DNA of 64,000 nucleotides, taken from contig NZ_OCPC01000006.1 in assembly GCF_900220985.1 (NCBI RefSeq), positions 265,256 through 329,255 on the forward strand, written 5' to 3'. Origin of the DNA: Parahoeflea halophila (lineage in GTDB: Bacteria; Pseudomonadota; Alphaproteobacteria; Rhizobiales; Rhizobiaceae). This document shows positions 1 to 64,000 of the stretch, piece by piece (the first letter of the stretch is position 1; the number at the start of each line of letters is the position of its first letter). The notes beneath the pieces are model-generated. The model ran no database searches and was not told where the DNA came from. It saw only the letters and a list, made by a program, of their open reading frames with translations. Both the position numbers and the translations under genes were made by a program.

Positions 1-643
1 GGTCTATTACGCTCTGCAGTTCACCACCGCCACCAATGGCACACTGATCTACACCACCTCGCCGCTGATGGTGATCATCCTCGAACGCCTGTTTTTCGGC
101 CGTCCGACCAGCGGGCGCGAAATTGCCGGCATCGTTGTCGGCTTCCTCGGTGTGGCAATCATCGTGCTTAAGGGCGACCTGAACGTGCTGACGACGATGT
201 CTTTCAACCTCGGCGACCTGATGTTTATCGCCGCGGCCCTCTCATGGGCCGGCTATTCGGTGCTGCTCAAGGGGCACCGTACCGATGGGCTGCCGGTTTC
301 GGCGCTGTTTGCCATCGTCACGCTCTCGGGTGCGCTGCTGCTGGCGCCGTTTGCGTTGTGGGAGTATCTCACCGGCGCGATGATGCCGCAAACCTGGAGC
401 GCCTGGGGCGGCATTGCCGGCATCGTCGTGTTCTCGTCCCTGCTGGCGTTTTCCGGCTATCAGTACGGCGTCGCCCGGTTGGGCGCTTCGACGGCAAGCG
501 TCTTCATGTATCTGTTGCCGCCCTATGGCGTCGGCCTAGCCGTACTGGTGCTGGGGGAACCTTTTGAAACCCACCACGCCATCGGCATCTGCACCGTGCT
601 GGCCGGACTAGTCCTGGCGACGGCTCCGCGCAAAAAGCGCTGA
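1..643 (+). CDS. EamA/DMT-family transporter, 3' part
   Basis: Partial gene: the reading frame is open from the first bases of the window, so the start lies upstream. The visible ~213 residues are almost entirely hydrophobic helices separated by short basic loops, the layout of the second half of a ten-helix EamA (RhaT/YdcZ-type) exporter. A glycine/proline-rich helix near the end (LPPYGVGLAVLVLGEP) resembles the conserved closing motif of the family, and a basic tail follows. It would export small metabolites through the inner membrane; the substrate cannot be read from sequence. It converges on the CcdA-like gene, with stops about 28 bp apart. Confidence 0.85.
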   Translation, partial: VYYALQFTTATNGTLIYTTSPLMVIILERLFFGRPTSGREIAGIVVGFLGVAIIVLKGDLNVLTTMSFNLGDLMFIAAALSWAGYSVLLKGHRTDGLPVSALFAIVTLSGALLLAPFALWEYLTGAMMPQTWSAWGGIAGIVVFSSLLAFSGYQYGVARLGASTASVFMYLLPPYGVGLAVLVLGEPFETHHAIGICTVLAGLVLATAPRKKR

Positions 644-671
644 AGGCGATTGCCGGCAAGCAGCTGTTAGT

Positions 672-1418
672 TCAGCCGATCATGCCCAGAGCAGGAAAGG
701 TCTCGAGCAGCCAGTACGCCATGGTTGCCATGCCGCCGGTCAGAAACAGGATCCCGGTCAGCACCAGAAGTGCTCCGGTGACCTTCTCGATCGTACCGAG
801 ATACCTGCGGAATTTCTGCGAAAACCGCATGAACCGCTCGGAGAACAACCCAGCAATCCAGAATGGCACCGCAAGCCCGAGCGAGTATGCTGCCAGCAAC
901 AGCGCCCCGTCGCCCACGGTTTCCTTTCCGGCCGCAACCCCAAGCACCGCGCCGAGTACCGGACCGATGCAGGGCGTCCAGCCAAAGGCAAACGCCAGCC
1001 CCATCACATAGGCGCCCGACAGCGTGGCCGGCTTGCCGCCACCGGCAAACCGCGCTTCTCGGGCCAGCAGCCCAATACGAAAAACGCCGAGAAAGTGCAG
1101 GCCCATCAGGATGATGACGATGCCGCCGAGCTTGGCCAAAAGATCCATGTGCTGACGCAGCGCCACCCCGATGCTCGACGCCCCCGCGCCAAGCGCCACG
1201 AACACGGTGGCAAAGCCCAGGGTAAAGAAGACTGAGGCAAAAAACACCGCCCGCCGCGTGTCCCTGGCCCGGGCCTCGGCTCCGCTGCCGCGGAAATCCT
1301 CGACCGATACCCCGGCCATGTAACACAGATAAGGCGGCACCAGCGGCAGCACGCAGGGCGACAGGAAGGACAAGGCTCCCGCGAAAATGACGGTGAGCAG
1401 CGAAATGTCGGCAATCAT
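672..1418 (-). CDS. CcdA/DsbD-transmembrane-type cytochrome c biogenesis protein
   Basis: A polytopic membrane protein of about 248 residues with six predicted helices. The signature cysteines are present: LSPCVLPL in helix 1 and WTPCIGP in the fourth, the pair that relays reducing equivalents from cytoplasmic thioredoxin to the periplasm in CcdA/DsbD proteins. Family knowledge places it in cytochrome c maturation or periplasmic thiol reduction. An in-frame GTG lies directly before the chosen ATG, so the true start could be one codon earlier. No periplasmic thioredoxin partner is adjacent; the gene sits next to tRNA-Lys, outside the integrated element. Confidence 0.85.
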   Translation of the reverse strand: MIADISLLTVIFAGALSFLSPCVLPLVPPYLCYMAGVSVEDFRGSGAEARARDTRRAVFFASVFFTLGFATVFVALGAGASSIGVALRQHMDLLAKLGGIVIILMGLHFLGVFRIGLLAREARFAGGGKPATLSGAYVMGLAFAFGWTPCIGPVLGAVLGVAAGKETVGDGALLLAAYSLGLAVPFWIAGLFSERFMRFSQKFRRYLGTIEKVTGALLVLTGILFLTGGMATMAYWLLETFPALGMIG

Positions 1419-1421
1419 CAC

Positions 1422-1753
1422 GAGATCAGGAATCCTCTGTCACACGGACTGGATGGCGCGAACGGGCGCTTGCGGCGGCGAGGCCTCTCTCTACCCGCCC
1501 ATCCGTCAAATCGCCAGTCACGTTTTGGAGCGCACCGCGTGACCCCTCGCCCGACGCATCCGGATATGGCGCGGTACGCATGGCACTGGTATGTACTGTA
1601 AAACAGGCCGCCGGAGTGCCTTTCGACGGCAAGCCGCAAGCACTGCGAAAAAACAGCTTGATGCAGCTGTTTTTGCGGTTGACCATGGACAGATGCCTGC
1701 CTATGTTCCGCGCCATTCGGGCCGACGCCGCAAGCGTCCGGCCCGCTATGTGA
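1422..1753. other. Intergenic region before tRNA-Lys
   Basis: About 330 bp between the CcdA-like gene and tRNA-Lys. I see no convincing gene. It should contain promoters for both neighbours, but no clear -35/-10 pair stands out. Confidence 0.4.
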
Positions 1754-1829
1754 GAGAGCGTAGCTCAGCTGGTAGAGCAACTGACTTTTAATCAGTAGGT
1801 CCAGGGTTCGAACCCCTGCGCTCTCACCA
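1754..1829 (+). tRNA. tRNA-Lys (anticodon TTT)
   Basis: A 76-nt cloverleaf. The acceptor stem GAGAGCG pairs with CGCTCTC, followed by A and an encoded CCA. The D-arm contains AGCTCAGCTGGTAGAGC, the anticodon loop CTTTTAA has TTT at 1787-1789, and the T-arm has GGTTCGAACCCC. The gene is intact although an element is integrated in it: the 45 bp from the anticodon loop to the CCA end also occur at the far end of the element. The 3' half in use is therefore the copy brought by the element. Confidence 0.97.
1785..1829 (+). repeat. attL core (45-bp direct repeat, copy 1)
   Basis: Identical over 45 bp to 22945-22989. It starts at the anticodon loop (CTTTTAATC...) and ends at the CCA. The bases on both sides differ between copies, which defines the limits. 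It lies inside the functional tRNA gene. Confidence 0.95.
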
Positions 1830-1893
1830 AAAAACATAAGAAAATCAAGAATTTACCATCCGTCCCATGTGGCATGCCGTCGGGCGAGCGGCG

Positions 1894-1978
1894 CAATGCA
1901 CGAACAATGCACGGAACATTTTAGGCGGTGCACTCGTTGGTGCGCCGGCCGCAATCGCAATGCACGCGCCAATGCACG
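1894..1978 (+). promoter_or_regulatory. Cluster of four CAATGCACG motifs, putative integrase arm sites
   Basis: CAATGCACG occurs as direct repeats at 1894-1902, 1905-1913, 1958-1966 and 1970-1978, forming two pairs spaced 11-12 bp, with a degenerate GGTGCACTCG between them. The same 9-mer occurs twice, in inverted orientation to each other, at the right end upstream of the integrase (22788-22813). Position just inside both core repeats, together with tandem spacing, fits arm-type sites for the integrase N-terminal domain. The role is inferred. Confidence 0.6.
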
Positions 1979-1979
1979 T

Positions 1980-2003
1980 AAAAAACCCGGCACTATGGCC
2001 GGG
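1980..2003 (-). terminator. Rho-independent terminator at the left end of the element
   Basis: Read on the minus strand, the stem CCCGGC/GCCGGG with a 6-nt loop is followed by six T. It lies about 28 bp after the stop of the leftmost gene, so it closes that operon before the attachment site. Confidence 0.75.
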
Positions 2004-2031
2004 CTTAATCTGTTTGCGGTCGTGGGGCTGG

Positions 2032-2418
2032 TCAGGCTGCTAAGTCCAAGCGCGCGAGTGCATCATCAAATGACAAAATGAAGAATGACATGACCGTTCC
2101 GTCGCCGTGAATGCCAACCGGCCCCTTCACTACGAAGTCGCCAGCTTCAACTCCTACACCGAAAAGTGCGGCGGCGGCGTGGCCGCAAATCTCTTGATAG
2201 TCGGCGAAGATGCCATCCCTGATGCTCAGCCAAGCGTCTGGCAAGTTGAACACGGCATTGTCATCAGGGAAGATGTACCCGAAAGTATAATCCCCGTCTG
2301 GTATGCCGATTGCGGCTGTGGAGTTCCATCGCACTGCATCGGTAATGCCCCAAAACTCAACCGACAGCCCTTGAACCGAAATGCATGGCGCTGGTTCGTT
2401 GATTGCCCTGTTCGCCAT
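2032..2418 (-). CDS. Hypothetical protein of the phage-like element
   Basis: A 128-aa acidic protein with no family I recognise, no signal peptide and no clear membrane helix. It contains a central FPDDNAVFNLPDAWLSIRDG stretch and a hydrophobic, aspartate-rich C-terminus. Its ATG overlaps the TAA stop of the upstream HTH gene (TAATG), so the two are translationally coupled. A good terminator follows. Its position between a small HTH protein and attL suggests an accessory or regulatory role, but this is only context. Confidence 0.6.
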   Translation of the reverse strand: MANRAINEPAPCISVQGLSVEFWGITDAVRWNSTAAIGIPDGDYTFGYIFPDDNAVFNLPDAWLSIRDGIFADYQEICGHAAAALFGVGVEAGDFVVKGPVGIHGDGTVMSFFILSFDDALARLDLAA

Positions 2419-2636
2419 TACGCCGCCTCCTTCATGGGAGGGCCGACCGGCGCGACAGTCTCAGCGCCAAGCGTGTTGATGTAGTGCTGCACGTCACGGG
2501 CGCGGACCATCACCTTGGTTCCCACCTTCATCGTCGGCGGCAACGTGCCGTCACCCTCGCGCTTGCGGTATGTGATTTCGGCTACGCCAAGGCGGCGCGA
2601 AGCCTCGGCCCGGCTGATCAGTATGTTCCCTTCCAT
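2418..2636 (-). CDS. AlpA/excisionase-like small HTH protein
   Basis: A 72-aa protein. SRAEASRRLGVAEITYRKREGD reads as a MerR/AlpA-type helix-turn-helix, and VMVRARDVQHYINTLG matches the closing wing and helix of AlpA/Xis-like proteins that read 'right residue, then DV..YI'. Such proteins act as recombination directionality factors or activators of integrase genes. The start has a strong GGGAG Shine-Dalgarno. An inverted repeat, TTGACACG/CGTGTCAA, lies 130 bp upstream. It is one of three small HTH genes in the element; whether this or one at the right end is the excisionase cannot be told from sequence. Confidence 0.65.
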   Translation of the reverse strand: MEGNILISRAEASRRLGVAEITYRKREGDGTLPPTMKVGTKVMVRARDVQHYINTLGAETVAPVGPPMKEAA

Positions 2637-3255
2637 TTACGTCTCCCTTCCCAGCCAGCCCTCAAAGCTGGCTCATTATGGTTGAAACCTACAAAGGTGA
2701 CTTAAACCGGATATTGCTTGTTACAAGGTTATATACTCGCTAATGCGGCACCCAATTGTATTTTTTGACACGGAATAACGTGAAAGCGTGTCAACAAATA
2801 AATATAACTACCGCTCGCACATTTTTATTACCAATGAACGCCAGTAATCACCCGACCCCATTTGCGGGGCCGGGATTGATCGGAGAAGCCAACATGGGGA
2901 CAATAGGGGCGGTAGGGGGCAATCTCAACAGAATGCCATATAGCGAATAGGCTGAGGCACTGCATTATCAGCGGTTATCGCGGAATAAACGGCGGGGTCA
3001 TACGTTCACGCTTGGCTGGGGCGCTTTGGGATCAGGATACTTCCGCCCGGTTTGGGCGCTTAACGAGATTGCGGCGTAGGCGCTGTCAGCCCATAGCAGC
3101 CGTCCATACAGATCGCAGCGAACAACGGCTTCGAGCCCAAACTTACAGAGCTATCGCGGTGCTGCAAACGGCAGCTTACAGAAATCGATCTGGTTGTCTC
3201 ATAAACGACATGCTTTCTAGTCTTTGGTATTGGGTATTCTAATCGGAACAACGTT
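2637..3255. other. Intergenic region between leftward HTH gene and rightward cargo gene
   Basis: About 620 bp separating divergent genes. It contains the inverted repeat at 2765-2794 and an AT-rich tract around 2710-2830 suited to promoters. No ORF here has a convincing ribosome-binding site or protein-like composition. Confidence 0.4.
2765..2794. promoter_or_regulatory. Inverted repeat TTGACACG-N14-CGTGTCAA, putative operator
   Basis: A perfect 8-bp inverted repeat in an AT-rich divergent intergenic region. The half-site TTGACA/TGTCAA also appears in pairs in the two other regulatory regions of the element (17230-17262 and 21376-21410), suggesting a common regulator. No protein assignment is possible from sequence. 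Confidence 0.45.
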
Positions 3256-3885
3256 ATGCCCATGATTCAATGCAGTGACGGAACTCACCTAGAAGCTGGC
3301 GAGGACGAATATGTGCAATTTCGAGATTGGCTGGCAGTAGATTCCGATCTTGCTCAGCGAATTTCAGAACTATTCTGGTTGGACATGTTTGTTGGTTACA
3401 AACGTTCGTCACTCGATTGTCGATCTGTGTTGGAGACGGTCAAGAACCTTGAAAAAGGTGAGCCGAAAAACGGCGTAAGACCAGCTTCAGAATTCACACG
3501 TCCGCCTTTGAAAGGTCTTTGGCATAAGCACCATTACTCCGGTCCATATCTACCAATGAACGTTGCGAATAATCTCCCAGACGAAATGCTTAAAGAGTTG
3601 GTCGAGAACCTAAAAACAGAGGACATTTCGCCAGAAGAGCAGAACAGAAGATGTCTAGGCGAAGCGATGAAACTTGTGAAGCACTCTCTTGCGGACCGAA
3701 GCGCTGATCAAAGGTTGACCGGGGAGTGGATAATCTTCGCAAAATCAGATGCAGGAAATTTGTACCTTTCTCTCGGCTACCACAAAATTGGACGCCCCGC
3801 GAAGGGCAGAGATGAATTCTTGATTGGAAGAATTAGAGAACACTGCGTGAATGAATTTCCTAATATACTCAGACTTAAAGAGTAA
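3256..3885 (+). CDS. Hypothetical cargo protein on the plus strand
   Basis: A 209-aa protein transcribed opposite to the rest of the element, with clearly lower GC than the neighbouring phage genes, both signs of a separately acquired moron. No family is recognised. Visible features are a tryptophan-rich segment (RISELFWLDMF), basic and acidic alternation, and a C-terminus (TGEWIIFAKSDAGNLYLSLGYH) that reads as a beta hairpin followed by helix. There is no signal peptide or membrane helix, so a cytoplasmic protein is expected. ATG 3256 is used; a second ATG two codons later is possible because the ribosome-binding site is weak. Confidence 0.65.
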   Translation: MPMIQCSDGTHLEAGEDEYVQFRDWLAVDSDLAQRISELFWLDMFVGYKRSSLDCRSVLETVKNLEKGEPKNGVRPASEFTRPPLKGLWHKHHYSGPYLPMNVANNLPDEMLKELVENLKTEDISPEEQNRRCLGEAMKLVKHSLADRSADQRLTGEWIIFAKSDAGNLYLSLGYHKIGRPAKGRDEFLIGRIREHCVNEFPNILRLKE

Positions 3886-4146
3886 GTCGAATCCTATGCC
3901 ACTGTGGCGAGCTTTTTAGTGACAGCGGACGTTCGGCTTCCAAATCTGAAGGTCAGCTAGGTCCGCATAGCCGCCATCTGTTGTCTCTGCGTCGAACGGC
4001 AGCTTCCCGCCATTTCCAGACTTGGCCTACGCCTCAAAATGAGAGAGCACGACGCTCCATCTGGAAACCCAACTCCGCGCCCTTTGACCCCATCCGCAAA
4101 TCAGCTATCTAGAACACGGGACGGGACAACCTCAACAGGATGCCTC

Positions 4147-4377
4147 ATGACGAAAAGACCAAAGCGCCACCCTGGCCTTACCGATGCTCAAACCGCCGCC
4201 CTGATTGCCAGCGTCGCCAATCTGCACAATGATCTTGTGCCGCTCATGGCGGCGCTCAAACCGCAATGCCCCGACTATCTGGCGATCATAGAACTGAGCG
4301 CTGCGCTAGCGCGTGTGGTCAGGGAGACGACCGGCGACGATCCGCCTTGGATGGCGGCGCGGGTTTGGCGGGGTTGA
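4147..4377 (+). CDS. Small hypothetical protein
   Basis: A 76-aa mostly helical protein with a basic N-terminus, not recognised. The chosen ATG has AGGA seven bases upstream; the longer open frame to 4039 has atypical composition. Its GC content and codon use are like the phage core rather than the AT-rich cargo on either side. It could be a remnant of a longer gene. Confidence 0.45.
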   Translation: MTKRPKRHPGLTDAQTAALIASVANLHNDLVPLMAALKPQCPDYLAIIELSAALARVVRETTGDDPPWMAARVWRG

Positions 4378-4467
4378 TGTGCATGGGCGATGATCATTTA
4401 CAGATGCATCGCGTATGCAGCCTACAGATACCGAGCGGCGCAACAACCGGTTGGGCGCTAAACAAAC

Positions 4468-4656
4468 CTATTGCGCTTCGCCGCCAACACCAATGTCCAG
4501 TTTTCCAGCGTCCAGCTTTTCGAATATCTGTCGCACCGCCGTTTCGCTGCGCTCAGACACCGATTTTCGTCTCCGGTCAGGAAGCAAAAAATCAAGCATT
4601 TCATACGACATCTCATGCTTACTTTCTTTATAGAAATCTTCCATGGCTTCACTCAT
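4468..4656 (-). CDS. Small acidic protein, third gene of the Ntn-hydrolase operon
   Basis: A 62-aa charged, helical protein with an acidic N-terminal half and a basic RRRK segment in the middle; not recognised. Its ATG overlaps the stop of the proteasome-like gene in an ATGA arrangement, a strong sign of translational coupling and co-expression. It could be a regulator, adaptor or substrate of the hydrolase, or an antidote, but nothing in the sequence decides between these. Confidence 0.6.
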   Translation of the reverse strand: MSEAMEDFYKESKHEMSYEMLDFLLPDRRRKSVSERSETAVRQIFEKLDAGKLDIGVGGEAQ

Positions 4657-5906
4657 GTCGATGAACCTCCGTACTTTCTTGTGCGCCTCGAATTGAAATC
4701 CTGATTAATCTCTAAATCAAAATAATGCTTGCGTTTAATCCAAACAAAACCATCAGATTTTGAAATTACGGCTACATCCACCGGGCCGCCGACCGACTCG
4801 ATCTTTGAATCTATTTTCCTACGAAGAGAGGTAATTTCCACCAATGCTTCAGCCATAGCCGCCATCTCTTCCTTCGGCAGAGATGAAACGACCCTCAACA
4901 TCGGTTTTATCACCTCTTCAATGCGCATTTTCTTAAATTCGTCCATTAGCCCCTTGACTAGAACTTTGTTGTCTGACTCTTGCCTTGCGCGCTCAACCAT
5001 TCGATCTTTTTCCTGAACGTATTCATCGACAATCCTTTTACTTTTCTCATTCAATATGCCCAAGGTTGTGCCGTGTATAAAATCCAAGTAGTCCAATTGC
5101 ATACCCTCCATGAACAGGTACGCAATGTCTGACTGCGCAAATGGAATAACAACAGAAGCCTTATTTTCCTCTTTGTTGAGATTATGAGTACTCGTTACCC
5201 ACGACCTGACATCTTGCCCATATTTTCCATCAACTACTATCTCCTCAAGGCTAGGAAAAATCTCTTTGTCGCCGTAGCCTGCAAAGACAACCCCTGTCTC
5301 GAATGATGAAATGTACTGACGCCTAGATCTCTCGTAGCATAATGTAATCATCTTTGAATGCATGGTTGAGGTCACATGTATTTTTGCAAGCTCCACCATG
5401 AATGATTTAATCATTTTTGAGTACAATCTAGCAAAGGCATCCCTACCATATTTGTCATTAATTATTGGCAGGTCCTTGGCATTTTCAATTTGTAATTCTA
5501 CTGAATCCAGAAAAGATTTTCTTTTCTTTAGTCCTCCTGAGATGGTATCTATATGCTCGCAGCAGTCTACAATACTATTAACAAAGCATGTCATTAAGTT
5601 GAGGTTATTTAGATTTTTGCTAGGTCCAGAAAAATCAGATAAAAAATCGACAAAATCCTCCCTGAGTTCATAAAGGTAGTCAAATATTCTTTCTCTAATT
5701 TTTGCTCTATAAGCCTTAATTACAATTTCCCACGGTACGCCGCAGTAATCTCCCGAATTCCATATCATTATTCCGACATCATTGTTTATTGAAACAGAAA
5801 ATAATTTATTGGTATTCTTCCATACGCGCTCTTTTCCGACAGTGACTGCGCTATCAGCAGCCAGTGCAACGGCTGAACGGGTAAGGATGGCGATTTCCGC
5901 GGTCAT
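4653..5906 (-). CDS. Proteasome/HslV-like Ntn hydrolase with long C-terminal extension
   Basis: 417 aa. The start follows a GGGAAG Shine-Dalgarno and makes Thr the second residue. Numbering from that Thr after Met removal, Thr1, Asp17 (in LAADSAVT) and Lys33 (in NTNKLFSV) fall exactly at the catalytic positions of proteasome beta subunits and HslV. A glycine-containing strand (VGIMIWNSGDY) follows, as in that fold. The remaining ~370 residues are far longer than HslV (about 175) and mostly helical. They include a charged coiled-coil-like stretch near residues 285-330 and a C-terminal VDVAVISKSDGFVWIKRK motif. Predicted activity is threonine-type amide or peptide hydrolysis. It is AT-rich compared with the phage core, sits after the tape-measure gene, and is flanked by tiny co-directional genes. 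Biological role unknown. Confidence 0.75.
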   Translation of the reverse strand: MTAEIAILTRSAVALAADSAVTVGKERVWKNTNKLFSVSINNDVGIMIWNSGDYCGVPWEIVIKAYRAKIRERIFDYLYELREDFVDFLSDFSGPSKNLNNLNLMTCFVNSIVDCCEHIDTISGGLKKRKSFLDSVELQIENAKDLPIINDKYGRDAFARLYSKMIKSFMVELAKIHVTSTMHSKMITLCYERSRRQYISSFETGVVFAGYGDKEIFPSLEEIVVDGKYGQDVRSWVTSTHNLNKEENKASVVIPFAQSDIAYLFMEGMQLDYLDFIHGTTLGILNEKSKRIVDEYVQEKDRMVERARQESDNKVLVKGLMDEFKKMRIEEVIKPMLRVVSSLPKEEMAAMAEALVEITSLRRKIDSKIESVGGPVDVAVISKSDGFVWIKRKHYFDLEINQDFNSRRTRKYGGSST

Positions 5907-5917
5907 TTTCTTCCCAG

Positions 5918-6034
5918 TCAGCGGCGGCTGCTCGGCGGGGACCATGTCACGTTGAGCTTGTAGTAAGCTTCAGCGAAAAGATACCCCTTTGATTCCGCCG
6001 CTTCTCCCTTGTTGCGCCTATAATAATCCACCAT
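5918..6034 (-). CDS. 38-aa ORF preceding the proteasome-like gene
   Basis: A short ORF (MVDYYRRNKGE...) with a GGAG ribosome-binding site about 11 nt upstream. It ends 11 bp before the start of the proteasome-like gene, close enough for coupled translation. It is tyrosine-rich and basic at the N-terminus with a proline/serine/arginine tail. It could be a genuine small partner or a leader peptide. Statistical support is weak at this length; the support is position and ribosome-binding site. Confidence 0.45.
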   Translation of the reverse strand: MVDYYRRNKGEAAESKGYLFAEAYYKLNVTWSPPSSRR

Positions 6035-6092
6035 TCGTTGATTCTTCTCCGTATGGCAATTCTCCTACGCTTAGCCCAATCACCACCAATGG

Positions 6093-6116
6093 GGGGCGAG
6101 GCACAAGCCCCGCCCC
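6093..6116 (-). terminator. GC-rich hairpin after the tape-measure gene
   Basis: Minus-strand GGGGCGGGGC-TTGT-GCCTCGCCCC, a 10-bp stem with one G-U pair, 9 bp past the tape-measure stop. No T-tract follows, so it may act as an mRNA 3'-end stabiliser or weak terminator separating the structural operon from the cargo operon. Confidence 0.5.
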
Positions 6117-6124
6117 TTCCCGGA

Positions 6125-8350
6125 TCAATCCGACCCTAGTTCTTGAACGCCTGTATCCCCGGCGCGGGCAACGCCCGACGCGCTGGTCTTGCTGCCGGTC
6201 ACTTGCCCGCCGCTCACGCGGACGCTGGTATCCACCCTGACGATGCCGCCCTTGCTGAGTGCCGCCTCGATGCTGGCAGCCCGCGCGTCAATGCTCGCGG
6301 CAATCGCGGTCATTGCCGCCTCAGCGCCAGACGGGCCGCTGGCAACCGGCGCTGTCGGCTGCGCCACGACCGCCGCTGCCGTTGCCGGTGCGGGAATGCC
6401 GCCATTGATCGCGGGAAGGTCAGCCGCCGGGATCGTCGGCGCGATGCTCGCCGCCGCCTTCGCCTCCGGTGCCGCCGCATTGGCAGCATCGGCATTCAGC
6501 CAATCATCGAGCGCCGCCGGGCGCGCCCATGCCGGGATCAATTCAGCAACGGCTTTCAGGTTGGCGACAACTTCACCCATGATGGCGTCAAAGATGCCGC
6601 CGAACAGGTTGGCGAACCAATCCTTGATGCCGGTGAAGGCCGCCTTGACACCCTCGACAATATTGGTGCCGAGTTCGGTTGCCTTGGCAATCACGCCATC
6701 CAGCACTTCCGGCGGGACAATCATCGTGACCAGATCGTAAGCCCAATCGCCAAGCGCCTCAGCGGCCTTGCTGGCGATACTGCCGACTTCGGCGGCGATC
6801 TGCCCGGCAAAGTCCGAAACCGCGCTCACGGCGCTGGAAAAGCCGCTGGTGATGCTATGCCAAATGCTCGCAAAGAAGTCGCTAATCGGACCCCGCCGCC
6901 GGATGATCGCTCCCGCACCGATGGCGAGAAGCGCGACACCCGTGACGATGGCGGCAATCGGGGCTGCCGCTGCCGCCGCTGCGGTGCCGACCGCTGCCAG
7001 TGCTGCGCCGATACCGCCTGCGCTGGACAGCATGGCAAAGCCGACCATAGCGCCACGGAGCGCCACGCCGACACGGGCTGCTACCGGTGCCAGTACGGCG
7101 AAGCCGGTGGTAACGGTGCGGGTTGCGGCAGCGATACCGCTGAGAGCAAAGCCGACCGGGGATAGCGCCGCCACACCGAGGACTGCGAAAGCTGACCACT
7201 GCCTTTGGCCCTCGGAAAGTCCATTGAAGAAGTCGGCAGCGCGACCCGTCAACTCGGCGAACTTCTCGATTGCGGGTGTGAAGGCTTCCGCCAAACTTGC
7301 GCCCGCTGCCCTCACGGAATTGATGGAGTTGGTCAACCGCTGAGACATGGTTGCGTTGACCGATGCAACCTCCTTGTCGATGCTACCAGCCGCGCCGCCT
7401 TCGCGGAGTTTCTTCTCCCGCTCGGCAACCTTCTCAAGATCATTGAGGACGGCAAGATGCGCGGCGACACCCTCTTTGCCGAACAGTTGCGTCAGGGTGG
7501 TTTGCTGCAACTCCTTCGGGAGTTCCGCAACCTTTTTCAGCACCTCCATATATGTCCGGTCGCCATCGACCATCATGGCCTTTTGCACCTTTTCAGCGTC
7601 AAGGCCGAGTTGCCTGTATGCGGCAATCTGCGATTTGGTCGCCGTCTGTCCCGCTTGCAAAGCAAGGGTCGCATTTTTCAGCGCGGTTGCGGCGACTTCC
7701 GGTTCGACCGCGACCGTCATCTGAGTGTTGATCGCCGTCAGGGCGGTGGTGTCGAAGTTCGCACCCTTGCTGTATGCCGCCGCGCGGGCGTTGGCTTCGA
7801 TCACGCGGGCCGCTGTGGTGGCCTCTGCATCTGCGGCATAGTTCACCTCGTCAGCGTACCGTTGCACTTCCGCAATCGTCAGGCCATAGGCTGAGCGGAT
7901 TTTGGCGAGGGAGTTCGCGCTTTCCTCTGCGCTCATATCCATTGCAGTCGCGGTCTTGGCGGCAAGCACGGTGAACGGCAGCGCGTCAACTGCATCGACA
8001 CCGCTGGTCAGGGCTTGCGAGTAGATCGCGCTGAGGGTGCCAAGGTCTTTGCCTGTCGCTTGGATTTCCTTCCGCAACTCGGCTTGCCCGGCGCGGGCTT
8101 CATCGTATCCGAGTTTTTTGATGGCTCCAGCGAGATTTTTTTCATATGTGATGAGATCACGAGATGCGGCGACGATTGTGCCCGCTGCGGCGGCGCTTGC
8201 GGCTGCTGTCTTGTGAGCAAACCGGGCGGCCCCGGTTTCAAAGCGGGCAAGCGTGCCATGAAGGCCGCTGGCGCTTTGCGCGACGGATCGGAAGGCCGCT
8301 AAGGTGCTATCCGTCGCCGTCAATTTAATTGCTGCGGTGAATTTTGTCAT
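6125..8350 (-). CDS. Phage tail tape-measure protein (TP901-like)
   Basis: 741 aa. The N-terminal half is a long helical segment with the ...NAGQTATKSQIAAYRQLGLDAEKV... style of the TP901 tape-measure core and a conserved LPKELQQTTLTQLFGKEGV stretch near residue 285. The middle (about 385-490) holds several hydrophobic helices, and the C-terminal part is alanine/proline-rich. Tape-measure proteins set tail length and line the tail tube; at about 1.5 angstrom per residue this would give a tail near 110 nm. It is the only clear tail gene in the element: no tube, chaperone, baseplate or fibre genes flank it, which is unusual. Confidence 0.88.
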   Translation of the reverse strand: MTKFTAAIKLTATDSTLAAFRSVAQSASGLHGTLARFETGAARFAHKTAAASAAAAGTIVAASRDLITYEKNLAGAIKKLGYDEARAGQAELRKEIQATGKDLGTLSAIYSQALTSGVDAVDALPFTVLAAKTATAMDMSAEESANSLAKIRSAYGLTIAEVQRYADEVNYAADAEATTAARVIEANARAAAYSKGANFDTTALTAINTQMTVAVEPEVAATALKNATLALQAGQTATKSQIAAYRQLGLDAEKVQKAMMVDGDRTYMEVLKKVAELPKELQQTTLTQLFGKEGVAAHLAVLNDLEKVAEREKKLREGGAAGSIDKEVASVNATMSQRLTNSINSVRAAGASLAEAFTPAIEKFAELTGRAADFFNGLSEGQRQWSAFAVLGVAALSPVGFALSGIAAATRTVTTGFAVLAPVAARVGVALRGAMVGFAMLSSAGGIGAALAAVGTAAAAAAAPIAAIVTGVALLAIGAGAIIRRRGPISDFFASIWHSITSGFSSAVSAVSDFAGQIAAEVGSIASKAAEALGDWAYDLVTMIVPPEVLDGVIAKATELGTNIVEGVKAAFTGIKDWFANLFGGIFDAIMGEVVANLKAVAELIPAWARPAALDDWLNADAANAAAPEAKAAASIAPTIPAADLPAINGGIPAPATAAAVVAQPTAPVASGPSGAEAAMTAIAASIDARAASIEAALSKGGIVRVDTSVRVSGGQVTGSKTSASGVARAGDTGVQELGSD

Positions 8351-8355
8351 TCATT

Positions 8356-8619
8356 TCAGTCCTTTCTAAAATACAGGATTGCCCCGCGCACGATGCGCGC
8401 CAGATCGGTTTCGCCGTGCCCGACTTGCAATGCGTTGGTGACGACACTCAGAGCGTGCGCCTTGTCTGCGGCGGTGCGGGGTGTGGTGTTTGCGAGCGTG
8501 GTTTCGATGGCGTGGGCGCGGTGCCATAGCGCCGTTGCGGCGTCGTCATCCATTGTGATGGCTATGCGCTCCATAAGGCGGGCGTGGCGGCGGGCGAGCT
8601 TTGAGATTTCTGATTGCAT
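8356..8619 (-). CDS. Small helical protein A, pair with 8702-8944
   Basis: An 87-aa helical protein; start chosen at the ATG with GGGGAC upstream, which leaves the terminator at 8647-8672 outside the gene. The block PRTAADKAHALSVVTNALQ resembles PRTADERRAILETAERAMTALQ in the gene just upstream, so the two look like diverged duplicates. In tailed phages this slot before the tape measure is often taken by tail assembly chaperones, but neither length nor sequence identifies it as one. Confidence 0.6.
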   Translation of the reverse strand: MQSEISKLARRHARLMERIAITMDDDAATALWHRAHAIETTLANTTPRTAADKAHALSVVTNALQVGHGETDLARIVRGAILYFRKD

Positions 8620-8646
8620 CGCGTCCCCATGCTGGTTGCGGGCAAC

Positions 8647-8672
8647 AAAAAAGGCCCGCCGGGTGGCGAGCC
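8647..8672 (-). terminator. Rho-independent terminator upstream of small helical gene A
   Basis: Minus-strand stem GGCTCGCC/GGCGGGCC (8 bp with one G-U) and ACCC loop followed by six T. It sits between the two paralogous small genes, only about 28 bp before the start codon of the downstream one, so it would attenuate transcription into the tape-measure gene. Confidence 0.75.
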
Positions 8673-8701
8673 TTGAAGGCAAATGCGGGGCATTTGGTTG
8701 G

Positions 8702-8944
8702 CTAGAAGGTAGCGCGGATCATCGAGCTATACGGCTCGATCTGCAAAGCCGTCATGGCGCGCTCAGCGGTTTCCAAAATGGCCCGGCGCTCGTCTGCGGT
8801 GCGGGGCTTGGCTGTGCTAAGGCGATCCTCGATCCGCGACACCTCAGCCACAATGCCGTCGCGGATGGCGTCCGTAACGGCATGTTCCGCCGCTTTGAGC
8901 AAGTCCGAATGGCGGTTTGCCTCTTTGATAATGTTGATGTGCAT
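8702..8944 (-). CDS. Small helical protein B, pair with 8356-8619
   Basis: An 80-aa protein starting at the ATG preceded by AGGAG. It is predicted all-helical and shares the PRTAxE/D...TALQ block with the next gene. It is followed by an intrinsic terminator. The 140 bp before it contain an AT-rich tract (TTTGTACAATATTTTC on the minus strand) that could be an internal promoter, but I cannot assign -35 and -10 with confidence. Confidence 0.55.
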   Translation of the reverse strand: MHINIIKEANRHSDLLKAAEHAVTDAIRDGIVAEVSRIEDRLSTAKPRTADERRAILETAERAMTALQIEPYSSMIRATF

Positions 8945-9088
8945 TTCATGGCTCCTATTGGGTGTCAACGCTCACAGTACAGTGAAAATATTGTACAAAA
9001 ACAAGCCGTTAAATCGGCAAGCTAGCGGCGTCTTTCTTGCTGAATTGGTAAAGCATCGGCCCTTGCGTTACCGAACTGGCCAACCGGC

Positions 9089-9481
9089 CTATTTCGCATG
9101 GCGGCGGCGCATATTGTCGATGAGCGAATTGCCGGTCGCCAGTGATGCGGTGTTTTCGACTAGCGCAGGGTTGCCGTGCTTATCAACGCCGAGCGCCTTG
9201 CCGTGCATGGCCGCCATTTGCGAAAGAAGCGCCTTTTCGTCGGCAGCCTCCGCGTTGGCAACCGCCGCCGGGCTGCCGGGCACGCTGGCGTCCAATTGCA
9301 GGTCGCTCAGTGTGGCGGCGGTCCAGTCGGCGGTCATGGCGGCAACCATGCGCGCATCGGCAATCTTCATGCGGCCTTCATCGAGCGCGGCGGAGATGGT
9401 TTCAACCTGCCCGGCGTTGTGCCCGGCGGCGATGGCTTCGGCGTGGAAACGTTTGGCGAGTTTGGTTTTGAGGTTCTTCAT
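9089..9481 (-). CDS. Hypothetical protein in the morphogenesis region
   Basis: A 130-aa helical protein with an alanine-rich centre and a basic C-terminus (MRRRHAK); start after AAAGGAAC. In lambda-like order this position behind portal and gpW would hold the protease/scaffold and capsid genes. Nothing in the protein (no Ser-Lys protease motif, no capsid-like beta composition, and it is too short) supports those roles. A scaffold-like helical role is possible but speculative. Confidence 0.55.
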   Translation of the reverse strand: MKNLKTKLAKRFHAEAIAAGHNAGQVETISAALDEGRMKIADARMVAAMTADWTAATLSDLQLDASVPGSPAAVANAEAADEKALLSQMAAMHGKALGVDKHGNPALVENTASLATGNSLIDNMRRRHAK

Positions 9482-9499
9482 AGGGTGTTCCTTTCGGGA

Positions 9500-10132
9500 T
9501 CAAAGATAGGGGTTGAAGCGGATCGCGCGGCGGGTGCGCGGGGTATTGGATGGTGTGACTGCGGCGTCTCCGTTGGCGGCGCGGCACTCAGCCTCAAGCC
9601 GGGCGATTTCCTTCGCCAGTTCGGCAAGATCGCCTTTCTGGAATGTCACGTCCCGTCCGCCCGGCGCGGTCACGCGACTGACCGCCTGCCCTGAAAGCAA
9701 TTCCCACCGCGCCTTTTTCAGCACGGCGAGCAGCGCGCAAGGATCATCGGCGGGCACGCCAAGCGCCGTCACGCCTGCCGCGTCGGCCTCGTGTTGCGCT
9801 GTTGCATGGCTGACAATCCGATTGTTACTCGCGCCGCTCATAGCAATCACCGTCACGCCGTCCAGCGTGGCGGCGGCGGCGATAATGCCGACATCGGCGA
9901 TGGTGCCGGTTACGCTCAAATCAAGCGTTGCCGCGATGCTGGCAAACGCCAGCGTTTCCGGCGCGCTGCCTGTGACGGTGCCGGTGATTGACGCCGTCTC
10001 CACAGCCAGCGTGTCACTATCAATCCGCGTGACGCGTCCTGTGACTGTGCTGTCAGCTTCATTGATGAAGCCCGACGCCATGATGGTCAGCGGCCCGTCC
10101 AATCCGCTAATTTCAAAGTTGCGATTTGCCAT
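9500..10132 (-). CDS. gpW-like head-tail connector with an extra N-terminal beta domain
   Basis: 210 aa. Residues ~135-210 match the lambda gpW layout: a helix (CALLAVLKKARWELLSGQ), a strand pair with GGRDVTFQKGD, a helix (LAELAKEIARLEAECRAANG) and an arginine-rich tail ending in aromatic residues (RTRRAIRFNPYL). GpW plugs the portal so the tail can join. The first ~130 residues are a threonine/alanine/glycine-rich, probably beta-repeat domain (TGRVTRI, ITGTVTG, SVTGTIAD) that ordinary 68-aa gpW lacks. It follows the portal gene by 5 bp, whereas lambda W precedes the portal gene. Confidence 0.65.
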   Translation of the reverse strand: MANRNFEISGLDGPLTIMASGFINEADSTVTGRVTRIDSDTLAVETASITGTVTGSAPETLAFASIAATLDLSVTGTIADVGIIAAAATLDGVTVIAMSGASNNRIVSHATAQHEADAAGVTALGVPADDPCALLAVLKKARWELLSGQAVSRVTAPGGRDVTFQKGDLAELAKEIARLEAECRAANGDAAVTPSNTPRTRRAIRFNPYL

Positions 10133-10137
10133 TTCTG

Positions 10138-11922
10138 TTACTCCTGCGCCGCTGCAAGCGCGGCTTCAAGGTCCGCCCTTTCGGCGTTCCATTTGTTTAT
10201 TGCGGCCTTGTGTGCGGCGTCCCTCGCCCGGCGGGCCTTGGCGTCCTCAGCCCTGCCGGTCCGCACCCGCTGCGGCTGGTTTGCCTCAAGCTGTTCAAGG
10301 CGCTCGACGGCTGCGGTGAAATCCATTGCTTCGCCGCTGGCGAGCGTGACTTGCGGGGTAGCGCGGGCCGGTGCTGCCGGTGCCGCCTTCGGGTCCGCGA
10401 CATGCGGGTCAGGCAAACCAAGGTTTGACGCCATTTCCTTCTCACGGGCGCGCTGAGCGAGAACGTCTTGCCAATCAAGGCCGAGGGCTTCGCATTCGGT
10501 TGCAAGGCTCGTGGTGCCGGTTTCAAGCCGCTTGGCGGCGGCGGAAGCCGATTTGTTCTCATCCGCCTGCGGCATTGACGGGCCGCGCCACTCGCAACGC
10601 GTCCATGCGGGCCGCATCGCCAGAAACGCAAGATACCCCCCGGGCACGGGCACGGTGCCGTCGAGGATCGCGTTTTCCAGCCATGCTTCAAACACAAGCT
10701 GGCAAAACCGCCCGATGATGCCCCGGCGCTGCAAAACAATCGGCCAATTGACCGCCGTTTCCATCCGCACACTGGAATAAGTCGCCCCGCTGTAATCGCC
10801 GGTCGCTGCCGAATACCCGATGCCAAGGGCGCGCGCGCTTTCCAGCTTCAACAACCGGGCAAACGTGCCAAGGTCGCCGGGATCGGTTGTCGGAGACTTG
10901 AAATCAACCTGCTCGCCGGGCAGCGCATGGATGACGTTCGGCAGCCCTTTGAGGCTGTTCTGGCGGTACCAGCCAACTTTTGTGGCGGTGTATGCGTCCA
11001 TCGCGGTTTGATCGACATCGCCATGCGAGAACATCTGCATGACTTCCTCGCTTGTGGCGTTTGATGTCACCACGGCGGCGAGGACGGTTTGCAGAATGCT
11101 TGTCGCCAGCGTGGCGTCTGCGAGCTTGCCGTATTGGAAGTGCGGCTTGAGCGCCGCCGTCAGCGGCGACAAACCGCGCCACTGTACCGGCGCGACGTGA
11201 TCATAAAGCAACGCGCTCAGCGGGCGACCCGACCGGCTGCGAAACGGCACAAACCGGGCGGAAAAGTCTTCCATGCCGGTTGCCGGATCACGGTCGCGGA
11301 TGCGCACGCCGACCGGCTCACCGCCTGCAAACCGCAACCCGTGCCGGTCGCTCTCATCAATCCCGTTTTCGGCGAGCCGGTGCGCGTCGAGAAGTGAAAC
11401 CTTTGCCGAGAACAAGTTGCCTGTGCGGCGTTTCGTCGGGAACGTGGCGAGGATTTCACCGGGTCCGAAATAGGCTCGCCCGGCGGTGCGCTGCATCTGA
11501 CCAAAACTCCGCGACCCGGCGGCGTCACACTCGCGGGGATCGGAAGCCCAAAGCGCGAACAGGCGTTCGACGCGCCGCGCCCAAGCGTCCGCCTCCCGCT
11601 GCGTCATGCCAGTCAGTTCAATGACCGGCTGGACATTCGGGCGCAAGCCGGTGCCGACTATCTGCCCCAAAGCAACGTCAACCGCGCCGCCGAGGTCACT
11701 GTCAAACAGGGCGCGAACCGCGCGGGCGTTGGTCAGCGGCGCGGCGTCCATCACTGCATCGCCGGTATCGCGGAAAATACCGTCGATGTGCGCCGTCTCA
11801 ATGCCACCTGCAAAGCTACCTGCCGGGATTTCCGGCCCGCGTGACAGGTTCGCGCCCGGCGTTACCACGGCTTCACCACCGCCGCCGCCCATGCCGAGCG
11901 CGGCCTTCATACGTTCAAACAT
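10138..11922 (-). CDS. Phage portal protein (lambda gpB-like)
   Basis: 594 aa, the usual size for the lambda-type portal family. Family-typical segments are ALFDSDLGGAVDVALGQIVGTGLRP (N-terminal wing), LLYDHVAPVQWRGLSPLTAALKP and ATGDYSGATYSSVRMETAVNWP in the stem region, followed by a charged, alanine-rich C-terminal helix. The portal forms the dodecameric DNA entry ring at one capsid vertex and docks the terminase. It lies 16 bp behind the large terminase gene and 5 bp before the gpW-like gene. A portal without a recognisable capsid gene is the main oddity of this element. Confidence 0.92.
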   Translation of the reverse strand: MFERMKAALGMGGGGGEAVVTPGANLSRGPEIPAGSFAGGIETAHIDGIFRDTGDAVMDAAPLTNARAVRALFDSDLGGAVDVALGQIVGTGLRPNVQPVIELTGMTQREADAWARRVERLFALWASDPRECDAAGSRSFGQMQRTAGRAYFGPGEILATFPTKRRTGNLFSAKVSLLDAHRLAENGIDESDRHGLRFAGGEPVGVRIRDRDPATGMEDFSARFVPFRSRSGRPLSALLYDHVAPVQWRGLSPLTAALKPHFQYGKLADATLATSILQTVLAAVVTSNATSEEVMQMFSHGDVDQTAMDAYTATKVGWYRQNSLKGLPNVIHALPGEQVDFKSPTTDPGDLGTFARLLKLESARALGIGYSAATGDYSGATYSSVRMETAVNWPIVLQRRGIIGRFCQLVFEAWLENAILDGTVPVPGGYLAFLAMRPAWTRCEWRGPSMPQADENKSASAAAKRLETGTTSLATECEALGLDWQDVLAQRAREKEMASNLGLPDPHVADPKAAPAAPARATPQVTLASGEAMDFTAAVERLEQLEANQPQRVRTGRAEDAKARRARDAAHKAAINKWNAERADLEAALAAAQE

Positions 11923-11938
11923 TTTTGGATTTCCTTAT

Positions 11939-13765
11939 TTACAGATTGCCGAGCGCGGCGAGATTGTCTTGCCAGCTTGGCTTTTTGCATTTTGCGGGTT
12001 CGGCGGTGGCGATTGCCTGTTCACGTTGCCGATCCCAATTCACGCGGGGTTTCAGGAAGTGCCAGACGGCGAGCGCATAGCCCGCGCAATCAAGCGCTTC
12101 GTTGCGTTTCTTGACCTGCTCAAACGCAATGACCGGGCGGCCCGCTTTCATCCGCACCACGCGGCGCTCAGCGGTCAACTGGTCAAACCAATCGCCGTCC
12201 AGACGGTCTGAAAACCGCATCGCGCCCGCCTCACCTTCCGGCTTGCTGTAAGCCCGGATGACTTCGGTCTTCACGGTATCGACGCCGATGATCGCGAGGC
12301 GCGCTTTGCCCTTGGACTTGCGCGGCAGATCGAAAGGCAATCGCCCCGTGCCGCCCATGCCCTTGATCGCATACCAATGCCGCCGCCAATGCGGCCCGGC
12401 GAAGTTGATCACCGCCGCCATCGTGCCGCCATCGCCAGCGTCCAGCGCCGCGCCCATGATAGGCAGCTTGCCGCCGCCGGGGTGCGGGAATGTGCGTTTC
12501 AGATCGTCTTGCAGATCGCGCCAGACTTCATCTTGCAGCGGATCGCCCCACAAGACTGTATGGTCGATAATGACCGGCACGCCGTTCTCGGTGTGACCCA
12601 TGATGGTGCGCTCAAGGCGGTCACGCTGCACGTCAACACCGGCTGTCAGCGCCAGCACTTCCGGCGGCAAGTCATCCTCACCGAACGGCTCCCGGCGGGC
12701 CTCAAGGCTTGCCGGATCGATGTCACCATCAGACTGCTCGCGCCACGTCTCGCCGAGAACGGTGTTGACGAACGCTTGCAGCAAGGCGGTGTCCTGTTTG
12801 GCTTTTAGGAACTCCCGCACAAGCGTCGGCCATCGCGCAGAAGGCAAAAGGCTGGCAAGGCTGTTGATATGAAACCCGGCGTGCCCTTTGACTTCCGGCG
12901 CTGTCGCGTGCCAGCGGCCATGCAACACCATTTCCAGCTTATCGGCTTCGCTGTGGATGCCGCCGCATGACGGGCAAACCACGTGAGCCGTGTCTGGATC
13001 GCCATCCGTCCAGCGCATATCACCCCACTGGATTTGCCAGTGTTCGCCGCAATGCTGGCAAGGCACTTGCCAAACCCGTTTGTCCGATTGATCGTAAAGC
13101 GCCGTGATCCCGCACGTCAGTTCATCGGTCGGCGTCGAGCAAGCAACAATCAGGCGGTTCGGAAACGATGCGGTTCGCATGGTGGCGAGCGCCATCGGGT
13201 CGCCTTCAACCGTGGTTCCGAAAGCGGAAACCTCGTCTGCGAAAAGCACGCGGGCGGTGACGGCTCGCAAGTTTGCAGGCGCGTTCGCGCCGACCAGCCG
13301 CAAGGTTGATCCGCCGGGTATGTAGCGGGTCAACAGGTTGGATCGGTTTTCAGTATCGTTGCGCTGATAGGCCAGCATCCCGGCAAGCATCGGCGAGGCA
13401 TCAAACAGGCGTTCAAGCGCAACAGCAAAGGTCCGCGCATCGCTCTCACGCGGCAACACACAAAGCACCGGGCAAGGATCGTTCTCAATGAAATGCGCGA
13501 CCGCCGCTTGAATGACGGTGGACATGCCAAGGCGGGCCGATTTTTTGAACGTCACCCGCTCAATTCCCGGCTCCGTCATGATGTCCAGCATCGCCTTTTG
13601 GTAGGGCAGCAGTTTCATGCGGCCCGGCGTTGCTGTCAGCGTCTCGTCAAGGTGTATGGTCTGCTCAGCAAAGGTTGACGGCGGGACATTTGGCGGCGGC
13701 CTAAGCGCCCCGAAAAATCCGTGCATCGCCTTCGCAAGCGCATCTGTTTCAATCACTGCGGGCAT
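11939..13765 (-). CDS. Phage terminase large subunit (GpA family)
   Basis: 608 aa, close to lambda gpA (641). The ATPase domain has a Walker A-like TFKKSARLGMST at 72-83 and Walker B VLFADEVS at 173-180. A CxxC...CPSCGG zinc-binding insertion near 235-268 is typical of the GpA family. The C-terminal nuclease part carries VDVQRDRLE and IIGVDTVKTEV. It cuts and packages DNA with the small subunit, probably at cos-type ends if it behaves like lambda. Its start overlaps the small-subunit gene by 17 bp. Confidence 0.95.
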   Translation of the reverse strand: MPAVIETDALAKAMHGFFGALRPPPNVPPSTFAEQTIHLDETLTATPGRMKLLPYQKAMLDIMTEPGIERVTFKKSARLGMSTVIQAAVAHFIENDPCPVLCVLPRESDARTFAVALERLFDASPMLAGMLAYQRNDTENRSNLLTRYIPGGSTLRLVGANAPANLRAVTARVLFADEVSAFGTTVEGDPMALATMRTASFPNRLIVACSTPTDELTCGITALYDQSDKRVWQVPCQHCGEHWQIQWGDMRWTDGDPDTAHVVCPSCGGIHSEADKLEMVLHGRWHATAPEVKGHAGFHINSLASLLPSARWPTLVREFLKAKQDTALLQAFVNTVLGETWREQSDGDIDPASLEARREPFGEDDLPPEVLALTAGVDVQRDRLERTIMGHTENGVPVIIDHTVLWGDPLQDEVWRDLQDDLKRTFPHPGGGKLPIMGAALDAGDGGTMAAVINFAGPHWRRHWYAIKGMGGTGRLPFDLPRKSKGKARLAIIGVDTVKTEVIRAYSKPEGEAGAMRFSDRLDGDWFDQLTAERRVVRMKAGRPVIAFEQVKKRNEALDCAGYALAVWHFLKPRVNWDRQREQAIATAEPAKCKKPSWQDNLAALGNL

Positions 13766-14273
13766 TCTCGACCGCCTCTCTGACTTCTTCGGCGTGCGCT
13801 TGATCCGCGCCGTTGTCGGCCAATGCGGTCAGCGCCTCCACGATTTCTTCTTTGACGATTGCCGCCGCTTCCGGGCCGAGGTTGAGCCGCTGCGCAAGGC
13901 GGGATGAAAGGGACAGCATGGATGCCCGGATCACGCGCCCGGCGGCGTTCCATCGCGTCTCGATCTTGTCGGCGAAGATCAATGTCCCCTGCATCCGTGC
14001 AGCAATCATTTGCGCCTTGGCGGCGTCGGCTTTGGCCTTCGCCAGCTTCGCCGTCATCATTTCTTCGGGCAGGTTGCGGCCCGCCGCCTGCTCCCGAATG
14101 TGCGCCGTGTACTCGTTGACGGCGGCGATCATCGGGTATTCCCTTGCGCCTTCCGGGCGGGTTATGATGCCGCGCCCATTCAAGTCTCTGATCTTCGCTT
14201 CAGATATGCCGAGCAGGATGGCGAGCGCGCCCGGCCCGATGGTCGATTGACCATCCGGTGTTATTCGCGGCAT
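13749..14273 (-). CDS. Phage terminase small subunit (Nu1-like)
   Basis: 174 aa, lambda Nu1-like in size and place. An N-terminal winged-HTH-like segment (ALAILLGISEAKIRDLNGRGII) would bind the packaging site. The central LAKAKADAAKAQMIAARMQG helix and IVKEEIVEALTAL helix fit the oligomerisation and large-subunit-interaction region. The start follows AAGGGGAT. The noncoding 245 bp immediately upstream is where a cos or pac site would be expected. Confidence 0.85.
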   Translation of the reverse strand: MPRITPDGQSTIGPGALAILLGISEAKIRDLNGRGIITRPEGAREYPMIAAVNEYTAHIREQAAGRNLPEEMMTAKLAKAKADAAKAQMIAARMQGTLIFADKIETRWNAAGRVIRASMLSLSSRLAQRLNLGPEAAAIVKEEIVEALTALADNGADQAHAEEVREAVENARSD

Positions 14274-14518
14274 TGCGCTATCCCCTTGTTATTCTGTGGA
14301 TTTTTGCCTATGTTTCGGACAGGCTTTCCCGGCGGCTCCGACCGCAACCCCGTTCGCAAAATCTGTCATTTAGCCAGAAATCGGGGGCTGCGTTCCCCGC
14401 AAGCAGTAAAACCCTAGTAAGGTACCTACTGCGCCGGGGTCGCGTGATGTATAGTTGCGGCAATCTTGATGATCGTTGCATCATTTACGTTTGCCACAAC
14501 TGATTTTGTAATTACAAT
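14274..14518 (-). promoter_or_regulatory. Candidate packaging (cos/pac) region with nested inverted repeat
   Basis: Noncoding gap just before the terminase small-subunit gene. At 14453-14501 a nested palindrome is present: an outer arm AGTTGYGGCAA/TTGCCRCAACT (11 bp with one mismatch on DNA, G-U in the minus-strand RNA) and an inner ATGAT/ATCAT. In lambda-type phages the cos site lies upstream of nu1, so by position this is the candidate. No cosN consensus is recognised. Confidence 0.35.
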
Positions 14519-14914
14519 TTACAAAGCCTCACCTGAAAGCAACTGCAAGTAAAATTTCAAACGTCCTTCACCATCGGGATTTATAGCTTTGACACGGTAT
14601 CGGTGCCCGGTTTTATGCCTGAACAATTGATCACCGCGTTTGATCGGAAGCGTGAGGCTGCGAAGGTCAATGCTGAGCCAATGCGCCGCGCCGATGGCGT
14701 CCAGCTTTTTGTCGCCGGGGCGCGCATCCTCCCCGGCCTCGCGGTCTTGCTGCTCGATAAAAACGCAATAGACCGTTTGATCCCGCCGGGAGGTGTCGGG
14801 CCGGGGGCGGCTATTTGCGCCGCTGATCAAGGCTTGCAGGGTCACAAGTTCCGCAAAGACCCGATCCAAAGCAACGCTGGCGCGGGCTTCGGCGCGATCA
14901 AACAAACTCGCCAT
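14519..14914 (-). CDS. Head-tail joining protein, lambda FII-like
   Basis: 131 aa from the chosen ATG. The N-terminal ASLFDRAEARASVALDRVFAE resembles the start of FII-type connectors. The C-terminal half, IKRGDQLFRHKTGHRYRVKAINPDGEGR...L, has the family's 'RGD.l......y.V..i..dg.G...l.L' pattern. FII completes the head-tail junction. It is usually encoded after the capsid genes; here it precedes the terminase genes. Its start overlaps the upstream gene by 17 bp, so it is part of the same operon. Confidence 0.65.
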   Translation of the reverse strand: MASLFDRAEARASVALDRVFAELVTLQALISGANSRPRPDTSRRDQTVYCVFIEQQDREAGEDARPGDKKLDAIGAAHWLSIDLRSLTLPIKRGDQLFRHKTGHRYRVKAINPDGEGRLKFYLQLLSGEAL

Positions 14915-15449
14915 TGTCCGCGCTCCAAGGGTGCACCGACGCCGCCGGATCATTGCCAAGGCGCGCCCGGTGCGGGTCAGTCGGCGTGTCCTCAGCCCAT
15001 ACCTCTACAGGATCGGCGGCGTGATCGAAGGCGGTTGCCTTGTCAACAAACCATGGAACCCTCTCGCCAGCGCCCGCCGCGATTATTTCGGCGGCGACCG
15101 TTACCGGAACCCACTCGGCCCGACTGGAAAGCCGGATCAAATCGCGCTGGTTCGCCAGCGTTGGCGCAGTGCCGATTGTGTATGTCGATGCAGTGACGCG
15201 ACGGCTTGCTGCGATCCTGACGCTATCACCGAATGCGCTGGCGTCTTCAAGCGCCAGATCGGTAATCGTGACCGGCGCGGGCTTGTCGCCAGCCCACCCG
15301 GCGGGCACTTCCAGTTCACGCGTTGCGTGCCCGGCATTGACCAGCGCCCTACCGATGGCGGGCGGCGCACGCTCGATGTCGCCAGCGGGCAGCGTTGTGT
15401 TGAAGCTGCCTATCTGGATAACCAGCGGCGCAAGAGTGCGGATAAGCAT
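14898..15449 (-). CDS. Hypothetical protein upstream of FII-like gene
   Basis: 183 aa starting at an ATG preceded by AAAGGAACACGA. No family is recognised. The N-terminal half alternates hydrophobic strands (PLVIQIGSFNTTLP) with proline/glycine loops and the C-terminus is acidic. It overlaps the FII-like gene, so a structural or assembly role is plausible from context alone. At 183 aa it is too short for an HK97-fold capsid protein. Confidence 0.55.
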   Translation of the reverse strand: MLIRTLAPLVIQIGSFNTTLPAGDIERAPPAIGRALVNAGHATRELEVPAGWAGDKPAPVTITDLALEDASAFGDSVRIAASRRVTASTYTIGTAPTLANQRDLIRLSSRAEWVPVTVAAEIIAAGAGERVPWFVDKATAFDHAADPVEVWAEDTPTDPHRARLGNDPAASVHPWSADNGEFV

Positions 15450-15476
15450 TCGTGTTCCTTTCAAGAAAAAGGCGGC

Positions 15477-16013
15477 TTAAGCCGCCATGTCGTCGTCGGT
15501 GCTGTCCCCAACCTGTTTCGAGGCCGGGAGGGGTGCCCATCCGAGTTCCAAATGCGGGGCGCGGGTGGCGTCGCTGAAATAGTGATAGTTGCGGACGCCG
15601 AGCGGGGCGAGGTGCGCAATCTTCGCCTTGCGGGCCAACTTGTGGACTTCCGGCGAGAGCCAAACAGGGTGGTTCGGCGAAAACCGTCCGAGATCCTCGA
15701 ACGCGCCGAACCCGGCGGGCTTGCCGGGGGTGTGGTACTTCACCGAGGCCCGGCGGCTCAAAAAGCAAAGGCGCATCCCGTCGCGGTCGGTGCTGAGTTC
15801 GTCCAGCGAAAAACCGGAAAGCTCGACCATAGGGCGGCGCTCGTTATCTCCATTTACCTTTGCCCGCCAGTCGTCGCTCGCAGCTTGAGCGTCGAGCAGC
15901 GCCCGGCGCACGGCTGATGTCACTTGGCGATGTTCGCCGGGCTTGAATTCGATGGTGTGGCGATCATCGATGATGATCCGAACCGGTGATAGAATTGTAA
16001 CAGTGTCTCTCAT
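15477..16013 (-). CDS. Hypothetical protein
   Basis: 178 aa. The start was chosen at an ATG with GAGAGA upstream, which avoids a 67-bp overlap with the preceding gene. The N-terminal ~25 residues (ILSPVRIIIDDRHTIEFKPGEH) look like a beta sandwich strand pair and the C-terminus is acidic (DSTDDDMAA). It is not recognised and sits in the operon that leads to the terminase genes. Confidence 0.55.
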   Translation of the reverse strand: MRDTVTILSPVRIIIDDRHTIEFKPGEHRQVTSAVRRALLDAQAASDDWRAKVNGDNERRPMVELSGFSLDELSTDRDGMRLCFLSRRASVKYHTPGKPAGFGAFEDLGRFSPNHPVWLSPEVHKLARKAKIAHLAPLGVRNYHYFSDATRAPHLELGWAPLPASKQVGDSTDDDMAA

Positions 16014-16023
16014 TTTCTCTCTC

Positions 16024-16239
16024 TCAGTGCAGTTCGGTGCTGACGGGCGGATATGTGCCGCAAACAACTTCGCGGCCATCATCATCAACACCGATCACCG
16101 GCAGCCCTTGCCGTTCCAGCATGGCGCGGATGACGGGCAGCGGGGTTTCCTCGGCACGCCAGATACGGCGAAGCTCAGCGATGGCAATCGGGATTTCGAC
16201 GTTCCCGTCAGGGTTGGTGCGTTCAAGCATGTAGTTCAT
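16024..16239 (-). CDS. Small hypothetical protein
   Basis: 71 aa with a strong GAGGAAA ribosome-binding site. It has a central amphipathic helix (AIAELRRIWRAEETPLPVIRAMLERQG) followed by a hairpin (PVIGVDDDGREVVCG). Not recognised. It starts 10 bp after the 26-aa membrane peptide gene. Confidence 0.5.
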   Translation of the reverse strand: MNYMLERTNPDGNVEIPIAIAELRRIWRAEETPLPVIRAMLERQGLPVIGVDDDGREVVCGTYPPVSTELH

Positions 16240-16249
16240 TTCGATTTCC

Positions 16250-16330
16250 TCAGATTAGAATGGCAGCAAGCGCGATAAGGGGGAGTGCAGCAAACGCGCC
16301 TATGGCGGCGGCTACGAAATTGGCGATCAT
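16250..16330 (-). CDS. 26-aa hydrophobic peptide
   Basis: A very short ORF (MIANFVAAAIGAFAAL...) that is one transmembrane helix almost from end to end. Its ATG overlaps the stop of the upstream 40-aa gene (ATGA), which is the main reason to call it. It could be a holin-like or membrane-localised regulatory peptide, but no function can be assigned. Confidence 0.35.
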   Translation of the reverse strand: MIANFVAAAIGAFAALPLIALAAILI

Positions 16331-16449
16331 AGCAGCACCACCAAAACGATGATTGCCATGATGCTGAAAGGCATCACGCGCCATGCGAAGTTGTGCGACC
16401 CCTTCTCTATGCGCTCAAGCGCCCGGTCGATCTTCTTGAGTTTGCTCAT
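16327..16449 (-). CDS. 40-aa single-pass membrane peptide
   Basis: Begins with a basic amphipathic helix (MSKLKKIDRALERIEKG) and ends in a hydrophobic helix (MPFSIMAIIVLVVLL). Its ATG shares the A of the preceding TGA stop (TGATG) and its stop overlaps the next ATG, so it is embedded in a coupled gene chain. The design recalls small phage membrane proteins of lysis or superinfection exclusion; this is inference only. Confidence 0.45.
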   Translation of the reverse strand: MSKLKKIDRALERIEKGSHNFAWRVMPFSIMAIIVLVVLL

Positions 16450-17060
16450 CACGCGGCCTCCATCATCCGGGCGGCGGTTGTGAAGATCAGGCGATTGCCC
16501 TCATAAAGCTGCCCCTCGCGGGAGACATGCAGCGGCGATTGGCGAAACCACGTCAGGTTTCGGACGTTGCCGGGCAACGGCTGCCGCTCAAAATCGTTGA
16601 TCGCGACCACGGCAGCCCCGCTGTCCAGCGCCAGCATATGAAGCTGATCGGCGGCTTCGGCGAGGCTGTCACCGACCGCCGAGGTGCGGGCAAACAGGAT
16701 CAGTTCGCCGGGCTTGGCAACCATCAGCGCCTTCTCGATGAAGTCCCAATTCAAGGCGCGGTGCGGAAGCTCGTGCGTTTGCAGGCCGCGTGTCTCGCGG
16801 ATCATACCCCAACGCCGCCCGGCTTGTTTGTGGACGCCGGTTGCGATCATTTCGTTCTCGCGGAGGTCATCGTAAATGTAGTGCAGCGCCGACACGGGGA
16901 TAAACGGCAGCGCCGGTTCCTCGATCCGCTGGTTGATGGTGTCCAGCGCCCCGGCGGCAATGATTTCCTTTGCGGTCCAATCGCCGCTCACGATCACGGC
17001 TTCGCCCGGCTTGATCACCGGCCTGCGGCGCATTCCGATATTTTCAAATTCTTCGCTCAT
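16449..17060 (-). CDS. Hypothetical protein, first gene of the second leftward operon
   Basis: 203 aa from the ATG with AGGAA upstream. A mixed alpha/beta protein with a strand-helix segment (GELILFARTSAVGDSLAEAADQLHMLALDSGAAVVAIND) that resembles the core of a resolvase- or P-loop-like fold but lacks a readable active site. It is preceded by a leader holding a terminator hairpin and, further up, the promoter/operator block shared with the regulator operon. As first gene after the replication region it may be a regulatory or early-late switch protein. Confidence 0.55.
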   Translation of the reverse strand: MSEEFENIGMRRRPVIKPGEAVIVSGDWTAKEIIAAGALDTINQRIEEPALPFIPVSALHYIYDDLRENEMIATGVHKQAGRRWGMIRETRGLQTHELPHRALNWDFIEKALMVAKPGELILFARTSAVGDSLAEAADQLHMLALDSGAAVVAINDFERQPLPGNVRNLTWFRQSPLHVSREGQLYEGNRLIFTTAARMMEAA

Positions 17061-17158
17061 TGATGTTCCTGCTTTCATCGCGCGCAAACACGGCTTCGCT
17101 CCCCGGCGGCGCGCGGTGCGCCGGGTGCCGATCTGGATTGTTTGGGATGGTGCAAATG

Positions 17159-17190
17159 AAAAACCCGCCAGCGGCATTGCCGGGCGGGTT
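17159..17190 (-). terminator. Leader terminator/attenuator before the morphogenesis operon
   Basis: Minus-strand AACCCGCC...GGCGGGTT with an internal CGGC-ATT-GCCG extension and five T. It lies about 45 bp downstream of the promoter-like TTGACA and about 100 bp before the first start codon. It would stop transcripts unless antitermination occurs. Confidence 0.7.
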
Positions 17191-17229
17191 ACGCATTTAT
17201 TGCATTGTGGACTGCGTACCACATTGGTG

Positions 17230-17262
17230 TGTCAATGTCAAGCCCCGAATGGTAGTTTGACA
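17230..17262 (-). promoter_or_regulatory. Promoter/operator block, copy 1
   Basis: Contains two tandem TGTCAA (17230-17241) and CCCCGAATGGTAGTTTGACA (17243-17262). The latter is 19/20 identical to the block at 21391-21410. On the minus strand it offers TTGACA as -35 with a poor -10 (TACGCA) after 17 bp. It is placed upstream of the morphogenesis operon. Confidence 0.55.
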
Positions 17263-17496
17263 AAAAAAGTTGGGCGCTTAGAGCCGTTTGTTCGCGTAGC
17301 GCCTGAGAAGCCCGTCAGGCGCGATCTTGCGCCGGGTGGTGTTTGCGGGCCGGGGTTGTTACAGATCGCTGTAAGTGGAGCGGTGCCGCGCGGACAGGGA
17401 TCATCATCTTGACCAGCGCCCCATATTGATCAGATTGCCCGCCGCCCGGCTGCGCATGTTCCGGGGCGGGGTGTGGTTTGGTGGTTGATTTTGGGA

Positions 17497-17811
17497 TTTT
17501 GCACATTTGCACACATTCTTCGGGGTGCGCATAGGTAATGCAAATTATAGGTTGCATTTCAGGCTATATCTACTCCAAATACAATAAATAGCTGTATTAA
17601 GATTTTACTGAACAATCTGTGCAAACGCGGGGAATGTGTGCAAATGTGCAAAACTGCCATTTCACCACGCCAAACCCTTATTTATCAATAGGTTAACCAC
17701 CGAATATTTTGCACACGCCGTTGCACAACGGTGTGCAACGTGTGCAAAACGATGTGCAAAACCGGTGCCGTTTGCACACTTTGCACACCGTTGCACACTT
17801 CGGTGTGCAAA
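17497..17811. repeat. Iteron-like cluster, putative replication origin of the element
   Basis: The 7-mer TTGCACA or its complement TGTGCAA occurs 14 times in ~315 bp, seven in each orientation: two at 17498-17515, three at 17618-17653 and nine between 17707 and 17811. The groups flank an AT-rich stretch (about 17537-17615) that could unwind. It lies directly downstream of the primase and DUF3987 genes. Iterons plus an AT-rich block beside replication genes is the classic layout of a phage or plasmid origin; the function is inferred. No protein-like ORF is present in 17263-17831. Confidence 0.6.
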
Positions 17812-17831
17812 AATCCGGGGCTGTCGGCCAT

Positions 17832-19499
17832 CTAATCAACCTCGGTCAGCGACCATTCCTGTTTGCCGCTTGGCTGCTTTCCAACCGCCAACCGGCCACG
17901 CTCCACAAGGTACGGGAGAACGGTCTCAAGAACATACTCCGTCTCGCCTTCGGCGGGAGCGCCCTTGAGGTCGCGGAGAACGTGGATACGTTTCAGGCCG
18001 CCCCACGTAAAGCGACCATGATACTCAGGCGGCAAGCTAGCGCCCGGCGTGCGGTCACGGCCCCGCTCTCGCGCATAGGCGTCCTTCATCTTTTTCAGCG
18101 TCTTCATGGCGTCACGGTGTTGCGCCGTATCGATAGCGCCGACCAAAACACTCCGCCATTGCTGAAACGAATACCACGCCACCTCAAGACCGGCGCGGAA
18201 GTCATCGATCGTTATCGGGTGATCGCACTTCATCCCCATGATCGGCCCCGCCTGCCCGTTCATGTTCAGGTGGACATACTGCCCGCTTTGGATGAAGCGA
18301 ACGATGCCAGCAATCCGTGCTGCGTTTTGGATTACGCGGGAGACAATATCGCCGTAAGCGCACAAATCGCGCCCTTCCTCCTGCCGGTCCTCAATTGCCT
18401 GCGCAACTTCCTTCGCTTTCTCTCGCGCCTCGTCACTCCATTCGATAATGCATGGTCTTAGCTGGAAACCGGTGCTATCCGTCGCGGATGGCGCTTCAAA
18501 GATCGCGCCAAGCCGGTTCGCAAACTCGGTGATCGGCAGTGTCATTTCATAGGATGCCGACATATCCCGCTTGCCACGCATTGAAGGCGGGACCGCCAAA
18601 AGCATACGCGGGAAGAAGCCTTGCGCCATATCGCCCCGCCTGCGGAGTTCCGGCACAATCACTTCCGGCTGACCGGCGAGCATCAAAGTCAAGCGGCGAT
18701 CGATCAAATCAGTCTCACCGCCCTTAACTGTGCTGTAGGTGTAGGAGCCGCCACCCCATAGGGTTGTGTAGACGCTCCGCGTTCGGTTGCGCTGTTCTGC
18801 GGTCATGCTGTAGCCGGAAAAGAAAGCCCCTGCCTCATCGTTTGCTAGGATCATTGACGGGCGGTTTCTGTGCAAACCCATGATCAGCGCCTCAAGCGTA
18901 GCGTCGGATACCTCGCCGCTCGCCATCCACGGCATAGGATCGGTAAAGGCTTCGTCTTCCGGTACCGTCTCGCCACGGGCGCGGCGTTGCGCCTCATTGT
19001 GGTCGGCAAGTTCTTTTGCCGCCTTCCAGATTTTCCGCTGGTGGCGCAACTCATCCGCCTTGCTTTTGACCTGCTCGCGGATCGGCCCCATGAACAAACC
19101 AAAGACTTCGGATTTTCCCGCCGCTGTCTCGCCAAGCGTCATCGAATAGAGCGACGTGACATCATCCTTGTGCCCTCTATAGTGGCGGACATTGGCGTGG
19201 GCTTGGACGCAAAACGCGGCGGTTGTCAGCGCCACCATGCCCGCCATCGCGGTTGAGGTCTGCGTCATCTGTGCTGCATCGTGGATCGCATCGGCCATGA
19301 TCGGCGGAAGATATTCGATAGGAAACCTGTCAGTCTCATCAATAATCGGCAGTTCTATTGTGTCATGGATGCATTTTTTCCCCTGCTCCGAAACATTAAC
19401 CCCCTGCAACGCGACAACATGTCCCGCACCAGCAAGCAACTGTGCCCGGATATTCTGGCCGGTTTCGTTGTTTTCACTTGACACTTGACTATTATTCAT
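17832..19499 (-). CDS. DUF3987-type helicase/primase-associated ATPase
   Basis: 555 aa. DUF3987 proteins are replication-associated P-loop proteins of phages, satellites and plasmids. The Walker A region LGETAAGKSE is at 122-131. Typical companions are IEYLPPIMADAIHDAA near 61-75, PSMILANDEAGAFFSGYSM around 215-233, and the GGGSYTYSTVKGGETDLIDRRLTLMLAGQPE block. It probably loads or unwinds DNA for the element. It begins 17 bp after the primase stop with an AAAGG site and reads into the iteron region at its 3' end. Confidence 0.85.
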   Translation of the reverse strand: MNNSQVSSENNETGQNIRAQLLAGAGHVVALQGVNVSEQGKKCIHDTIELPIIDETDRFPIEYLPPIMADAIHDAAQMTQTSTAMAGMVALTTAAFCVQAHANVRHYRGHKDDVTSLYSMTLGETAAGKSEVFGLFMGPIREQVKSKADELRHQRKIWKAAKELADHNEAQRRARGETVPEDEAFTDPMPWMASGEVSDATLEALIMGLHRNRPSMILANDEAGAFFSGYSMTAEQRNRTRSVYTTLWGGGSYTYSTVKGGETDLIDRRLTLMLAGQPEVIVPELRRRGDMAQGFFPRMLLAVPPSMRGKRDMSASYEMTLPITEFANRLGAIFEAPSATDSTGFQLRPCIIEWSDEAREKAKEVAQAIEDRQEEGRDLCAYGDIVSRVIQNAARIAGIVRFIQSGQYVHLNMNGQAGPIMGMKCDHPITIDDFRAGLEVAWYSFQQWRSVLVGAIDTAQHRDAMKTLKKMKDAYARERGRDRTPGASLPPEYHGRFTWGGLKRIHVLRDLKGAPAEGETEYVLETVLPYLVERGRLAVGKQPSGKQEWSLTEVD

Positions 19500-19516
19500 T
19501 TATTATGCCTTTGCTT

Positions 19517-20581
19517 TCATTTGATATGCCCCGCTTTCGGCGGGGCTTTTTCTTGCCCGCATCCCGTCAGAGCATCGTTTGCATCTTTGAAACCTTGCGG
19601 CGGGCCATAAACGCTCCAAAACTTGCCAGCGTCGGCATACCGGCCCGCCATCATCGCGGCGGCGTCCAATCCGGCCTCATCCATGTCCGCCATGATCACG
19701 GCATTCTCGACACCTTGCATGGCTGGCAAGGTGCGCATGGTTCCGGCTGACAAGGTGGCAATCACCTTCGGCGGCAACGCCCCAATCAAGGCCGGTGTGC
19801 TGAGGGTGGTTTCAATCCCCTCTGCGAAACATGCCGCCGACCCCGGCTCATCCCGCAACCGCACGACAGCGCCCCGCGCCGTACCGAGCATACGCTTTTC
19901 CCTCGCGCCCTTGCCGCTGCCATCCGGTGCGAGGTGGGTCCGATGGATGCCGGTAAATTCGCCGGTCAGCGCGTCCGTCATCGCGGCGACCATGGCCGGA
20001 TAGGTTCCGCCGTCGTCCATCGGACATGCCGGAGTGAACCGCACCGCGTGGCCGGTGCCGAGCCACGGGTGCCAGCACCGCCGGGCAGTAAGGTACACTT
20101 GCGCCAAGGTGCCTCCGGGCGGCGCTGAGGCTTGCCAGATCGCCCATGCTGCATCCACCCGCGCCGCGCGCTCTCGCGCAATCTCGGCGTCTTGCAGGGC
20201 GGCGAGCGCGGCCATTTCGGCGCGGCGGCGAGCAAGGTCGTCGGCGTCGATTGCGCCATCACCAACCCCGCACCGATTGGCGATCCAGTCGCACGCGGCG
20301 GGGAAGCTGAGGCCCAATTGCCGGGCGGCAAGGTCGATGATGCTGCCACCCTCGCCCGCTTCATGGTCGCACCAGACGCCAGCCGTCGCGGGGCGAATGT
20401 CAACGCTGAGGCTACCACGCCGACCAAACCGAAGGCAGGTAGCGTTAGACATGCGGCGGTTCGGCTCGCCACACAATTCGGTTGCGATGTTGCGCGCAAA
20501 CGGCGCGGCAATCATTTTCAAGTCGGCAGGGCTTATTCGCTCCGTTTCGGACGGCAGATCGGGGAGAGTTGGAAGCAACAT
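19517..20581 (-). CDS. Toprim-domain primase
   Basis: 354 aa from the ATG just after the small HTH gene. The N-terminal half contains a zinc-ribbon-like DUF7146 segment (GVWCDHEAGEGGSIIDLAARQ). The Toprim domain follows with FAEGIETTLS (catalytic Glu) and VIMADMDEAGLDAA (the DxD pair), and ends with GFKDANDAL, the primase-type closing motif. It synthesises primers for element replication. It forms an operon with the DUF3987 gene. A hairpin with a T-tract for the opposite strand (GCCCCGC-TTTC-GGCGGGGC, about 19528-19546) lies inside its 3' end. Confidence 0.88.
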   Translation of the reverse strand: MLLPTLPDLPSETERISPADLKMIAAPFARNIATELCGEPNRRMSNATCLRFGRRGSLSVDIRPATAGVWCDHEAGEGGSIIDLAARQLGLSFPAACDWIANRCGVGDGAIDADDLARRRAEMAALAALQDAEIARERAARVDAAWAIWQASAPPGGTLAQVYLTARRCWHPWLGTGHAVRFTPACPMDDGGTYPAMVAAMTDALTGEFTGIHRTHLAPDGSGKGAREKRMLGTARGAVVRLRDEPGSAACFAEGIETTLSTPALIGALPPKVIATLSAGTMRTLPAMQGVENAVIMADMDEAGLDAAAMMAGRYADAGKFWSVYGPPQGFKDANDALTGCGQEKAPPKAGHIK

Positions 20582-20585
20582 GGTG

Positions 20586-20798
20586 TTACGCCCCGGCCCG
20601 TTCGGCCTCCGCTGCCGACCGATGCTTGCCTCGGCTTTCATGCCATGCGGTGAAGTCTGCGATATGAACCCACGCTTTACCGCCCTCAGCAAAGCGGGTT
20701 TCCTCAGGCATCTTGTCGAGGTTTTTGGTGTAGTAGGAATGGCTGACGCCCGCCCGCTCACAGACTTCAGCGCGGGTAAGGAATACTCTTTCGCTCAT
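20586..20798 (-). CDS. Small AlpA-like HTH regulator
   Basis: 70 aa. LTRAEVCERAGVSHSYYTKNLDKM is a MerR/AlpA-type helix-turn-helix, followed by KAWVHIADFTAWHES, the usual wing plus helix. The start has GGGGAAA as ribosome-binding site. It ends 4 bp before the primase start, so it is co-transcribed with replication genes and may control them. A strong intrinsic terminator lies 15 bp upstream of its start codon. Confidence 0.7.
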   Translation of the reverse strand: MSERVFLTRAEVCERAGVSHSYYTKNLDKMPEETRFAEGGKAWVHIADFTAWHESRGKHRSAAEAERAGA

Positions 20799-20812
20799 GG
20801 TGATTTCCCCAT

Positions 20813-20835
20813 AAAAAAACCCGCCAACGGCGGGT
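20813..20835 (-). terminator. Intrinsic terminator directly upstream of the replication operon
   Basis: Minus-strand ACCCGCC-GTT-GGCGGGT followed by seven T, ending 14 nt before the start codon of the small HTH gene. Transcription from the regulator promoter would have to pass it to express primase and DUF3987. Confidence 0.8.
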
Positions 20836-21031
20836 GCCGGGCGGGTGCGGTTTCGTGCGATGCTATGCATCACCTTTCAAAAGGGTGCATTTTTGCAGCT
20901 AAGTGAATAGATGGTTTGGAGTGCCATACCCGCAAGAGGTGAGGTCCAAAAAAATACCCGACGCACCTCCCCCCCTTGAAGAAAGCGCGCCGGGCGCGGC
21001 GCTAGACGCAGACATGCCAGCGCCGGATTGA
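20836..21031. other. Short gap between two HTH genes
   Basis: Contains a GC-rich stretch with a run of C on the plus strand (G on the minus) and no convincing gene. An ORF spanning 20899-21138 on the minus strand has shadow-like composition and overlaps the HTH gene. Confidence 0.35.
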
Positions 21032-21265
21032 TTAGCCGCGACCGGATGCGCGCTCATGCGCCATCGCCGCCTCGTATTCATCGACGCTGCGGAGCGCGCC
21101 TTTGAACTTCTGCCAGATCGCGATGTCGGCCTTGGCATACCGGAAGCCGCGACCGGTGCCGCGATGGCGGGGCGGGTATAGGTCTTTGTTCAAAGTGAGG
21201 TGGTTGGGGTGGACGCCAGCGAGGGCGGCGAACTCTTCGGTTGTCAGGTTGTCAGCTTCGGCCAT
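21032..21265 (-). CDS. Small HTH regulator, first gene after the shared promoter block
   Basis: 77 aa starting MAEADN; start chosen after GGAGAAAACG. LTTEEFAALAGVHPNHLTLNKDLYP is helix-turn-helix-like, and GRGFRYAKADIAIWQKF resembles the AlpA-type wing. It is preceded by two tandem terminator hairpins and the 20-bp promoter/operator block. Likely an early regulator of the element; the target is unknown. Confidence 0.65.
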   Translation of the reverse strand: MAEADNLTTEEFAALAGVHPNHLTLNKDLYPPRHRGTGRGFRYAKADIAIWQKFKGALRSVDEYEAAMAHERASGRG

Positions 21266-21280
21266 TCGTTTTCTCCATGC

Positions 21281-21336
21281 AAAAGCCCGCCGGGCGGAAG
21301 CCAAGCGGGCACAAAAAAACCGCCACACGGGCGGTT
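21281..21336 (-). terminator. Two tandem terminator hairpins in a leader
   Basis: First AACCGCC-CGTGT-GGCGGTT with a run of T (21313-21336), then GCCCGC...GCGGGC with four T (21281-21310). They occupy the leader between the promoter block (21376-21410) and the start codon at 21265. The position suggests attenuation rather than the end of an operon. Confidence 0.75.
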
Positions 21337-21363
21337 GCTACAATTTTTTCAATGTTGCACCCC

Positions 21364-21477
21364 TTACCATCTGTATTGACACTTGTCAACCCCCGATTGG
21401 TAGTTTGACACTTTTCCGTGCGGGATTGTCAGGCTCTCGCGGCGGCTTACATAGTGATCAGGCTGCATTTCGCTCAT
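21364..21477 (-). CDS. Possible 37-aa ORF between integrase and regulator
   Basis: Starts MSEMQPDHYVS with a GGAGAGG ribosome-binding site, so translation is plausible, but its 3' third coincides with the promoter/operator block. Not recognised. It may be a small product made from the integrase transcript. Confidence 0.3.
   Translation of the reverse strand: MSEMQPDHYVSRRESLTIPHGKVSNYQSGVDKCQYRW
21376..21410 (-). promoter_or_regulatory. Promoter/operator block, copy 2
   Basis: TTGACA-CT-TGTCAA (21376-21389), a near-perfect palindrome, followed by CCCCGATTGGTAGTTTGACA (21391-21410), which is 19/20 identical to the block at 17243-17262. On the minus strand the TTGACA at 21389-21384 can serve as -35. 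The downstream gene is the 77-aa HTH regulator. Confidence 0.6.
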
Positions 21478-21497
21478 GCCGCCTCTCCTAGTTGGTT

Positions 21498-21538
21498 GAG
21501 CGCCCCGGTTACTCCCTGCTTTCATCGCCGGGGCGCTC
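21498..21538 (-). terminator. Long hairpin after the integrase gene
   Basis: A perfect 11-bp stem GAGCGCCCCGG/CCGGGGCGCTC with a 19-nt loop, 12 bp past the integrase stop. It has no T-tract, so it may terminate weakly or protect the mRNA end. Confidence 0.5.
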
Positions 21539-21550
21539 CCAATGATCCCC

Positions 21551-22771
21551 CTATCCCACGATCCGCCCAAGTTCAGCCGCCCATGCGTCCAGCGCCGCGC
21601 GCTTTTGCTCAATGTAATCGGCCCGGTTATAGACGCCAGCAACGCCAGCCTTTGCGCCTGATACGTGATTGAGGATCGCCTCCACGATATGCGGCTGCAC
21701 TCCGATTTCGTTCATCCGGGTTGCGGCGGTGCGGCGGAGATCGTGCGGCGTCCATCTGTCGGCAACGCCCCGGCCCTCTTGCCATTTGCGGATTGTATTG
21801 CTGATTGTGTCATTGCCGATATGGGCGCGCTTCTCACCGCCATCCGTAGGGAATAGGTGATCGCCGTTGGTGGCAGCCATCGCCTCGCGGACAATCGCCA
21901 AGGCTGGCGCGGACAGCGGCACAATGTTCGGCTTTCCATTCTTCGCGCGCTCACGCGGCAACGCCCAGATTGCGGCAGTGGTGTCTATCTCGTCGCGCAT
22001 CAGGCCCGCAACCTCATTTGACCGCTGACCCGTCAACACTATCAAGCGATAGATCGCCACGAGGCGCGGCCCTGCCGTCCAATTTGGAAACTCATTCCAC
22101 AACGCGCTGATTTCAGCATTGGTCAGGACACGCTCGCGGTTCTCCATTGGCGTTGCATTCGGGTTGCGGCGCGGCAGCGGGTTGGCCTCAATATACCCCA
22201 TGTCAGCACCCCAATTCAGGACTACCTTGAGGTAGCGGAAGATCGCCTCACCCATGCGCTGCGCACCTGAATTGATCTTCGCCTCGACCGGCTTTTGCAG
22301 GGTGCGCCGTGATAGCTCACTGAGCGGCGTCTCACCAATCAAAGACAACACGTCCTTGCGCATGGTGCGCTCAATGTCACGCCGGTTGCTGGCGCTTGTG
22401 CTTTTGAATTTTGAGCTTTGCAGGTACGCCTCGACCAGCTTGGCAAACGTGTCGGCGCGGGCCTCGTTGGCGGCTACAGTTTCGGCGCGGCGGCTATCGA
22501 GCGGATCAGCGCCCTCACCTATGTCTGCGCGCAACCTCGCCGCCTCAGTCCGCGCCTTGGCAAGCCCTACCCCCGGATACGCGCCGATCTTGTAGCGCTT
22601 GCGTTTGCCATCCTTCGGGCCGGTGTAATTCAAGAACCAAGCTTTCGAGCCTGACTTGCCGACCATGATGCTAAGCCCCTTGTGGCCCGGCGCGGCGTCG
22701 AAATATTCGATCTGCTTCGGCTGAGGCTGCACACTGGCAAGCCATCTGTCGCTAATTTTCTGCATTGGCAT
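21551..22771 (-). CDS. int: Tyrosine integrase (P4-type, DUF4102 N-terminus)
   Basis: 406 aa. The N-terminal arm-binding domain contains APGHKGLSIMVGKSGSKAWFLNY and RKRYKIGAYPGVGLAKARTEA, typical of P4/CP4 integrases. The catalytic domain has LTGQRSNEVAGL (Arg I), HDLRRTAATRM (HxxR) and the nucleophile region VAGVYNRADY. It recombines attP with the tRNA-Lys 3' end. ATG 22771 is used; TTG at 22807 would extend it through a CAATGCACG motif. Its N-terminus faces attR, so int lies at the end away from the restored tRNA. The motifs upstream suggest autoregulation by integrase binding. Confidence 0.93.
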   Translation of the reverse strand: MPMQKISDRWLASVQPQPKQIEYFDAAPGHKGLSIMVGKSGSKAWFLNYTGPKDGKRKRYKIGAYPGVGLAKARTEAARLRADIGEGADPLDSRRAETVAANEARADTFAKLVEAYLQSSKFKSTSASNRRDIERTMRKDVLSLIGETPLSELSRRTLQKPVEAKINSGAQRMGEAIFRYLKVVLNWGADMGYIEANPLPRRNPNATPMENRERVLTNAEISALWNEFPNWTAGPRLVAIYRLIVLTGQRSNEVAGLMRDEIDTTAAIWALPRERAKNGKPNIVPLSAPALAIVREAMAATNGDHLFPTDGGEKRAHIGNDTISNTIRKWQEGRGVADRWTPHDLRRTAATRMNEIGVQPHIVEAILNHVSGAKAGVAGVYNRADYIEQKRAALDAWAAELGRIVG

Positions 22772-22787
22772 GGCGGGGGTTAGTCTC

Positions 22788-22813
22788 CGTGCATTGGGTC
22801 CTCTCAATGCACG
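22788..22813. promoter_or_regulatory. Inverted pair of CAATGCACG motifs, putative integrase arm sites
   Basis: CGTGCATTG at 22788-22796 and CAATGCACG at 22805-22813, the same 9-mer found four times inside the left end. They lie between the integrase start and attR, overlapping the probable int promoter. Confidence 0.6.
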
Positions 22814-22944
22814 GAATATGCGTATCTTGCGGGTATGTCAAATATCAGCCAGTATCACCATATACCGCGCAAAATATTGATTACATAGTATTATTATCTA
22901 TCAGACTTTTGATTTCATTATCAAAAAATCGCCCTATAAATTTT

Positions 22945-22989
22945 CTTTTAATCAGTAGGTCCAGGGTTCGAACCCCTGCGCTCTCACCA
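22945..22989 (+). repeat. attR core (45-bp direct repeat, copy 2)
   Basis: Perfect copy of 1785-1829, the tRNA-Lys 3' half displaced by integration. The upstream bases (AAATTTT) do not continue the tRNA, so this copy is not a functional gene. Confidence 0.95.
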
Positions 22990-23597
22990 CGAAATCAATG
23001 ACGTAGCAGCTATTCCTGCCTCTATCAGCGCGATTGGTGAGCGCATAGTAAGCAACTGCGCGAGATTTCAGCCACGGTCTTAGCAAAAGCACAATCACAC
23101 ACATCCTGGGCCTGGCTGGTATAGGCCAGGTGTTGGCATTTCCGGCAACGGAAGTATGACCAGCGATAGAAAACCAAGCAGCGTCTATCGCAACGAGGGC
23201 AGCAAAAACCGTCTTACTCCGCCTAATGGCTGGGCAGCCCGCTCTATCGAAATATGCTCGTTAACAGGCGTCCAGTCACCTCCCGCTGGTCGCGTCCGAC
23301 ATCCTGCAGCGTCCGAAACGGATTCGCCGGGCGTCTGTGGTACTTGCTGTATCCTCTGGCATGGCGAGCCAGCATAGGAACATGCAGGCGTCATTTGTCG
23401 CGTACCCAATTGATGGCTCAAAGGGGGCGAGAACTGTCAGACTGCCCTCCGAATGGCCATGCGGCAAAGCGGACAGCGGCCTGCACGGCATGTTGCGGCA
23501 CTCTCTGCCCGCAGCCGGTTTTCCCAGGGTCGGTAGCCGGCCGGGAGGTGGCGGACTATCCTTTGATGCCAAACGCCGGTCAAAAAAGGAACGCCCT
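22990..23597. other. Intergenic region between attR and the YetF-like gene
   Basis: About 600 bp of chromosome that would have been contiguous with tRNA-Lys before integration. No convincing gene, RNA or terminator is seen; the open frames in it lack ribosome-binding sites and family-like composition. It may hold degraded sequence. Confidence 0.35.
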
Positions 23598-24083
23598 ATG
23601 AATTTTCCGGACTTGTTGGGGGACACCTCCACAGATCTCACCGCTTTACAGCTCGCCTTGCGTGCAGCCGTGGTCTTTTGTTTCGCGGTTGGCTTGTTTC
23701 GACTGCTGCCTCGAAAATCTTTAGCCAACACTTCGGTAATTGATGTGGTGCTCACAGTACTGATTGGTTCGAGTTTGAGCCGCACTTTAACGGGGAATGC
23801 CCCCATGTGGCCAGTCATGGTGGGCTGTCTTACCCTCGCAGGGCTTTGGGTTGCTATGGGCTGGCTTGCGATTCACAACGACCTGGTTTCTCGTATCGTG
23901 AAAGGACGTCCACTCGAAGTCATACGAGATGGCAACGTCGACGAAGCGGTCCTCCGCCGTGCGCAAATGGGGCGCCGCGATCTTGAACAAAAGCTCCGTG
24001 GGCAGGGTTTTGCACGGGTTCAAGACGTGCCACGCGCATATATCGAGCGGAATGGCTCGGTTTCGGTTGTGTCGAAGGAATGA
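23598..24083 (+). CDS. YetF/DUF421-like membrane protein
   Basis: 161 aa. Three N-terminal helices include the family's RLLPRKSLANTSVIDVVLTVLIGSSLSR stretch, followed by a small cytoplasmic domain with GRPLEVIRDGNVDEAVLRRAQMGRRDLEQKLRGQG and a C-terminal AYIERNGSVSVV, all typical of DUF421/YetF. The start follows AAAAAGGA. Function is unresolved for the family in general; it stands alone here. Confidence 0.85.
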   Translation: MNFPDLLGDTSTDLTALQLALRAAVVFCFAVGLFRLLPRKSLANTSVIDVVLTVLIGSSLSRTLTGNAPMWPVMVGCLTLAGLWVAMGWLAIHNDLVSRIVKGRPLEVIRDGNVDEAVLRRAQMGRRDLEQKLRGQGFARVQDVPRAYIERNGSVSVVSKE

Positions 24084-24404
24084 GTTCCAAACCTGTCTCT
24101 GTCTCGGCGGCTAGAACTGCAATGTATCGCGCGAGTTACGGTTAAAAGAACGGCTCCATGAACTTACGCCCGCACCTCTCGGAATTGTTGCTTGGGTCAA
24201 ACGATACGATGATTTGCGCAGCGCGCTCGACGCGTATGCTCCCGGATCTTGCGGATCTCTCCCGTGGCCGGTCATCCAAGTCCTTCCAGCACGTTCGAGC
24301 TGCCATAGCCCCCTGCGTCGATTGAGCGGAATCATATGTTCGGCCTCATCGAGATGTTCTAGGGTCCGAATCGTTTGCATGTGTGAAAAGGAACGAGACT
24401 GAAA
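24084..24404. other. Intergenic region with a possible gene remnant
   Basis: On the plus strand about 24125-24290 reads as a protein-like segment (RELRLKERLHELTPAPLGIV...) but has no start or ribosome-binding site, so it may be a decayed fragment. Otherwise nothing is recognised. Confidence 0.3.
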
Positions 24405-25922
24405 ATGGCAGCGATAGAGCCTGAGGCAACCGGCTTTGAGCCCGAGAGTGCTGTGCGGAAGATGTCGGGTTTTTCACTCAAGCCCGCCGAACGCCGGGCC
24501 TTGCTGACGATCCTCTGCGCATTGCTGGCTGTGCGCATCCTGGCCATGTTCTGGTATCCTTTCGTCGACTCGACAGAAGCCCGATACGCAGAGATCGCGC
24601 GCAAGATGCTGGAGACGGGTGACTGGATAACCCCTCAGTTCGACTACGGCGTCCCGTTCTGGGGCAAGCCGCCATTGCACACATGGATGTCCGCGCTTGG
24701 CATGAAGATATTCGGGGTAAGCCATTTTGGCGCCCGGTTCCTCTTCTTGATTGCATCACTTGGCCTGTTGGCTGTCTGCTACGTCTGGGTCCGCAAGCTG
24801 CGCGGCCACGACCTGGCCCTGGTCGCCATCGCCGTCATGGCATCAGCCGGATTGTTTTACGGGGCTTCGGCATTTGTGGTCACCGACATGGCAATGGTGC
24901 TCGGAACGACCATGAGCATGGCCGGGTTCTACGCCTGTCTCGCTGACAAATCCTCTCACCGCGTATGGGGCTATCTGTTCTTTGCCGGCCTGGCAGTGGG
25001 CCTTTTGGCAAAGGGGCCGGTCGCGGTGGTGTTGACGGGGATTCCGATTTTCCTCTGGGTCGTCATCGGCAATCGCTGGCGGCAGCTGCTGCGTCTTCCA
25101 TGGATTACCGGGACGCTGCTGACGGGTCTGATCGCCCTGCCCTGGTATCTGCTGGCCGAAGCGAAGACGCCAGGCTTTCTCAACTACTTCATCATCGGAG
25201 AACACTACAAGAGGTTCCTGGAAACCGGCTGGCAGGGTGATTTGTACGGCTCGGCTCACGCGCGTGCAAAGGGGATGATCTGGGTCTATGGCTTCATTGC
25301 ATTCCTGCCCTGGGTCCTGTTCGCTCCCGCACTGGCGACGAGAGGCAGGCAGGTGCTGGAGATCTTCCGCAAGGATCGAACCGGTTGGCACAGCTACCTG
25401 CTGGCCTGGACCCTGTCACCCTTGATTCTGTTTACGCCGGCTGCCAACATTCTTCCCGCCTATGTTCTGCCCGGAATTCCCGCCGCTGCAATCCTGCTGG
25501 TATCTGTCTGGGCTGGGATCTTCGGACAACCGGGCCGGAAGACGCGTGCGTGGGTGGCAGTGTCCATGATCGGTGTGGCGGTTGTTGTTTTCGGCCTGAC
25601 GACGGTGGCCTTCTTCTTCCCCAACACCCTCAATGTCAGATCGGAACGGGAGCTGGTGCAAAAGGCGCTGGAAACCTCTCCTGACATCGCGATCAATTAC
25701 TGGGGTGATCGCAGCTACTCCGCCGAGTTTTATACGCAAGGCCGCCTGCGTTACATTGCGGATTCAGCCACGCTCGAGGCCTTGAAGTCGAATGATGTCC
25801 GGGATGCCCTCGCGGTCTACAGCCACGACATACCGCGCCTGAAAGACCGGCTGGAGGCTGGCTTTGTCGATCTCGGCCGCTTCAACCGGCGTCACTTGTT
25901 CGTTGAACCGCCATTGCAATAG
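24405..25922 (+). CDS. ArnT/PMT-like glycosyltransferase (GT39/GT83 type)
   Basis: 505 aa, a polytopic inner-membrane enzyme with about 11-12 helices. The first periplasmic loop has STEARYAEIARKMLETGDWITPQ, the acidic DE/ARYAE motif of ArnT and related lipid-phosphate-sugar transferases, followed by PFWGKPPLHTW. It probably moves a sugar from a polyprenyl carrier onto lipid A or another envelope molecule. No arn genes are adjacent, so the donor sugar is unknown. The ribosome-binding site is weak. Confidence 0.85.
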   Translation: MAAIEPEATGFEPESAVRKMSGFSLKPAERRALLTILCALLAVRILAMFWYPFVDSTEARYAEIARKMLETGDWITPQFDYGVPFWGKPPLHTWMSALGMKIFGVSHFGARFLFLIASLGLLAVCYVWVRKLRGHDLALVAIAVMASAGLFYGASAFVVTDMAMVLGTTMSMAGFYACLADKSSHRVWGYLFFAGLAVGLLAKGPVAVVLTGIPIFLWVVIGNRWRQLLRLPWITGTLLTGLIALPWYLLAEAKTPGFLNYFIIGEHYKRFLETGWQGDLYGSAHARAKGMIWVYGFIAFLPWVLFAPALATRGRQVLEIFRKDRTGWHSYLLAWTLSPLILFTPAANILPAYVLPGIPAAAILLVSVWAGIFGQPGRKTRAWVAVSMIGVAVVVFGLTTVAFFFPNTLNVRSERELVQKALETSPDIAINYWGDRSYSAEFYTQGRLRYIADSATLEALKSNDVRDALAVYSHDIPRLKDRLEAGFVDLGRFNRRHLFVEPPLQ

Positions 25923-25954
25923 GAACGCGATCCGGCGGCTTGAGATGCCCGCAC

Positions 25955-27235
25955 TCATTGCGGTTGGCTGCGGAGTGCAATCGTTGGCGGTGCCGTATTG
26001 AGCGTGTCGCGGGCAAACCCGGCAGCGGCCTTGTACTTGCCCATGAATTCGGCCCGTTCAGCCGCGGGAATGATGCTGTCGATATCGTCGAACTCGCCGC
26101 CGCAGCGCTCGTCAACCATGGTCAGCAGCCCGAACGGCCCCGCGCCCCGGTTGCACAGGATCAGCGCCGAAATCGGCTCGCACAATTCGGCATCGAACGC
26201 CGCGAGTGCTTCCGGGGACACGCCGTGCGCGAGCAACTTGGCCCCCAGAATGCGCGCGTCCATGATCGCCTGGCTGGCACCGTTCGAACCGGTCGGATAC
26301 ATCGCATGCGCGGCGTCGCCGATCAGCGCCACCGGCCCGTCCACCCAGGTCGGGACCGGGTCGCGGTCGATCATGGGGTTCTCGAAAGCAATGTCGGCAC
26401 TGCGGATCAGCGCCGGCACATCCAGCCAGTCATAGGTCCAGTCCTCGAAATGATGGAGGAAATCGTCGATGCCGACCGGGCGGAACCAGCCCGTGGTCTC
26501 GCGCGCAGACGGATCGTCACAGGTGACCTCGGCAATCCAGTTGATCAGCGCCAATCCGGTTTCGGGATCCGGCGCCGATATCGGATAGATCACCATCCGG
26601 TGCCGGTGCGTGCCGAGCCCGATGAAGGAGGATCCGGTACGGATCGGCTTTGCAAGCGAAGTGCCGCGCCACATCAACACTCCGCCCCAGTGAATGGGCG
26701 GCTGATCGGGATGCATCTGCGCCCGGATAGCCGAATGGATCCCGTCCGCCCCGATCAGCAGGCTGCCGGTTTCCTGGAACTCGCCGGTCCTGGTTTCGAG
26801 CGTTGCGGTGACGCGGCCATCGGCATTGACCGCATAACCCTTGGCACGGCACCCGAGCCGGACCGCATCGGGACCTGCCAGCTCGAGCAGGCGACGGTAG
26901 AGCGCCATGTGAAATTCGCCCCGGTGCATGGCGTATTGCGGCCAGTTGTAACCCGCCAGCAGGCCGCGCGGTTCGGAATAGATCTCTTGGCCCTTTCTGC
27001 CGACCAGCGCCCACTCCTTCGCCGGCACCCCGATGGTGTCGAGTTCATCGGTGGTGAAGCCGAGATCGAGAAGTTCACGAACGGCGTTTGGCTGGATATT
27101 GATGCCGACGCCCAGTGGCTTGAGTTCGTTGACCGCTTCGAACACCACGCAGTCGACACCGATCTGGTGCAGGGTCAGCGCAAGAGCCAGCCCGCCAATG
27201 CCGCCGCCAGCGATCATCACCCTGTTGTCCGCCAT
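25955..27235 (-). CDS. FAD-dependent monooxygenase (PHBH family)
   Basis: 426 aa. It carries the Rossmann GGGIGGLALALTL at 10-22, the LLIGADGIHSAIR DG motif near 166-178, and GDAAHAMYPTGSNGASQAI near 305-323, the three signatures of class A flavoprotein hydroxylases. It probably hydroxylates an aromatic or heterocyclic ring with NAD(P)H and O2; the substrate is not evident. It precedes the convergent glycosyltransferase and shares orientation with the OYE gene 80 bp upstream. Confidence 0.85.
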   Translation of the reverse strand: MADNRVMIAGGGIGGLALALTLHQIGVDCVVFEAVNELKPLGVGINIQPNAVRELLDLGFTTDELDTIGVPAKEWALVGRKGQEIYSEPRGLLAGYNWPQYAMHRGEFHMALYRRLLELAGPDAVRLGCRAKGYAVNADGRVTATLETRTGEFQETGSLLIGADGIHSAIRAQMHPDQPPIHWGGVLMWRGTSLAKPIRTGSSFIGLGTHRHRMVIYPISAPDPETGLALINWIAEVTCDDPSARETTGWFRPVGIDDFLHHFEDWTYDWLDVPALIRSADIAFENPMIDRDPVPTWVDGPVALIGDAAHAMYPTGSNGASQAIMDARILGAKLLAHGVSPEALAAFDAELCEPISALILCNRGAGPFGLLTMVDERCGGEFDDIDSIIPAAERAEFMGKYKAAAGFARDTLNTAPPTIALRSQPQ

Positions 27236-27315
27236 CCAGAAAAGCTCCGTGTGTCTGGTGTTCTGTATACCGCTGCCCGCCTAAGCCAGAACGAACATTG
27301 CTGCAGGCAGCGGCA

Positions 27316-28464
27316 TCAGTTTTTCGGCTGATAGAAATCCGAGGTTCTCTCGCGGCCTGCAAGCCACCAGCCGGCCTGCAGCGGCCAGGTCTCGAAAGCT
27401 GTGTCATGGCCCAGATGGCGTGCTGCGTGCTGCGCCCAGTTCGGGTCGACCAGCGCTTCACGGCCGATGGCGATCAGATCGGCCTGGCCGCCTTGGAGGA
27501 TGGCTTCCGCCTGCTCGGCATGGGTGATCAGACCCACCGCCATGGTCTTCATGTCTACATCCTTGCGCACCCGCTCGGCATAGCCGACTTGATACCCGGG
27601 CTGGCGCTTCTGGCCGCCGCTCGCCGTTGCCGCTCCGGCGATGCCGCTGGACGAGCAATCCATGACATCGACACCGCGACGCTTGAGTTCGCCCGCGAGC
27701 ACCACAGTGTCCTCCAATGTCCAGCCATCTGGCACCCCATCAACCGCGGAAGTTCTGAAGAACAGCGGCAGTTCCTCGGGCCAGACCGCACGGACCCTCT
27801 CGGCAATCTCCAGCGCCAGCTGCATTCGCCCGGCGAGATCTCCGCCGTACCGGTCTGTGCGCCGGTTCGACAATGGCGACAGGAAACTGTGCACCAGATA
27901 ACCATGCGCGCCATGGATTTCTGCAATCCTGTAGCCCGCCAGAAGCGCCCGCCTTGCAGCAGCTTCGTAGTCGTCCAGCAGCGCGGCGATCTCTTCCACT
28001 GTCAACTCATGCGGTACCGGCCAGCCCTCTGCCACTGGAATGGCTGACGCCCCGACCGGCGTCCACGGCATGTCGCCGCGGGCAAAATCAGCCTCGTTGA
28101 GCGGGCCGTTGCCGTACCAGGGGCGCTGCATGCCCCCCTTCCGGCCGGCATGCCCGAGCTGGATTGCCGGAATGGCGCCGTGCCTGAGCGCAAATTGCGC
28201 AACCCTTGCATGGCCGGGTACCTGACTGTCGGTCCACAGGCCCGGGCAGCCATGGGTGATGCGGCCCTGTTTCTGCACGGCCGTGGCTTCGGTGAAGACG
28301 ATCCCTGCCCCGCCGATGGCAAAGCGCCCGAGATGAGTCAGATGCCAGTCATCCATATGACCCTCATGCGCCGAATACTGGCACATCGGTGAAATCACCA
28401 CCCGGTTGCGGGTGGTGATGCCGCGAAGGGTGAGCGGTTGAAACAGGTGAGGCGCTGCAGTCAT
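27316..28464 (-). CDS. Old-yellow-enzyme family NADH:flavin oxidoreductase (YqjM-like)
   Basis: 382 aa from the ATG with AAAGGA upstream. FMN/TIM-barrel signatures are RVVISPMCQYSAHEGHMDDWHLTHLGRFA at the N-terminus, AIQLGHAGRKG, EIHGAHGYLVHSFLSP and SNRRTDRYGG, all typical of YqjM-type ene reductases. The Cys in PMCQYSA is the YqjM-class redox-tuning residue. It reduces activated C=C bonds, perhaps in aromatic or xenobiotic breakdown with the neighbouring monooxygenase. Confidence 0.9.
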   Translation of the reverse strand: MTAAPHLFQPLTLRGITTRNRVVISPMCQYSAHEGHMDDWHLTHLGRFAIGGAGIVFTEATAVQKQGRITHGCPGLWTDSQVPGHARVAQFALRHGAIPAIQLGHAGRKGGMQRPWYGNGPLNEADFARGDMPWTPVGASAIPVAEGWPVPHELTVEEIAALLDDYEAAARRALLAGYRIAEIHGAHGYLVHSFLSPLSNRRTDRYGGDLAGRMQLALEIAERVRAVWPEELPLFFRTSAVDGVPDGWTLEDTVVLAGELKRRGVDVMDCSSSGIAGAATASGGQKRQPGYQVGYAERVRKDVDMKTMAVGLITHAEQAEAILQGGQADLIAIGREALVDPNWAQHAARHLGHDTAFETWPLQAGWWLAGRERTSDFYQPKN

Positions 28465-28556
28465 GAGAGGTCCTTTTGTCATTCGCGCGGAAGCTATCGC
28501 GCGGTGACGCCGGGAGCAATCGTTCAACGCAAGGAATTGTCGAAGTGCAGCACCGT

Positions 28557-29381
28557 CTAACTCGAAACCGCCAGTTTTGGCGTAGGTATTCCCTGATGCG
28601 CTGCTTCGATCAGCGGCAAAACGAAGAAATCCATGCCGTGCGGCACCTGCCCGACGGCCATCGGGCAGCCATAGACAGTTTCCAGATTGTCCGGTGTCAG
28701 CACCTGCCGTGGTGCGCCGCAGGCGTGAACCCTGCCCTGATGCATCAACACCACATGGTCTGCATAATGCGCGGTCAGATTCAGATCGTGCAGGATCGCC
28801 ACCACGCCGCCGCCGGCATCGGCATAGCGGCGGGCGATTTGCATGATCTGCAGCTGGTGCTTTATATCGAGGCTTGAGATCGGTTCATCCAGAAACAGGC
28901 AGCGCGGCATGCCCTCAAGCACCGGTTCCCAGACCTGCGCCAGCACCCGGGCGAGCTGAACCCGCTGCTGTTCGCCGCCGGAAAGCTCCTGATAAAGCCG
29001 TGCGCCATAGCCTTCCAAATCCACCGCTGCCAGTGCCTGCGCGATCCGTACCGAACCATTGGTTCCGGTCTGAATCCCCGTCGTCAGGCCGAGCCGGACA
29101 ACCTCGTGCACGGTGAAGGGAAACGACAGATTGGCCGTTTGCGGCAGCACCCCGCGCAGGCTGGCGAGCTCGGCCGGACGCGCGCGGGCGATGTCGACGC
29201 CGTTAAGACGCACATCGCCCGAGAAGGCGATCTCGCCAGTCAGCGCGCGTAGCAGGGTTGTCTTGCCTGACCCGTTAGGACCGATGATGACGCTGAACTG
29301 GTTCCGCGATGCTTGCATGTCGATGCCGTGCAGGATTTCGCTTTTTCCCAGCCGCACGTAAATGTTTCTTGCCGTGAGCAT
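28557..29381 (-). CDS. hmuV: Heme ABC transporter ATP-binding protein
   Basis: 274 aa. Walker A GPNGSGKTTLLRALTG near residues 34-49, signature LSGGEQQRVQLARVLAQ, and Walker B CLFLDEPISSLD. The insert AQVWEPV...GMPRCLFLDEP is typical of HmuV. It powers heme import through HmuU. It follows hmuU by 1 bp, last in the hemP-hmuS-T-U-V operon. Confidence 0.93.
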   Translation of the reverse strand: MLTARNIYVRLGKSEILHGIDMQASRNQFSVIIGPNGSGKTTLLRALTGEIAFSGDVRLNGVDIARARPAELASLRGVLPQTANLSFPFTVHEVVRLGLTTGIQTGTNGSVRIAQALAAVDLEGYGARLYQELSGGEQQRVQLARVLAQVWEPVLEGMPRCLFLDEPISSLDIKHQLQIMQIARRYADAGGGVVAILHDLNLTAHYADHVVLMHQGRVHACGAPRQVLTPDNLETVYGCPMAVGQVPHGMDFFVLPLIEAAHQGIPTPKLAVSS

Positions 29382-29382
29382 G

Positions 29383-30474
29383 TCAGATATCCATCAATCC
29401 GCGTCTGCGCAGCAGGATCCACAAGAAGAACGGCGCACCGACGGTTGCCGTCACGATGCCGATCGGAAGTTCGGCCGGCGCCACGATCTGGCGCGCAACC
29501 GCATCGGCAAACAACAGCATGATCGCGCCGAGCAGCGCGCACGCAGGCAGCAGGTAGCGATGATCCGGCCCGATCGACAGCCGCAACAGATGCGGCACCA
29601 CGATGCCGACAAAGCCGATGCCGCCTGACACCGCGACAGCCGCCCCGGTGGCCGCCGCGACCATGACGATGGCGACGCGCTTGAACACCTGGACGTGAAT
29701 CCCGAGATGCTGCGCCGTTGCCTCGCCCAGTGTCATAGCGTTCAAGCCGCGCGCCATGAACGGAGCAAAGACCAGGATCGGCACGATGATCGGCGCCACC
29801 GCCAGCACTTTGGGCCAGGTCGCCCCGGCCACCGAACCCAGACCCCAGAAGGTCAGATCCCTCAGCTGCTCGTCATCGGCCCAGAAGACCAACAGGCCGA
29901 TAAAGGCTCCAGCCATCGCACCGAGCGCGATGCCCGCAAGCAGCATGGTCGCAACCGAGGTGCGGCCATTGCTGGTGGAAATCCGGTAGAGCGCGAAGGT
30001 GAAAGCCAGCCCGCCGAGAAACGCTGCGAAGGGGACGTGGTAGATCCCGAAAAGTGCTGCCACCGGCGCCAACACGCTGCCGCCAAGCACGATGAAGGTC
30101 ACCGCTCCCAGCCCCGCGCCCGCGGAAACGCCGACAATGCCCGGATCGGCCAGCGGATTGCGGAACAGCCCCTGCATGGTCGCCCCCGATACCGCCAGAG
30201 AGGCACCGATCATCATGCCGAGCAAGGTGCGCGGCATGCGGATATCGAGGATCACCACGCGCTCGACGGCGCTGACAAGGTCGTCCTGGCCTGTGAGCAA
30301 TGCCCAGACGACCGACACAGCCGAGGTGTCGGTGGCGCCCGAAGCCAGGCTCAGCACGGCGGTGAGCAACAGGGTGACCGCCAGCACAAGAATGATCCGG
30401 CGCGCAAAAACCGACCGGTCGCCCGCATCCGACCCCGCCCGCTGTGTAGCAACCGCGTCGAGACTAATGCTCAT
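29383..30474 (-). CDS. hmuU: Heme ABC transporter permease
   Basis: 363 aa, FecCD family with about 10 helices. Typical motifs are RMPRTLLGMMIGASLAVSGATMQGLFRNPLADPGIVGVSAGAGLGA and GGIGFVGIVVPHLLRL near the C-terminus. The ATG at 30474 overlaps the hmuT stop by 11 bp, supporting this start over the longer frame. Confidence 0.93.
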   Translation of the reverse strand: MSISLDAVATQRAGSDAGDRSVFARRIILVLAVTLLLTAVLSLASGATDTSAVSVVWALLTGQDDLVSAVERVVILDIRMPRTLLGMMIGASLAVSGATMQGLFRNPLADPGIVGVSAGAGLGAVTFIVLGGSVLAPVAALFGIYHVPFAAFLGGLAFTFALYRISTSNGRTSVATMLLAGIALGAMAGAFIGLLVFWADDEQLRDLTFWGLGSVAGATWPKVLAVAPIIVPILVFAPFMARGLNAMTLGEATAQHLGIHVQVFKRVAIVMVAAATGAAVAVSGGIGFVGIVVPHLLRLSIGPDHRYLLPACALLGAIMLLFADAVARQIVAPAELPIGIVTATVGAPFFLWILLRRRGLMDI

Positions 30475-31375
30475 GGCCGTAGAACGCGTCCGCCAGTTTC
30501 GAAATCGCCTCGCCCGTGCGTGGCCCGAACCCAAGCAACAACAGCCCGTCCATACGGATGATGCGTCCGTTCCTGACTGCCGGTGTCATCGAGAGCGCCG
30601 GGTGCGCCTCAAGCAGCGCGTTGGGTGATTGGTGATCTCCGGAGTCTCCACGCCCGTTCATCATCACGATGACTTCGGGCGCGGCCTCGATCACGGCTTC
30701 ATTGCTGATCTGCTTGTAGCCGGAGAATTCGGTGATCACATTGTCGCCTCCGGCAAGCTCGACGATGTTGCCGGCGGCCGTGTTCTTGCCCGCCGCGTTG
30801 ACCTTGTCGTCGGTCAGCGCCAGCACGAACATCACCTTGTGCCTGCGCTCGATGGAGGCGAGTTTCGCGCGGGCCCTGGCTATGTCGGCGGCGACCTTCT
30901 TCTTCAGGGCCTCGCCCTTCTCCGGCACACCCAGTTCTGCGGCGATGATGGCGATGTTTTCAGAGATCCCCGCGAGTGTGAAGTCATCGGCAACGTCGAC
31001 CCAGCGGACACCGGTGCTTCTGAGCACTTCCACGGCCTCGGGCGGTCCATTGTTCTCGCGCGCCAGGATGAGATCCGGCTTGACCGACAGCACGCCCTCC
31101 GGTGACAGCGCACGGATATAGCCGACATCGGGCAGAGCGGTGGCTTCGGGCGGATAGCTGGAGGTCGAATCCCGGCCCACGAGCCGGTCCTGTTCGCCAA
31201 GCGCATAGACAATTTCGGTCACCGCGCCACCGATCGCCAGCACCCTTTTGGCCTCCGTGCCCTCGGCATGGGTCAAATACGTCGCAAGCGGCGAGGACAG
31301 CAGTGCAACGAGTGCGGACTGAAGCAGGAACCGGCGCTTGAGGCCGCGAGGCTTCTTCATCATCGTCTGTGTCAT
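30464..31375 (-). CDS. hmuT: Periplasmic heme-binding protein
   Basis: 303 aa. Twin-basic signal region (KKPRGLKRRFLLQSALVALLSS) followed by RVLAIGGAVTEIVYALGEQDRLVGRDSTSSYP, the HmuT/BtuF N-terminal lobe, and the conserved Tyr-containing DVGYIRALSPEGVLSVKPDLILA. The ATG overlaps the hmuS stop by 4 bp (ATGA). It passes heme from the outer-membrane receptor to HmuUV. Confidence 0.92.
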   Translation of the reverse strand: MTQTMMKKPRGLKRRFLLQSALVALLSSPLATYLTHAEGTEAKRVLAIGGAVTEIVYALGEQDRLVGRDSTSSYPPEATALPDVGYIRALSPEGVLSVKPDLILARENNGPPEAVEVLRSTGVRWVDVADDFTLAGISENIAIIAAELGVPEKGEALKKKVAADIARARAKLASIERRHKVMFVLALTDDKVNAAGKNTAAGNIVELAGGDNVITEFSGYKQISNEAVIEAAPEVIVMMNGRGDSGDHQSPNALLEAHPALSMTPAVRNGRIIRMDGLLLLGFGPRTGEAISKLADAFYGHEH

Positions 31376-32442
31376 TGTGCTGGCTCCATGACCGGTGCGG
31401 ACTCGGCCCGCGGCAGGGCCTGAACCAGCGCATCCCATTGCGCGACGGAGTCGGACAGATCGCCCCCGCGACGGTCGCCATTGATCAGGATGATCTGGTC
31501 ATCGTTGTCGTCAAAGATCTCGATTGAATGGATGTCGCCGCTGCTGGTGGGTTTGCGCACCAGCCAGATCGCGGCAAAGCGGTCCTTGCGCAGATGCAGA
31601 TGAAACCCGCTGTCCAGCACGTTAAGCCATGGGCCCACCTGTTTGATGTTGCGCACCGGACCCGAATGGATCTGGAGAATGCCGGGATTGCGGACGAAGG
31701 CCATGATCGGCACGCCCTGCGCAGCCAGTTGCTCAAACAACAGATCGGCTGCCTCGGAGGACAGAGGCTGCGCATAATCCTCGCCAACCAGGCGGATGGC
31801 GTCATGGCGCGAAATCTTGCTCTTGCGCAGCATGGACAGGAACTGGTGGGTGTCCTCCATCTTTGCCCAGCTCTCGCGCAGTGCCGCCAAAACTTCGGCG
31901 CTCGGCTGCGCGGCCGGCTTGCAGGCTGTCGCTTCCTTGAAGGCCGGGCCCAGCGTGTCCTTCTGCAGCCTTTGCCGGATCAGGTTCCATGTCTCCACGT
32001 CCGTCGCGTCCCGGGTGAACACCTTGTGGACGGCGTCGCCGCGGGCATCGAAGAACTGGAAGCTTTGCAGCGTGGAACCGTCGCCCATCGGATTGGTCAC
32101 GTGATAGGCATGCTGCCAGTGCTTGGGAAAAATGCGCAGGTCAATGTCCTGTCCCAGCACCATCGAGGCATGTTTGCCGGCAGAATAATTCTCATACACC
32201 CCCGTCTTTTCATGCACTGCGTTGGCATTGCGCGAGAGCGCCATCACCACACCCGCATCCTTGAGCATGGGGAAAAAGACGTCGATCAAGGGTTCGATAC
32301 GCTCGACATGGTCGCCGACGAAAGCGTCGAGGAATTCGGCTTCCGATATCCCCAGCTGATTAGCCAGGTCACGTTCACGCATCTTGGGATTGTCGCGACG
32401 TACGTTCTTGATCGCTGCCGCGTCGGGTTTTGTGCTGTTCAT
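31372..32442 (-). CDS. hmuS: Hemin-degrading factor / cytoplasmic heme-binding protein
   Basis: 356 aa with the internal duplication of HmuS/HemS. The N-terminal copy begins with RERDLANQLGISEAEFLDA and contains VMALSRNANAVHEKTGVYENY; the C-terminal copy has IMAFVRNPGILQIHSGPVRNI and FHLHLRKDRFAAIWLVRKPT. It binds heme in the cytoplasm and may degrade or traffic it. A GTG four codons earlier overlaps the hemP stop and could be the true start. Confidence 0.92.
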   Translation of the reverse strand: MNSTKPDAAAIKNVRRDNPKMRERDLANQLGISEAEFLDAFVGDHVERIEPLIDVFFPMLKDAGVVMALSRNANAVHEKTGVYENYSAGKHASMVLGQDIDLRIFPKHWQHAYHVTNPMGDGSTLQSFQFFDARGDAVHKVFTRDATDVETWNLIRQRLQKDTLGPAFKEATACKPAAQPSAEVLAALRESWAKMEDTHQFLSMLRKSKISRHDAIRLVGEDYAQPLSSEAADLLFEQLAAQGVPIMAFVRNPGILQIHSGPVRNIKQVGPWLNVLDSGFHLHLRKDRFAAIWLVRKPTSSGDIHSIEIFDDNDDQIILINGDRRGGDLSDSVAQWDALVQALPRAESAPVMEPAQ

Positions 32443-32450
32443 GCGCCTGC

Positions 32451-32639
32451 TCACTTGTTGAGTATCAATTTGCCCTGCTTGGTGATTTTCAAGCGGTAGA
32501 GGGCCCCATCATGCTCGATGGCAACCTCCCTGCTCTCACCGAACAGGTCCCGCGATTCGATCACACGATCGTCGTGGGGGGGCTCAAACTGGGGATTGGG
32601 CGCGCGGTGTGCGGCTGGATTCTTTTCCAAAGTCAACAT
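32451..32639 (-). CDS. hemP: HemP hemin uptake protein
   Basis: 62 aa. Its C-terminus has the family pattern: SRDLFGESREVAIEHDGALYRLKITKQGKLILNK, i.e. 'LFG....i.H.g..Y.Lr.T..gKLILtK'. HemP/HmuP proteins are small regulators or helpers of heme receptor expression in alpha- and beta-proteobacteria. First gene of the hmu operon, divergent from the receptor gene. Confidence 0.9.
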   Translation of the reverse strand: MLTLEKNPAAHRAPNPQFEPPHDDRVIESRDLFGESREVAIEHDGALYRLKITKQGKLILNK

Positions 32640-32858
32640 CCATTTGTTGGCCTGGCTGGCAGCGAGCTGGCTTGGCGTGAATTGCTGTGCGAATTAACTT
32701 GACTAAAAAGCTCCAGATTTAGTAGTTGGTCTCTCGCATAAGCTGAGTGGAGATGTCAAGTTTGATGTTGGTGTCAAATTGAGACAGCACCACCAGGGGG
32801 GCAAGCAAGCGGTACGCCAGCCAGCCATTCAACAAAAAATGGATCAGGTAAGAGCGTT
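32640..32858. promoter_or_regulatory. Divergent promoter region hemP / heme receptor
   Basis: 219 bp between divergent heme genes. It must hold the iron/heme-responsive promoters. I could not recognise a clear Irr (ICE) or RirA (IRO) box; an imperfect direct repeat TGTCAAGTTTGA / TGTCAAATTGA at about 32755-32785 is noted. Confidence 0.5.
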
Positions 32859-34985
32859 ATGACTGCTATCAGAACAACCATGACTCGCACCGCGGTGACT
32901 TTGGCGCTGTGCACGACAACCGCCCTCACGGCGGTACCTGTGGCCCAGGCCCAGAAAGAATCCGAGCCGCAGACCGGCTTCACCTTGCTTCAGCGCCTTG
33001 TCATCGGGGCCGGCCGCGCCAAGGTGGCAACGGAAACGCCACAGGCTGTTACGGCCCTCGAACAGGAAAACATCGACGACAAGCAGGCCGCGACCGTCAC
33101 CGACCTTCTCAAGGACATCCCCAATGTCAGCGTGGTCGGCGGCGCCAACCGTGCCCTCGGCCAGTCCTTCAACATCCGCGGTATCGGCAAGGGCGAATCG
33201 GCGTCGGACGAAGGCCGCATCCTGGTCAATGTCGACGGCGTGCCGCAGTTCTTCGAACAGTACCGCATGGGCGGGTTCTTCAACGACCCGGAACTTTTCG
33301 AGCGCGTCGAGGTGCTGCGTGGACCCGCATCGTCCACCCTTTACGGCTCTGGCGCCCTGGGCGGCGTCGTCAATTTCACCACCAAGGACGCATCGGACTT
33401 TCTGGCGGAAGGTGAACGCGGTTCGCTCAAGCTCAAGGGCAGCTACGATTCCAACCCCAATGGCTATCTGACAAGCGCCATTCTGGCGCTTCGGCTGAGC
33501 GATTATGCGGAAGTGCTGCTGACCGGCAATTACCGGACGGCAAACGCCTTTACCGATGGTGCGGGCAACGAGGTCCAGGGCTCCGAATTCACCACGCCGA
33601 ACGGCCTGGCAAAGGGAACCTTCTATCTCGACGAGGCGAAGGAACGCAAAGTCCAGCTTAGCTACAGCCACTTCAACAGCGACCAGGATAACCAGGCCTA
33701 TTCCCAGCTTCAGCCTACCGGCTTCTTTGGAACCGTCGACCGGGTGGTCAACAACCGCCAGGCACAGATCTCCTACGAAGACGCGGCGACCGACAACCCG
33801 TGGCTGGATCTCAAGGTCACGCTCTCCTACAACGACATCACCAACAAGCAGACGAACGCATCGCTGGGGGCGTCCAGCTCGATCGGTCAGGATTCGACCT
33901 ATGGCTACGAGAGCTACCAGTTGCTGGCCCAGAACACCTTTGAGTGGAGCGGCGATAGCTACGAAAACTATCTCACCGTAGGCGGCCAGCTGATCCGTCA
34001 GAACCGCACCACCGGCACCGCCACCCCTCTCGGTCATCACCCGGAAGGGACCGACTCTCAGGCCGGGATCTTTGTCCAGAACGAGTTCATCTGGAACGAC
34101 CGCCTGACGCTCATTCCGGGTGTGCGCCTCGACTACCAGAAGCTGAGCAGTGCCGATTCAGTCAGCACTCTCAACGGCGGTGCAACCCCCGGTGACAAGT
34201 CGGACACCGCGTTCTCTCCGAAACTGGCGGCGCTCTACAAGTTCAGCGACAAATTCTCGGTCTTCGGCTCATACGCCCACACCGCAAGATTCCCCTCCAT
34301 CGACGAGATCTATTCCAACGATTACGGCGCCGGTGTCAGGCCAAATTACAGCCTTGGTCTGAAAAAGGAGAAGTCCAACAACTATGAAATGGGCTTCGTC
34401 GTCACGACCAACAACCTGGTCCAGGAAGGCGACAGCTTCGATTTCAAGACCACGGCATTTTACAACAAGATCAACGATCTCATCGTCCGCCAGCGCAACA
34501 TGTATCCGCAATATGTCAATGTCGGCCAGGCGGAGATCTACGGTCTGGAGTACGAGGCTGGCTACGAAAGCTACAACTTCTTTGCCGATGCGGGCCTCGG
34601 TCTGACCGTCGGCAACGATCTGACTAACAACACCGCCCTGACGGAAGTTGCACCGGCCGAAATCAACATCGGTGCAGGTTACCGGCTGCCCAATCGCGGC
34701 GTGACCTTCGGCTGGGAAGGCCGCTTCGTGTTCGCAAAAACCCGGGTCCCGACCCCAACGGCGGCCACCACCGATTTCGCCGCAGAAGCGCTCAGGCGCG
34801 CGTCGTTCAACACCCACGATCTCTACGTCAACTGGCGCCCGGAACAGGACAGCCAGTTCAATGGCTGGGAAGCATCGTTCCGTGTCGAAAACGTCTTTGA
34901 CACCAAGTATCGCGACTTCCTGTCTAACGACAACGGCAAGGGCCGGACCTTCAAGGTCACCCTGGCCAAGCAGTTCGGCTGGTAA
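32859..34985 (+). CDS. TonB-dependent heme/hemoglobin receptor
   Basis: 708 aa. A signal peptide ends around ALTAVPVAQA. The plug domain has ATVTDLLKDIPNVSVVGG and SFNIRGIGKGES, and barrel strands follow to a terminal aromatic residue (KQFGW). Heme-receptor hallmarks are recognisable in altered form: YAHTARFPSIDEIYS for the FRAP box and RPNYSLGLKKEKSNNYEMGF for the NPNL box. The outer-membrane entry point for heme, energised by the TonB/ExbBD genes downstream in the same direction. Confidence 0.9.
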   Translation: MTAIRTTMTRTAVTLALCTTTALTAVPVAQAQKESEPQTGFTLLQRLVIGAGRAKVATETPQAVTALEQENIDDKQAATVTDLLKDIPNVSVVGGANRALGQSFNIRGIGKGESASDEGRILVNVDGVPQFFEQYRMGGFFNDPELFERVEVLRGPASSTLYGSGALGGVVNFTTKDASDFLAEGERGSLKLKGSYDSNPNGYLTSAILALRLSDYAEVLLTGNYRTANAFTDGAGNEVQGSEFTTPNGLAKGTFYLDEAKERKVQLSYSHFNSDQDNQAYSQLQPTGFFGTVDRVVNNRQAQISYEDAATDNPWLDLKVTLSYNDITNKQTNASLGASSSIGQDSTYGYESYQLLAQNTFEWSGDSYENYLTVGGQLIRQNRTTGTATPLGHHPEGTDSQAGIFVQNEFIWNDRLTLIPGVRLDYQKLSSADSVSTLNGGATPGDKSDTAFSPKLAALYKFSDKFSVFGSYAHTARFPSIDEIYSNDYGAGVRPNYSLGLKKEKSNNYEMGFVVTTNNLVQEGDSFDFKTTAFYNKINDLIVRQRNMYPQYVNVGQAEIYGLEYEAGYESYNFFADAGLGLTVGNDLTNNTALTEVAPAEINIGAGYRLPNRGVTFGWEGRFVFAKTRVPTPTAATTDFAAEALRRASFNTHDLYVNWRPEQDSQFNGWEASFRVENVFDTKYRDFLSNDNGKGRTFKVTLAKQFGW

Positions 34986-35004
34986 CACCCAAGGAGACCA
35001 AGAA

Positions 35005-35445
35005 ATGGCATTCGCAAGCCCAAAACCTGTAATTCTGTCACTCGTTCTCGGGCTTTCGCTTGCCGCGACGGCTGCCTCCGCGCAAGACCAGAGCCAGCCG
35101 TCGCTTTCCATCGATCTGAATGCACTCGAACAGGTCGAGCAAGCCTGCCGGCTGGTCTTCGTCGCAAGCAACAAGACCGGTGCATCGATCGAGCAAATGT
35201 CACTCGAAACCGTGTTGTTCGACGCTGAGGGAACGGTCGACCGTTTTGCCCTGTTCGACTTCAAGGACCTGCCCGTCGGCAAGACCCGGGTCCGCCAGTT
35301 CGATCTGCCCGAGACCCGGTGCGGCGCCATCGGACGGATCCTGATCAACGGTGCGGCTTCGTGTAAGGGCCCGTCCTTCAAGGGCATCGAGTGCATCGAA
35401 CACCTTGAACTCAAGAGCTCCTCCAGGACGGAGATTGTCGGATGA
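35005..35445 (+). CDS. Secreted protein of the heme/TonB operon
   Basis: 146 aa with a clear signal peptide (VILSLVLGLSLAATAASAQ). The mature part is a beta-rich domain with four cysteines likely forming disulfides (QACRLVF, ETRCGA, SCKGP, IECIEHL). Start after AAGGAGACC. Its stop overlaps the exbB start by 4 bp. Homologous small Tat/Sec proteins are common next to exbB in this heme locus of rhizobia; the function is unknown, probably periplasmic. Confidence 0.75.
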   Translation: MAFASPKPVILSLVLGLSLAATAASAQDQSQPSLSIDLNALEQVEQACRLVFVASNKTGASIEQMSLETVLFDAEGTVDRFALFDFKDLPVGKTRVRQFDLPETRCGAIGRILINGAASCKGPSFKGIECIEHLELKSSSRTEIVG

Positions 35446-36083
35446 CCCTGTTTGAAAACCCCATCGCCCAGATCCAGCAGTTCGTCGATATCGGCGGCCC
35501 CGTGGTCGTGCTTCTGCTCATACTTTCGGTCATCGCCCTGTCGGTAGCCCTGTTCAAGCTGTGGCAGTTCAAATCGCTCAGGCTGGGCACCGAGAAAGGG
35601 CTTCACACCATCATCTCGCTGGCCGTCCGGCTCAAGCGCCAGCATGCCGGCCGCTCGCCGAGCCGCGGTGATCTCGAGGATGTGCTGGCAGTCGCCGCCA
35701 ATGCACAGATCAAGCAGCTGCAGCGCGGTTTCCGGGTTCTCGACACCATCGCCCAGATTGCTCCACTGATCGGCCTGTTCGGCACCGTGCTTGGCATGAT
35801 CACGGCGTTCCAGGCCTTGCAGCAGTCCGGCAACAGCGTCGATCCATCGATCCTCGCCGGCGGCATCTGGGTTGCGCTGCTGACGACGGCAGTCGGCCTT
35901 GCGGTGGCCATGCCCACCAGCATTGCGCTGACCTATTTCGAAAGCCGGGTCGAGCGGCACCAGACAGCCATCGAGGCAGCTGTGACACGCATTCTCAATC
36001 CGGTGGCTCAGGCTGCCTTCGAGGAGGTTCAAGGCCACGCACCCAAGGCAGGCGCGTGGCCTGTTCCCGCCGATGCGGCTTGA
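35442..36083 (+). CDS. exbB: ExbB/TolQ-type proton channel subunit
   Basis: 213 aa with three membrane helices: GPVVVLLLILSVIALSVALFKLW, TIAQIAPLIGLFGTVLGMITAF and IWVALLTTAVGLAVAMPTSIALTYF, the MotA/TolQ/ExbB core with the IAPLIGLFGTVLGM motif. It energises TonB. Overlaps the previous gene by 4 bp and exbD by 11 bp. Confidence 0.93.
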   Translation: MTLFENPIAQIQQFVDIGGPVVVLLLILSVIALSVALFKLWQFKSLRLGTEKGLHTIISLAVRLKRQHAGRSPSRGDLEDVLAVAANAQIKQLQRGFRVLDTIAQIAPLIGLFGTVLGMITAFQALQQSGNSVDPSILAGGIWVALLTTAVGLAVAMPTSIALTYFESRVERHQTAIEAAVTRILNPVAQAAFEEVQGHAPKAGAWPVPADAA

Positions 36084-36459
36084 ATCCACCGGCTTTTGGC
36101 GGCGTCCGGTTTCCATGACGTCGCTCATCGACGTGATATTCCTGCTCTTGCTGTTCTTCATGCTCACTTCCACCTTTTCCAAGTTTGCGGATGTTGAACT
36201 GGGTGCATCGGGCGGGCAGAGCGCCTCCGCGCAAACAATGGTGCCGGCTTTTGTGAAACTCGCGGCAGACCGTGTCCTGCTCAATGGCATGGAGTTCGAA
36301 AAGGACGCGCTTGTAGACGAAATCGAACGCCTGCAGGCCTCCAGCCGTGTCAATGCCATCCTCATGTCGGTGGACGAAGCAGCCAACGCCCAGCAGCTCG
36401 TCGACATGTTGCTGATCCTGCGCAGACTGCCCGGCATCGACGTTCAGATTGTGCGATAG
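36073..36459 (+). CDS. exbD: ExbD-type biopolymer transport protein 1
   Basis: 128 aa with one N-terminal membrane helix (TSLIDVIFLLLLFFMLTSTF) containing the proton-carrying Asp, and a periplasmic domain with ILMSVDEAANAQQLVDMLLILRRL. Works with ExbB and TonB. A second exbD follows. Confidence 0.9.
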   Translation: MRLESTGFWRRPVSMTSLIDVIFLLLLFFMLTSTFSKFADVELGASGGQSASAQTMVPAFVKLAADRVLLNGMEFEKDALVDEIERLQASSRVNAILMSVDEAANAQQLVDMLLILRRLPGIDVQIVR

Positions 36460-36467
36460 GTCTACGG

Positions 36468-36872
36468 ATGCGCTTTTTACCGAAATCGCCGAAGCGCTCG
36501 AAGCCCGAGCCAACGATAGCGCTTATCAACATCGTTTTCCTGATGTTGATTTTCTTCATCGTCGCAGCCCAGATCGCGCCGCCGCTCGAGGGGGATCTCA
36601 ACCTGGTTTCCACCGCGGACCTGGAGAACCGCGAACCGCCCGACGCGCTCGTGGTGATGCCCGATGGCCTGATGCAATACCGCGGCGCGCTGGTGACGCC
36701 GGCCCATTACGTCATCATCAAGCAGGAATCCGCGCCCGAAGGTCTCAAGACTATCCGGCTGGTGCCGGATCGCGACTTGGCGGCCGTCAAGCTTATCGAA
36801 ATCGGCAATGAATTGCGCGGCCTCGGTGCCGAGAAGATCATGCTCGTGACCGAACAGGGGCTAGCCCGGTGA
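36468..36872 (+). CDS. ExbD-type biopolymer transport protein 2
   Basis: 134 aa with one membrane helix (PTIALINIVFLMLIFFIVAAQIAPPL). The helix Asp usually found as 'LIDV' in ExbD is Asn here (LINIVF), a notable change at the proton-conducting residue. It probably forms a heteromeric pair with ExbD1. The stop overlaps the GTG start of tonB. Confidence 0.85.
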   Translation: MRFLPKSPKRSKPEPTIALINIVFLMLIFFIVAAQIAPPLEGDLNLVSTADLENREPPDALVVMPDGLMQYRGALVTPAHYVIIKQESAPEGLKTIRLVPDRDLAAVKLIEIGNELRGLGAEKIMLVTEQGLAR

Positions 36873-37831
36873 TCACGTCGGCCTCCAGATTGCGCGTGGC
36901 TGCGGTCGTGGCAGTGCTCGCATCGTCATTGCTGCATGTCGGCGCCATGGCCATTGCACCGCAAATTTCCACCGAGGTCAGCATCGCAGGCAGCAAAACC
37001 GAGCAGTCTGCGGCGCTCGGAAGCAATTTTGCTGACCTGGTCAAGGCCGGCGATGAACTCTCGCCTTTGCAGACCGACCAGACCGAATTCAGCGAACCGG
37101 TCGCCACACCACCGGTCAAGCCCGTCGAAACCAGTGCTGTCGAGCCGGTCTCACCGGCCTCCCAAGCGGCGGTCCCGGCACCTGAATTCAGGGTCGAACC
37201 CTCCCAGGCAGAGGGGCTGGTCCCGCCTGCCGCGCCTGAGAAGCTGGAAGCAGTCAAACCTGAAGCCGCCGCTGTGCAATCGCCGGCAGAGCGATCTAAG
37301 GCGGTGGATCCCGAACCGGCACAAGCCATAAAGCCGGTCGAGACGGCAGAGACGGTGACGCCGCTCGAAGAGCTCAAAAACATTCCCACACCGGTCGCCA
37401 AGCCAAGGCAGAAGCCGCGTGAAAAGCCAAAGAAGACGAGCGCCGGCACGCGTAAGGCGAAATCCAATGTCAAAAACAAGTCCGGAAAGCAGGACGGGCA
37501 GAAGAGCGCAAAGGCCGCCATGAGCGGCAAGAGCATCGAGAAATCCGCTTTCCTGAATGCCGGCAATGCCGCAGCCTCCAACTATGCGGGCAAGGTCTAC
37601 GCCAGGATCGCCCGCACACGGCAGCGAAATGCCGGCGGCAGGGGCGTGGTGCAGGTCCGGTTCAATGTCTCCCCCAGCGGCCAGGCGGTACGCATTTCGG
37701 TCGCCAGAAGCTCCGGCAACGCACGGGTCGACAGTGCGGCGGTTGCCCATGTCAAACGCGCTTCGCCCTTCCCCAAACCACCCTCCGGGGCGCAGACGCG
37801 CTTCGTCATTCCCATCGAGTTCAGGAGATAA
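36869..37831 (+). CDS. tonB: TonB family energy transducer
   Basis: 320 aa with GTG start. N-terminal anchor VAAVVAVLASSLLHVGAMAIAP; a long proline/lysine/glutamate-rich linker (about residues 70-215, with EKPKKTSAGTRKAKSNVKN); C-terminal TonB domain YAGKVYARIARTRQRNAGG...VRFNVSPSGQAVRISVARSSGNARVDSAAVAHVKRASPFPKPP. Couples inner-membrane ion flow to the heme receptor. Last gene of the operon. Confidence 0.93.
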   Translation: MITSASRLRVAAVVAVLASSLLHVGAMAIAPQISTEVSIAGSKTEQSAALGSNFADLVKAGDELSPLQTDQTEFSEPVATPPVKPVETSAVEPVSPASQAAVPAPEFRVEPSQAEGLVPPAAPEKLEAVKPEAAAVQSPAERSKAVDPEPAQAIKPVETAETVTPLEELKNIPTPVAKPRQKPREKPKKTSAGTRKAKSNVKNKSGKQDGQKSAKAAMSGKSIEKSAFLNAGNAAASNYAGKVYARIARTRQRNAGGRGVVQVRFNVSPSGQAVRISVARSSGNARVDSAAVAHVKRASPFPKPPSGAQTRFVIPIEFRR

Positions 37832-38026
37832 GCAGCATCCAGGTCAGATGTCCGGTTCCGTCTGCACAGGCTTGCCCGCAAACAAACGCCTGACGACCAT
37901 CTGACAAGTCCAGACAATCAACCAAGAAGAGATGACGAAAACATCTTCAGCCCCATTAGCCCCGAAGTCGTCTATCATCCGGGCACTTCGACTATCGACA
38001 CGGCGAGACACCAAGGAGACCAGCCT

Positions 38027-38341
38027 ATGTATATTGCAATGAACCGTTTCATCATCAATGAGGGCCACGAAAGCGCATTTGAAGACGTCTGGCGCAACCG
38101 CGACTCCAGCCTCAAGCAGGTGCCCGGCTTTCGGACATTCCACCTGCTCAAGGGTCCCAGGAACGAGGAAACCGGACAGACCCTGTACGCGTCGCACACC
38201 GTCTGGGAAACGCACGAGAATTTCGTCGACTGGACAAAATCGGAAAATTTCCGCAACGCGCACAAGAATGCCGGCTACAACAAGGGAATGTATGCCGGCC
38301 ACCCCAATTTCGAAGGCTTCGAATCCGTTCTCGACGCATGA
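38027..38341 (+). CDS. ABM-domain heme-degrading monooxygenase (IsdG/HmuQ-like)
   Basis: 104 aa. The antibiotic-biosynthesis-monooxygenase fold is indicated by AMNRFIINEGHESAFEDVWRNR and VPGFRTFHLLKGP...YASHTVWETHENFVDWTKSENFRNAHKNAG, with the His-containing FR.AH helix of IsdG-type heme oxygenases. It probably opens imported heme to release iron. Strong ribosome-binding site (AAGGAGACCAGCCT). About 200 bp behind tonB, perhaps with its own promoter. Confidence 0.85.
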   Translation: MYIAMNRFIINEGHESAFEDVWRNRDSSLKQVPGFRTFHLLKGPRNEETGQTLYASHTVWETHENFVDWTKSENFRNAHKNAGYNKGMYAGHPNFEGFESVLDA

Positions 38342-38667
38342 AGGGTTTCACACACGCGTGCCGATGGCCGGAGCGTACCACGCCCGGCCATTGGCGCATT
38401 GTGCTGTCGGCAACACCTGTCGAATGCAGTCAATCAGGCCCAAAAATCTACCTGGTACTCCGATCAGGCGAGAAAACCAGCGGCCGGCCGAAGCTCTTCT
38501 GGTGTAGACAACAGCTGGTGTGCGTACTCTTTTTGCCAGTCTGGTAGGTGATTTTATTCAGCCGCAAGGCCAACCCATCGATATCTAATGAATTATACAA
38601 TGCTTATTTAGCTTCCTTGGCGCAAAACTGTTACTTTGCTGCCAGCGGCTAAGTGAGGAATACCGCC
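38342..38667. other. Intergenic region before the PilZ gene
   Basis: 326 bp. The second half (38550-38640) is AT-rich and a likely promoter area. No gene or terminator is recognised. Confidence 0.35.
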
Positions 38668-39030
38668 ATGAAGCCGAAGAATTACCTGCTGACCCGGTCG
38701 GGTGAAGAGCTCAAGGAAACCCGGCGCGTTTACCCTCGCCGAGACGCAAACTGCCCTGTCATCGCCCGCGTCCGACAGCGTGGGCGGGAAGAACAGGTAT
38801 CCGTGCCCTGCTGGTTGGTCAATCTGTGTGAAGAAGGCTGCATGCTGACATCCGATCATTTCCCACGCAAGATCGACGAGGTCCACCTCACCATTCCTGG
38901 CATCAGCACCCCGGTCCGTGGCAGGATCAGCTCCCAGGGTAAATTCACCATCAATGTGCGATTTGCCAAACTTCTAAAGGTTCAAACCGTCGACGTGGTG
39001 GCCCGCATCAAGACGATTCCGAAGCCCTAG
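38668..39030 (+). CDS. PilZ-domain protein
   Basis: 120 aa. RRVYPRRDANCPV is the RxxxR-type start of PilZ (c-di-GMP contact), followed by VNLCEEGCMLTS in place of the usual D/NxSxxG and PISTPVRGRISSQGKFTINVRFAKLLK. The serine of the second motif is replaced by E/G, so nucleotide binding is uncertain. Start at the ATG with AGGAATACC. Stand-alone, possibly linking c-di-GMP to motility or polysaccharides. Confidence 0.75.
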   Translation: MKPKNYLLTRSGEELKETRRVYPRRDANCPVIARVRQRGREEQVSVPCWLVNLCEEGCMLTSDHFPRKIDEVHLTIPGISTPVRGRISSQGKFTINVRFAKLLKVQTVDVVARIKTIPKP

Positions 39031-39077
39031 GTGTCCAAAACGAAATCATCCGCCGAGGCGAACTTTAACGAGAATGC

Positions 39078-39872
39078 TCACGCCAGCCAGTCATCGAGCT
39101 TGGCGGAGCGGACATCGGACATCAGCTTGATAAAGCCCCTGGCCTGGTGCTGCGCGGTCGCTTCGCCTTTTTGCGCGGTCGCCAGTGCTGCCTCGCCGAC
39201 TGCACCCGCGGCATTGAGATCGCTGGCAATCCAGGCAAAGGCATGTGTTCCGGTGTGGCGGAGAAGGTCGAACTCGGTTTCTGCCCGTGTCACGGCAGAG
39301 ACGAAGGACTCTGCCTTGTCCATTGCGACTAGATCTCCGCGAAAATGCAGCATCAGGGAGGTTTCGACGTCGCCGCCATGGATGCCGTAGGATGTCTCGG
39401 TCTCGCTGTAGAGACCGGCTGGCAGACCGAACCGCATCCAGGAGGTCTTGACCGCCAACATGCGCGCCCTCACCCGCAATTCGCGCGCGACGATACCCAT
39501 GATCTCTTCATTGCCGCCGTGTGAATTGACCAGCACCACCTTGCGGATGCCGGCGCGGGCGATCGAATGGCCCAGTTCGACCCAGTGATCGATCAGGGTC
39601 GTCGCCGGTATGGTCAGCGTACCGGCGGCATGCTGATGCTCGTTGGACTTGCCGACACACTGGATCGGCAGGATCCGGATATCGAGATCGTCAGGTACGT
39701 TCTCGATCACCGTCTCGAGCATGCCCTGCATGATGGAACTATCTGTCGAGACCGGCAGATGCGGCCCGTGCTGCTCGATGGCGGCAATCGGAAGCACGGC
39801 AATTGTCCGTTCCGGATCAAGTCTCTGGAACTCCTCGGTCGTGAAATCGCCCCACCAAATTTTTCGTGCCAT
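39078..39872 (-). CDS. Creatininase-family amidohydrolase
   Basis: 264 aa. The family's metal sites are readable: LPIAAIEQHGPHLPVSTD (Glu, His, Asp), VLVNSHGGNEEIM and GIHGGDVETSLMLHFRGDLV. Members hydrolyse cyclic amides (creatinine) or act in cofactor and sugar amide cleavage. A GTG directly before the ATG is an alternative start. Operon with the RidA gene, divergent from an ABC transporter and cytosine-deaminase-like gene, suggesting hydrolysis of a cyclic amide made in that pathway. Confidence 0.88.
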   Translation of the reverse strand: MARKIWWGDFTTEEFQRLDPERTIAVLPIAAIEQHGPHLPVSTDSSIMQGMLETVIENVPDDLDIRILPIQCVGKSNEHQHAAGTLTIPATTLIDHWVELGHSIARAGIRKVVLVNSHGGNEEIMGIVARELRVRARMLAVKTSWMRFGLPAGLYSETETSYGIHGGDVETSLMLHFRGDLVAMDKAESFVSAVTRAETEFDLLRHTGTHAFAWIASDLNAAGAVGEAALATAQKGEATAQHQARGFIKLMSDVRSAKLDDWLA

Positions 39873-39891
39873 CACAATGTTCCTTCAAATT

Positions 39892-40278
39892 TCAGTCCGG
39901 CGTTGCGGCAATCACTTCGATCTCAACCTTGAACGCTTCGCGCGCGAAACCGGAAACGATCATCAGCGTGGAAGCCGGCGCAGGATCGCCGAACAACTGG
40001 TCCCTGACCTTCATGTAACCGGGCAAATGGGCCCGATCCGTGACAAAGGCGTTGATCCGCACGATATCCTTGAGCTGCATGCCCGCGGCGTTCAGAACAG
40101 CCTCGACATTCCTGAAGCACAGCTCGGTTTGCTCTTCTGCACTCTCAGGAATATGGTCGTCGGGGGTGATCGACAATTGTCCGGAACACAGCACCAGCCG
40201 GTGTCCGGAAGGCACTTCCACGCCGTGGCTGTAACGGGCAAACGGAGCCCGGATGGATTTGGGCGTATGATACTTCAT
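39892..40278 (-). CDS. RidA-family (YjgF) protein
   Basis: 128 aa. RLVLCSGQLSITPDD, ELCFRNVEAVLNAAGMQLKDIVRINAFVTDRAHLPGYMKVRDQLFG and ASTLMIVSGFAREAFKVEIEVIA follow the RidA trimer fold, with the substrate-binding Arg near the end shifted to FAREAF. RidA proteins deaminate reactive enamines/imines; in pyrimidine catabolic loci they act on aminoacrylate-type intermediates. Upstream of the creatininase gene by 16 bp. Confidence 0.88.
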   Translation of the reverse strand: MKYHTPKSIRAPFARYSHGVEVPSGHRLVLCSGQLSITPDDHIPESAEEQTELCFRNVEAVLNAAGMQLKDIVRINAFVTDRAHLPGYMKVRDQLFGDPAPASTLMIVSGFAREAFKVEIEVIAATPD

Positions 40279-40569
40279 CAATCTGTCCCGGCATGAAGTT
40301 CGGTCGCGCCCATTAAACCCACAAAGTTCGCGCCGTCTATTCCAAACCGGTTCGCAATAGTCCAATCTTCTGCTTGCCGACCGGCAAAGTCACATTATTG
40401 GGCATTGTGGTCGCATATGAGGCAGTTTGGAATTGGAGGCGGAACGTCTGCACCGCAACCGCGCGGCGCGCCGGTTTGAGCCTCTTCTGGCATGGCAATT
40501 GCAGGATTGGTTAGTTGGCAAAATCAATGGGGTGACCCAATACCCCGATCAAACCAAGGGATGGTGCAC
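40279..40569. other. Divergent promoter region of the catabolic locus
   Basis: 291 bp between the RidA and ABC-transporter genes. It must contain both promoters. No operator palindrome is clear and no regulator gene is adjacent. Confidence 0.35.
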
Positions 40570-41571
40570 ATGACGCTTCTTCTTCGCTCATCGGCCGCTT
40601 TAACGGGCATTTTGGCTCTTGGCTCGCAGGCACTCGCCTCTGAATCGGTGACTTTTGGCACCAACTGGCTGGCCCAGCCCGAGCACGGCGGTTTCTATCA
40701 AGCTGTGGCCGATGGCACCTATGCGGACTGCGGACTCGATGTGACCATTGCCCAGGGTGGCCCGCAGGTGAACAACCGCGCACTGCTCCTCGCCGGCAAG
40801 ATCGAGTTCCACATGGGCGGCAATATGCTCGAGGCATTCTCGGCGGTTGAACAGAACATTCCGGTTAAGGTGGTCGCGGCGTCCTTCCAGAAAGAGCCGC
40901 AGGTGCTCATGACCCATCCCGGTCAGGGCCTCGACACCTGGGAAGAGCTCAAGAACGCCGAGCAGTTCATTCTCGGTGACGCCGGCTTCCAGAGTTACTA
41001 CCAGTACATGATCACCGAATTTGGTTTCGATGCATCCAAGCGGGTTCCCTATACCTTCAACCCTGCTCCCTTTATTGCCAACCCGAAATCCACCCAGCAG
41101 GGTTACATCACCTCGGAACCCTTCGCCGTCGAACGTGAAGGCGGTTTCAAGCCCAACCTGTTTCTGGTCGCAGATCACGGCTTTGACACCTACTCGACCA
41201 CCATCGAAACCATGCAGGCGACAATCGACGAAAAGCCCGAAGTGGTGAAATGTTTCGTCGAGGGGTCCATCAAGGGCTGGTACAATTACCTCTATGGCGA
41301 CAATGCCGCCGCCAATGCGCTGATCCAGAAAGACAATCCGGATATGAGCGATGAACAGATCGCCTTTTCGATCGGCAAGCTCAAGGAATACGGCATCGTC
41401 GATTCCGGTGACACGGAGACCATGGGCATCGGTGCCATGACCGACGAACGGATGCAGAGCTTCTACGACAAGATGGTCAAGTCCGGCGTCGCCAAGGAAG
41501 GCATCGACATCAAGGCCTCCTATACGCTCGACTATGTCAACAATGGCCTTGGCCTCGAGCTGAAAAACTAA
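40570..41571 (+). CDS. ABC transporter substrate-binding protein (NMT1/ThiY-like)
   Basis: 333 aa. Signal peptide (LLLRSSAALTGILALGSQALA). Mature start VTFGTNWLAQPEHGGFYQAVADGTYADCGLDVTIAQGGPQVNNRALLLAGKIEFHMGGN is typical of NMT1/THI5-like proteins that bind pyrimidines, hydroxymethylpyrimidine or related heterocycles. Start picked at the ATG with AAGGGATG at good distance; an ATG three codons earlier abuts the ribosome-binding site. Next to a cytosine-deaminase-like enzyme, so an N-heterocycle is the likely ligand. Confidence 0.88.
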   Translation: MTLLLRSSAALTGILALGSQALASESVTFGTNWLAQPEHGGFYQAVADGTYADCGLDVTIAQGGPQVNNRALLLAGKIEFHMGGNMLEAFSAVEQNIPVKVVAASFQKEPQVLMTHPGQGLDTWEELKNAEQFILGDAGFQSYYQYMITEFGFDASKRVPYTFNPAPFIANPKSTQQGYITSEPFAVEREGGFKPNLFLVADHGFDTYSTTIETMQATIDEKPEVVKCFVEGSIKGWYNYLYGDNAAANALIQKDNPDMSDEQIAFSIGKLKEYGIVDSGDTETMGIGAMTDERMQSFYDKMVKSGVAKEGIDIKASYTLDYVNNGLGLELKN

Positions 41572-41640
41572 TGCACTTTCCCGCCCGGACGGCAGCCTTC
41601 CGGGCGGATCTTTGTGATCACCTTTAGTTTCTGGATACCC

Positions 41641-42426
41641 ATGCCCGACCGGACAAGCCCCTTCCTGATTCTGCAATCAATCGGCAAGACCTTCGCATCC
41701 GGCGTCACGGCGCTGGAAAATGTCAATCTGACGGTCAATGAAGGCGACTTCATGAGCCTTCTCGGCCCGTCGGGCTGCGGCAAATCCACGGCACTGAGGA
41801 TCATTGCCGGCCTGTCGTCACCGACATCCGGCGTGGTCGATTGGCGCGGTGCACCGCTTCAGCAGAACGACATCGGTTTCGTCTTCCAGGAACCGACCTT
41901 GCTGCCCTGGGCCAGCGTCTACGACAATGTCTGGGTGCCGTTGCGGCTCCGCGGCGTGTCGCGAAAACAGGCCGAACCGCAAATCGCGGAAGTGCTCGAA
42001 CGGGTGCATCTGACCGGGTTCGAGGACGCCGTGCCGCGGGAGCTTTCCGGCGGCATGAAGATGCGCGTTTCCATAGCCCGCGGCCTGGTCACCAGGCCAC
42101 GCATCCTGTTGATGGATGAGCCCTTCGCGGCGCTTGACGAGATCACCCGCTTCAAGCTCAACAACGATATTCTCGAACTCTGGCAGGAACGCGGCTTTAC
42201 TGTCCTGTTTGTCACGCACTCGGTCTTCGAGAGCGTTTTCCTCTCAAACCGCATCACCGTGATGGCCGCCCATCCCGGCCGGGTGTTCGACCAGCTCCCA
42301 ATCGACGCGCCCTATCCGCGCGACGCAGCTTTCCGCACTTCGGCACAATATGCCGAACTGTGCCGCAACACGTCCGACACGCTGTCGCGGGCCATGGGAA
42401 TGGAGACTGCCGATGCCGTCCATTGA
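41641..42426 (+). CDS. ABC transporter ATP-binding protein (SsuB/TauB type)
   Basis: 261 aa. Walker A GPSGCGKSTALRIIAG, Q-loop FVFQEPTLLPWASVYDNV, signature ELSGGMKMRVSIARGL, Walker B ILLMDEPFAALDE and H-loop LFVTHSVFES. Energises import with the neighbouring permease, whose gene it overlaps by 14 bp. Confidence 0.92.
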   Translation: MPDRTSPFLILQSIGKTFASGVTALENVNLTVNEGDFMSLLGPSGCGKSTALRIIAGLSSPTSGVVDWRGAPLQQNDIGFVFQEPTLLPWASVYDNVWVPLRLRGVSRKQAEPQIAEVLERVHLTGFEDAVPRELSGGMKMRVSIARGLVTRPRILLMDEPFAALDEITRFKLNNDILELWQERGFTVLFVTHSVFESVFLSNRITVMAAHPGRVFDQLPIDAPYPRDAAFRTSAQYAELCRNTSDTLSRAMGMETADAVH

Positions 42427-43267
42427 AGTCGCCCAACCCATTGTCATCGATGCCGACGAAGCCCGCCGGATAAGACGGCGCAAGATCGAGCGCACCGGCA
42501 GCTGGTTGCTGCCGCTGATCATCATGGTTGCGGCCATTGCGCTGTGGGACCGGATCTGCGTCTGGAACGGTATCCCGCAATATATCCTGCCGCGCCCCGG
42601 CGTGGTTCTGACCACCATGATCGAGGATGCGGGCCTGCTCTTTTCCTCGCTTCTGGTCACGCTCAGGATCACGGTACTGTCGCTCGCCCTCGCCGTCATT
42701 GGCGGCGTCGGACTGTCGGTTCTGTTCACGCAGTCCCGTTTCATCGAAATGAGCCTGTTCCCTTTTGCGATCGTGCTTCAGGTCACCCCGATCGTGGCGA
42801 TCTTCCCGCTGATCAACATCTATGTCGACGACCAGACCACCAAGCTGCTGCTCTGCGCCTGGATCGTGGCCTTCTTCCCGATCCTGTCCAACACCACGCT
42901 GGGGCTGAATTCGGTTGACCGCAATCTGATCGACTATTTCAGGCTCAATGGTGCCAGCCGCTGGCAGACCCTTTGGCACCTCAGGTTGCCCGCCGCCATG
43001 CCCTATTTTCTGGGTGGATTGAAGATCGCCGGCGGTTTGGCGCTCATCGGTGCCGTGGTCGCCGAATTCGTTGCCGGCACCGCCGGCCAGTCCTCCGGCC
43101 TTGCCTCGCGCATCATCGAGGCCGGCTACCGGCTCAATGCGCCAAGGCTGTTTGCAGCACTGATCCTGATCTCGCTCACCGGCATCATCATCTTTCTGCT
43201 GCTCTCGTGGATATCCCACCTCGCGCTGCATCGCTGGCACGAGAGCGCGCTGAAGCAGGAGCAGTAA
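42413..43267 (+). CDS. ABC transporter permease (SsuC/ThiX type)
   Basis: 284 aa with six helices. The EAA loop is DRNLIDYFRLNGASRWQTLWHLRLPAAMPYFLGGLKIAGGLALIGAVVAEF. N-terminal helix SWLLPLIIMVAAIALWDRICV. Start at the ATG with GGAG upstream. Immediately followed by the deaminase gene with a GTG start. Confidence 0.92.
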   Translation: MPSIEVAQPIVIDADEARRIRRRKIERTGSWLLPLIIMVAAIALWDRICVWNGIPQYILPRPGVVLTTMIEDAGLLFSSLLVTLRITVLSLALAVIGGVGLSVLFTQSRFIEMSLFPFAIVLQVTPIVAIFPLINIYVDDQTTKLLLCAWIVAFFPILSNTTLGLNSVDRNLIDYFRLNGASRWQTLWHLRLPAAMPYFLGGLKIAGGLALIGAVVAEFVAGTAGQSSGLASRIIEAGYRLNAPRLFAALILISLTGIIIFLLLSWISHLALHRWHESALKQEQ

Positions 43268-44590
43268 GTGACACAGCCCCCCATCGCCCTTCCCGCTTCC
43301 GGGTCCTATACACTCGCCAATCTCAGGCTGCACCGATCCCACCTGGACAAGACCGCCGGTTTTGCCTTCGGCAGCGAAGGCTTTGCGCTTGCGTCGGTCA
43401 CCGTTGCAGACGGCAAGATCACGGCCATTGATCCAGGATCCGGCATGGTCGATGCACCCGATCCGATCGATTGCAGGGGCGCCATTGCATTCCCGGCATT
43501 CGTGGATTGCCACACCCATATCGACAAGGGCCACATCTGGGGCCGCAAGCCCAACCCCGACGGCAGCTTTGATGGCGCACTGACTGCGGTCGGCGAGGAC
43601 CGCGAGGCCAACTGGTCAGCACATGATGTCGAGCGCCGCATGGAGTTTTCGCTGCAATGTGCCTATGCCCACGGAACCAGGGCGCTGCGCACGCATCTCG
43701 ATTCCCTGCCGCCGCAGGAAGACATCTCGTGGCCGGTTTTCGAGTCCATTCGGGAGCGCTGGAAAGGCCGCATCGAGTTGCAGGCTGCCTGCCTGTTCGG
43801 CATCGATCAGGCACGGGACGAGGCCTGGTTCAACCGGCTGGCGCATCTGGTGGCCCGGCATCGCGGTATCCTCGGTGCCGTCACCTACATTGTGCCAGAT
43901 CTCGACGCATTGCTGGACCGCATGTTCACCGCGGCCGTGGAGTTCGGCCTCGATCTGGATTTTCATGCCGATGAGACCGATGACATCAACGCCGTTTCGC
44001 TGGATCGTATCGCAGACACTGCATTGAGACACGGGTTTGAGGGCAAGATCCTCGTCGGCCATTGCTGCTCGCTGGCACGCCAGCCTGATGACATGATCAA
44101 GGCGACCCTCGACAAGGTGGCTCGCGCGGGCCTCTCGGTCGTCTCCCTGCCGATGTGCAACATGTATCTGCAGGACCGGCGTACGGACAGAACTACGCCA
44201 CGCTGGCGCGGCGTCACGCTGCTGCACGAGATGGCCGAGCGCGGCATCAATGTCTGCATTGCCTCCGACAACACCCGAGATCCCTTCTATGCCTATGGTG
44301 ATCTTGATGTGCTCGAAGTCTACCGCGAATCCACCCGCATCCTGCACTTCGATCATCCGGTCGGCGCCTGGCCTGCGACCGTCGCCGCCAACCCGGCCAA
44401 AGCCATGGGCCTTGCCGATCCAGGCATCCTGAAACCCGGCGCCGCTGCGGATCTCATCCTGTTTCGCGGCCGCAGCCTGACCGAACTTCTCTCTCGCCCC
44501 GAAAGCCGCCGAACACTTATCCGTGCAGGAAAGCTCATTGACGCGACTGTCCCCGATTACCAAGACCTAGATGATTTGATGGAGCCCTGA
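43268..44590 (+). CDS. Cytosine-deaminase-like amidohydrolase
   Basis: 440 aa, GTG start abutting the permease stop. Metal-binding motifs of the CodA class are FVDCHTHIDKGHIW (HxH), DLDFHADETDDINA, LVGHCCSLARQ (His) and IASDNTRDPFYAYGDLDVLEV (Asp). It deaminates or hydrolyses cytosine-like or other N-heterocyclic substrates imported by the upstream ABC system. CodA-type enzymes have changed substrate often (isocytosine, creatinine, s-triazines), so the exact reaction is open. Confidence 0.88.
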   Translation: MTQPPIALPASGSYTLANLRLHRSHLDKTAGFAFGSEGFALASVTVADGKITAIDPGSGMVDAPDPIDCRGAIAFPAFVDCHTHIDKGHIWGRKPNPDGSFDGALTAVGEDREANWSAHDVERRMEFSLQCAYAHGTRALRTHLDSLPPQEDISWPVFESIRERWKGRIELQAACLFGIDQARDEAWFNRLAHLVARHRGILGAVTYIVPDLDALLDRMFTAAVEFGLDLDFHADETDDINAVSLDRIADTALRHGFEGKILVGHCCSLARQPDDMIKATLDKVARAGLSVVSLPMCNMYLQDRRTDRTTPRWRGVTLLHEMAERGINVCIASDNTRDPFYAYGDLDVLEVYRESTRILHFDHPVGAWPATVAANPAKAMGLADPGILKPGAAADLILFRGRSLTELLSRPESRRTLIRAGKLIDATVPDYQDLDDLMEP

Positions 44591-44593
44591 GCC

Positions 44594-45991
44594 ATGGACA
44601 TGACCGCCCTGATCGCCGACCTGGTGGGCATCCGCCTCGAGCAGAACGACAAGATCATTCAGCAGAAAAGCCGGGATTTCTACTGGTACTCGCCGGTGCT
44701 CAAGCGCCAGCTCGACCATGTGACTGGCGATCTGGTGGCTTCGCCCAGGACCGAAGAGGAGCTGATCCGCGTCCTCAAGGCCTGTTACGCCCACGACATC
44801 CCTGTCACCCCGCGCGGCACCGGCACCGGCAATTACGGCCAGGCCATGCCACTGTCCGGCGGGCTTGTTCTCAGCCTCGCCGACATGAATGAAATCAGGG
44901 AGATCTCGCCTGGCCGGGTGATCTGCGGCCCAGGCGTCATCTGTTCCGACCTCGACAAGGCAACGCGGGCGCATTCTTCTCAGGAAATGAGAATGCACCC
45001 CTCGACCTATCACACCGCGACCGTCGGCGGCTTTATCGCCGGCGGTTCGGGCGGTGTCGGCTCGATCAACTGGGGCGGTCTGCGCGATTTCGGCAATGTC
45101 ATCCGGCTGCGCGTCGTCACCATGGAGGAAGAGCCGCAGATCTTGGAACTCACCGGCGAGGATCTGCACAAGGTTACCCATGCATATGGGACCAATGGCA
45201 TCATCACCGAGGTCGAAATGCCCCTGGCGCCTGCCTATGACTGGGTCGACGCAATCGTCGGCTTCGACAGTTTCGATGACGCAACACTCTATGCCAATGC
45301 GCTGGCGCGTCAGGACGGCATCCTGACCAAGCTGATCACGGTGGTGGCAGCGCCCTGTCCGTTCGACTATTTCAAGCGCCACCAAAAATTCCTCACCGAA
45401 GGCCAGAGCGTGGTTCTGGTCATGGTCGCACCGCACAGCCATGACGCCTTCAAGGCCTTTACCGCCAGGCACAGCGGCGAAGTCGTGTTCGATGCGAGCA
45501 TGGTGGAAGACCTCAAGGGCCTGCCGCCGGTGTTCGAACTCGCCTGGAACCATACCACCTTGCGGGCCCTTCGGGTCGATCCGGCCTGGACCTATCTGCA
45601 GTCGCTCTACCCCTTCCCCAACCAGATCGAACTTGCGGCCAAGATGGAACGGATGTTCCCGGGCGAGATGATCTCGCATCTCGAATTTGTCCGTTTTGAC
45701 GGCGACATCACCTGTTTCGGTCTGCCGCTGATCCGCTTCACCACCGAAGAACGGCTCGATGAAATCGTCGAGCTGCATCACGCGAACGGCTGCCCGGTGT
45801 TCAATCCGCACCGCTTCACCCTTGAAGAAGGCGGCATGAAGCAGACCGATGAGATCCAGCTTGCATTCAAGCGCCAGGCCGACCCCAAAGGCCTGCTCAA
45901 TCCGGGCAAGATGATTGCCTGGGATGATCCGGACTATGATTTTGGCTCTGGAGAGACATGGTTGTTCAAGGGCTTGAAGCAGGCAAGCTGA
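44594..45991 (+). CDS. FAD-linked oxidase (GlcD/VAO family)
   Basis: 465 aa. The FAD-binding PCMH domain has VTPRGTGTGNYGQAMPLSGGLVLSLADMNEI and YHTATVGGFIAGGSGGVGSINWG, with the C-terminal FAD-oxidase fold ending NPGKMIAW. Oxidises a hydroxyl or amine of a small acid. It starts 3 bp after the deaminase gene, so it probably acts later in the same pathway. Confidence 0.85.
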   Translation: MDMTALIADLVGIRLEQNDKIIQQKSRDFYWYSPVLKRQLDHVTGDLVASPRTEEELIRVLKACYAHDIPVTPRGTGTGNYGQAMPLSGGLVLSLADMNEIREISPGRVICGPGVICSDLDKATRAHSSQEMRMHPSTYHTATVGGFIAGGSGGVGSINWGGLRDFGNVIRLRVVTMEEEPQILELTGEDLHKVTHAYGTNGIITEVEMPLAPAYDWVDAIVGFDSFDDATLYANALARQDGILTKLITVVAAPCPFDYFKRHQKFLTEGQSVVLVMVAPHSHDAFKAFTARHSGEVVFDASMVEDLKGLPPVFELAWNHTTLRALRVDPAWTYLQSLYPFPNQIELAAKMERMFPGEMISHLEFVRFDGDITCFGLPLIRFTTEERLDEIVELHHANGCPVFNPHRFTLEEGGMKQTDEIQLAFKRQADPKGLLNPGKMIAWDDPDYDFGSGETWLFKGLKQAS

Positions 45992-46001
45992 GGCCCAGTC
46001 C

Positions 46002-46583
46002 ATGCGCATTCTCGTGGTCCACGCCCATCCCGTCGCTGCCAGTTTCAATGCCAGCCTGTTTCGCCTCACCGTCGAACGGCTTGCTGCAAACGGTCATCGG
46101 GTCGATGCCATTGATCTCTATCAGGAAGGTTTTGACCCGGTCATGAGCGAGACCGAGCGGTTGAGTTACCATGATCTCGAAACCAACCGGAAACCGGTCG
46201 AGAGCCATGTCGACCGGCTGCTCGCAGCCGAAGCCCTGGTGCTGGTCTATCCGGTCTGGAACTACGGCTTTCCGGCCATCCTCAAGGGCTGGTTTGATCG
46301 GGTGTTCCTGCCCGGCGTGTCCTTCGGACTGGTCGATGGCAAGGTCCGCCCGACTTTGCACAACATCGGCCGGCTCCTGGTCGTCACCTCCTATGGCGGT
46401 TCCCGGTTCCGCTCCTGGCTGATGGGCGACCCTCCGCGCAAGATCGCCAACCGCATGCTGCGCGCCACCGTCAGGCCCGGCGCGCCTGTTACTTACCTCG
46501 CCCATTATGACATGAACCTATCCACTGAGCAGACACGGCAATCTTTCATGTCCAGAGTGGAAAGAGCCTTGGACAAATTCTGA
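46002..46583 (+). CDS. NAD(P)H-dependent flavodoxin-fold oxidoreductase 1
   Basis: 193 aa, Flavodoxin_2/NQO1-KefF type. RILVVHAHPVAASFNASLFRLTVERL is the N-terminal FMN-binding segment and LVLVYPVWNYGFPAILKGWFDRVFLPGVSF the second. Reduces quinones or other acceptors. Its stop and the next start share bases (TGATG). Confidence 0.85.
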   Translation: MRILVVHAHPVAASFNASLFRLTVERLAANGHRVDAIDLYQEGFDPVMSETERLSYHDLETNRKPVESHVDRLLAAEALVLVYPVWNYGFPAILKGWFDRVFLPGVSFGLVDGKVRPTLHNIGRLLVVTSYGGSRFRSWLMGDPPRKIANRMLRATVRPGAPVTYLAHYDMNLSTEQTRQSFMSRVERALDKF

Positions 46584-47176
46584 TGCGTATTCTTCTGATC
46601 TATTGCCACCCGGTGCCCGAAAGTTTCTGCGCCGCAATTAGTGACACTGCCGTCAAAACCCTTGAAAAAACTGGCCACGAGGTCGATTTGCTGGATCTTT
46701 ATGCCGAGGGTTTCGACCCCGTGATGCGGGCTGATGAACGCCGCCGCTACAACGGGATGCAGCGCACCGATCATCCCTGCCCGGACCATGCCGAACGGCT
46801 TGAGGCGGCCGAAGGTTTGCTGTTTGTCTATCCAACCTGGTGGTACGGGCTGCCGGCCATGCTCAAGGGCTGGCTCGACCGGGTCTGGACACCGGAACTG
46901 ACCTTTCAGATCCCCGATGGCCCCGGCCCGATCAAGCCGCTGATGACCCATATCAACCTGCTTGGCGTGATCACCACCTGTGGCGCACCGCGCTGGTGGT
47001 CCTATCTGGTCGCACACCCGGGCAAACGCACCATCCTGCGCGGCATGCGGGCGCTGTGCGGCAAGTCCTGCAAGCGGCTGTTCATGGCCCATTACCTGAT
47101 GGACAAATCGACACCGGAAAGCCGCGCCACCTATCTGGCCGCGGTGGAAAAACGGCTTGCCAGAATCAGGGGCTGA
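46583..47176 (+). CDS. NAD(P)H-dependent flavodoxin-fold oxidoreductase 2
   Basis: 197 aa, a tandem paralogue of the previous gene: RILLIYCHPVPESFCAAISDTAVKTL and LLFVYPTWWYGLPAMLKGWLDRVWTPELTF align with it across both FMN segments. The two may form a heterodimer or differ in substrate. It converges on maiA with a 5-bp gap between stops. Confidence 0.85.
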   Translation: MRILLIYCHPVPESFCAAISDTAVKTLEKTGHEVDLLDLYAEGFDPVMRADERRRYNGMQRTDHPCPDHAERLEAAEGLLFVYPTWWYGLPAMLKGWLDRVWTPELTFQIPDGPGPIKPLMTHINLLGVITTCGAPRWWSYLVAHPGKRTILRGMRALCGKSCKRLFMAHYLMDKSTPESRATYLAAVEKRLARIRG

Positions 47177-47181
47177 GGCGC

Positions 47182-47823
47182 TCAGAAATTGTTGTTGTCC
47201 GGATGCGCTCTGACAAAGGCCGTCAGCTGATCGCAGGCCTCGCGGACCGCTCGGATCCTCGGCATCGCCGACAGGTCGATGCCCCAGCGCTCGGCATTGT
47301 AGATCTGCGGCATCAGGCAGACATCGGCGAGCCCCGGCGTGTCGCCGTGACAAAACTTGCCGCTCTTTTCTTTGGTCAGCATAGCCTCGAATGCCGTCAG
47401 CCCCTGGGAGATGAAATGCTGCATCCAGTCCGAGCGCGCCTCGGCGCCACCGCCGGTGATCTCCATCACATGGGCCACGACCGAAAGATTGCACACCGGG
47501 TGAATATCCATGGCGATAGCATGGGCCAACGCCCGCACCCGTGCCCGCCCCGGCAGGTCGTCTGGCAACAGCGGCAGGCCCCTTGTCTCGATCAGATACT
47601 CGATGATTGCCAGCGACTGCGTCAGCATCTGGCCGTCAATTTCAAGCGCCGGAACAAAGCCTTGCGGGTTGCGCTCGAGATGCGGCGCGGCGCGATGACT
47701 GCCATCGAGCAGATTGATCACCACCGGTGTGTAGTCGATGCCGGCAAGGTTGAGCGCGATGCGTACCCGATAGCTCGCCGAAGAACGCCAATAGTCATAA
47801 AGAACCGGTTTCTGTTCTGCCAT
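47182..47823 (-). CDS. maiA: Maleylacetoacetate isomerase (GST zeta class)
   Basis: 213 aa. The zeta-class GST signature SSASYRVRIALNLAG (SSCS-type serine cluster) is at residues ~14-28, with NPQGFVPALEIDG and LTQSLAIIEYL. Uses glutathione to isomerise maleylacetoacetate to fumarylacetoacetate in tyrosine/homogentisate breakdown. Last gene of the leftward homogentisate operon, 5 bp behind DUF2783. Confidence 0.92.
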   Translation of the reverse strand: MAEQKPVLYDYWRSSASYRVRIALNLAGIDYTPVVINLLDGSHRAAPHLERNPQGFVPALEIDGQMLTQSLAIIEYLIETRGLPLLPDDLPGRARVRALAHAIAMDIHPVCNLSVVAHVMEITGGGAEARSDWMQHFISQGLTAFEAMLTKEKSGKFCHGDTPGLADVCLMPQIYNAERWGIDLSAMPRIRAVREACDQLTAFVRAHPDNNNF

Positions 47824-47828
47824 CTGGT

Positions 47829-48023
47829 TCAGTCCTTCCGCCTAGCCGCCTGCAGGGCCTCCGACAACACCTGCCGGTCGCCGATATGGTTTGCCAGGAG
47901 CAGGATCAGCCGCGCGTTGAGCGCATCGCTCTCCGCCTTGCTCAGCCCTTCATGCACCGCAAGCAACTCGGCATAGAATTCGTCCGGGGACTTGATATTG
48001 GCCTTGGTGTTGAGAGAATTCAT
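47829..48023 (-). CDS. DUF2783 small protein
   Basis: 64 aa. SPDEFYAELLAVHEGLSKAESDALNARLILLLANHIGD is the DUF2783 pattern. These proteins are usually encoded beside an FAD-dependent hydroxylase, as here (3 bp downstream of it), and may be a subunit or assembly factor for it. Exact role unknown. Confidence 0.85.
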   Translation of the reverse strand: MNSLNTKANIKSPDEFYAELLAVHEGLSKAESDALNARLILLLANHIGDRQVLSEALQAARRKD

Positions 48024-48026
48024 CGT

Positions 48027-49634
48027 CTATCGCCCCATGGCCTTGCCTAGTGCTGCCTTCACTGCGGCCGCGTCGTAATGGTCCCAACGTGCCGCCACAT
48101 GCTGATCCGGACGCACCAGATAGACCCCTGCCGCAGCATTCCCGAGATAGCGTTGCCGAAGATAGCCATCATGATCGTCGCTCGTGGAAAGAGCGAGCCT
48201 CTGGCATGCTACACCGTCGACGGACACCGTATCCGGCGCCTCGGCGTCAATCGTCAGCAGATGGAAAGCCGAACCCAGCCGGTCGAGCAGCCAGCCGCCG
48301 GGCACCGGCGCATCCACCATCGGCGATCCGGGCCTTGTGCGCTCGGGCATCGCGGCGCAATCAGGGCCGTTGAGCGGCGAGCCGTCATAGGTGCACGGCA
48401 CCGACAGCCGGCCCGAATTGACCATCGGCCGAGTCGCCTCGTAGCGTTCGGAGAGGTCGAGCACCGCATCGCGGAAGATCCTGCTGATCTCCGATTTCGG
48501 CGTGATGAAATCGGTCGAGCGCGAGGAGTTGAGAATGTTTTCATCCGCGCCATGCACCCGCTCGGCATCGTAGCTGTCAAGCAAAGTAAGCGGTGACTTA
48601 CCATCCATGATCAATCTGAGCTTCCATGCCAAATTGTCGGCGTCCTGAAGCCCGGAATTGGCGCCTCGCGCCCCGAAGGGTGAAACCTGGTGCGCCGAGT
48701 CCCCTGCAAACAGCACCCGCCCTTCGCGGAACCGCTCCATGCGGCGGCACTGGAAGGTGTAGATCGAGCTCCATTCGAGCTGGTAGCTGATCTCGTCGCC
48801 CAGCATTGCCTTGAGCCGCCGGTCGATGTTTTCCGGCTTGAGCTCCTTCTCGCGATCGATGTCCCAGCCAAGCTGGAAATCGATGCGCCAGACATTATCG
48901 GGCTGCTTGTGCAGGAGCGCCGACTGGCCCCGGTTGAAGGGCGGGTCGAACCAGAACCATCTCTCCGTCGGAAAGTCGGCTTCCATCACCACGTCGGCAA
49001 TCAGGAAATTGTCCTCGAACACCCTGCCGGTGAATTCGAGCCCCAGCAGCGTCCGGATCGGTGACGCCGCACCGTCGCAGGCAACCACCCATTCAGCCGA
49101 GATCCGGTACGGCCCGTCCGGGGTGTCGATGGTCAACTCCGCGCCGCTTTCGTCCTGGCTGACATCAAGCACCTTCGAGCCGCCGCGCAGCTCGATCGGC
49201 TTGCCCTCGGCCTGGAGTTCGCGCACCCGGTCAACCAGATACTGCTCGAGATAATATTGCTGTAGATTGATGAAGGCCGGACGCTTGTGCCCCTGTTCGG
49301 TCAACAGGTTGAAGTCGAACACCTGCCGTTTGTCGAAAAACACCTTGCCGAGATTCCAGACCACGCCCTTGTCGACCATCGGGTCGCCGCAGCCCAGCCG
49401 GTCGAGGATTTCAAGCGGCCGCTTGGCAAAGCAGATCGCCCGCGAGCCCCAGCTCACCTTGTCGTTCTCGTCGACAACGACAACCGGCACATCTTGCATC
49501 GCAAGATCGACCGCCAGCGCAAGCCCCACCGGCCCGGCGCCGACCACCACCACCTTGTGGCGCACCGGTGCCCTGGCATCCTGGTCCGGCGAACGCTGAT
49601 AGGGATACAGCGGAACCTCGAAGATCTTGCTCAT
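48027..49634 (-). CDS. FAD-dependent aromatic hydroxylase (MhpA-like)
   Basis: 535 aa from the ATG preceded by GGGAGGTGGT. Rossmann VVVVGAGPVGLALAVDLA at about 28-45, DG motif WVVACDGAASPIRTLLG, and FAGDSAHQVSPFGARGANSGLQDADNL, followed by a thioredoxin-like C-terminal domain typical of large class A hydroxylases. In a homogentisate cluster it probably forms homogentisate from a hydroxyphenylacetate; this substrate is inferred from context only. Confidence 0.88.
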   Translation of the reverse strand: MSKIFEVPLYPYQRSPDQDARAPVRHKVVVVGAGPVGLALAVDLAMQDVPVVVVDENDKVSWGSRAICFAKRPLEILDRLGCGDPMVDKGVVWNLGKVFFDKRQVFDFNLLTEQGHKRPAFINLQQYYLEQYLVDRVRELQAEGKPIELRGGSKVLDVSQDESGAELTIDTPDGPYRISAEWVVACDGAASPIRTLLGLEFTGRVFEDNFLIADVVMEADFPTERWFWFDPPFNRGQSALLHKQPDNVWRIDFQLGWDIDREKELKPENIDRRLKAMLGDEISYQLEWSSIYTFQCRRMERFREGRVLFAGDSAHQVSPFGARGANSGLQDADNLAWKLRLIMDGKSPLTLLDSYDAERVHGADENILNSSRSTDFITPKSEISRIFRDAVLDLSERYEATRPMVNSGRLSVPCTYDGSPLNGPDCAAMPERTRPGSPMVDAPVPGGWLLDRLGSAFHLLTIDAEAPDTVSVDGVACQRLALSTSDDHDGYLRQRYLGNAAAGVYLVRPDQHVAARWDHYDAAAVKAALGKAMGR

Positions 49635-49683
49635 ACCACCTCCCGAAAAAGGAGCGGCTTTATCGGCCGCTCCTCCAGACGTT

Positions 49684-50634
49684 TCAGCCTTGCAGCTGCG
49701 CCCACATTTCCGCGTCGCGCTTGGCGGTCCAGATCCGTGGCGTGTCGATGTCGAGCGCTTCGTCATAGGCCCGGGCCACGTTGAACGGCAGGCAGTGCTC
49801 ATAGATCGCGTAGTCCGAGAATTTCGGGTCGCACTCCGCCCGGCATGCATCCCAGGCTTCCTTCAGCGATCCTCCGCGCAACGCAACCTGGGCCACCGGC
49901 CGGTAGGTCGACCGGACAAAATCGCTCGTTGAATCAAGGGCGGCATTGACCATAGCCTTGCCTGTCAACGCATCGCCTCTCCCCGGCGCAATCGCATCGA
50001 CGTCGAAGGACCGGATCTTTTCAACCGTTGCCGGCCAGTCGTGGAAATGCCCGTCGCCGCAATAGCAGGCGGAGTGATACTCGACGATATCACCGGTGAA
50101 CATGACGTTTTCATCCGGCACGTAAGCCACGATATCACCGGCCGTATGGGCACGGCCGAGGAACATCAGGTCGACCCGGCGCTTGCCGAGATAGACCGAC
50201 ATCCGCTTGTTGAATGTCGTTGTCGGCCAGGTCAGGCCGGGAATAGAGTCGTGCCCCTGGAACAGCCGGGGGAAACGCTCGAATTCCGAATCCCAGTCTT
50301 CCTGGCCGCGTTCGGCGACCATTGACCGGGCCTTCTCGCTCATGATGATCTGCTGCGCGCCATAGGCGGATGCGCCGAGAACGCGGACTGCGTGATAATG
50401 CGTCAGCACAAGATGCGTGATCGGCTTGTCGGTGATTGACCGCACCTTCTCGATGACCTTGTTGGCCAGTCGCGGCGTCGCCTGGGCCTCGATGATCATC
50501 ACGCTGTCATCGCCGATGATGACGCCGGAGTTGGGGTCGCCTTCGGCGGTAAATGCCCAAAGATCACGGCCGATCTCGGTGAACGAGATCTTCTTTTCCG
50601 CCATGTCGCCGGCGGATGCGAATTGCTTGCTCAT
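49684..50634 (-). CDS. Metallo-beta-lactamase-fold protein with altered metal motif
   Basis: 316 aa. MBL layout: SGVIIGDDSVMIIEAQATP, THYHAVRVLGAS at 78-89, AHTAGDIVAYVP and FTGDIVEYH. The usual HxHxDH is HYHAVR here, so the Asp and the last His of the motif are missing and only one metal may bind. It lies between the FAH-like and hydroxylase genes. It could hydrolyse a thioester or lactone in the pathway, or act non-catalytically. Confidence 0.85.
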   Translation of the reverse strand: MSKQFASAGDMAEKKISFTEIGRDLWAFTAEGDPNSGVIIGDDSVMIIEAQATPRLANKVIEKVRSITDKPITHLVLTHYHAVRVLGASAYGAQQIIMSEKARSMVAERGQEDWDSEFERFPRLFQGHDSIPGLTWPTTTFNKRMSVYLGKRRVDLMFLGRAHTAGDIVAYVPDENVMFTGDIVEYHSACYCGDGHFHDWPATVEKIRSFDVDAIAPGRGDALTGKAMVNAALDSTSDFVRSTYRPVAQVALRGGSLKEAWDACRAECDPKFSDYAIYEHCLPFNVARAYDEALDIDTPRIWTAKRDAEMWAQLQG

Positions 50635-50643
50635 TAAGAAGTC

Positions 50644-51654
50644 CTAAGCTTTTTCAACAGTTTGTTCGATTGCGCCAAAGATCGAATGTCCATCGGCATC
50701 TTTCATTTCAATGCGAATCGTGTCGCCGAAACGCATGAAAGGCGTCGATGGCTTGCCCGACTTGATGGTTTCGATCATCCGGATCTCGGCAATGCAGGAA
50801 TAGCCCGCGCCGCCCTCGCTCACCGGCTTGCCCGGGTCTCCGTCGGGGCCCTTGTTGGACACGGTGCCCGAACCGATAATGGTGCCGGCACACAGAGGAC
50901 GGGTCTTGGCTGCATGTGCGATCAGTTGCGGAAAATCGAAGGTCATGTCGACCCCGGCATTGGCGCGTCCGAAAGGTTCGCCATTCAGATCCACCTCGAG
51001 CGGCAGGCTCAGCTTGCCGCCGTCCCAGGCGTCGCCCAGCTCGTCGGGTGTTACCGTCACCGGCGAGAACGCCGAAGACGGCTTGGCCTGAAAGAACCCG
51101 AACCCCTTGCCGAGTTCCGCTGGAATCAGGCCGCGCAGACTGACATCATTGACCAGCATCACCAGCGAGATTGCCTCGCGGCAGGTGTCGATATCCGCAC
51201 CCATCGGCACATCTCCGACGATGACAGCCACTTCACCCTCGCAATCGATGCCCCAGGCTTCGTCCGCCATCCGGATCGGGCCGCGCGGCGCCAGGAAAGA
51301 ATCGGAGCCGCCCTGGTACATCAGCGGATCCTCCCAGAAACTCGCAGGCATTTCCGCGCCGCGCGCCTTGCGCACCAGTTCAACATGATTGACATAGGCA
51401 GATCCGTCGGCCCACTGGTAGGCTCTGGGCAGCGGCGACAGCGCGTCACGCTCGTGAAACCGCTCGGTTGGTTCGGCGCCGGTCTCGAGCATCGCCGCCA
51501 CATCTCGAAGCCTCGGACCGACATGCTGCCAGTCGTCAAGTGCTGCCTGCAGCGTCCGCGCAATGTGCGGTACACCGGTGGCGCGGGTGAGATCACGCGA
51601 AACGACGACAAGACGTCCGTCTCGGCTGCCGTCACGAAGTGTGGCTAGTTTCAT
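50644..51654 (-). CDS. Fumarylacetoacetate hydrolase family protein
   Basis: 336 aa. FAH core: GIDCEGEVAVIVGDVPMGAD, VMLVNDVSLRGLIPAELGKGFGFFQAKPSSAFSPVTVTPDEL (metal Asp and active loop), and AGTIIGSGTVSNKG. Cleaves fumarylacetoacetate to fumarate and acetoacetate. Its size and architecture fit the short bacterial enzymes. Between hmgA and the MBL gene. Confidence 0.92.
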   Translation of the reverse strand: MKLATLRDGSRDGRLVVVSRDLTRATGVPHIARTLQAALDDWQHVGPRLRDVAAMLETGAEPTERFHERDALSPLPRAYQWADGSAYVNHVELVRKARGAEMPASFWEDPLMYQGGSDSFLAPRGPIRMADEAWGIDCEGEVAVIVGDVPMGADIDTCREAISLVMLVNDVSLRGLIPAELGKGFGFFQAKPSSAFSPVTVTPDELGDAWDGGKLSLPLEVDLNGEPFGRANAGVDMTFDFPQLIAHAAKTRPLCAGTIIGSGTVSNKGPDGDPGKPVSEGGAGYSCIAEIRMIETIKSGKPSTPFMRFGDTIRIEMKDADGHSIFGAIEQTVEKA

Positions 51655-51825
51655 CCAATTTTCCTCTGTGGTTTGTCCGACGGACTTGAAGATCCAGCCC
51701 GCCTCTCCCTGTTTATTCTATCTGAACCCGGCATTCTTGCCCTCGCGTTCAAAATTGCCGCTCGGCCCGGCCACGCCTGACTTGCCATCCGGCTCGGCGT
51801 GGGTCCGGTGCCGTTCGGCCGATGT

Positions 51826-53157
51826 CTACTTGCCGCCCAACCAGCCGCCGGCTTCCGGCGTGCCGTCGAACTTGCGTTCAAGCCCCTCCCAGCAATTGAC
51901 GTAACTGGTCTGAAGCGTATCAAGCTCGGCTGCATAACGCGTGACCATCTGCGGAAACCTGGTTTCGAACATGAACGCCATCGTGTCCGACAGCTTGACC
52001 GGTTTCAGGTCCACCGTCGAGGCCTTTTCGAAGGCGTCGTGATCCGGCCCGTGCGGCATCATCATGTTGTGCAGGCTTATCCCGCCCGGCACGAATCCCT
52101 CTTCCTTGGCATCATACTGCCCCTGGATCAGGCCCATGAATTCGCTCATGATATTCCGGTGATACCAGGGCGGACGGAACGAGTGCTCGGCCACCATCCA
52201 GCGCGGCGGGAAGATGACGAAATCGATGTTCGCGGTCCCCGCCTCGCCCGATGGCGCCGTCAACACAGTGAAGATTGACGGGTCCGGATGGTCGAAGCCG
52301 ATCGCGCCTACCGGCGAATAGGTTCTCAGGTCATATTTGTAAGGTGCGTAATTGCCGTGCCAGGCCACCACGTCGAGCGGCGAGTGATCAATGGCGGTGA
52401 CATGGAAGACACCGCACCACTTGATGTGCACCAGGCAGTCGGTTTCCTTGTCTTCATAGGCTGCCACCGGGGTCTTGAAGTCGCGCGGATTGGCCAGACA
52501 GTTGGCGCCGATCGGGCCGCGCTCGGGAAGCGTGAATTTTGCGCCGTAGTTCTCGCAGACATACCCGCGAGCCCGCTCGACGCCTTCTCCGCGCATCACC
52601 TTGAACATCATGCCGCGTGGCAGTACGGCGATTTCCAGTGGCCCCACTTCGATGAGGCCCATCTCGGTGAAGATCGTCAAGGCGCCTTCTTGCGGTACGA
52701 TCAACAACTCGCCGTCGGCATCGAAGAAGTAGTCGTCCTCCATGTCGGCCGTCAGCGCATAGACATGCGTCGCCATGCCCACCTGTCCGACCACATCACC
52801 GGCAGTGGTGATGGTGCGCATCGAATCAAGAAAGTTCACCTTCCCTTCAGGATAGGGCAGCGGATCCCAGCGGCGTTGGCCGAGGGAAAGAATATCCGGC
52901 TCGTTGCGCGGCGCCGACAGCCAGTGCGGCCGTTCGACGATCCGAAAATCGTTGGTATGGCGTACCGTGGGGCGGATCCGGTACAGCCAGGAGCGTTCAT
53001 TGGTGCCGCGCGGCGCGGTGAACGGAGAGCCGGACAGCTGCTCGGCATAGAGTCCGTACGCGCAACGCTGTGGCGAATTCTGGCCCTGTGGCAAAGCGCC
53101 CGGCAAGCTTTCCGTTTCAAAGTCGTTTCCAAAACCCGGCATATAGGCAAGCGACAT
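51826..53157 (-). CDS. hmgA: Homogentisate 1,2-dioxygenase
   Basis: 443 aa, the usual length. Start [46 protein letters not shown] is characteristic. The iron site is [29 protein letters not shown] (His, Glu, His). Opens the homogentisate ring to maleylacetoacetate. First gene of the leftward operon; a short palindrome lies in its upstream region. Confidence 0.96.
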
Positions 53158-53200
53158 TGGAGCACTCCGATATGTGATTGAATCCTGGCCGCATAAAATC

Positions 53201-53216
53201 AGTTGTAAATGTAACT
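53201..53216. promoter_or_regulatory. Possible operator AGTTGTAAATGTAACT upstream of hmgA
   Basis: Imperfect palindrome (outer AGTT/AACT with A-T-rich centre) about 45 bp upstream of the hmgA start, in an AT-rich promoter stretch. Size and form would suit a MarR- or IclR-like regulator; no such regulator gene is in the window. Confidence 0.35.
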
Positions 53217-53341
53217 ATCAACAGTACCATTTGCGATAGTGCGAAAGACCGTAACGTGGCGTCTCCAGTCGGCGATTGTGACTAGCGGGCGCTTCCTGAT
53301 AGTGTCTACGCGCACTGAAATCTGAGATACGGAGCCCATCA

Positions 53342-53866
53342 GTGAGTCTGGAAGCCGAGATAAGAGACTGGGACCAGAAGCCTGCGAAGGCGATCACGGA
53401 AATTCACGCCACCCATGCGGCGAAGCCGGATCTCATTGACCAATAGCTCGTGCTGGCAGGCAAACCCGAGCTCGAAACCGGCGCCACCTGGTTGCTCAAG
53501 CATCAGCTGGAACACAACCATGCGAAGCTCGATAAGCCACAGACGCGCAAACTGATTGGCTTGCTCCCGGAGCTGTCAGGCTGGGAGGCCCGGCTGCATT
53601 GTCTCCAGGTCTTCCCTGATGTCGACCTGCCGCGCGATGCTGGCGATGTGATCCTGGGTTTCGTGCTTGCCTGCAGCAGGGACGACAACAAGTTCGTCCG
53701 CGCCTGGGCCTATACCGGCTTGCACCAGCTTGCCCTTGCTCATCCAGAATACCGTGATCAGGCGCGTGTGGCTCTCGAGACCGCCCAGGAGAGCGAAACC
53801 GCTGCCTCGGTGAAAGTACGCCTGCGGCGCGCGCTCAAACAGGGCTTTCCGTCCGCGGGTGGATAA
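53342..53866 (+). pseudogene. HEAT-repeat-like protein gene with in-frame amber stop
   Basis: From GTG 53342 the frame reads SLEAEIRDWDQKPAKAITEIHATHAAKPDLIDQ, then TAG at 53444-53446, and continues without interruption for 139 codons (AGKPELETGATWLLKHQLE...) with the same protein-like composition. The helical pairs with GATWLLK and WAYTGLHQLALAHPE resemble HEAT repeats. Simplest reading is a nonsense mutation; restart at GTG 53450 or stop readthrough are alternatives. Confidence 0.6.
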
Positions 53867-54294
53867 CATCAGCTGACGCTTGACCGGCATTCACTTCAGC
53901 CGCTCGATCATGACTGACCGATCTCGACCTGTGCCTATATCTGCAGCCAGGTAGATGACGAGCCCGATACTCGTACACCGGTCGGCGTTCGTAGAAAAAC
54001 ATCGCGAGCGCGTCGGAACGTGAAGAGCAAAATAAGTGTCCTTGCAGGGTTCATGGTCTGAAAACGGACTTTTCGACGTGGAAAACGACACCGTCTTTCG
54101 CCAGTGCAGATAATCTCGGTAAGGCACCAATTTGATTCATGCTTTAGCAATCTTGTGGGCGCAAAGGATAAATTCGAGGCCGGTAGTTCCTGACTACGAT
54201 TTGTGACCAGGCCCGCCATGTCCATGATGGATCCTTCAACTCTCTTGGTTCGCATCCCTCTCCATGCGGATGCCCATTCTTAAGGACAAGTCGC
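53867..54294. other. Intergenic region before the chemoreceptor gene
   Basis: About 430 bp. No gene is supported; minus-strand frames lack family-like composition. The promoter of the chemoreceptor is expected near its 3' end; nothing specific is recognised. Confidence 0.35.
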
Positions 54295-56634
54295 ATGATC
54301 GGCTTCACCAACAGATCCCTCTCTACCAAACTCATTGCGGTGGCGGGCGCGACAGTCGCGTCTGTCCTCCTCATCTCCAACTATGTCCTGATATCGAGCA
54401 GCCAGCAACGCGTCGAAGCGCTGGTGTTCGAGCAGGCCCAGGTCGAAGCAAAATCCATTGCTGCCGATATCGCCGGCGAAATCGGTGGCCTTGCGACCGC
54501 CGCCGCCACCATGGCATCGATCACCGGAAGCGGTCACAATGCAGGGGACCTCAACCGCACGGCGATCATGAACCTGGTCAAGGCCACCATGCAGACCCAC
54601 GAGATGGCCTTCGGCGCCTGGTTTGCTGAAGCCGAGAACCAGTTCGATGGCCGGCAAGCAGACTATATCGACAACAAGGAAATGGCCGGCAACAGCAAGG
54701 GCACTTTCAGCCCCTACTGGACCAAGACCGAATCCGGCAACATCCATTTCTCCACATTCGACATCGATCCAGCCGACGCCTGGTTCGCAATGTCGGCGAC
54801 CAGTGGCAAGGGTGCCATCACGCCGCCATACATGGCCGAGGCGACTGCGGTTCCGACCACTCTGAGCTCCATTACCTATCCGGTCAAATCCGGCGAAAAA
54901 CTTATCGGCGTTACCGGAATCGACGTTTCGCTGGCCTCGCTTTCGTCAAAGCTTGAGAAAATGAGGCCGTTCGACACCGGCCGCGTCATGCTGGTATCGC
55001 AAAACAGCAAATGGCTGGTCGGCCCCTCGCCGGAAGCGATGATGACCGACTTTGATGCCGACGGGAAGGCAGAACTTCAGGCCGCACTGGATCGTGGTGT
55101 ATCGAGCACTATCCGCGACCTTGCCGACCAGAACGGCGCCACGATTCACCGTTTCGTCTATCCTTTTGAGCTTCCCGGTGTAAACGCAAGCTGGGTGGTT
55201 CTGGTCGATGTCCCCGAAGCTGCCATTGCAGGCCCGGTCATGCAGCAGACCTTCATGATGCTGATCGGGGGTCTGATTGTGCTCGGAGCCGTGCTGCTCG
55301 GCCTGTCCGTCTCGGTCAACCGCATGGTCAAGCGTCCGCTTGACGGATTGGTTGCCGATGTTGCGGTTCTCAGCAAGGGTGAGTACGGCAAACCGATCAG
55401 CGGTCAGGCAAGCTCCGATGAAACCGGTGCAGTTGCCCGTGCGCTCGAAGGCTTCCGTCATCGTCTTGCGGAATCCGATGAGCTCGAAACCCGGGCGGCA
55501 GCGGATCGCCAGACCGTCGAACGTGAGCGGGAAGCAAGCGAAGGCGAGCGCGCCAAGTCTGCCGCACTGCAGAAGCGTATCGTGACCCGCCTCGGCGCCG
55601 GTCTGTCGCGTCTGTCGGCCGGTGACATGACCCACCGGATCACCGAAGAGTTTCCCGGCGAATATGCGCAGCTGCGTGAGGATTTCAATTCCGCCATGCA
55701 GAGCCTCGAGCAGACCCTCAAGACGATCAATGCATCGGTGGTCAATATCACTTCCGGCACCGGCGAGATGAGCACAGCTGCCAACGACCTTTCGTCACGC
55801 ACCGAGAGGCAGGCAGCAAGCCTGGAAGAGACCGCTGCTGCGCTGGATCAACTGACCTCCCAGGTCAATGCCAGTGCGGAAAACGCCAAATCGGCAGCCC
55901 AGGCGGTCGAAGACACCAATGAAAGCACGACCCAGTCTGGTGTCGTGGTGGAAAAGGCCGTTCAAGCAATGACCGCCATCGAGCAGTCCTCCCGTGAAGT
56001 CAGCCGCATTATCGGCGTGATCGATGAAATCGCGTTCCAGACCAACCTTCTCGCACTCAATGCCGGCGTCGAAGCAGCGCGTGCCGGTGAAGCCGGCCGC
56101 GGATTTGCCGTGGTTGCACAGGAAGTGCGGGAACTCGCTCAGCGCTCGGCTGCGGCCGCAAAGGAAATCGCCACCCTGATCAAGACGTCTGCCAGCCAGG
56201 TGGATCAGGGTGTCGAGTATGTCGGCCAGACCGGCGAAGCGCTCAAGGGCATTTCCTCGCAAGTCGTCAAGATCAACAGCCTGATCCGCGACATCTCCCA
56301 ATCGGCGTCCGAACAGGCTGTCGGCATCAAGGAGATCAACGCGGCCATCAACCAGATGGACCAGGTGACGCAGCAGAACGCGGCAATGGTGGAAGAAACC
56401 ACAGCCGCCAGCATGGCGCTCAACAACGAAGCCAATGTCCTGGGCGAACTCGTCTCCAATTTCCGGGTGTCCGGAAACGGGGCTGTATCGGAGCTCGGCG
56501 CAATGGCGGCACGGATGCGCAGCAAGGACCAGGCCCCTGCCCCGGCGGCGCCGAAAGCGCCCACCAGAGCGCCAGCCAGCGTGCGCTCCGGCGGAAGCGT
56601 TGCCGCAGCCGCTGCCGACTGGAGCGAGTTCTGA
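54295..56634 (+). CDS. Methyl-accepting chemotaxis protein with dCache sensor
   Basis: 779 aa. TM1 at about 10-33, periplasmic dCache-like domain about 34-320 (AFGAWFAEAENQFDGRQADY, SPYWTKTESGNIHFSTFD, GVTGIDVSLASLSSKL), TM2 about 322-345, HAMP (RMVKRPLDGLVADVAVLSKGEYGKPI), and signalling domain with the conserved tip EIAFQTNLLALNAGVEAARAGEAGRGFAVVAQEVRELAQRS. Ends in DWSEF, resembling the CheR/CheB-tethering pentapeptide. dCache domains often sense amino acids or small acids. Single gene, followed by a good terminator. Confidence 0.93.
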   Translation: MIGFTNRSLSTKLIAVAGATVASVLLISNYVLISSSQQRVEALVFEQAQVEAKSIAADIAGEIGGLATAAATMASITGSGHNAGDLNRTAIMNLVKATMQTHEMAFGAWFAEAENQFDGRQADYIDNKEMAGNSKGTFSPYWTKTESGNIHFSTFDIDPADAWFAMSATSGKGAITPPYMAEATAVPTTLSSITYPVKSGEKLIGVTGIDVSLASLSSKLEKMRPFDTGRVMLVSQNSKWLVGPSPEAMMTDFDADGKAELQAALDRGVSSTIRDLADQNGATIHRFVYPFELPGVNASWVVLVDVPEAAIAGPVMQQTFMMLIGGLIVLGAVLLGLSVSVNRMVKRPLDGLVADVAVLSKGEYGKPISGQASSDETGAVARALEGFRHRLAESDELETRAAADRQTVEREREASEGERAKSAALQKRIVTRLGAGLSRLSAGDMTHRITEEFPGEYAQLREDFNSAMQSLEQTLKTINASVVNITSGTGEMSTAANDLSSRTERQAASLEETAAALDQLTSQVNASAENAKSAAQAVEDTNESTTQSGVVVEKAVQAMTAIEQSSREVSRIIGVIDEIAFQTNLLALNAGVEAARAGEAGRGFAVVAQEVRELAQRSAAAAKEIATLIKTSASQVDQGVEYVGQTGEALKGISSQVVKINSLIRDISQSASEQAVGIKEINAAINQMDQVTQQNAAMVEETTAASMALNNEANVLGELVSNFRVSGNGAVSELGAMAARMRSKDQAPAPAAPKAPTRAPASVRSGGSVAAAAADWSEF

Positions 56635-56664
56635 GCCGCAGGTGCGAGACATCGCCATCGATCA

Positions 56665-56693
56665 GAAAAAGGGGCCTTCGGGCCCCTTCTTTG
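56665..56693 (+). terminator. Rho-independent terminator after the chemoreceptor gene
   Basis: AAGGGGCC-TTCG-GGCCCCTT stem with a UUCG tetraloop, followed by CTTTG on the plus strand and an A-run upstream. It can also serve the convergent mmsB operon. Confidence 0.85.
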
Positions 56694-56722
56694 CTTATGA
56701 CATCGAAGCAGGCTGGAGAGCT

Positions 56723-57577
56723 CTATTTCAGCTTTTCGATCATCGCCGAGAAATCGCGGCCCTTGCCTTCTCCGGCAACGAACCCGTCATAGAGTTCCGT
56801 GGCCCGCGCGCCCATCGGCGTCTGGGCCGACACGCTCTCCGCGGCCTGCTGGCTGAGCTTCAGGTCCTTGAGCATCAGCTCGGCGGCAAAGCCGGGCTTG
56901 TAGCCATTGTCGGCCGGGCTTTGCGGTCCGACGCCGGGCACCGGGCAATAGGTGTTGACCGACCAGCAGGACCCCGACGATGTCGAAACCACGTCAAACA
57001 GGCTCTGCGCCGACAGTCCCAGCTTCTCGGCCAGCGCGAAGGCTTCGCAGGCGCCGATCATCGAAATCCCGAGCAGCATGTTGTTGCAGATCTTTGCCGA
57101 TTGTCCGGCACCCGCAGCGCCGCAATGTACTGCCTTCTGACCCATGATCTCGAACAGCGGTGCGGCACGCGAAAAGGCTTCGTCGCTGCCGCCGGCCATG
57201 AAGGTCAGGGTTCCGGCTGCCGCCCCGCCAACGCCGCCCGACACAGGCGCATCGACCGACAGTAGCCCGTTTGCCGCCGCCAGCTCATGCGCCGCACGGG
57301 CGCTGTCGACATCTACGGTCGAGCAATCGATGAAGACCGAGCCTTTTGAACCCGCAGCCACAATCTCGGCATAGACCGAGCGCAGGATCTCGCCATTGGG
57401 CAGCATGGTGATCACCGCGTCCTGACCGCTGGCTGCTTCCGCTGCGGACCCTGCATTGGCGGCCCCTTCGACGGTGACGCCCGCGACATCGAAGCCTGTG
57501 ACTTCATGCCCGGCCTTGATCAGGTTCGCCGCCATCGGCGCCCCCATGTTTCCCAGTCCGATAAATCCGATCTTCAT
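56723..57577 (-). CDS. mmsB: 3-hydroxyisobutyrate dehydrogenase
   Basis: 284 aa. N-terminal MKIGFIGLGNMGAPMAANLIKAGHEVTGFD (the family's GLGxMGxxMAxNL NAD site), SVDAPVSGGVGGAAAGTLTFMAGG, GAAGAGQSAKICNNMLLGISM with the catalytic Lys, and KDLKLSQQAAES near the C-terminus. Oxidises 3-hydroxyisobutyrate to methylmalonate semialdehyde in valine breakdown. Last gene of the operon, start after GGGAGG. Confidence 0.93.
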   Translation of the reverse strand: MKIGFIGLGNMGAPMAANLIKAGHEVTGFDVAGVTVEGAANAGSAAEAASGQDAVITMLPNGEILRSVYAEIVAAGSKGSVFIDCSTVDVDSARAAHELAAANGLLSVDAPVSGGVGGAAAGTLTFMAGGSDEAFSRAAPLFEIMGQKAVHCGAAGAGQSAKICNNMLLGISMIGACEAFALAEKLGLSAQSLFDVVSTSSGSCWSVNTYCPVPGVGPQSPADNGYKPGFAAELMLKDLKLSQQAAESVSAQTPMGARATELYDGFVAGEGKGRDFSAMIEKLK

Positions 57578-57622
57578 GACGTCCTCCCAAACTCCATTCG
57601 CAAAACCGAGCGCGTGCCGCGA

Positions 57623-58645
57623 CTAGAACCCGATATCGCCGCCGGGCGGTTCCGCCAGCATCGCTGCCACGGTCTCGGCGCTCACATCCCCGATGCCGGC
57701 ATGGCGCCAGCGCGGGGTCCGGTCCTTGTCGATGATCGCCGCGCGGATGCCCTCGACAAAATCGCCTTCCGAGGCGCTGCGCGAGGTGAACCGGTATTCC
57801 TGCTGCAAGGCCGAGCGGATCTCATCGCTTTCACGCGCCCGCCGCACCAGTTCGATGGTGCAGTTCGTCGACAGTGGCGATCCGGCGCGAATGGTCTTGG
57901 CCGTCGCCTGCCCCCAGTCATCATCCGGTAAAGACGCCAGAATATCGCTGAGCGTATCGGCAGCGAAATGCGCATCCACCTGTTCCCGCGTCGCCATCAG
58001 CGGGCCATCCTCGGGATCGCGCGCCAGTGCCGTAACCGCGGACCAGTCACCGGTCTCGATCAGCGTTTCCGTGAGCCCCCGCCATTCGGCTTCGGGAATG
58101 AAATAGTCGGCAAAGCCTGCAAGGATCGCGTCCGACGCGTTCATGCGGTAGCCGCTGACGCCGAGATACTCGCCCAGCCGCCCCGGCGCCCGTGCCAGCA
58201 GCAGGCTGCCGCCGACATCGGGCACCAGCCCGACGGCGCATTCAGGCATCGCGATTTTCGAACTTTCGCCCACCACCCTGTGCGAGCCATGTAGCGACAC
58301 ACCGACACCGCCGCCCATGGTGAAGCCCTGGCACAGCGCGATATAGGGTTTCGGGTAGCCGGCAATCTTGGCATTGAGCCGGTACTCGTCGCGCCAGAAG
58401 TTCCGGCCGGCGTCAAAATCGCCTTTCGAGGCCGTGTCATACATGAATTGCAAATCGCCACCGGCGGAAAAGGCCTTGTGCCCCTCGGCGTCGATCAGCA
58501 CGCAGGCCACCTCATCATCCTCGCGCCACTCATCAAGCGCGGCCTCGATCGCCAGCACCATCTCGTAGGTGACGGCATTGAGGGCTTCGGGCCGCTGGAG
58601 CGTGATCTGGCCGATCCGCCCGATCTTGCGGATGCGGATGCTCAT
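57623..58645 (-). CDS. 3-hydroxyisobutyryl-CoA hydrolase (ECH_2 family)
   Basis: 340 aa, about 80 longer than ordinary enoyl-CoA hydratases, as expected for HIBYL-CoA hydrolase. AFSAGGDLQFMYDTASKGD and GFTMGGGVGVSLHGSHRVVGESSKIAMPECAVGLVPDVGGS contain the oxyanion-hole and catalytic Glu region. Releases CoA from 3-hydroxyisobutyryl-CoA. Its ATG overlaps the acyl-CoA dehydrogenase stop by 4 bp. Confidence 0.92.
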   Translation of the reverse strand: MSIRIRKIGRIGQITLQRPEALNAVTYEMVLAIEAALDEWREDDEVACVLIDAEGHKAFSAGGDLQFMYDTASKGDFDAGRNFWRDEYRLNAKIAGYPKPYIALCQGFTMGGGVGVSLHGSHRVVGESSKIAMPECAVGLVPDVGGSLLLARAPGRLGEYLGVSGYRMNASDAILAGFADYFIPEAEWRGLTETLIETGDWSAVTALARDPEDGPLMATREQVDAHFAADTLSDILASLPDDDWGQATAKTIRAGSPLSTNCTIELVRRARESDEIRSALQQEYRFTSRSASEGDFVEGIRAAIIDKDRTPRWRHAGIGDVSAETVAAMLAEPPGGDIGF

Positions 58646-59790
58646 GCGGCCCGCTCCGAAAGCAGCGCCCGCGAGACGATCAGCCGCATGATCTCGTTGG
58701 TGCCCTCAAGGATCTGATGCACCCTGAGATCGCGCACGATCTTCTCGACACCGTAATCGGCCAGATAGCCATAGCCGCCATGCAGTTGCAGCGCGTCGTT
58801 GGCCACCTTGAACGCCGTGTCGGTGACGAACCGCTTGGCCATGGCGCAATATTTGGTCGCGTCCGGCGTCTTGCGGTCGAGCTTGTTCGCTGCCTGGCGC
58901 AGGAAGATGCGCGCCGCCTGCATTTCGGTTTCCATGTCGGCGAGCCGGAACTGCAGCGCCTGAAACTGGTCGATGGTTTTGCCGAAAGCCTGGCGTTCGC
59001 CCATATAAACAAGTGTCTTGTCGAGCGCCGACTGCGCGCCGCCAAGCGCCGAGGCCGCGATGTTGAGCCGCCCGCCGTCCAGCCCGCTCATCGCGTAGCG
59101 GAACCCCGCGCCCTCTTCGCCGAGCAGGTTTTCCGCCGGGATCACGCAATCATCGAACTGCACCTGCGAGGTCGGCTGCGATCGCCAGCCCATCTTGTCC
59201 TCCGGCGCACCGAAGGACAGCCCCGGCGTGCCGGTCTCGACGACCACCGCAGATATCCCTTTTGGCCCGTCGGCACCGGTCCGTGTCATCACCAGATAGA
59301 GATCGGAAAATCCGCCACCGGAGATGAACGCCTTGGTGCCATTGAGCTTGTAGCCGTCATTGGTCCGGTCCGCCCGGGTCCTGAGTGCCGAAGCGTCAGA
59401 GCCGGAACCGGGTTCGGTCAGGCAATAAGACGCGATCTTGCGCATGCTGATGAGATCGGGCAGCAGCCGCTCCTTCATCTCCTGCGAGCCGTAGGACGAG
59501 ATCATCCAGGTGCACATGTTGTGGATCGACAGGAATGAGGCCACCGACGGACAGGCCATCGACAGGGCCTCGAACACCAATGTGGCGTCGAGCCGGGTCA
59601 GCCCCGACCCTCCGTCTTCTTCCGGCACATAGATCGCAGCCAGCCCGAGGGCTGCCGCTTCCTCCAGCACTTCGCGCGGGATCGCCTCTTCCTTCTCCCA
59701 TTTGGCCGCGAACGGCGCAATCTTTTCGGCACCAAACTCCCGCGCCATGTCAAAGATCGCCTGCTGTTCTTCGTTCAGCTCAAAGTCCAT
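58642..59790 (-). CDS. Isobutyryl-CoA dehydrogenase-like acyl-CoA dehydrogenase
   Basis: 382 aa. SYCLTEPGSGSDASALRTRADRTNDGYKLNGTKAFISGGGFSDLYLV, QAFGKTIDQFQALQFRLADMETEMQAARIFLRQAA and LHGGYGYLADYGVEKIVRDLRVHQILEGTNEIMRLIVSR (catalytic Glu) are acyl-CoA dehydrogenase hallmarks. Between mmsA and the HIBYL-CoA hydrolase it is very probably specific for isobutyryl-CoA. Confidence 0.92.
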   Translation of the reverse strand: MDFELNEEQQAIFDMAREFGAEKIAPFAAKWEKEEAIPREVLEEAAALGLAAIYVPEEDGGSGLTRLDATLVFEALSMACPSVASFLSIHNMCTWMISSYGSQEMKERLLPDLISMRKIASYCLTEPGSGSDASALRTRADRTNDGYKLNGTKAFISGGGFSDLYLVMTRTGADGPKGISAVVVETGTPGLSFGAPEDKMGWRSQPTSQVQFDDCVIPAENLLGEEGAGFRYAMSGLDGGRLNIAASALGGAQSALDKTLVYMGERQAFGKTIDQFQALQFRLADMETEMQAARIFLRQAANKLDRKTPDATKYCAMAKRFVTDTAFKVANDALQLHGGYGYLADYGVEKIVRDLRVHQILEGTNEIMRLIVSRALLSERAA

Positions 59791-59834
59791 GCCGTTTCCG
59801 CCTCCTTATCCGGGAAATGCCTGCCGCTCGTTCC

Positions 59835-61334
59835 TCAGCCCATGGTCGGGATGGAGAATTCCGCCCCTTCCTTGATACCGGAAGGCCAGCGCGCGGTCAC
59901 CGTCTTGGTGCGGGTGTAGAAGCGGAAAGCATCCGGACCGTGCTGGTTGAGATCGCCGAAGCCGGATTTCTTCCAGCCGCCGAACGTGTGGTAGGCCAGC
60001 GGCACCGGGATCGGCACATTGACGCCAACCATGCCGATATTGATCCGGCTGACGAAATCACGCGCGGTGTCGCCATCGCGTGTGTAGATTGCGGTGCCGT
60101 TGCCGTATTCGTGCTCCATCGGATAGCGCAAGGCTTCCGCATAGGTTGGCGCCCGAACCACGGAGAGCACCGGACCGAAGATTTCCTGGGTGTAGATGTC
60201 CATGTCGCGAGTGACATTGTCGAACAGGCAGCCGCCGACGAAGTAGCCGTTTTCATAGCCCTGCATCGAGAAATTGCGGCCATCGACCACGAGCTTGGCG
60301 CCCTGCTCGACGCCGGAATTGACGAGCCCCAGCACCCGGTCCCGTGCCTCACGCGTGACCAGCGGACCGAAATCCACGTCATCGCCATCGGTATAGGGCC
60401 CGATCTTCAGCGCCTCGACGCGGGGCGCCAGCTTCTCGATCAATAGATCTGCGGTCTTCTCACCGACCGGCACGGCCACCGAGATTGCCATGCAGCGTTC
60501 GCCCGCCGCCCCGTAACCGGCACCGACCAGCGCATCGACGGCCTGGTCCATGTCGGCATCGGGCATGATGATCATGTGGTTCTTTGCGCCGCCGAAACAC
60601 TGTACCCGCTTGCCGTTGGCGCAACCCCGGCTGTAGATGTATTCGGCGATCGGGGTCGAGCCGACGAAGCCGATGGCCGTGATCTCGGGATGATCGAGGA
60701 TGGCATCGACCGCGCCCTTGTCGCCGTTGACGACATTGAGAATGCCGTCCGGCGCACCGGCTTCACTCATCAGTTCGGCCAGCATCAGCGGCACCGAAGG
60801 ATCACGCTCGGATGGTTTGAGAATGAAGGCGTTGCCGGCCGCAATTGCCGGGCAGAACTTCCACATCGGGATCATCGCCGGAAAATTGAACGGCGTAATG
60901 CCGGCCACCACGCCGAGCGGCTGGCGCAGCGAATACATGTCGATGCCTGGGCCTGCGCCCTCGGTGAATTCACCCTTGAGCAGATGCGGCGCGCCGAAGC
61001 AGAATTCAGCCACTTCGAGGCCGCGAATGATGTCACCCTTGGCGTCGGGAATGGTTTTGCCGTGTTCGCGCGACAGCGCCTCGGCAAGCTTGTCCATATC
61101 CCGGTGCAGAAGTTCGACGAACTTCATCAGCACCCGGGCGCGCTTCTGCGGGTTGGTTGCAGCCCAGCCGACCTGGGCCTTGGCGGCAACCGTCACGGCT
61201 TCTGCCAGTTCCTCGTTCGAGGCCAGCGGCACCCTGGCCTGAACTTCGCCGGTAGCCGGGTTCATGACGTCGGCAAAACGTCCCGATTTGCCCTTGACGT
61301 GCTCGCCGCCGATGAAATGAGTGAGTTCCTGCAT
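59835..61334 (-). CDS. mmsA: Methylmalonate-semialdehyde dehydrogenase (acylating)
   Basis: 499 aa. Aldehyde dehydrogenase with the MMSDH-specific ITPFNFPAMIPMWKFCPAIAAGNAFILKPSERDPSVPLMLAELM and the active-site region GAGYGAAGERCMAISVAV (catalytic Cys). Also VQCFGGAKNHMIIMPDADM in place of the usual Glu-motif, as in MMSDH. Produces propionyl-CoA from methylmalonate semialdehyde. First gene of the valine operon. Confidence 0.96.
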   Translation of the reverse strand: MQELTHFIGGEHVKGKSGRFADVMNPATGEVQARVPLASNEELAEAVTVAAKAQVGWAATNPQKRARVLMKFVELLHRDMDKLAEALSREHGKTIPDAKGDIIRGLEVAEFCFGAPHLLKGEFTEGAGPGIDMYSLRQPLGVVAGITPFNFPAMIPMWKFCPAIAAGNAFILKPSERDPSVPLMLAELMSEAGAPDGILNVVNGDKGAVDAILDHPEITAIGFVGSTPIAEYIYSRGCANGKRVQCFGGAKNHMIIMPDADMDQAVDALVGAGYGAAGERCMAISVAVPVGEKTADLLIEKLAPRVEALKIGPYTDGDDVDFGPLVTREARDRVLGLVNSGVEQGAKLVVDGRNFSMQGYENGYFVGGCLFDNVTRDMDIYTQEIFGPVLSVVRAPTYAEALRYPMEHEYGNGTAIYTRDGDTARDFVSRINIGMVGVNVPIPVPLAYHTFGGWKKSGFGDLNQHGPDAFRFYTRTKTVTARWPSGIKEGAEFSIPTMG

Positions 61335-61447
61335 GGTCCTGCCTCCGGGATGGTTGCGTTGACCCCACTGTGCGCTAACCGATCTTGATGTTCAATCTGC
61401 CTGAACGCTCAACCGATGTGCGCGAACTGTAGCCTTCAAGGCGGCAG

Positions 61448-62224
61448 TCACGATGCGCTCAGGCCGCCATCGACCTGCAGGGTCTGACCGGTGACGAAAC
61501 TCGAGGCGGGGTCGGCAAGGTAAATCAAGCCGTTGATCACCTCGTCGACTTCCGCCAGCCGCCGCATCGGGATGGCCTGCACCAGCGAGGCTTCGGCGGC
61601 ATCGCGGTTGTCGCCGGCCTTGTCGAGAAAATCCGTCGCCATCGGTGTCCGCGCAAAGGACGGGCACAGGGCGTTGACCCGCACCCCGCGCCGGGCATAT
61701 TCGATCGCCGCTGACCTGGTCAGCCCCACCACGCCGTGTTTGGCCGCTGCGTAGATCGACAGCATCGGCGCCGCCACAACACCGGCCACCGAGGCGACAT
61801 TGACGATCGCCCCACTCTCCCCGGTCTCGCGAAACCGTTGTTCCATCACCGGCAATTGCGCCCGCATGGCGTAGAACACGCCCATAAGATCCACCTCAAT
61901 GATCTTTTTGGCCACATCGACCGGCGTTTTCGGCAAGGGCATCATGTCATGCGCGATACCGGCATTGTTGACGGCGATGTCGAGCCGTCCGAATGTGGAC
62001 AAGGCTTGCTCCACAAGCCGTTCGGAGACGGCTGGATCGGACACGTCCCCACTCAGCATGGCCGTGTTTCCGCCGAGCTCTTCAGTCAGCGCCTCCAGAC
62101 GGTCGGCGCCGAGATCACTCAAGACCACACTGGCGCCGGCCTTGGAAAAATACCGAGCTGCGGCTGCGCCAAAACCTCCGGTCGCCCCGGTAAGAAGAAC
62201 CACCCGTCCTTTAAAATCCGCCAT
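61448..62224 (-). CDS. Short-chain dehydrogenase/reductase
   Basis: 258 aa. Cofactor site LLTGATGGFGAAAARYF, NNAG motif DIAVNNAGIAHDM, catalytic VASVAGVV...SIYAAAKHGVVGLTRSAA (Ser, Tyr, Lys) and a closing PASSFVTGQTLQVDGGLSAS. Starts 2 bp after the phosphotransferase-like stop. Probably a hydroxyacyl or alcohol dehydrogenase in fatty or branched acyl metabolism. Confidence 0.9.
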   Translation of the reverse strand: MADFKGRVVLLTGATGGFGAAAARYFSKAGASVVLSDLGADRLEALTEELGGNTAMLSGDVSDPAVSERLVEQALSTFGRLDIAVNNAGIAHDMMPLPKTPVDVAKKIIEVDLMGVFYAMRAQLPVMEQRFRETGESGAIVNVASVAGVVAAPMLSIYAAAKHGVVGLTRSAAIEYARRGVRVNALCPSFARTPMATDFLDKAGDNRDAAEASLVQAIPMRRLAEVDEVINGLIYLADPASSFVTGQTLQVDGGLSAS

Positions 62225-62226
62225 CT

Positions 62227-63252
62227 CTATGCCTTTCCCGACATGATGCTGTTGGCCATTGATGCCAGTTGCGGCACAGCCTTGCCGATTTCATGGGCGC
62301 GCTCGGGATTGGAGGCGTTGCCATCGATCGCACGCTTGTAAACCCCCTGCAGGATCGCTGCGAGACGGAAGAAGGAGAATGACAGGCAGAAGGTCCAGTT
62401 GTTGACGGCAATACCGCTGCGTTCGGAATAGCGCGCCACATAGTCGGCCTCGCTCGGTATTCCAAGTTCCTCGCGGTCGAGGCCACCCAACCCGCGAAAG
62501 CCGCTCTTGTGCGGAAGCCGCCACTGCATGCACTGGTAGGAAAGATCTGCCAGCGGATGACCCAGTGTCGACAGTTCCCAATCGATCAGTGCCCGCACTT
62601 CTTCGCCGTGGGGTGCAAAGATCATGTTGTCGAGCCGGTAGTCGCCATGCACCACCGAGACCAGTCCGTCGTCATCGGGCAGATTGTCCCAGAGCCACTC
62701 CATCAGTCGCTCCATATCCGGCAGTTCTTCGGTTTTCGAGGCGATGTATTGCTCGCTCCAGCGCCGGATCTGGCGGGCAAAGTAATTTCCCGAGCGGCCG
62801 AAATCGGCCAGTCCGGCAGCTTCCGGATCGACACTGTGAAGCCGTGCCAGCACATCGTTCATGCCGTCATAGATCGCGGCGCGCTCCTGCTTGTTGACCT
62901 CAGGAAGGGCCGGGTCCCAGAAGATCCGGCCTTCGATGAGTTCCATGACGAAATACATCCGGCCGATCGCACTGTCTTCGCCCGACAATCCGTAGACCTT
63001 GGGCACCGGAACATTGTTTTTGGCAAGCGCCTTCATCACCCGGTATTCGCGGTCAACCTGGTGCGCGGATTTCAACAGGGTTCCGGGTGGCTTGGCCCGC
63101 AGCACGTACTTGCCGCTGTCGGCCTCCACCCGGTAGGTCGGGTTGGACTGGCCGGTGTTGAACTTTTCCACCGCGTGCAACCCGGAAAAGCCGGGCACAA
63201 GTTCGTGCAGCTCATCGGCCAGGGCGTCCATGTCGAAAGGTTGGTCTTCCAT
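62227..63252 (-). CDS. APH-family phosphotransferase (ACAD10/11-like)
   Basis: 341 aa from the ATG with AAGGA eight bases upstream. EKFNTGQSNPTYRVEADSGKYVLRAKPPG, VHGDYRLDNMIFAPHGEEVRALIDWELSTLGHPLADLSYQCM (Brenner-type HGD...N and IDWE metal motif) and SEADYVARYSERSGIAVNNW are typical of the acyl-CoA-dehydrogenase-associated kinase-like family. It probably phosphorylates a hydroxyacyl-CoA so that a dehydrogenase can remove it; that role is by analogy with ACAD10/11. Confidence 0.88.
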   Translation of the reverse strand: MEDQPFDMDALADELHELVPGFSGLHAVEKFNTGQSNPTYRVEADSGKYVLRAKPPGTLLKSAHQVDREYRVMKALAKNNVPVPKVYGLSGEDSAIGRMYFVMELIEGRIFWDPALPEVNKQERAAIYDGMNDVLARLHSVDPEAAGLADFGRSGNYFARQIRRWSEQYIASKTEELPDMERLMEWLWDNLPDDDGLVSVVHGDYRLDNMIFAPHGEEVRALIDWELSTLGHPLADLSYQCMQWRLPHKSGFRGLGGLDREELGIPSEADYVARYSERSGIAVNNWTFCLSFSFFRLAAILQGVYKRAIDGNASNPERAHEIGKAVPQLASMANSIMSGKA

Positions 63253-63253
63253 G

Positions 63254-64000
63254 TCAGGCATCCTTGAACAGGCGGATATCGTGCTGCACCGACAGCCCGC
63301 CATCAATGGGGAGAATGGCGCCGGTGATATAGGATCCGGCACGGCTGCAGAGATAGAGCGTGGCGCCCGCCACGTCGTCCGGCGCGCCGATACGGCCGAG
63401 CGGCACCCCGGCGCCGACCCTCTCCACCTGTTCGTCCTTCGCCGTGGCAAAGGCCGTCATGCGGCTCTGGAAGGGGCCAGGCGCAAACGCGTTGACAGTA
63501 ATCCGCCTTGACGCCAGTTCCTCCGCCAGGATGCGTGTCAGGTGATGCACCGCAGCCTTCGAGGCCGAATAGGAATAGGCACCGTCAGCCGCCGGCTGGG
63601 TTCCCATCACCGAACCGAGATTGATGATCCGCGCCGGATCGGCGTCGCTCGCCGCCTTGAGCAGCAACGGCGTCAGGTCGCGGGTCAGCGTAAACAGCCC
63701 GGCCACATTGACAGACATTACCTTCGACCAGGCCGCGTGCGGAAACTCCTCGTAAGGTGCTCCCCACGAGACGCCGGCATTGTTGACCAGGATGTGCAGC
63801 TTGTCGATGCGCGCCTGCACCTCCTGCACCAGCGCGACGACACCGTCGGCGGTGCCCACGTCTCCTGCAAATCCCTCGGCTTTTCCCGGCGCGCTGAGCG
63901 CGTTGATTTCCTCTGCCACGCGGACGCAATCCTCGCCCTTGCGCGATGCGATCAGCACTCGCGCACCCGCCTGGACCAGGGCCGTGGCGATCATCCGGCC
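63254..64000 (-). CDS. Short-chain dehydrogenase/reductase, 5' end cut by the window
   Basis: Partial: the glycine-rich NAD motif lies beyond base 64000, and the frame is open to the edge. Visible are ILVNNAGVSWG, catalytic LGSVMGTQ...GAYSYSASKAAVHHLTRILA (Ser, Tyr, Lys) and ITGAILPIDGGLSV. Its stop is directly followed by the phosphotransferase start, forming an SDR-APH-SDR operon. Confidence 0.88.
   Translation of the reverse strand, partial: GRMIATALVQAGARVLIASRKGEDCVRVAEEINALSAPGKAEGFAGDVGTADGVVALVQEVQARIDKLHILVNNAGVSWGAPYEEFPHAAWSKVMSVNVAGLFTLTRDLTPLLLKAASDADPARIINLGSVMGTQPAADGAYSYSASKAAVHHLTRILAEELASRRITVNAFAPGPFQSRMTAFATAKDEQVERVGAGVPLGRIGAPDDVAGATLYLCSRAGSYITGAILPIDGGLSVQHDIRLFKDA

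Follow-up and report, generated by a model that had tools for sequence, protein, structure and literature searches.

Proteasome beta subunits depend on ring assembly for their activity, and the proteasome family includes published members without a known role. Excerpts of Fuchs, Alva and Lupas (2021; PMC8665760) describe 22 new proteasome homologues, in the search for which non-significant matches were also used. According to the same excerpts, PMI-4 (Proteasome homologue with Multiple Insertions 4; representative HDY66466.1) comprises 501 sequences at 90% filtering from many bacterial phyla and phages, and has one long insertion after H1/H2 and another between H3/H4; neither a suggestive genomic context nor a co-occurring AAA+ partner is reported for it in the passages concerned. 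PMI-3 has the insertions of PMI-4 but no phage mark, and AAH, PPH, CPH and DAH are phage-marked as well, with AAH, PPH and CPH placed in compact group I (PMC8665760, excerpts). Connectase is described there as a proteasome homologue that works as a specific ligase. Two later papers, PMC13022661 and PMC10936438, cite this survey, and the matches in their excerpts are entries in the reference lists; PMC10154401 cites it too. Our search of the open-access literature, with subscription journals outside its scope, found no function study of this proteasome-homologue family.

Superinfection genes lie near the repressor in the K-12 Rac prophage (sieB) and in lambda (rexAB). In excerpts of PMC8585504, bstA lies downstream of cI, and BstA mediates prophage abortive infection. 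Here we analysed a 64,000-nucleotide stretch of Parahoeflea halophila DNA (the window), in which a sequence-only reading had pointed to a proteasome-like Ntn hydrolase gene with two tiny partners.

Results

A threonine hydrolase gene on an integrated element

The gene for the 417-aa proteasome-like N-terminal threonine hydrolase occupies positions 4653 to 5906 on the minus strand (start codon ATG 5906-5904, ORF end at 4653), and its product begins Met-Thr-Ala-Glu. A 62-aa small partner gene (4468 to 4656, minus strand) overlaps the hydrolase stop by 4 nt in an ATGA motif, and a 38-aa ORF (5918 to 6034, minus strand) ends 11 nt upstream of the hydrolase, a layout that can be seen in the sequence just as it had been described. 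Further upstream lies a tape measure gene (6125 to 8350, minus strand; phrog_28, E 3e-50). The locus is contained within an element bounded by an exact 45-bp direct repeat: the left attachment site (1785 to 1829) coincides with the 3' end of a tRNA-Lys gene (1754-1829), and the right attachment site lies at 22945 to 22989. Between the repeats are encoded an integrase (21551 to 22807, minus strand; phrog_1, E 1.9e-66), primase, helicase, terminase, portal, head-tail adaptor and the tape measure. The tRNA-Lys repeats and the integrase bear out the proposal that the hydrolase is prophage-borne cargo.

The GC content is 40.4% for the hydrolase gene, 47.1% for the 62-aa ORF and 53.8% for the 38-aa ORF, against 58.2% for the whole element, so that the description of all three genes as AT-rich fits the first two and fails for the third. 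A cargo-like GC was also seen in relatives, the content being below that of the flanks in 54 of 56 loci with a mean difference of -0.097 (58 loci, two dropped for short flanks). ORF, Pfam and PHROGs annotation of the window placed no ATPase gene directly beside the hydrolase, in agreement with the sequence-only reading. The 38-aa ORF gave a convincing match to itself only when loci L001-L097 and 41 related genomes, its own included, were searched; it is not conserved and was rejected as a partner. The idea of two tiny partners is thus reduced to the downstream one, which recurs as a small gene in relatives.

Start codon and catalytic residues

We compared the start of the gene across 97 loci (L001-L097), of which L001 and L007 are the window gene or identical to it and some others are near copies. 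A start codon stands at the position of Met1 in the alignment at 97 of 97 loci (ATG 84, TTG 10, GTG 3), and the residue that follows is Thr at every one of them. At 73 of the 97 there is no other in-frame start upstream of this codon; the window gene has one extra, an ATG 13 codons up (5945). Thr likewise follows the start in 19 of 19 additional loci, a set that excludes the own-genome copy and partial matches; two of its E. coli entries are of types already known, and L118 resembles L127.

The aligned equivalents of Thr1, Asp17, Ser18 and Lys33 are the same in all 84 distinct proteins. In the window the corresponding codons, all on the minus strand, are 5901 to 5903 for Thr1, the N-terminal nucleophile expected after loss of the initiator Met, 5853 to 5855 for Asp17 and 5805 to 5807 for Lys33. 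Asp occupies position 17 in all 84 proteins, and Lys, present in all 84, is found at 33 in 21 of them and at 34-40 in the other 63. Exact position 33 is therefore unnecessary: the match to proteasome catalytic numbering holds for Thr1, Asp17 and Lys33 of the window protein, but the exact 33 is not kept in the family.

Methionine aminopeptidase removes a Met that precedes Thr, so that Thr1 should be free and a propeptide unneeded. We are highly confident of the proteasome fold and of the N-terminal Thr, which the compared sequences predict to be made without a propeptide. Automated annotation can begin the hydrolase gene too early, as in L113 (E. coli Res13-Sevr-PER07-33), where the annotated start sits 99 nt upstream of the conserved one. 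A start placed too early hides the nucleophile, and this may be part of the reason that the family escaped notice.

Two helical insertions in a proteasome-beta fold

The AlphaFold2 model of the window protein (pLDDT 89.7) almost certainly depicts the whole proteasome-beta fold, into which two helical segments are inserted. Structure alignment begins at model residue 2, which corresponds to proteasome residue 1, and the proteasome strands and helices resume after residue ~200. The roughly 370 mostly helical residues that had been called absent from HslV do not form a separate helical tail: in the model the fold returns after residue ~200, and the helical excess consists of the two insertions. 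Insertion 1 (residues ~97-195; 5322 to 5618, minus strand) is a helical region ahead of strand S5, with helices at 97-195 and S5 starting at 204 in the predicted model, boundaries set by eye; its last helix may be H2. Insertion 2 (residues ~299-342; 4881 to 5012, minus strand) is a long helix between H3 and H4, predicted at 299-342 and flanked by helices at 271-296 and 345-366, again with boundaries set by eye. Helices follow S4 in the model, and none lies between S3 and S4. A second model, of a divergent relative, also counted in favour of a proteasome-type fold.

Sequence comparison gave a fainter picture. The family profile matched archaeal proteasome beta among PDB sequences with a whole-sequence E of 2e-4, through segments at either end of the fold, each weak by itself (i-E 6.8 and 0.36). 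A Pfam search listed no proteasome-family model for the window hydrolase among matches up to E 1; PADLOC offered no defence model for it up to E 1, and the hydrolase, 62-aa and 38-aa products gave nothing meaningful when scanned with Pfam, NCBIfam and PADLOC. The proposed proteasome-type Ntn hydrolase with an N-terminal Thr is nevertheless upheld by the model fold, the start-Thr at 97/97 loci and the catalytic residues in 84/84 proteins, and the data contain neither a non-Ntn fold, nor free variation of the catalytic residues, nor evidence for translation from an upstream start.

A sporadic family of mobile elements

The window protein falls, over its full length, into phrog_5990 of PHROGs v4 (E 7e-86), a family annotated as of unknown function. 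By tblastn, hydrolases of this type occur in 13 of 50,697 phage records and 10 of 72,556 plasmid records, one plasmid match being a 90-residue fragment. The carriers are satellite phages and phages of Streptococcus, together with phages or plasmids of Providencia, Stenotrophomonas, Porphyromonas, Rhizobium, Mesorhizobium, Ruegeria, Pantoea and Enterococcus; overall, relatives occur in Bacillota, Bacteroidota and Proteobacteria, where prophages, satellite phages and plasmids carry them. Scanning viral contigs with a pattern gave 173 loci, of which 80 were retained. Occurrence in genomes is sporadic: 2 of 61 in the relatives search, 11 of 398 in the phylum of the window and 14 of 397 in its order, counts that include the own genome (partial matches: G206, G229, G314; G667, G731, G771). 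Among 5,426 E. coli genomes the hydrolase is present in at least 22, in 9 as a full-length match at 99% and in 13 via a short 73% match; the query was DNA, and distant types would escape it.

A small gene directly downstream

We sought counterparts of the 62-aa gene with an automated scan for ORFs of 38-110 aa starting no more than 60 nt from the hydrolase stop. A candidate was found in 70 of 84 distinct loci, and 6 of the 14 misses had less than 260 nt of DNA remaining. Fifty picks have a ribosome-site motif of at least 4 bases and 20 have none; 26 overlap the hydrolase gene, and 66 start within 25 nt. For comparison, an ORF of any kind turned up in 33% of 1,400 shuffled stretches, and one led by a ribosome-site motif of at least 4 bases in 3%. 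At least one pick, that at L073, is in the wrong frame, another frame fitting its relatives better. Re-examination of 10 of the 14 misses (leaving out L012, L036, L094 and L097) revealed a motif-led ORF of 34-58 aa in L011, L015, L019, L023, L086 and L092, and no ribosome-site-led small gene in L020, L025, L037 and L038, where the DNA of L025 ends soon after the hydrolase. In the 19 additional loci, 9 have a small ORF that is motif-led or matches a known type exactly, and 10 have none or a weak one. Since some relatives have no visible small gene, the partner cannot be essential everywhere.

The small ORFs bear a coding signal. Substitutions at codon positions 1, 2 and 3 numbered 408, 321 and 666 in 23 related pairs, which were hand-picked and share members. 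The 62-aa product of the window scored 11.6 bits against a profile of the small proteins of three relatives, where the best of 2000 shuffles reached 8.0. The 75 distinct small proteins (15 of them picked or corrected by hand) are 34-73 aa long, basic, Cys-poor and fast-diverging. At E<0.01, phmmer sorted them into 12 groups and 26 singletons, with 215 real matches against 2 to decoys; this grouping cannot show common homology of all 75, and no motif common to all was seen by eye. An intrinsic terminator lies within 120 nt downstream in 25 of 48 loci, as opposed to 0 of 192 windows inside hydrolase genes, which are coding sequence and hence an easy control. We did not find this genomic context, a downstream partner often followed by a terminator, in print.

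We also folded one relative's hydrolase and small ORF as a read-through fusion, with the stop read as Ser. The partner had a pLDDT of 27-58, which amounts to no predicted docking, and most of it was low-confidence or unstructured. Some comparison rows set the partner helix against the C-terminal part of proteasome beta; given the low confidence and the joined chain, this likeness is a lead only.

If the small protein were the substrate of the hydrolase and not its regulator, then the hydrolase would be a Connectase-like ligase or peptide-maturing enzyme that cuts or joins a defined sequence. Connectase itself provides the precedent of a proteasome homologue that is a specific ligase (PMC8665760, excerpts), and a partner that is small, mostly low-confidence or unstructured in the read-through model and dispersed over so many groups and singletons would suit such a role. 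The small proteins, however, show no common motif to the eye, some relatives show no small gene, and Connectase, as the excerpts present it, is without H1-H2 and carries its insertion between S3 and S4, unlike the window model. We consider this explanation unlikely. The same two-gene arrangement, in which 26 of 70 picks overlap the hydrolase, a location on mobile elements and a fast-evolving small partner, would also be expected of a toxin-antitoxin or addiction pair in which a toxic hydrolase is held by an adjacent inhibitor, and in two Streptococcus satellites a gene annotated as "putative transcription regulator" ends 17-21 nt upstream. Here the small gene comes second in order and seems absent in some relatives, and the idea overlaps with a role in defence; we judge it a little less probable again.

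Genomic neighbourhoods

The position of the hydrolase gene varies. Both Streptococcus satellites that were viewed end in the pair of hydrolase and small gene, and in Javan85 the hydrolase follows a lysin at the element end. Other phage copies lie near holin/lysozyme genes or among head-tail genes (Porphyromonas phage and the window); the window copy adjoins the tape-measure gene, not a repressor. Among the 108 immediate neighbours of 58 loci, repressor-type families come first (phrog_4, 9/108), followed by regulators, antiterminators (antiterminator Q families) and endolysins. When 759 ORFs from the 58 loci were clustered, the 25 largest clusters contained phage genes and, in 6 loci, XRE regulators; no unfoldase was among them, and the recognised ATPases, a replicative helicase and a helicase loader, lay over 2.7 kb from the hydrolase. 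PADLOC models for RmrA, capH, HTH_VI, MTase_II and mad2 appeared on the 108 neighbours among the best 25 of 73 families. These were not taken as a defence signal, not being separable from ordinary phage methyltransferases and regulators.

The frequency of repressor-type and antiterminator Q families next to the gene would be in keeping with a lysogeny regulator, that is, a protease tuning the repressor or antirepressor of its own element. Against this stand the copies on plasmids, among phage late genes and at element ends, in fetched stretches with no annotated phage repressor, and such a role seems improbable.

We fetched the loci of nine of the ten plasmid matches, one of which had no gene annotation. 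A multiubiquitin-ThiF operon adjoins four of the copies, three syntenic ones from Rhizobium and one from Mesorhizobium; the syntenic trio also has ClpP, and the Mesorhizobium copy is in another layout. We treat this rhizobial plasmid link as a lead, not a claim. It would fit a disposal arm of a ubiquitin-like pathway in which the hydrolase degrades or trims conjugates of the neighbouring multiubiquitin/E1 operon, as 4 of 9 plasmid loci adjoin the operon and three share one synteny with ClpP. In the syntenic trio, however, reverse-strand genes part the hydrolase from the operon, the annotation of the other fetched stretches includes no operon of this kind, and the R. leguminosarum copy is broken, which together leave this explanation very improbable.

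A prophage slot in E. coli

Of 5,426 E. coli genomes, 13 carry the cassette in one slot of prophages that we take to be Rac-like. Along this region in L113, replication genes are followed by a helix-turn-helix gene, the hydrolase and a 34-aa ORF that has a ribosome site; next come a hairpin resembling a terminator (identified by eye), a hypothetical gene, ydaE, recE, recT and the integrase. From its position, the helix-turn-helix gene is the presumed repressor. The slot stretch is matched in 109 E. coli genomes, of which 13 hold at least 80% of it. Seven other strains were compared at the slot: the right flank is common to 7 of 7 and the left flank to 6 of 7, at 99-99.8% identity, YZMc10-2 having only the right flank in common with L113. 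Different cassettes lie between these common flanks.

We scanned ten cassette proteins from five of the seven strains, since L135 repeats L134 and L140 was left out. The H6 cassette carries two ORFs that match the two halves of BstA (phrog_6287, E 4e-28 and 1e-38), the second of which also matches PADLOC BstA (E 2e-15); bstA is thus split in this strain. The YZMc10-2 cassette gave a weak HipA-like kinase match below the Pfam cut-off (E 1e-5), and the same protein matches a candidate defence model (E 2e-6). Three of the five scanned cassettes have no clear known function. With one clear case in five, the slot suggests a role in defence by location, or guilt by association with a place, and to that extent backs the superinfection exclusion raised in the sequence-only reading.

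The distribution over the slot also bears on whether the hydrolase could be a virion maturation or tail protease, as the window and Porphyromonas phage copies among structural genes might imply. Of the 109 E. coli genomes with a match to the slot stretch, just 13 have the hydrolase, and further copies are found in small satellites, on plasmids and beside the presumed early-region repressor gene. We regard such a virion role as highly unlikely.

Discussion

The cassette that emerges is mobile-element cargo, consisting of a threonine hydrolase probably made without a propeptide and, usually, a small gene directly downstream. We propose a self-contained threonine hydrolase, regulated in most copies by the small protein, that serves superinfection exclusion, and we hold this reading to be evenly balanced between right and wrong. 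The hydrolase would work without a dedicated ATPase, the two helical insertions would limit access to the active site, and the small, basic, fast-evolving partner may be an adaptor or an inhibitor. The least certain steps come last: the enzyme would be expressed in the lysogen, released or activated on superinfection, and would then cleave a protein of phage or host, causing the second phage to fail, by superinfection exclusion or abortive infection. The function in this scheme is suggested by location, and the variable positions of the gene, next to a tape measure, near lysis genes, in satellites and on plasmids, speak against defence.

A bolder version makes the proteasome relative an immune effector, an ATPase-independent threonine protease, borne by prophages, satellites and plasmids in hosts as far apart as Streptococcus and rhizobia, that the small partner switches on against superinfecting phages; we put it forward tentatively, as possible with the balance somewhat against it. 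The partner could supply in trans a helix resembling that at the C-terminus of proteasome beta; alternatively it could be an inhibitor that the invading phage removes. If the defence reading is true, then the proteasome fold becomes an effector of bacterial immunity, and the E. coli slot does hold a proven defence gene elsewhere. If instead the ligase or maturation reading is true, then the family would be a source of new protein-processing enzymes.

Comparison with known systems places the window protein as follows. With the 20S proteasome beta subunit and HslV it shares the fold, the N-terminal Thr, Asp17 and the Lys, and it differs from them in two extra helical insertions, the lack of a propeptide and of an adjacent ATPase. 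HslV is a compact subunit with HslU as its ATPase partner, which a 417-aa protein with two insertions does not resemble. Anbu chains measure ~230-240 aa, and their coiled-coil sits at the C-terminus according to the excerpts of PMC8665760, not inserted. Connectase is a proteasome homologue with helical insertions too, but in the same excerpts it is a monomeric ligase without H1/H2 and with a two-helix insertion between S3 and S4. BstA shares with the hydrolase a slot behind the prophage repressor and a terminator after the cassette; it is a KilA-N protein for which the excerpts of PMC8585504 report no Ntn fold, so that the likeness is one of location alone. The family phrog_5990 is that of the window protein itself, and PHROGs gives neither fold nor partner for it. 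The closest counterpart is PMI-4 as the excerpts describe it: both have the proteasome-beta core, Thr1/Asp17/Lys33, no propeptide and insertions at both sites, and phrog_5990 matches its broad bacterial spread, PMI-4 being the sole PMI class marked in phages. From architecture and distribution, as distinct from a sequence match, phrog_5990 probably is, or largely overlaps, PMI-4. Beyond what the excerpts of PMC8665760 hold, the present comparison adds a predicted mature N-terminus, a small partner in most phage-borne copies and a placement in a prophage slot, each of which is now testable.

Results

Within the element at 1785-22989 of the window, the subset of ORFs that was scanned gave matches for terminase, portal, head-tail adaptor, tape measure, primase/helicase and integrase. 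Because no capsid or tail-tip match was found among these scanned ORFs, we read the element, from sequence matches, as a degraded prophage or satellite-like element. Near the hydrolase cassette lies a second AT-rich gene (3256-3885, + strand; 45% GC), which encodes 209 aa, matches phrog_33791 (E 6.7e-13), a family of unknown function, and is possibly further cargo.

Two other hydrolase loci (L002 and L003) share a reading frame with a sequence of the GGRARA...EIAR.AAAARW type no more than 150 nt upstream of the hydrolase; the window lacks this frame. In two Streptococcus satellites (L011 and L019), only 17-21 nt separate the hydrolase from the end of an upstream gene annotated as a transcription regulator; another protein, which we take to be RelE/HigB-looking, has its end ~300 nt upstream of the hydrolase. 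On rhizobial plasmids, hydrolase copies are neighboured by a multiubiquitin/ThiF (E1-like) operon (L017, L018, L114 and L020), and a ClpP gene is also present in three of these four loci.

For the hydrolase of the Rac-like prophage in E. coli Res13-Sevr-PER07-33 (L113; annotated at 5787-7190), the conserved Met-Thr start is located at 5886. The annotated start lies 99 nt too far upstream, and the N-terminal Thr is therefore hidden in the database protein. Across this strain and seven others (L134-L140), the stretch that separates the presumed repressor gene from ydaE-recE varies by strain in its cassette content. This stretch of E. coli Rac-like prophages looks like a swap slot, one worth mining for defence genes. 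Its contents include coiled-coil-like proteins, pairs without known function, a weak HipA-like kinase match and halves of the prophage abortive-infection protein BstA.
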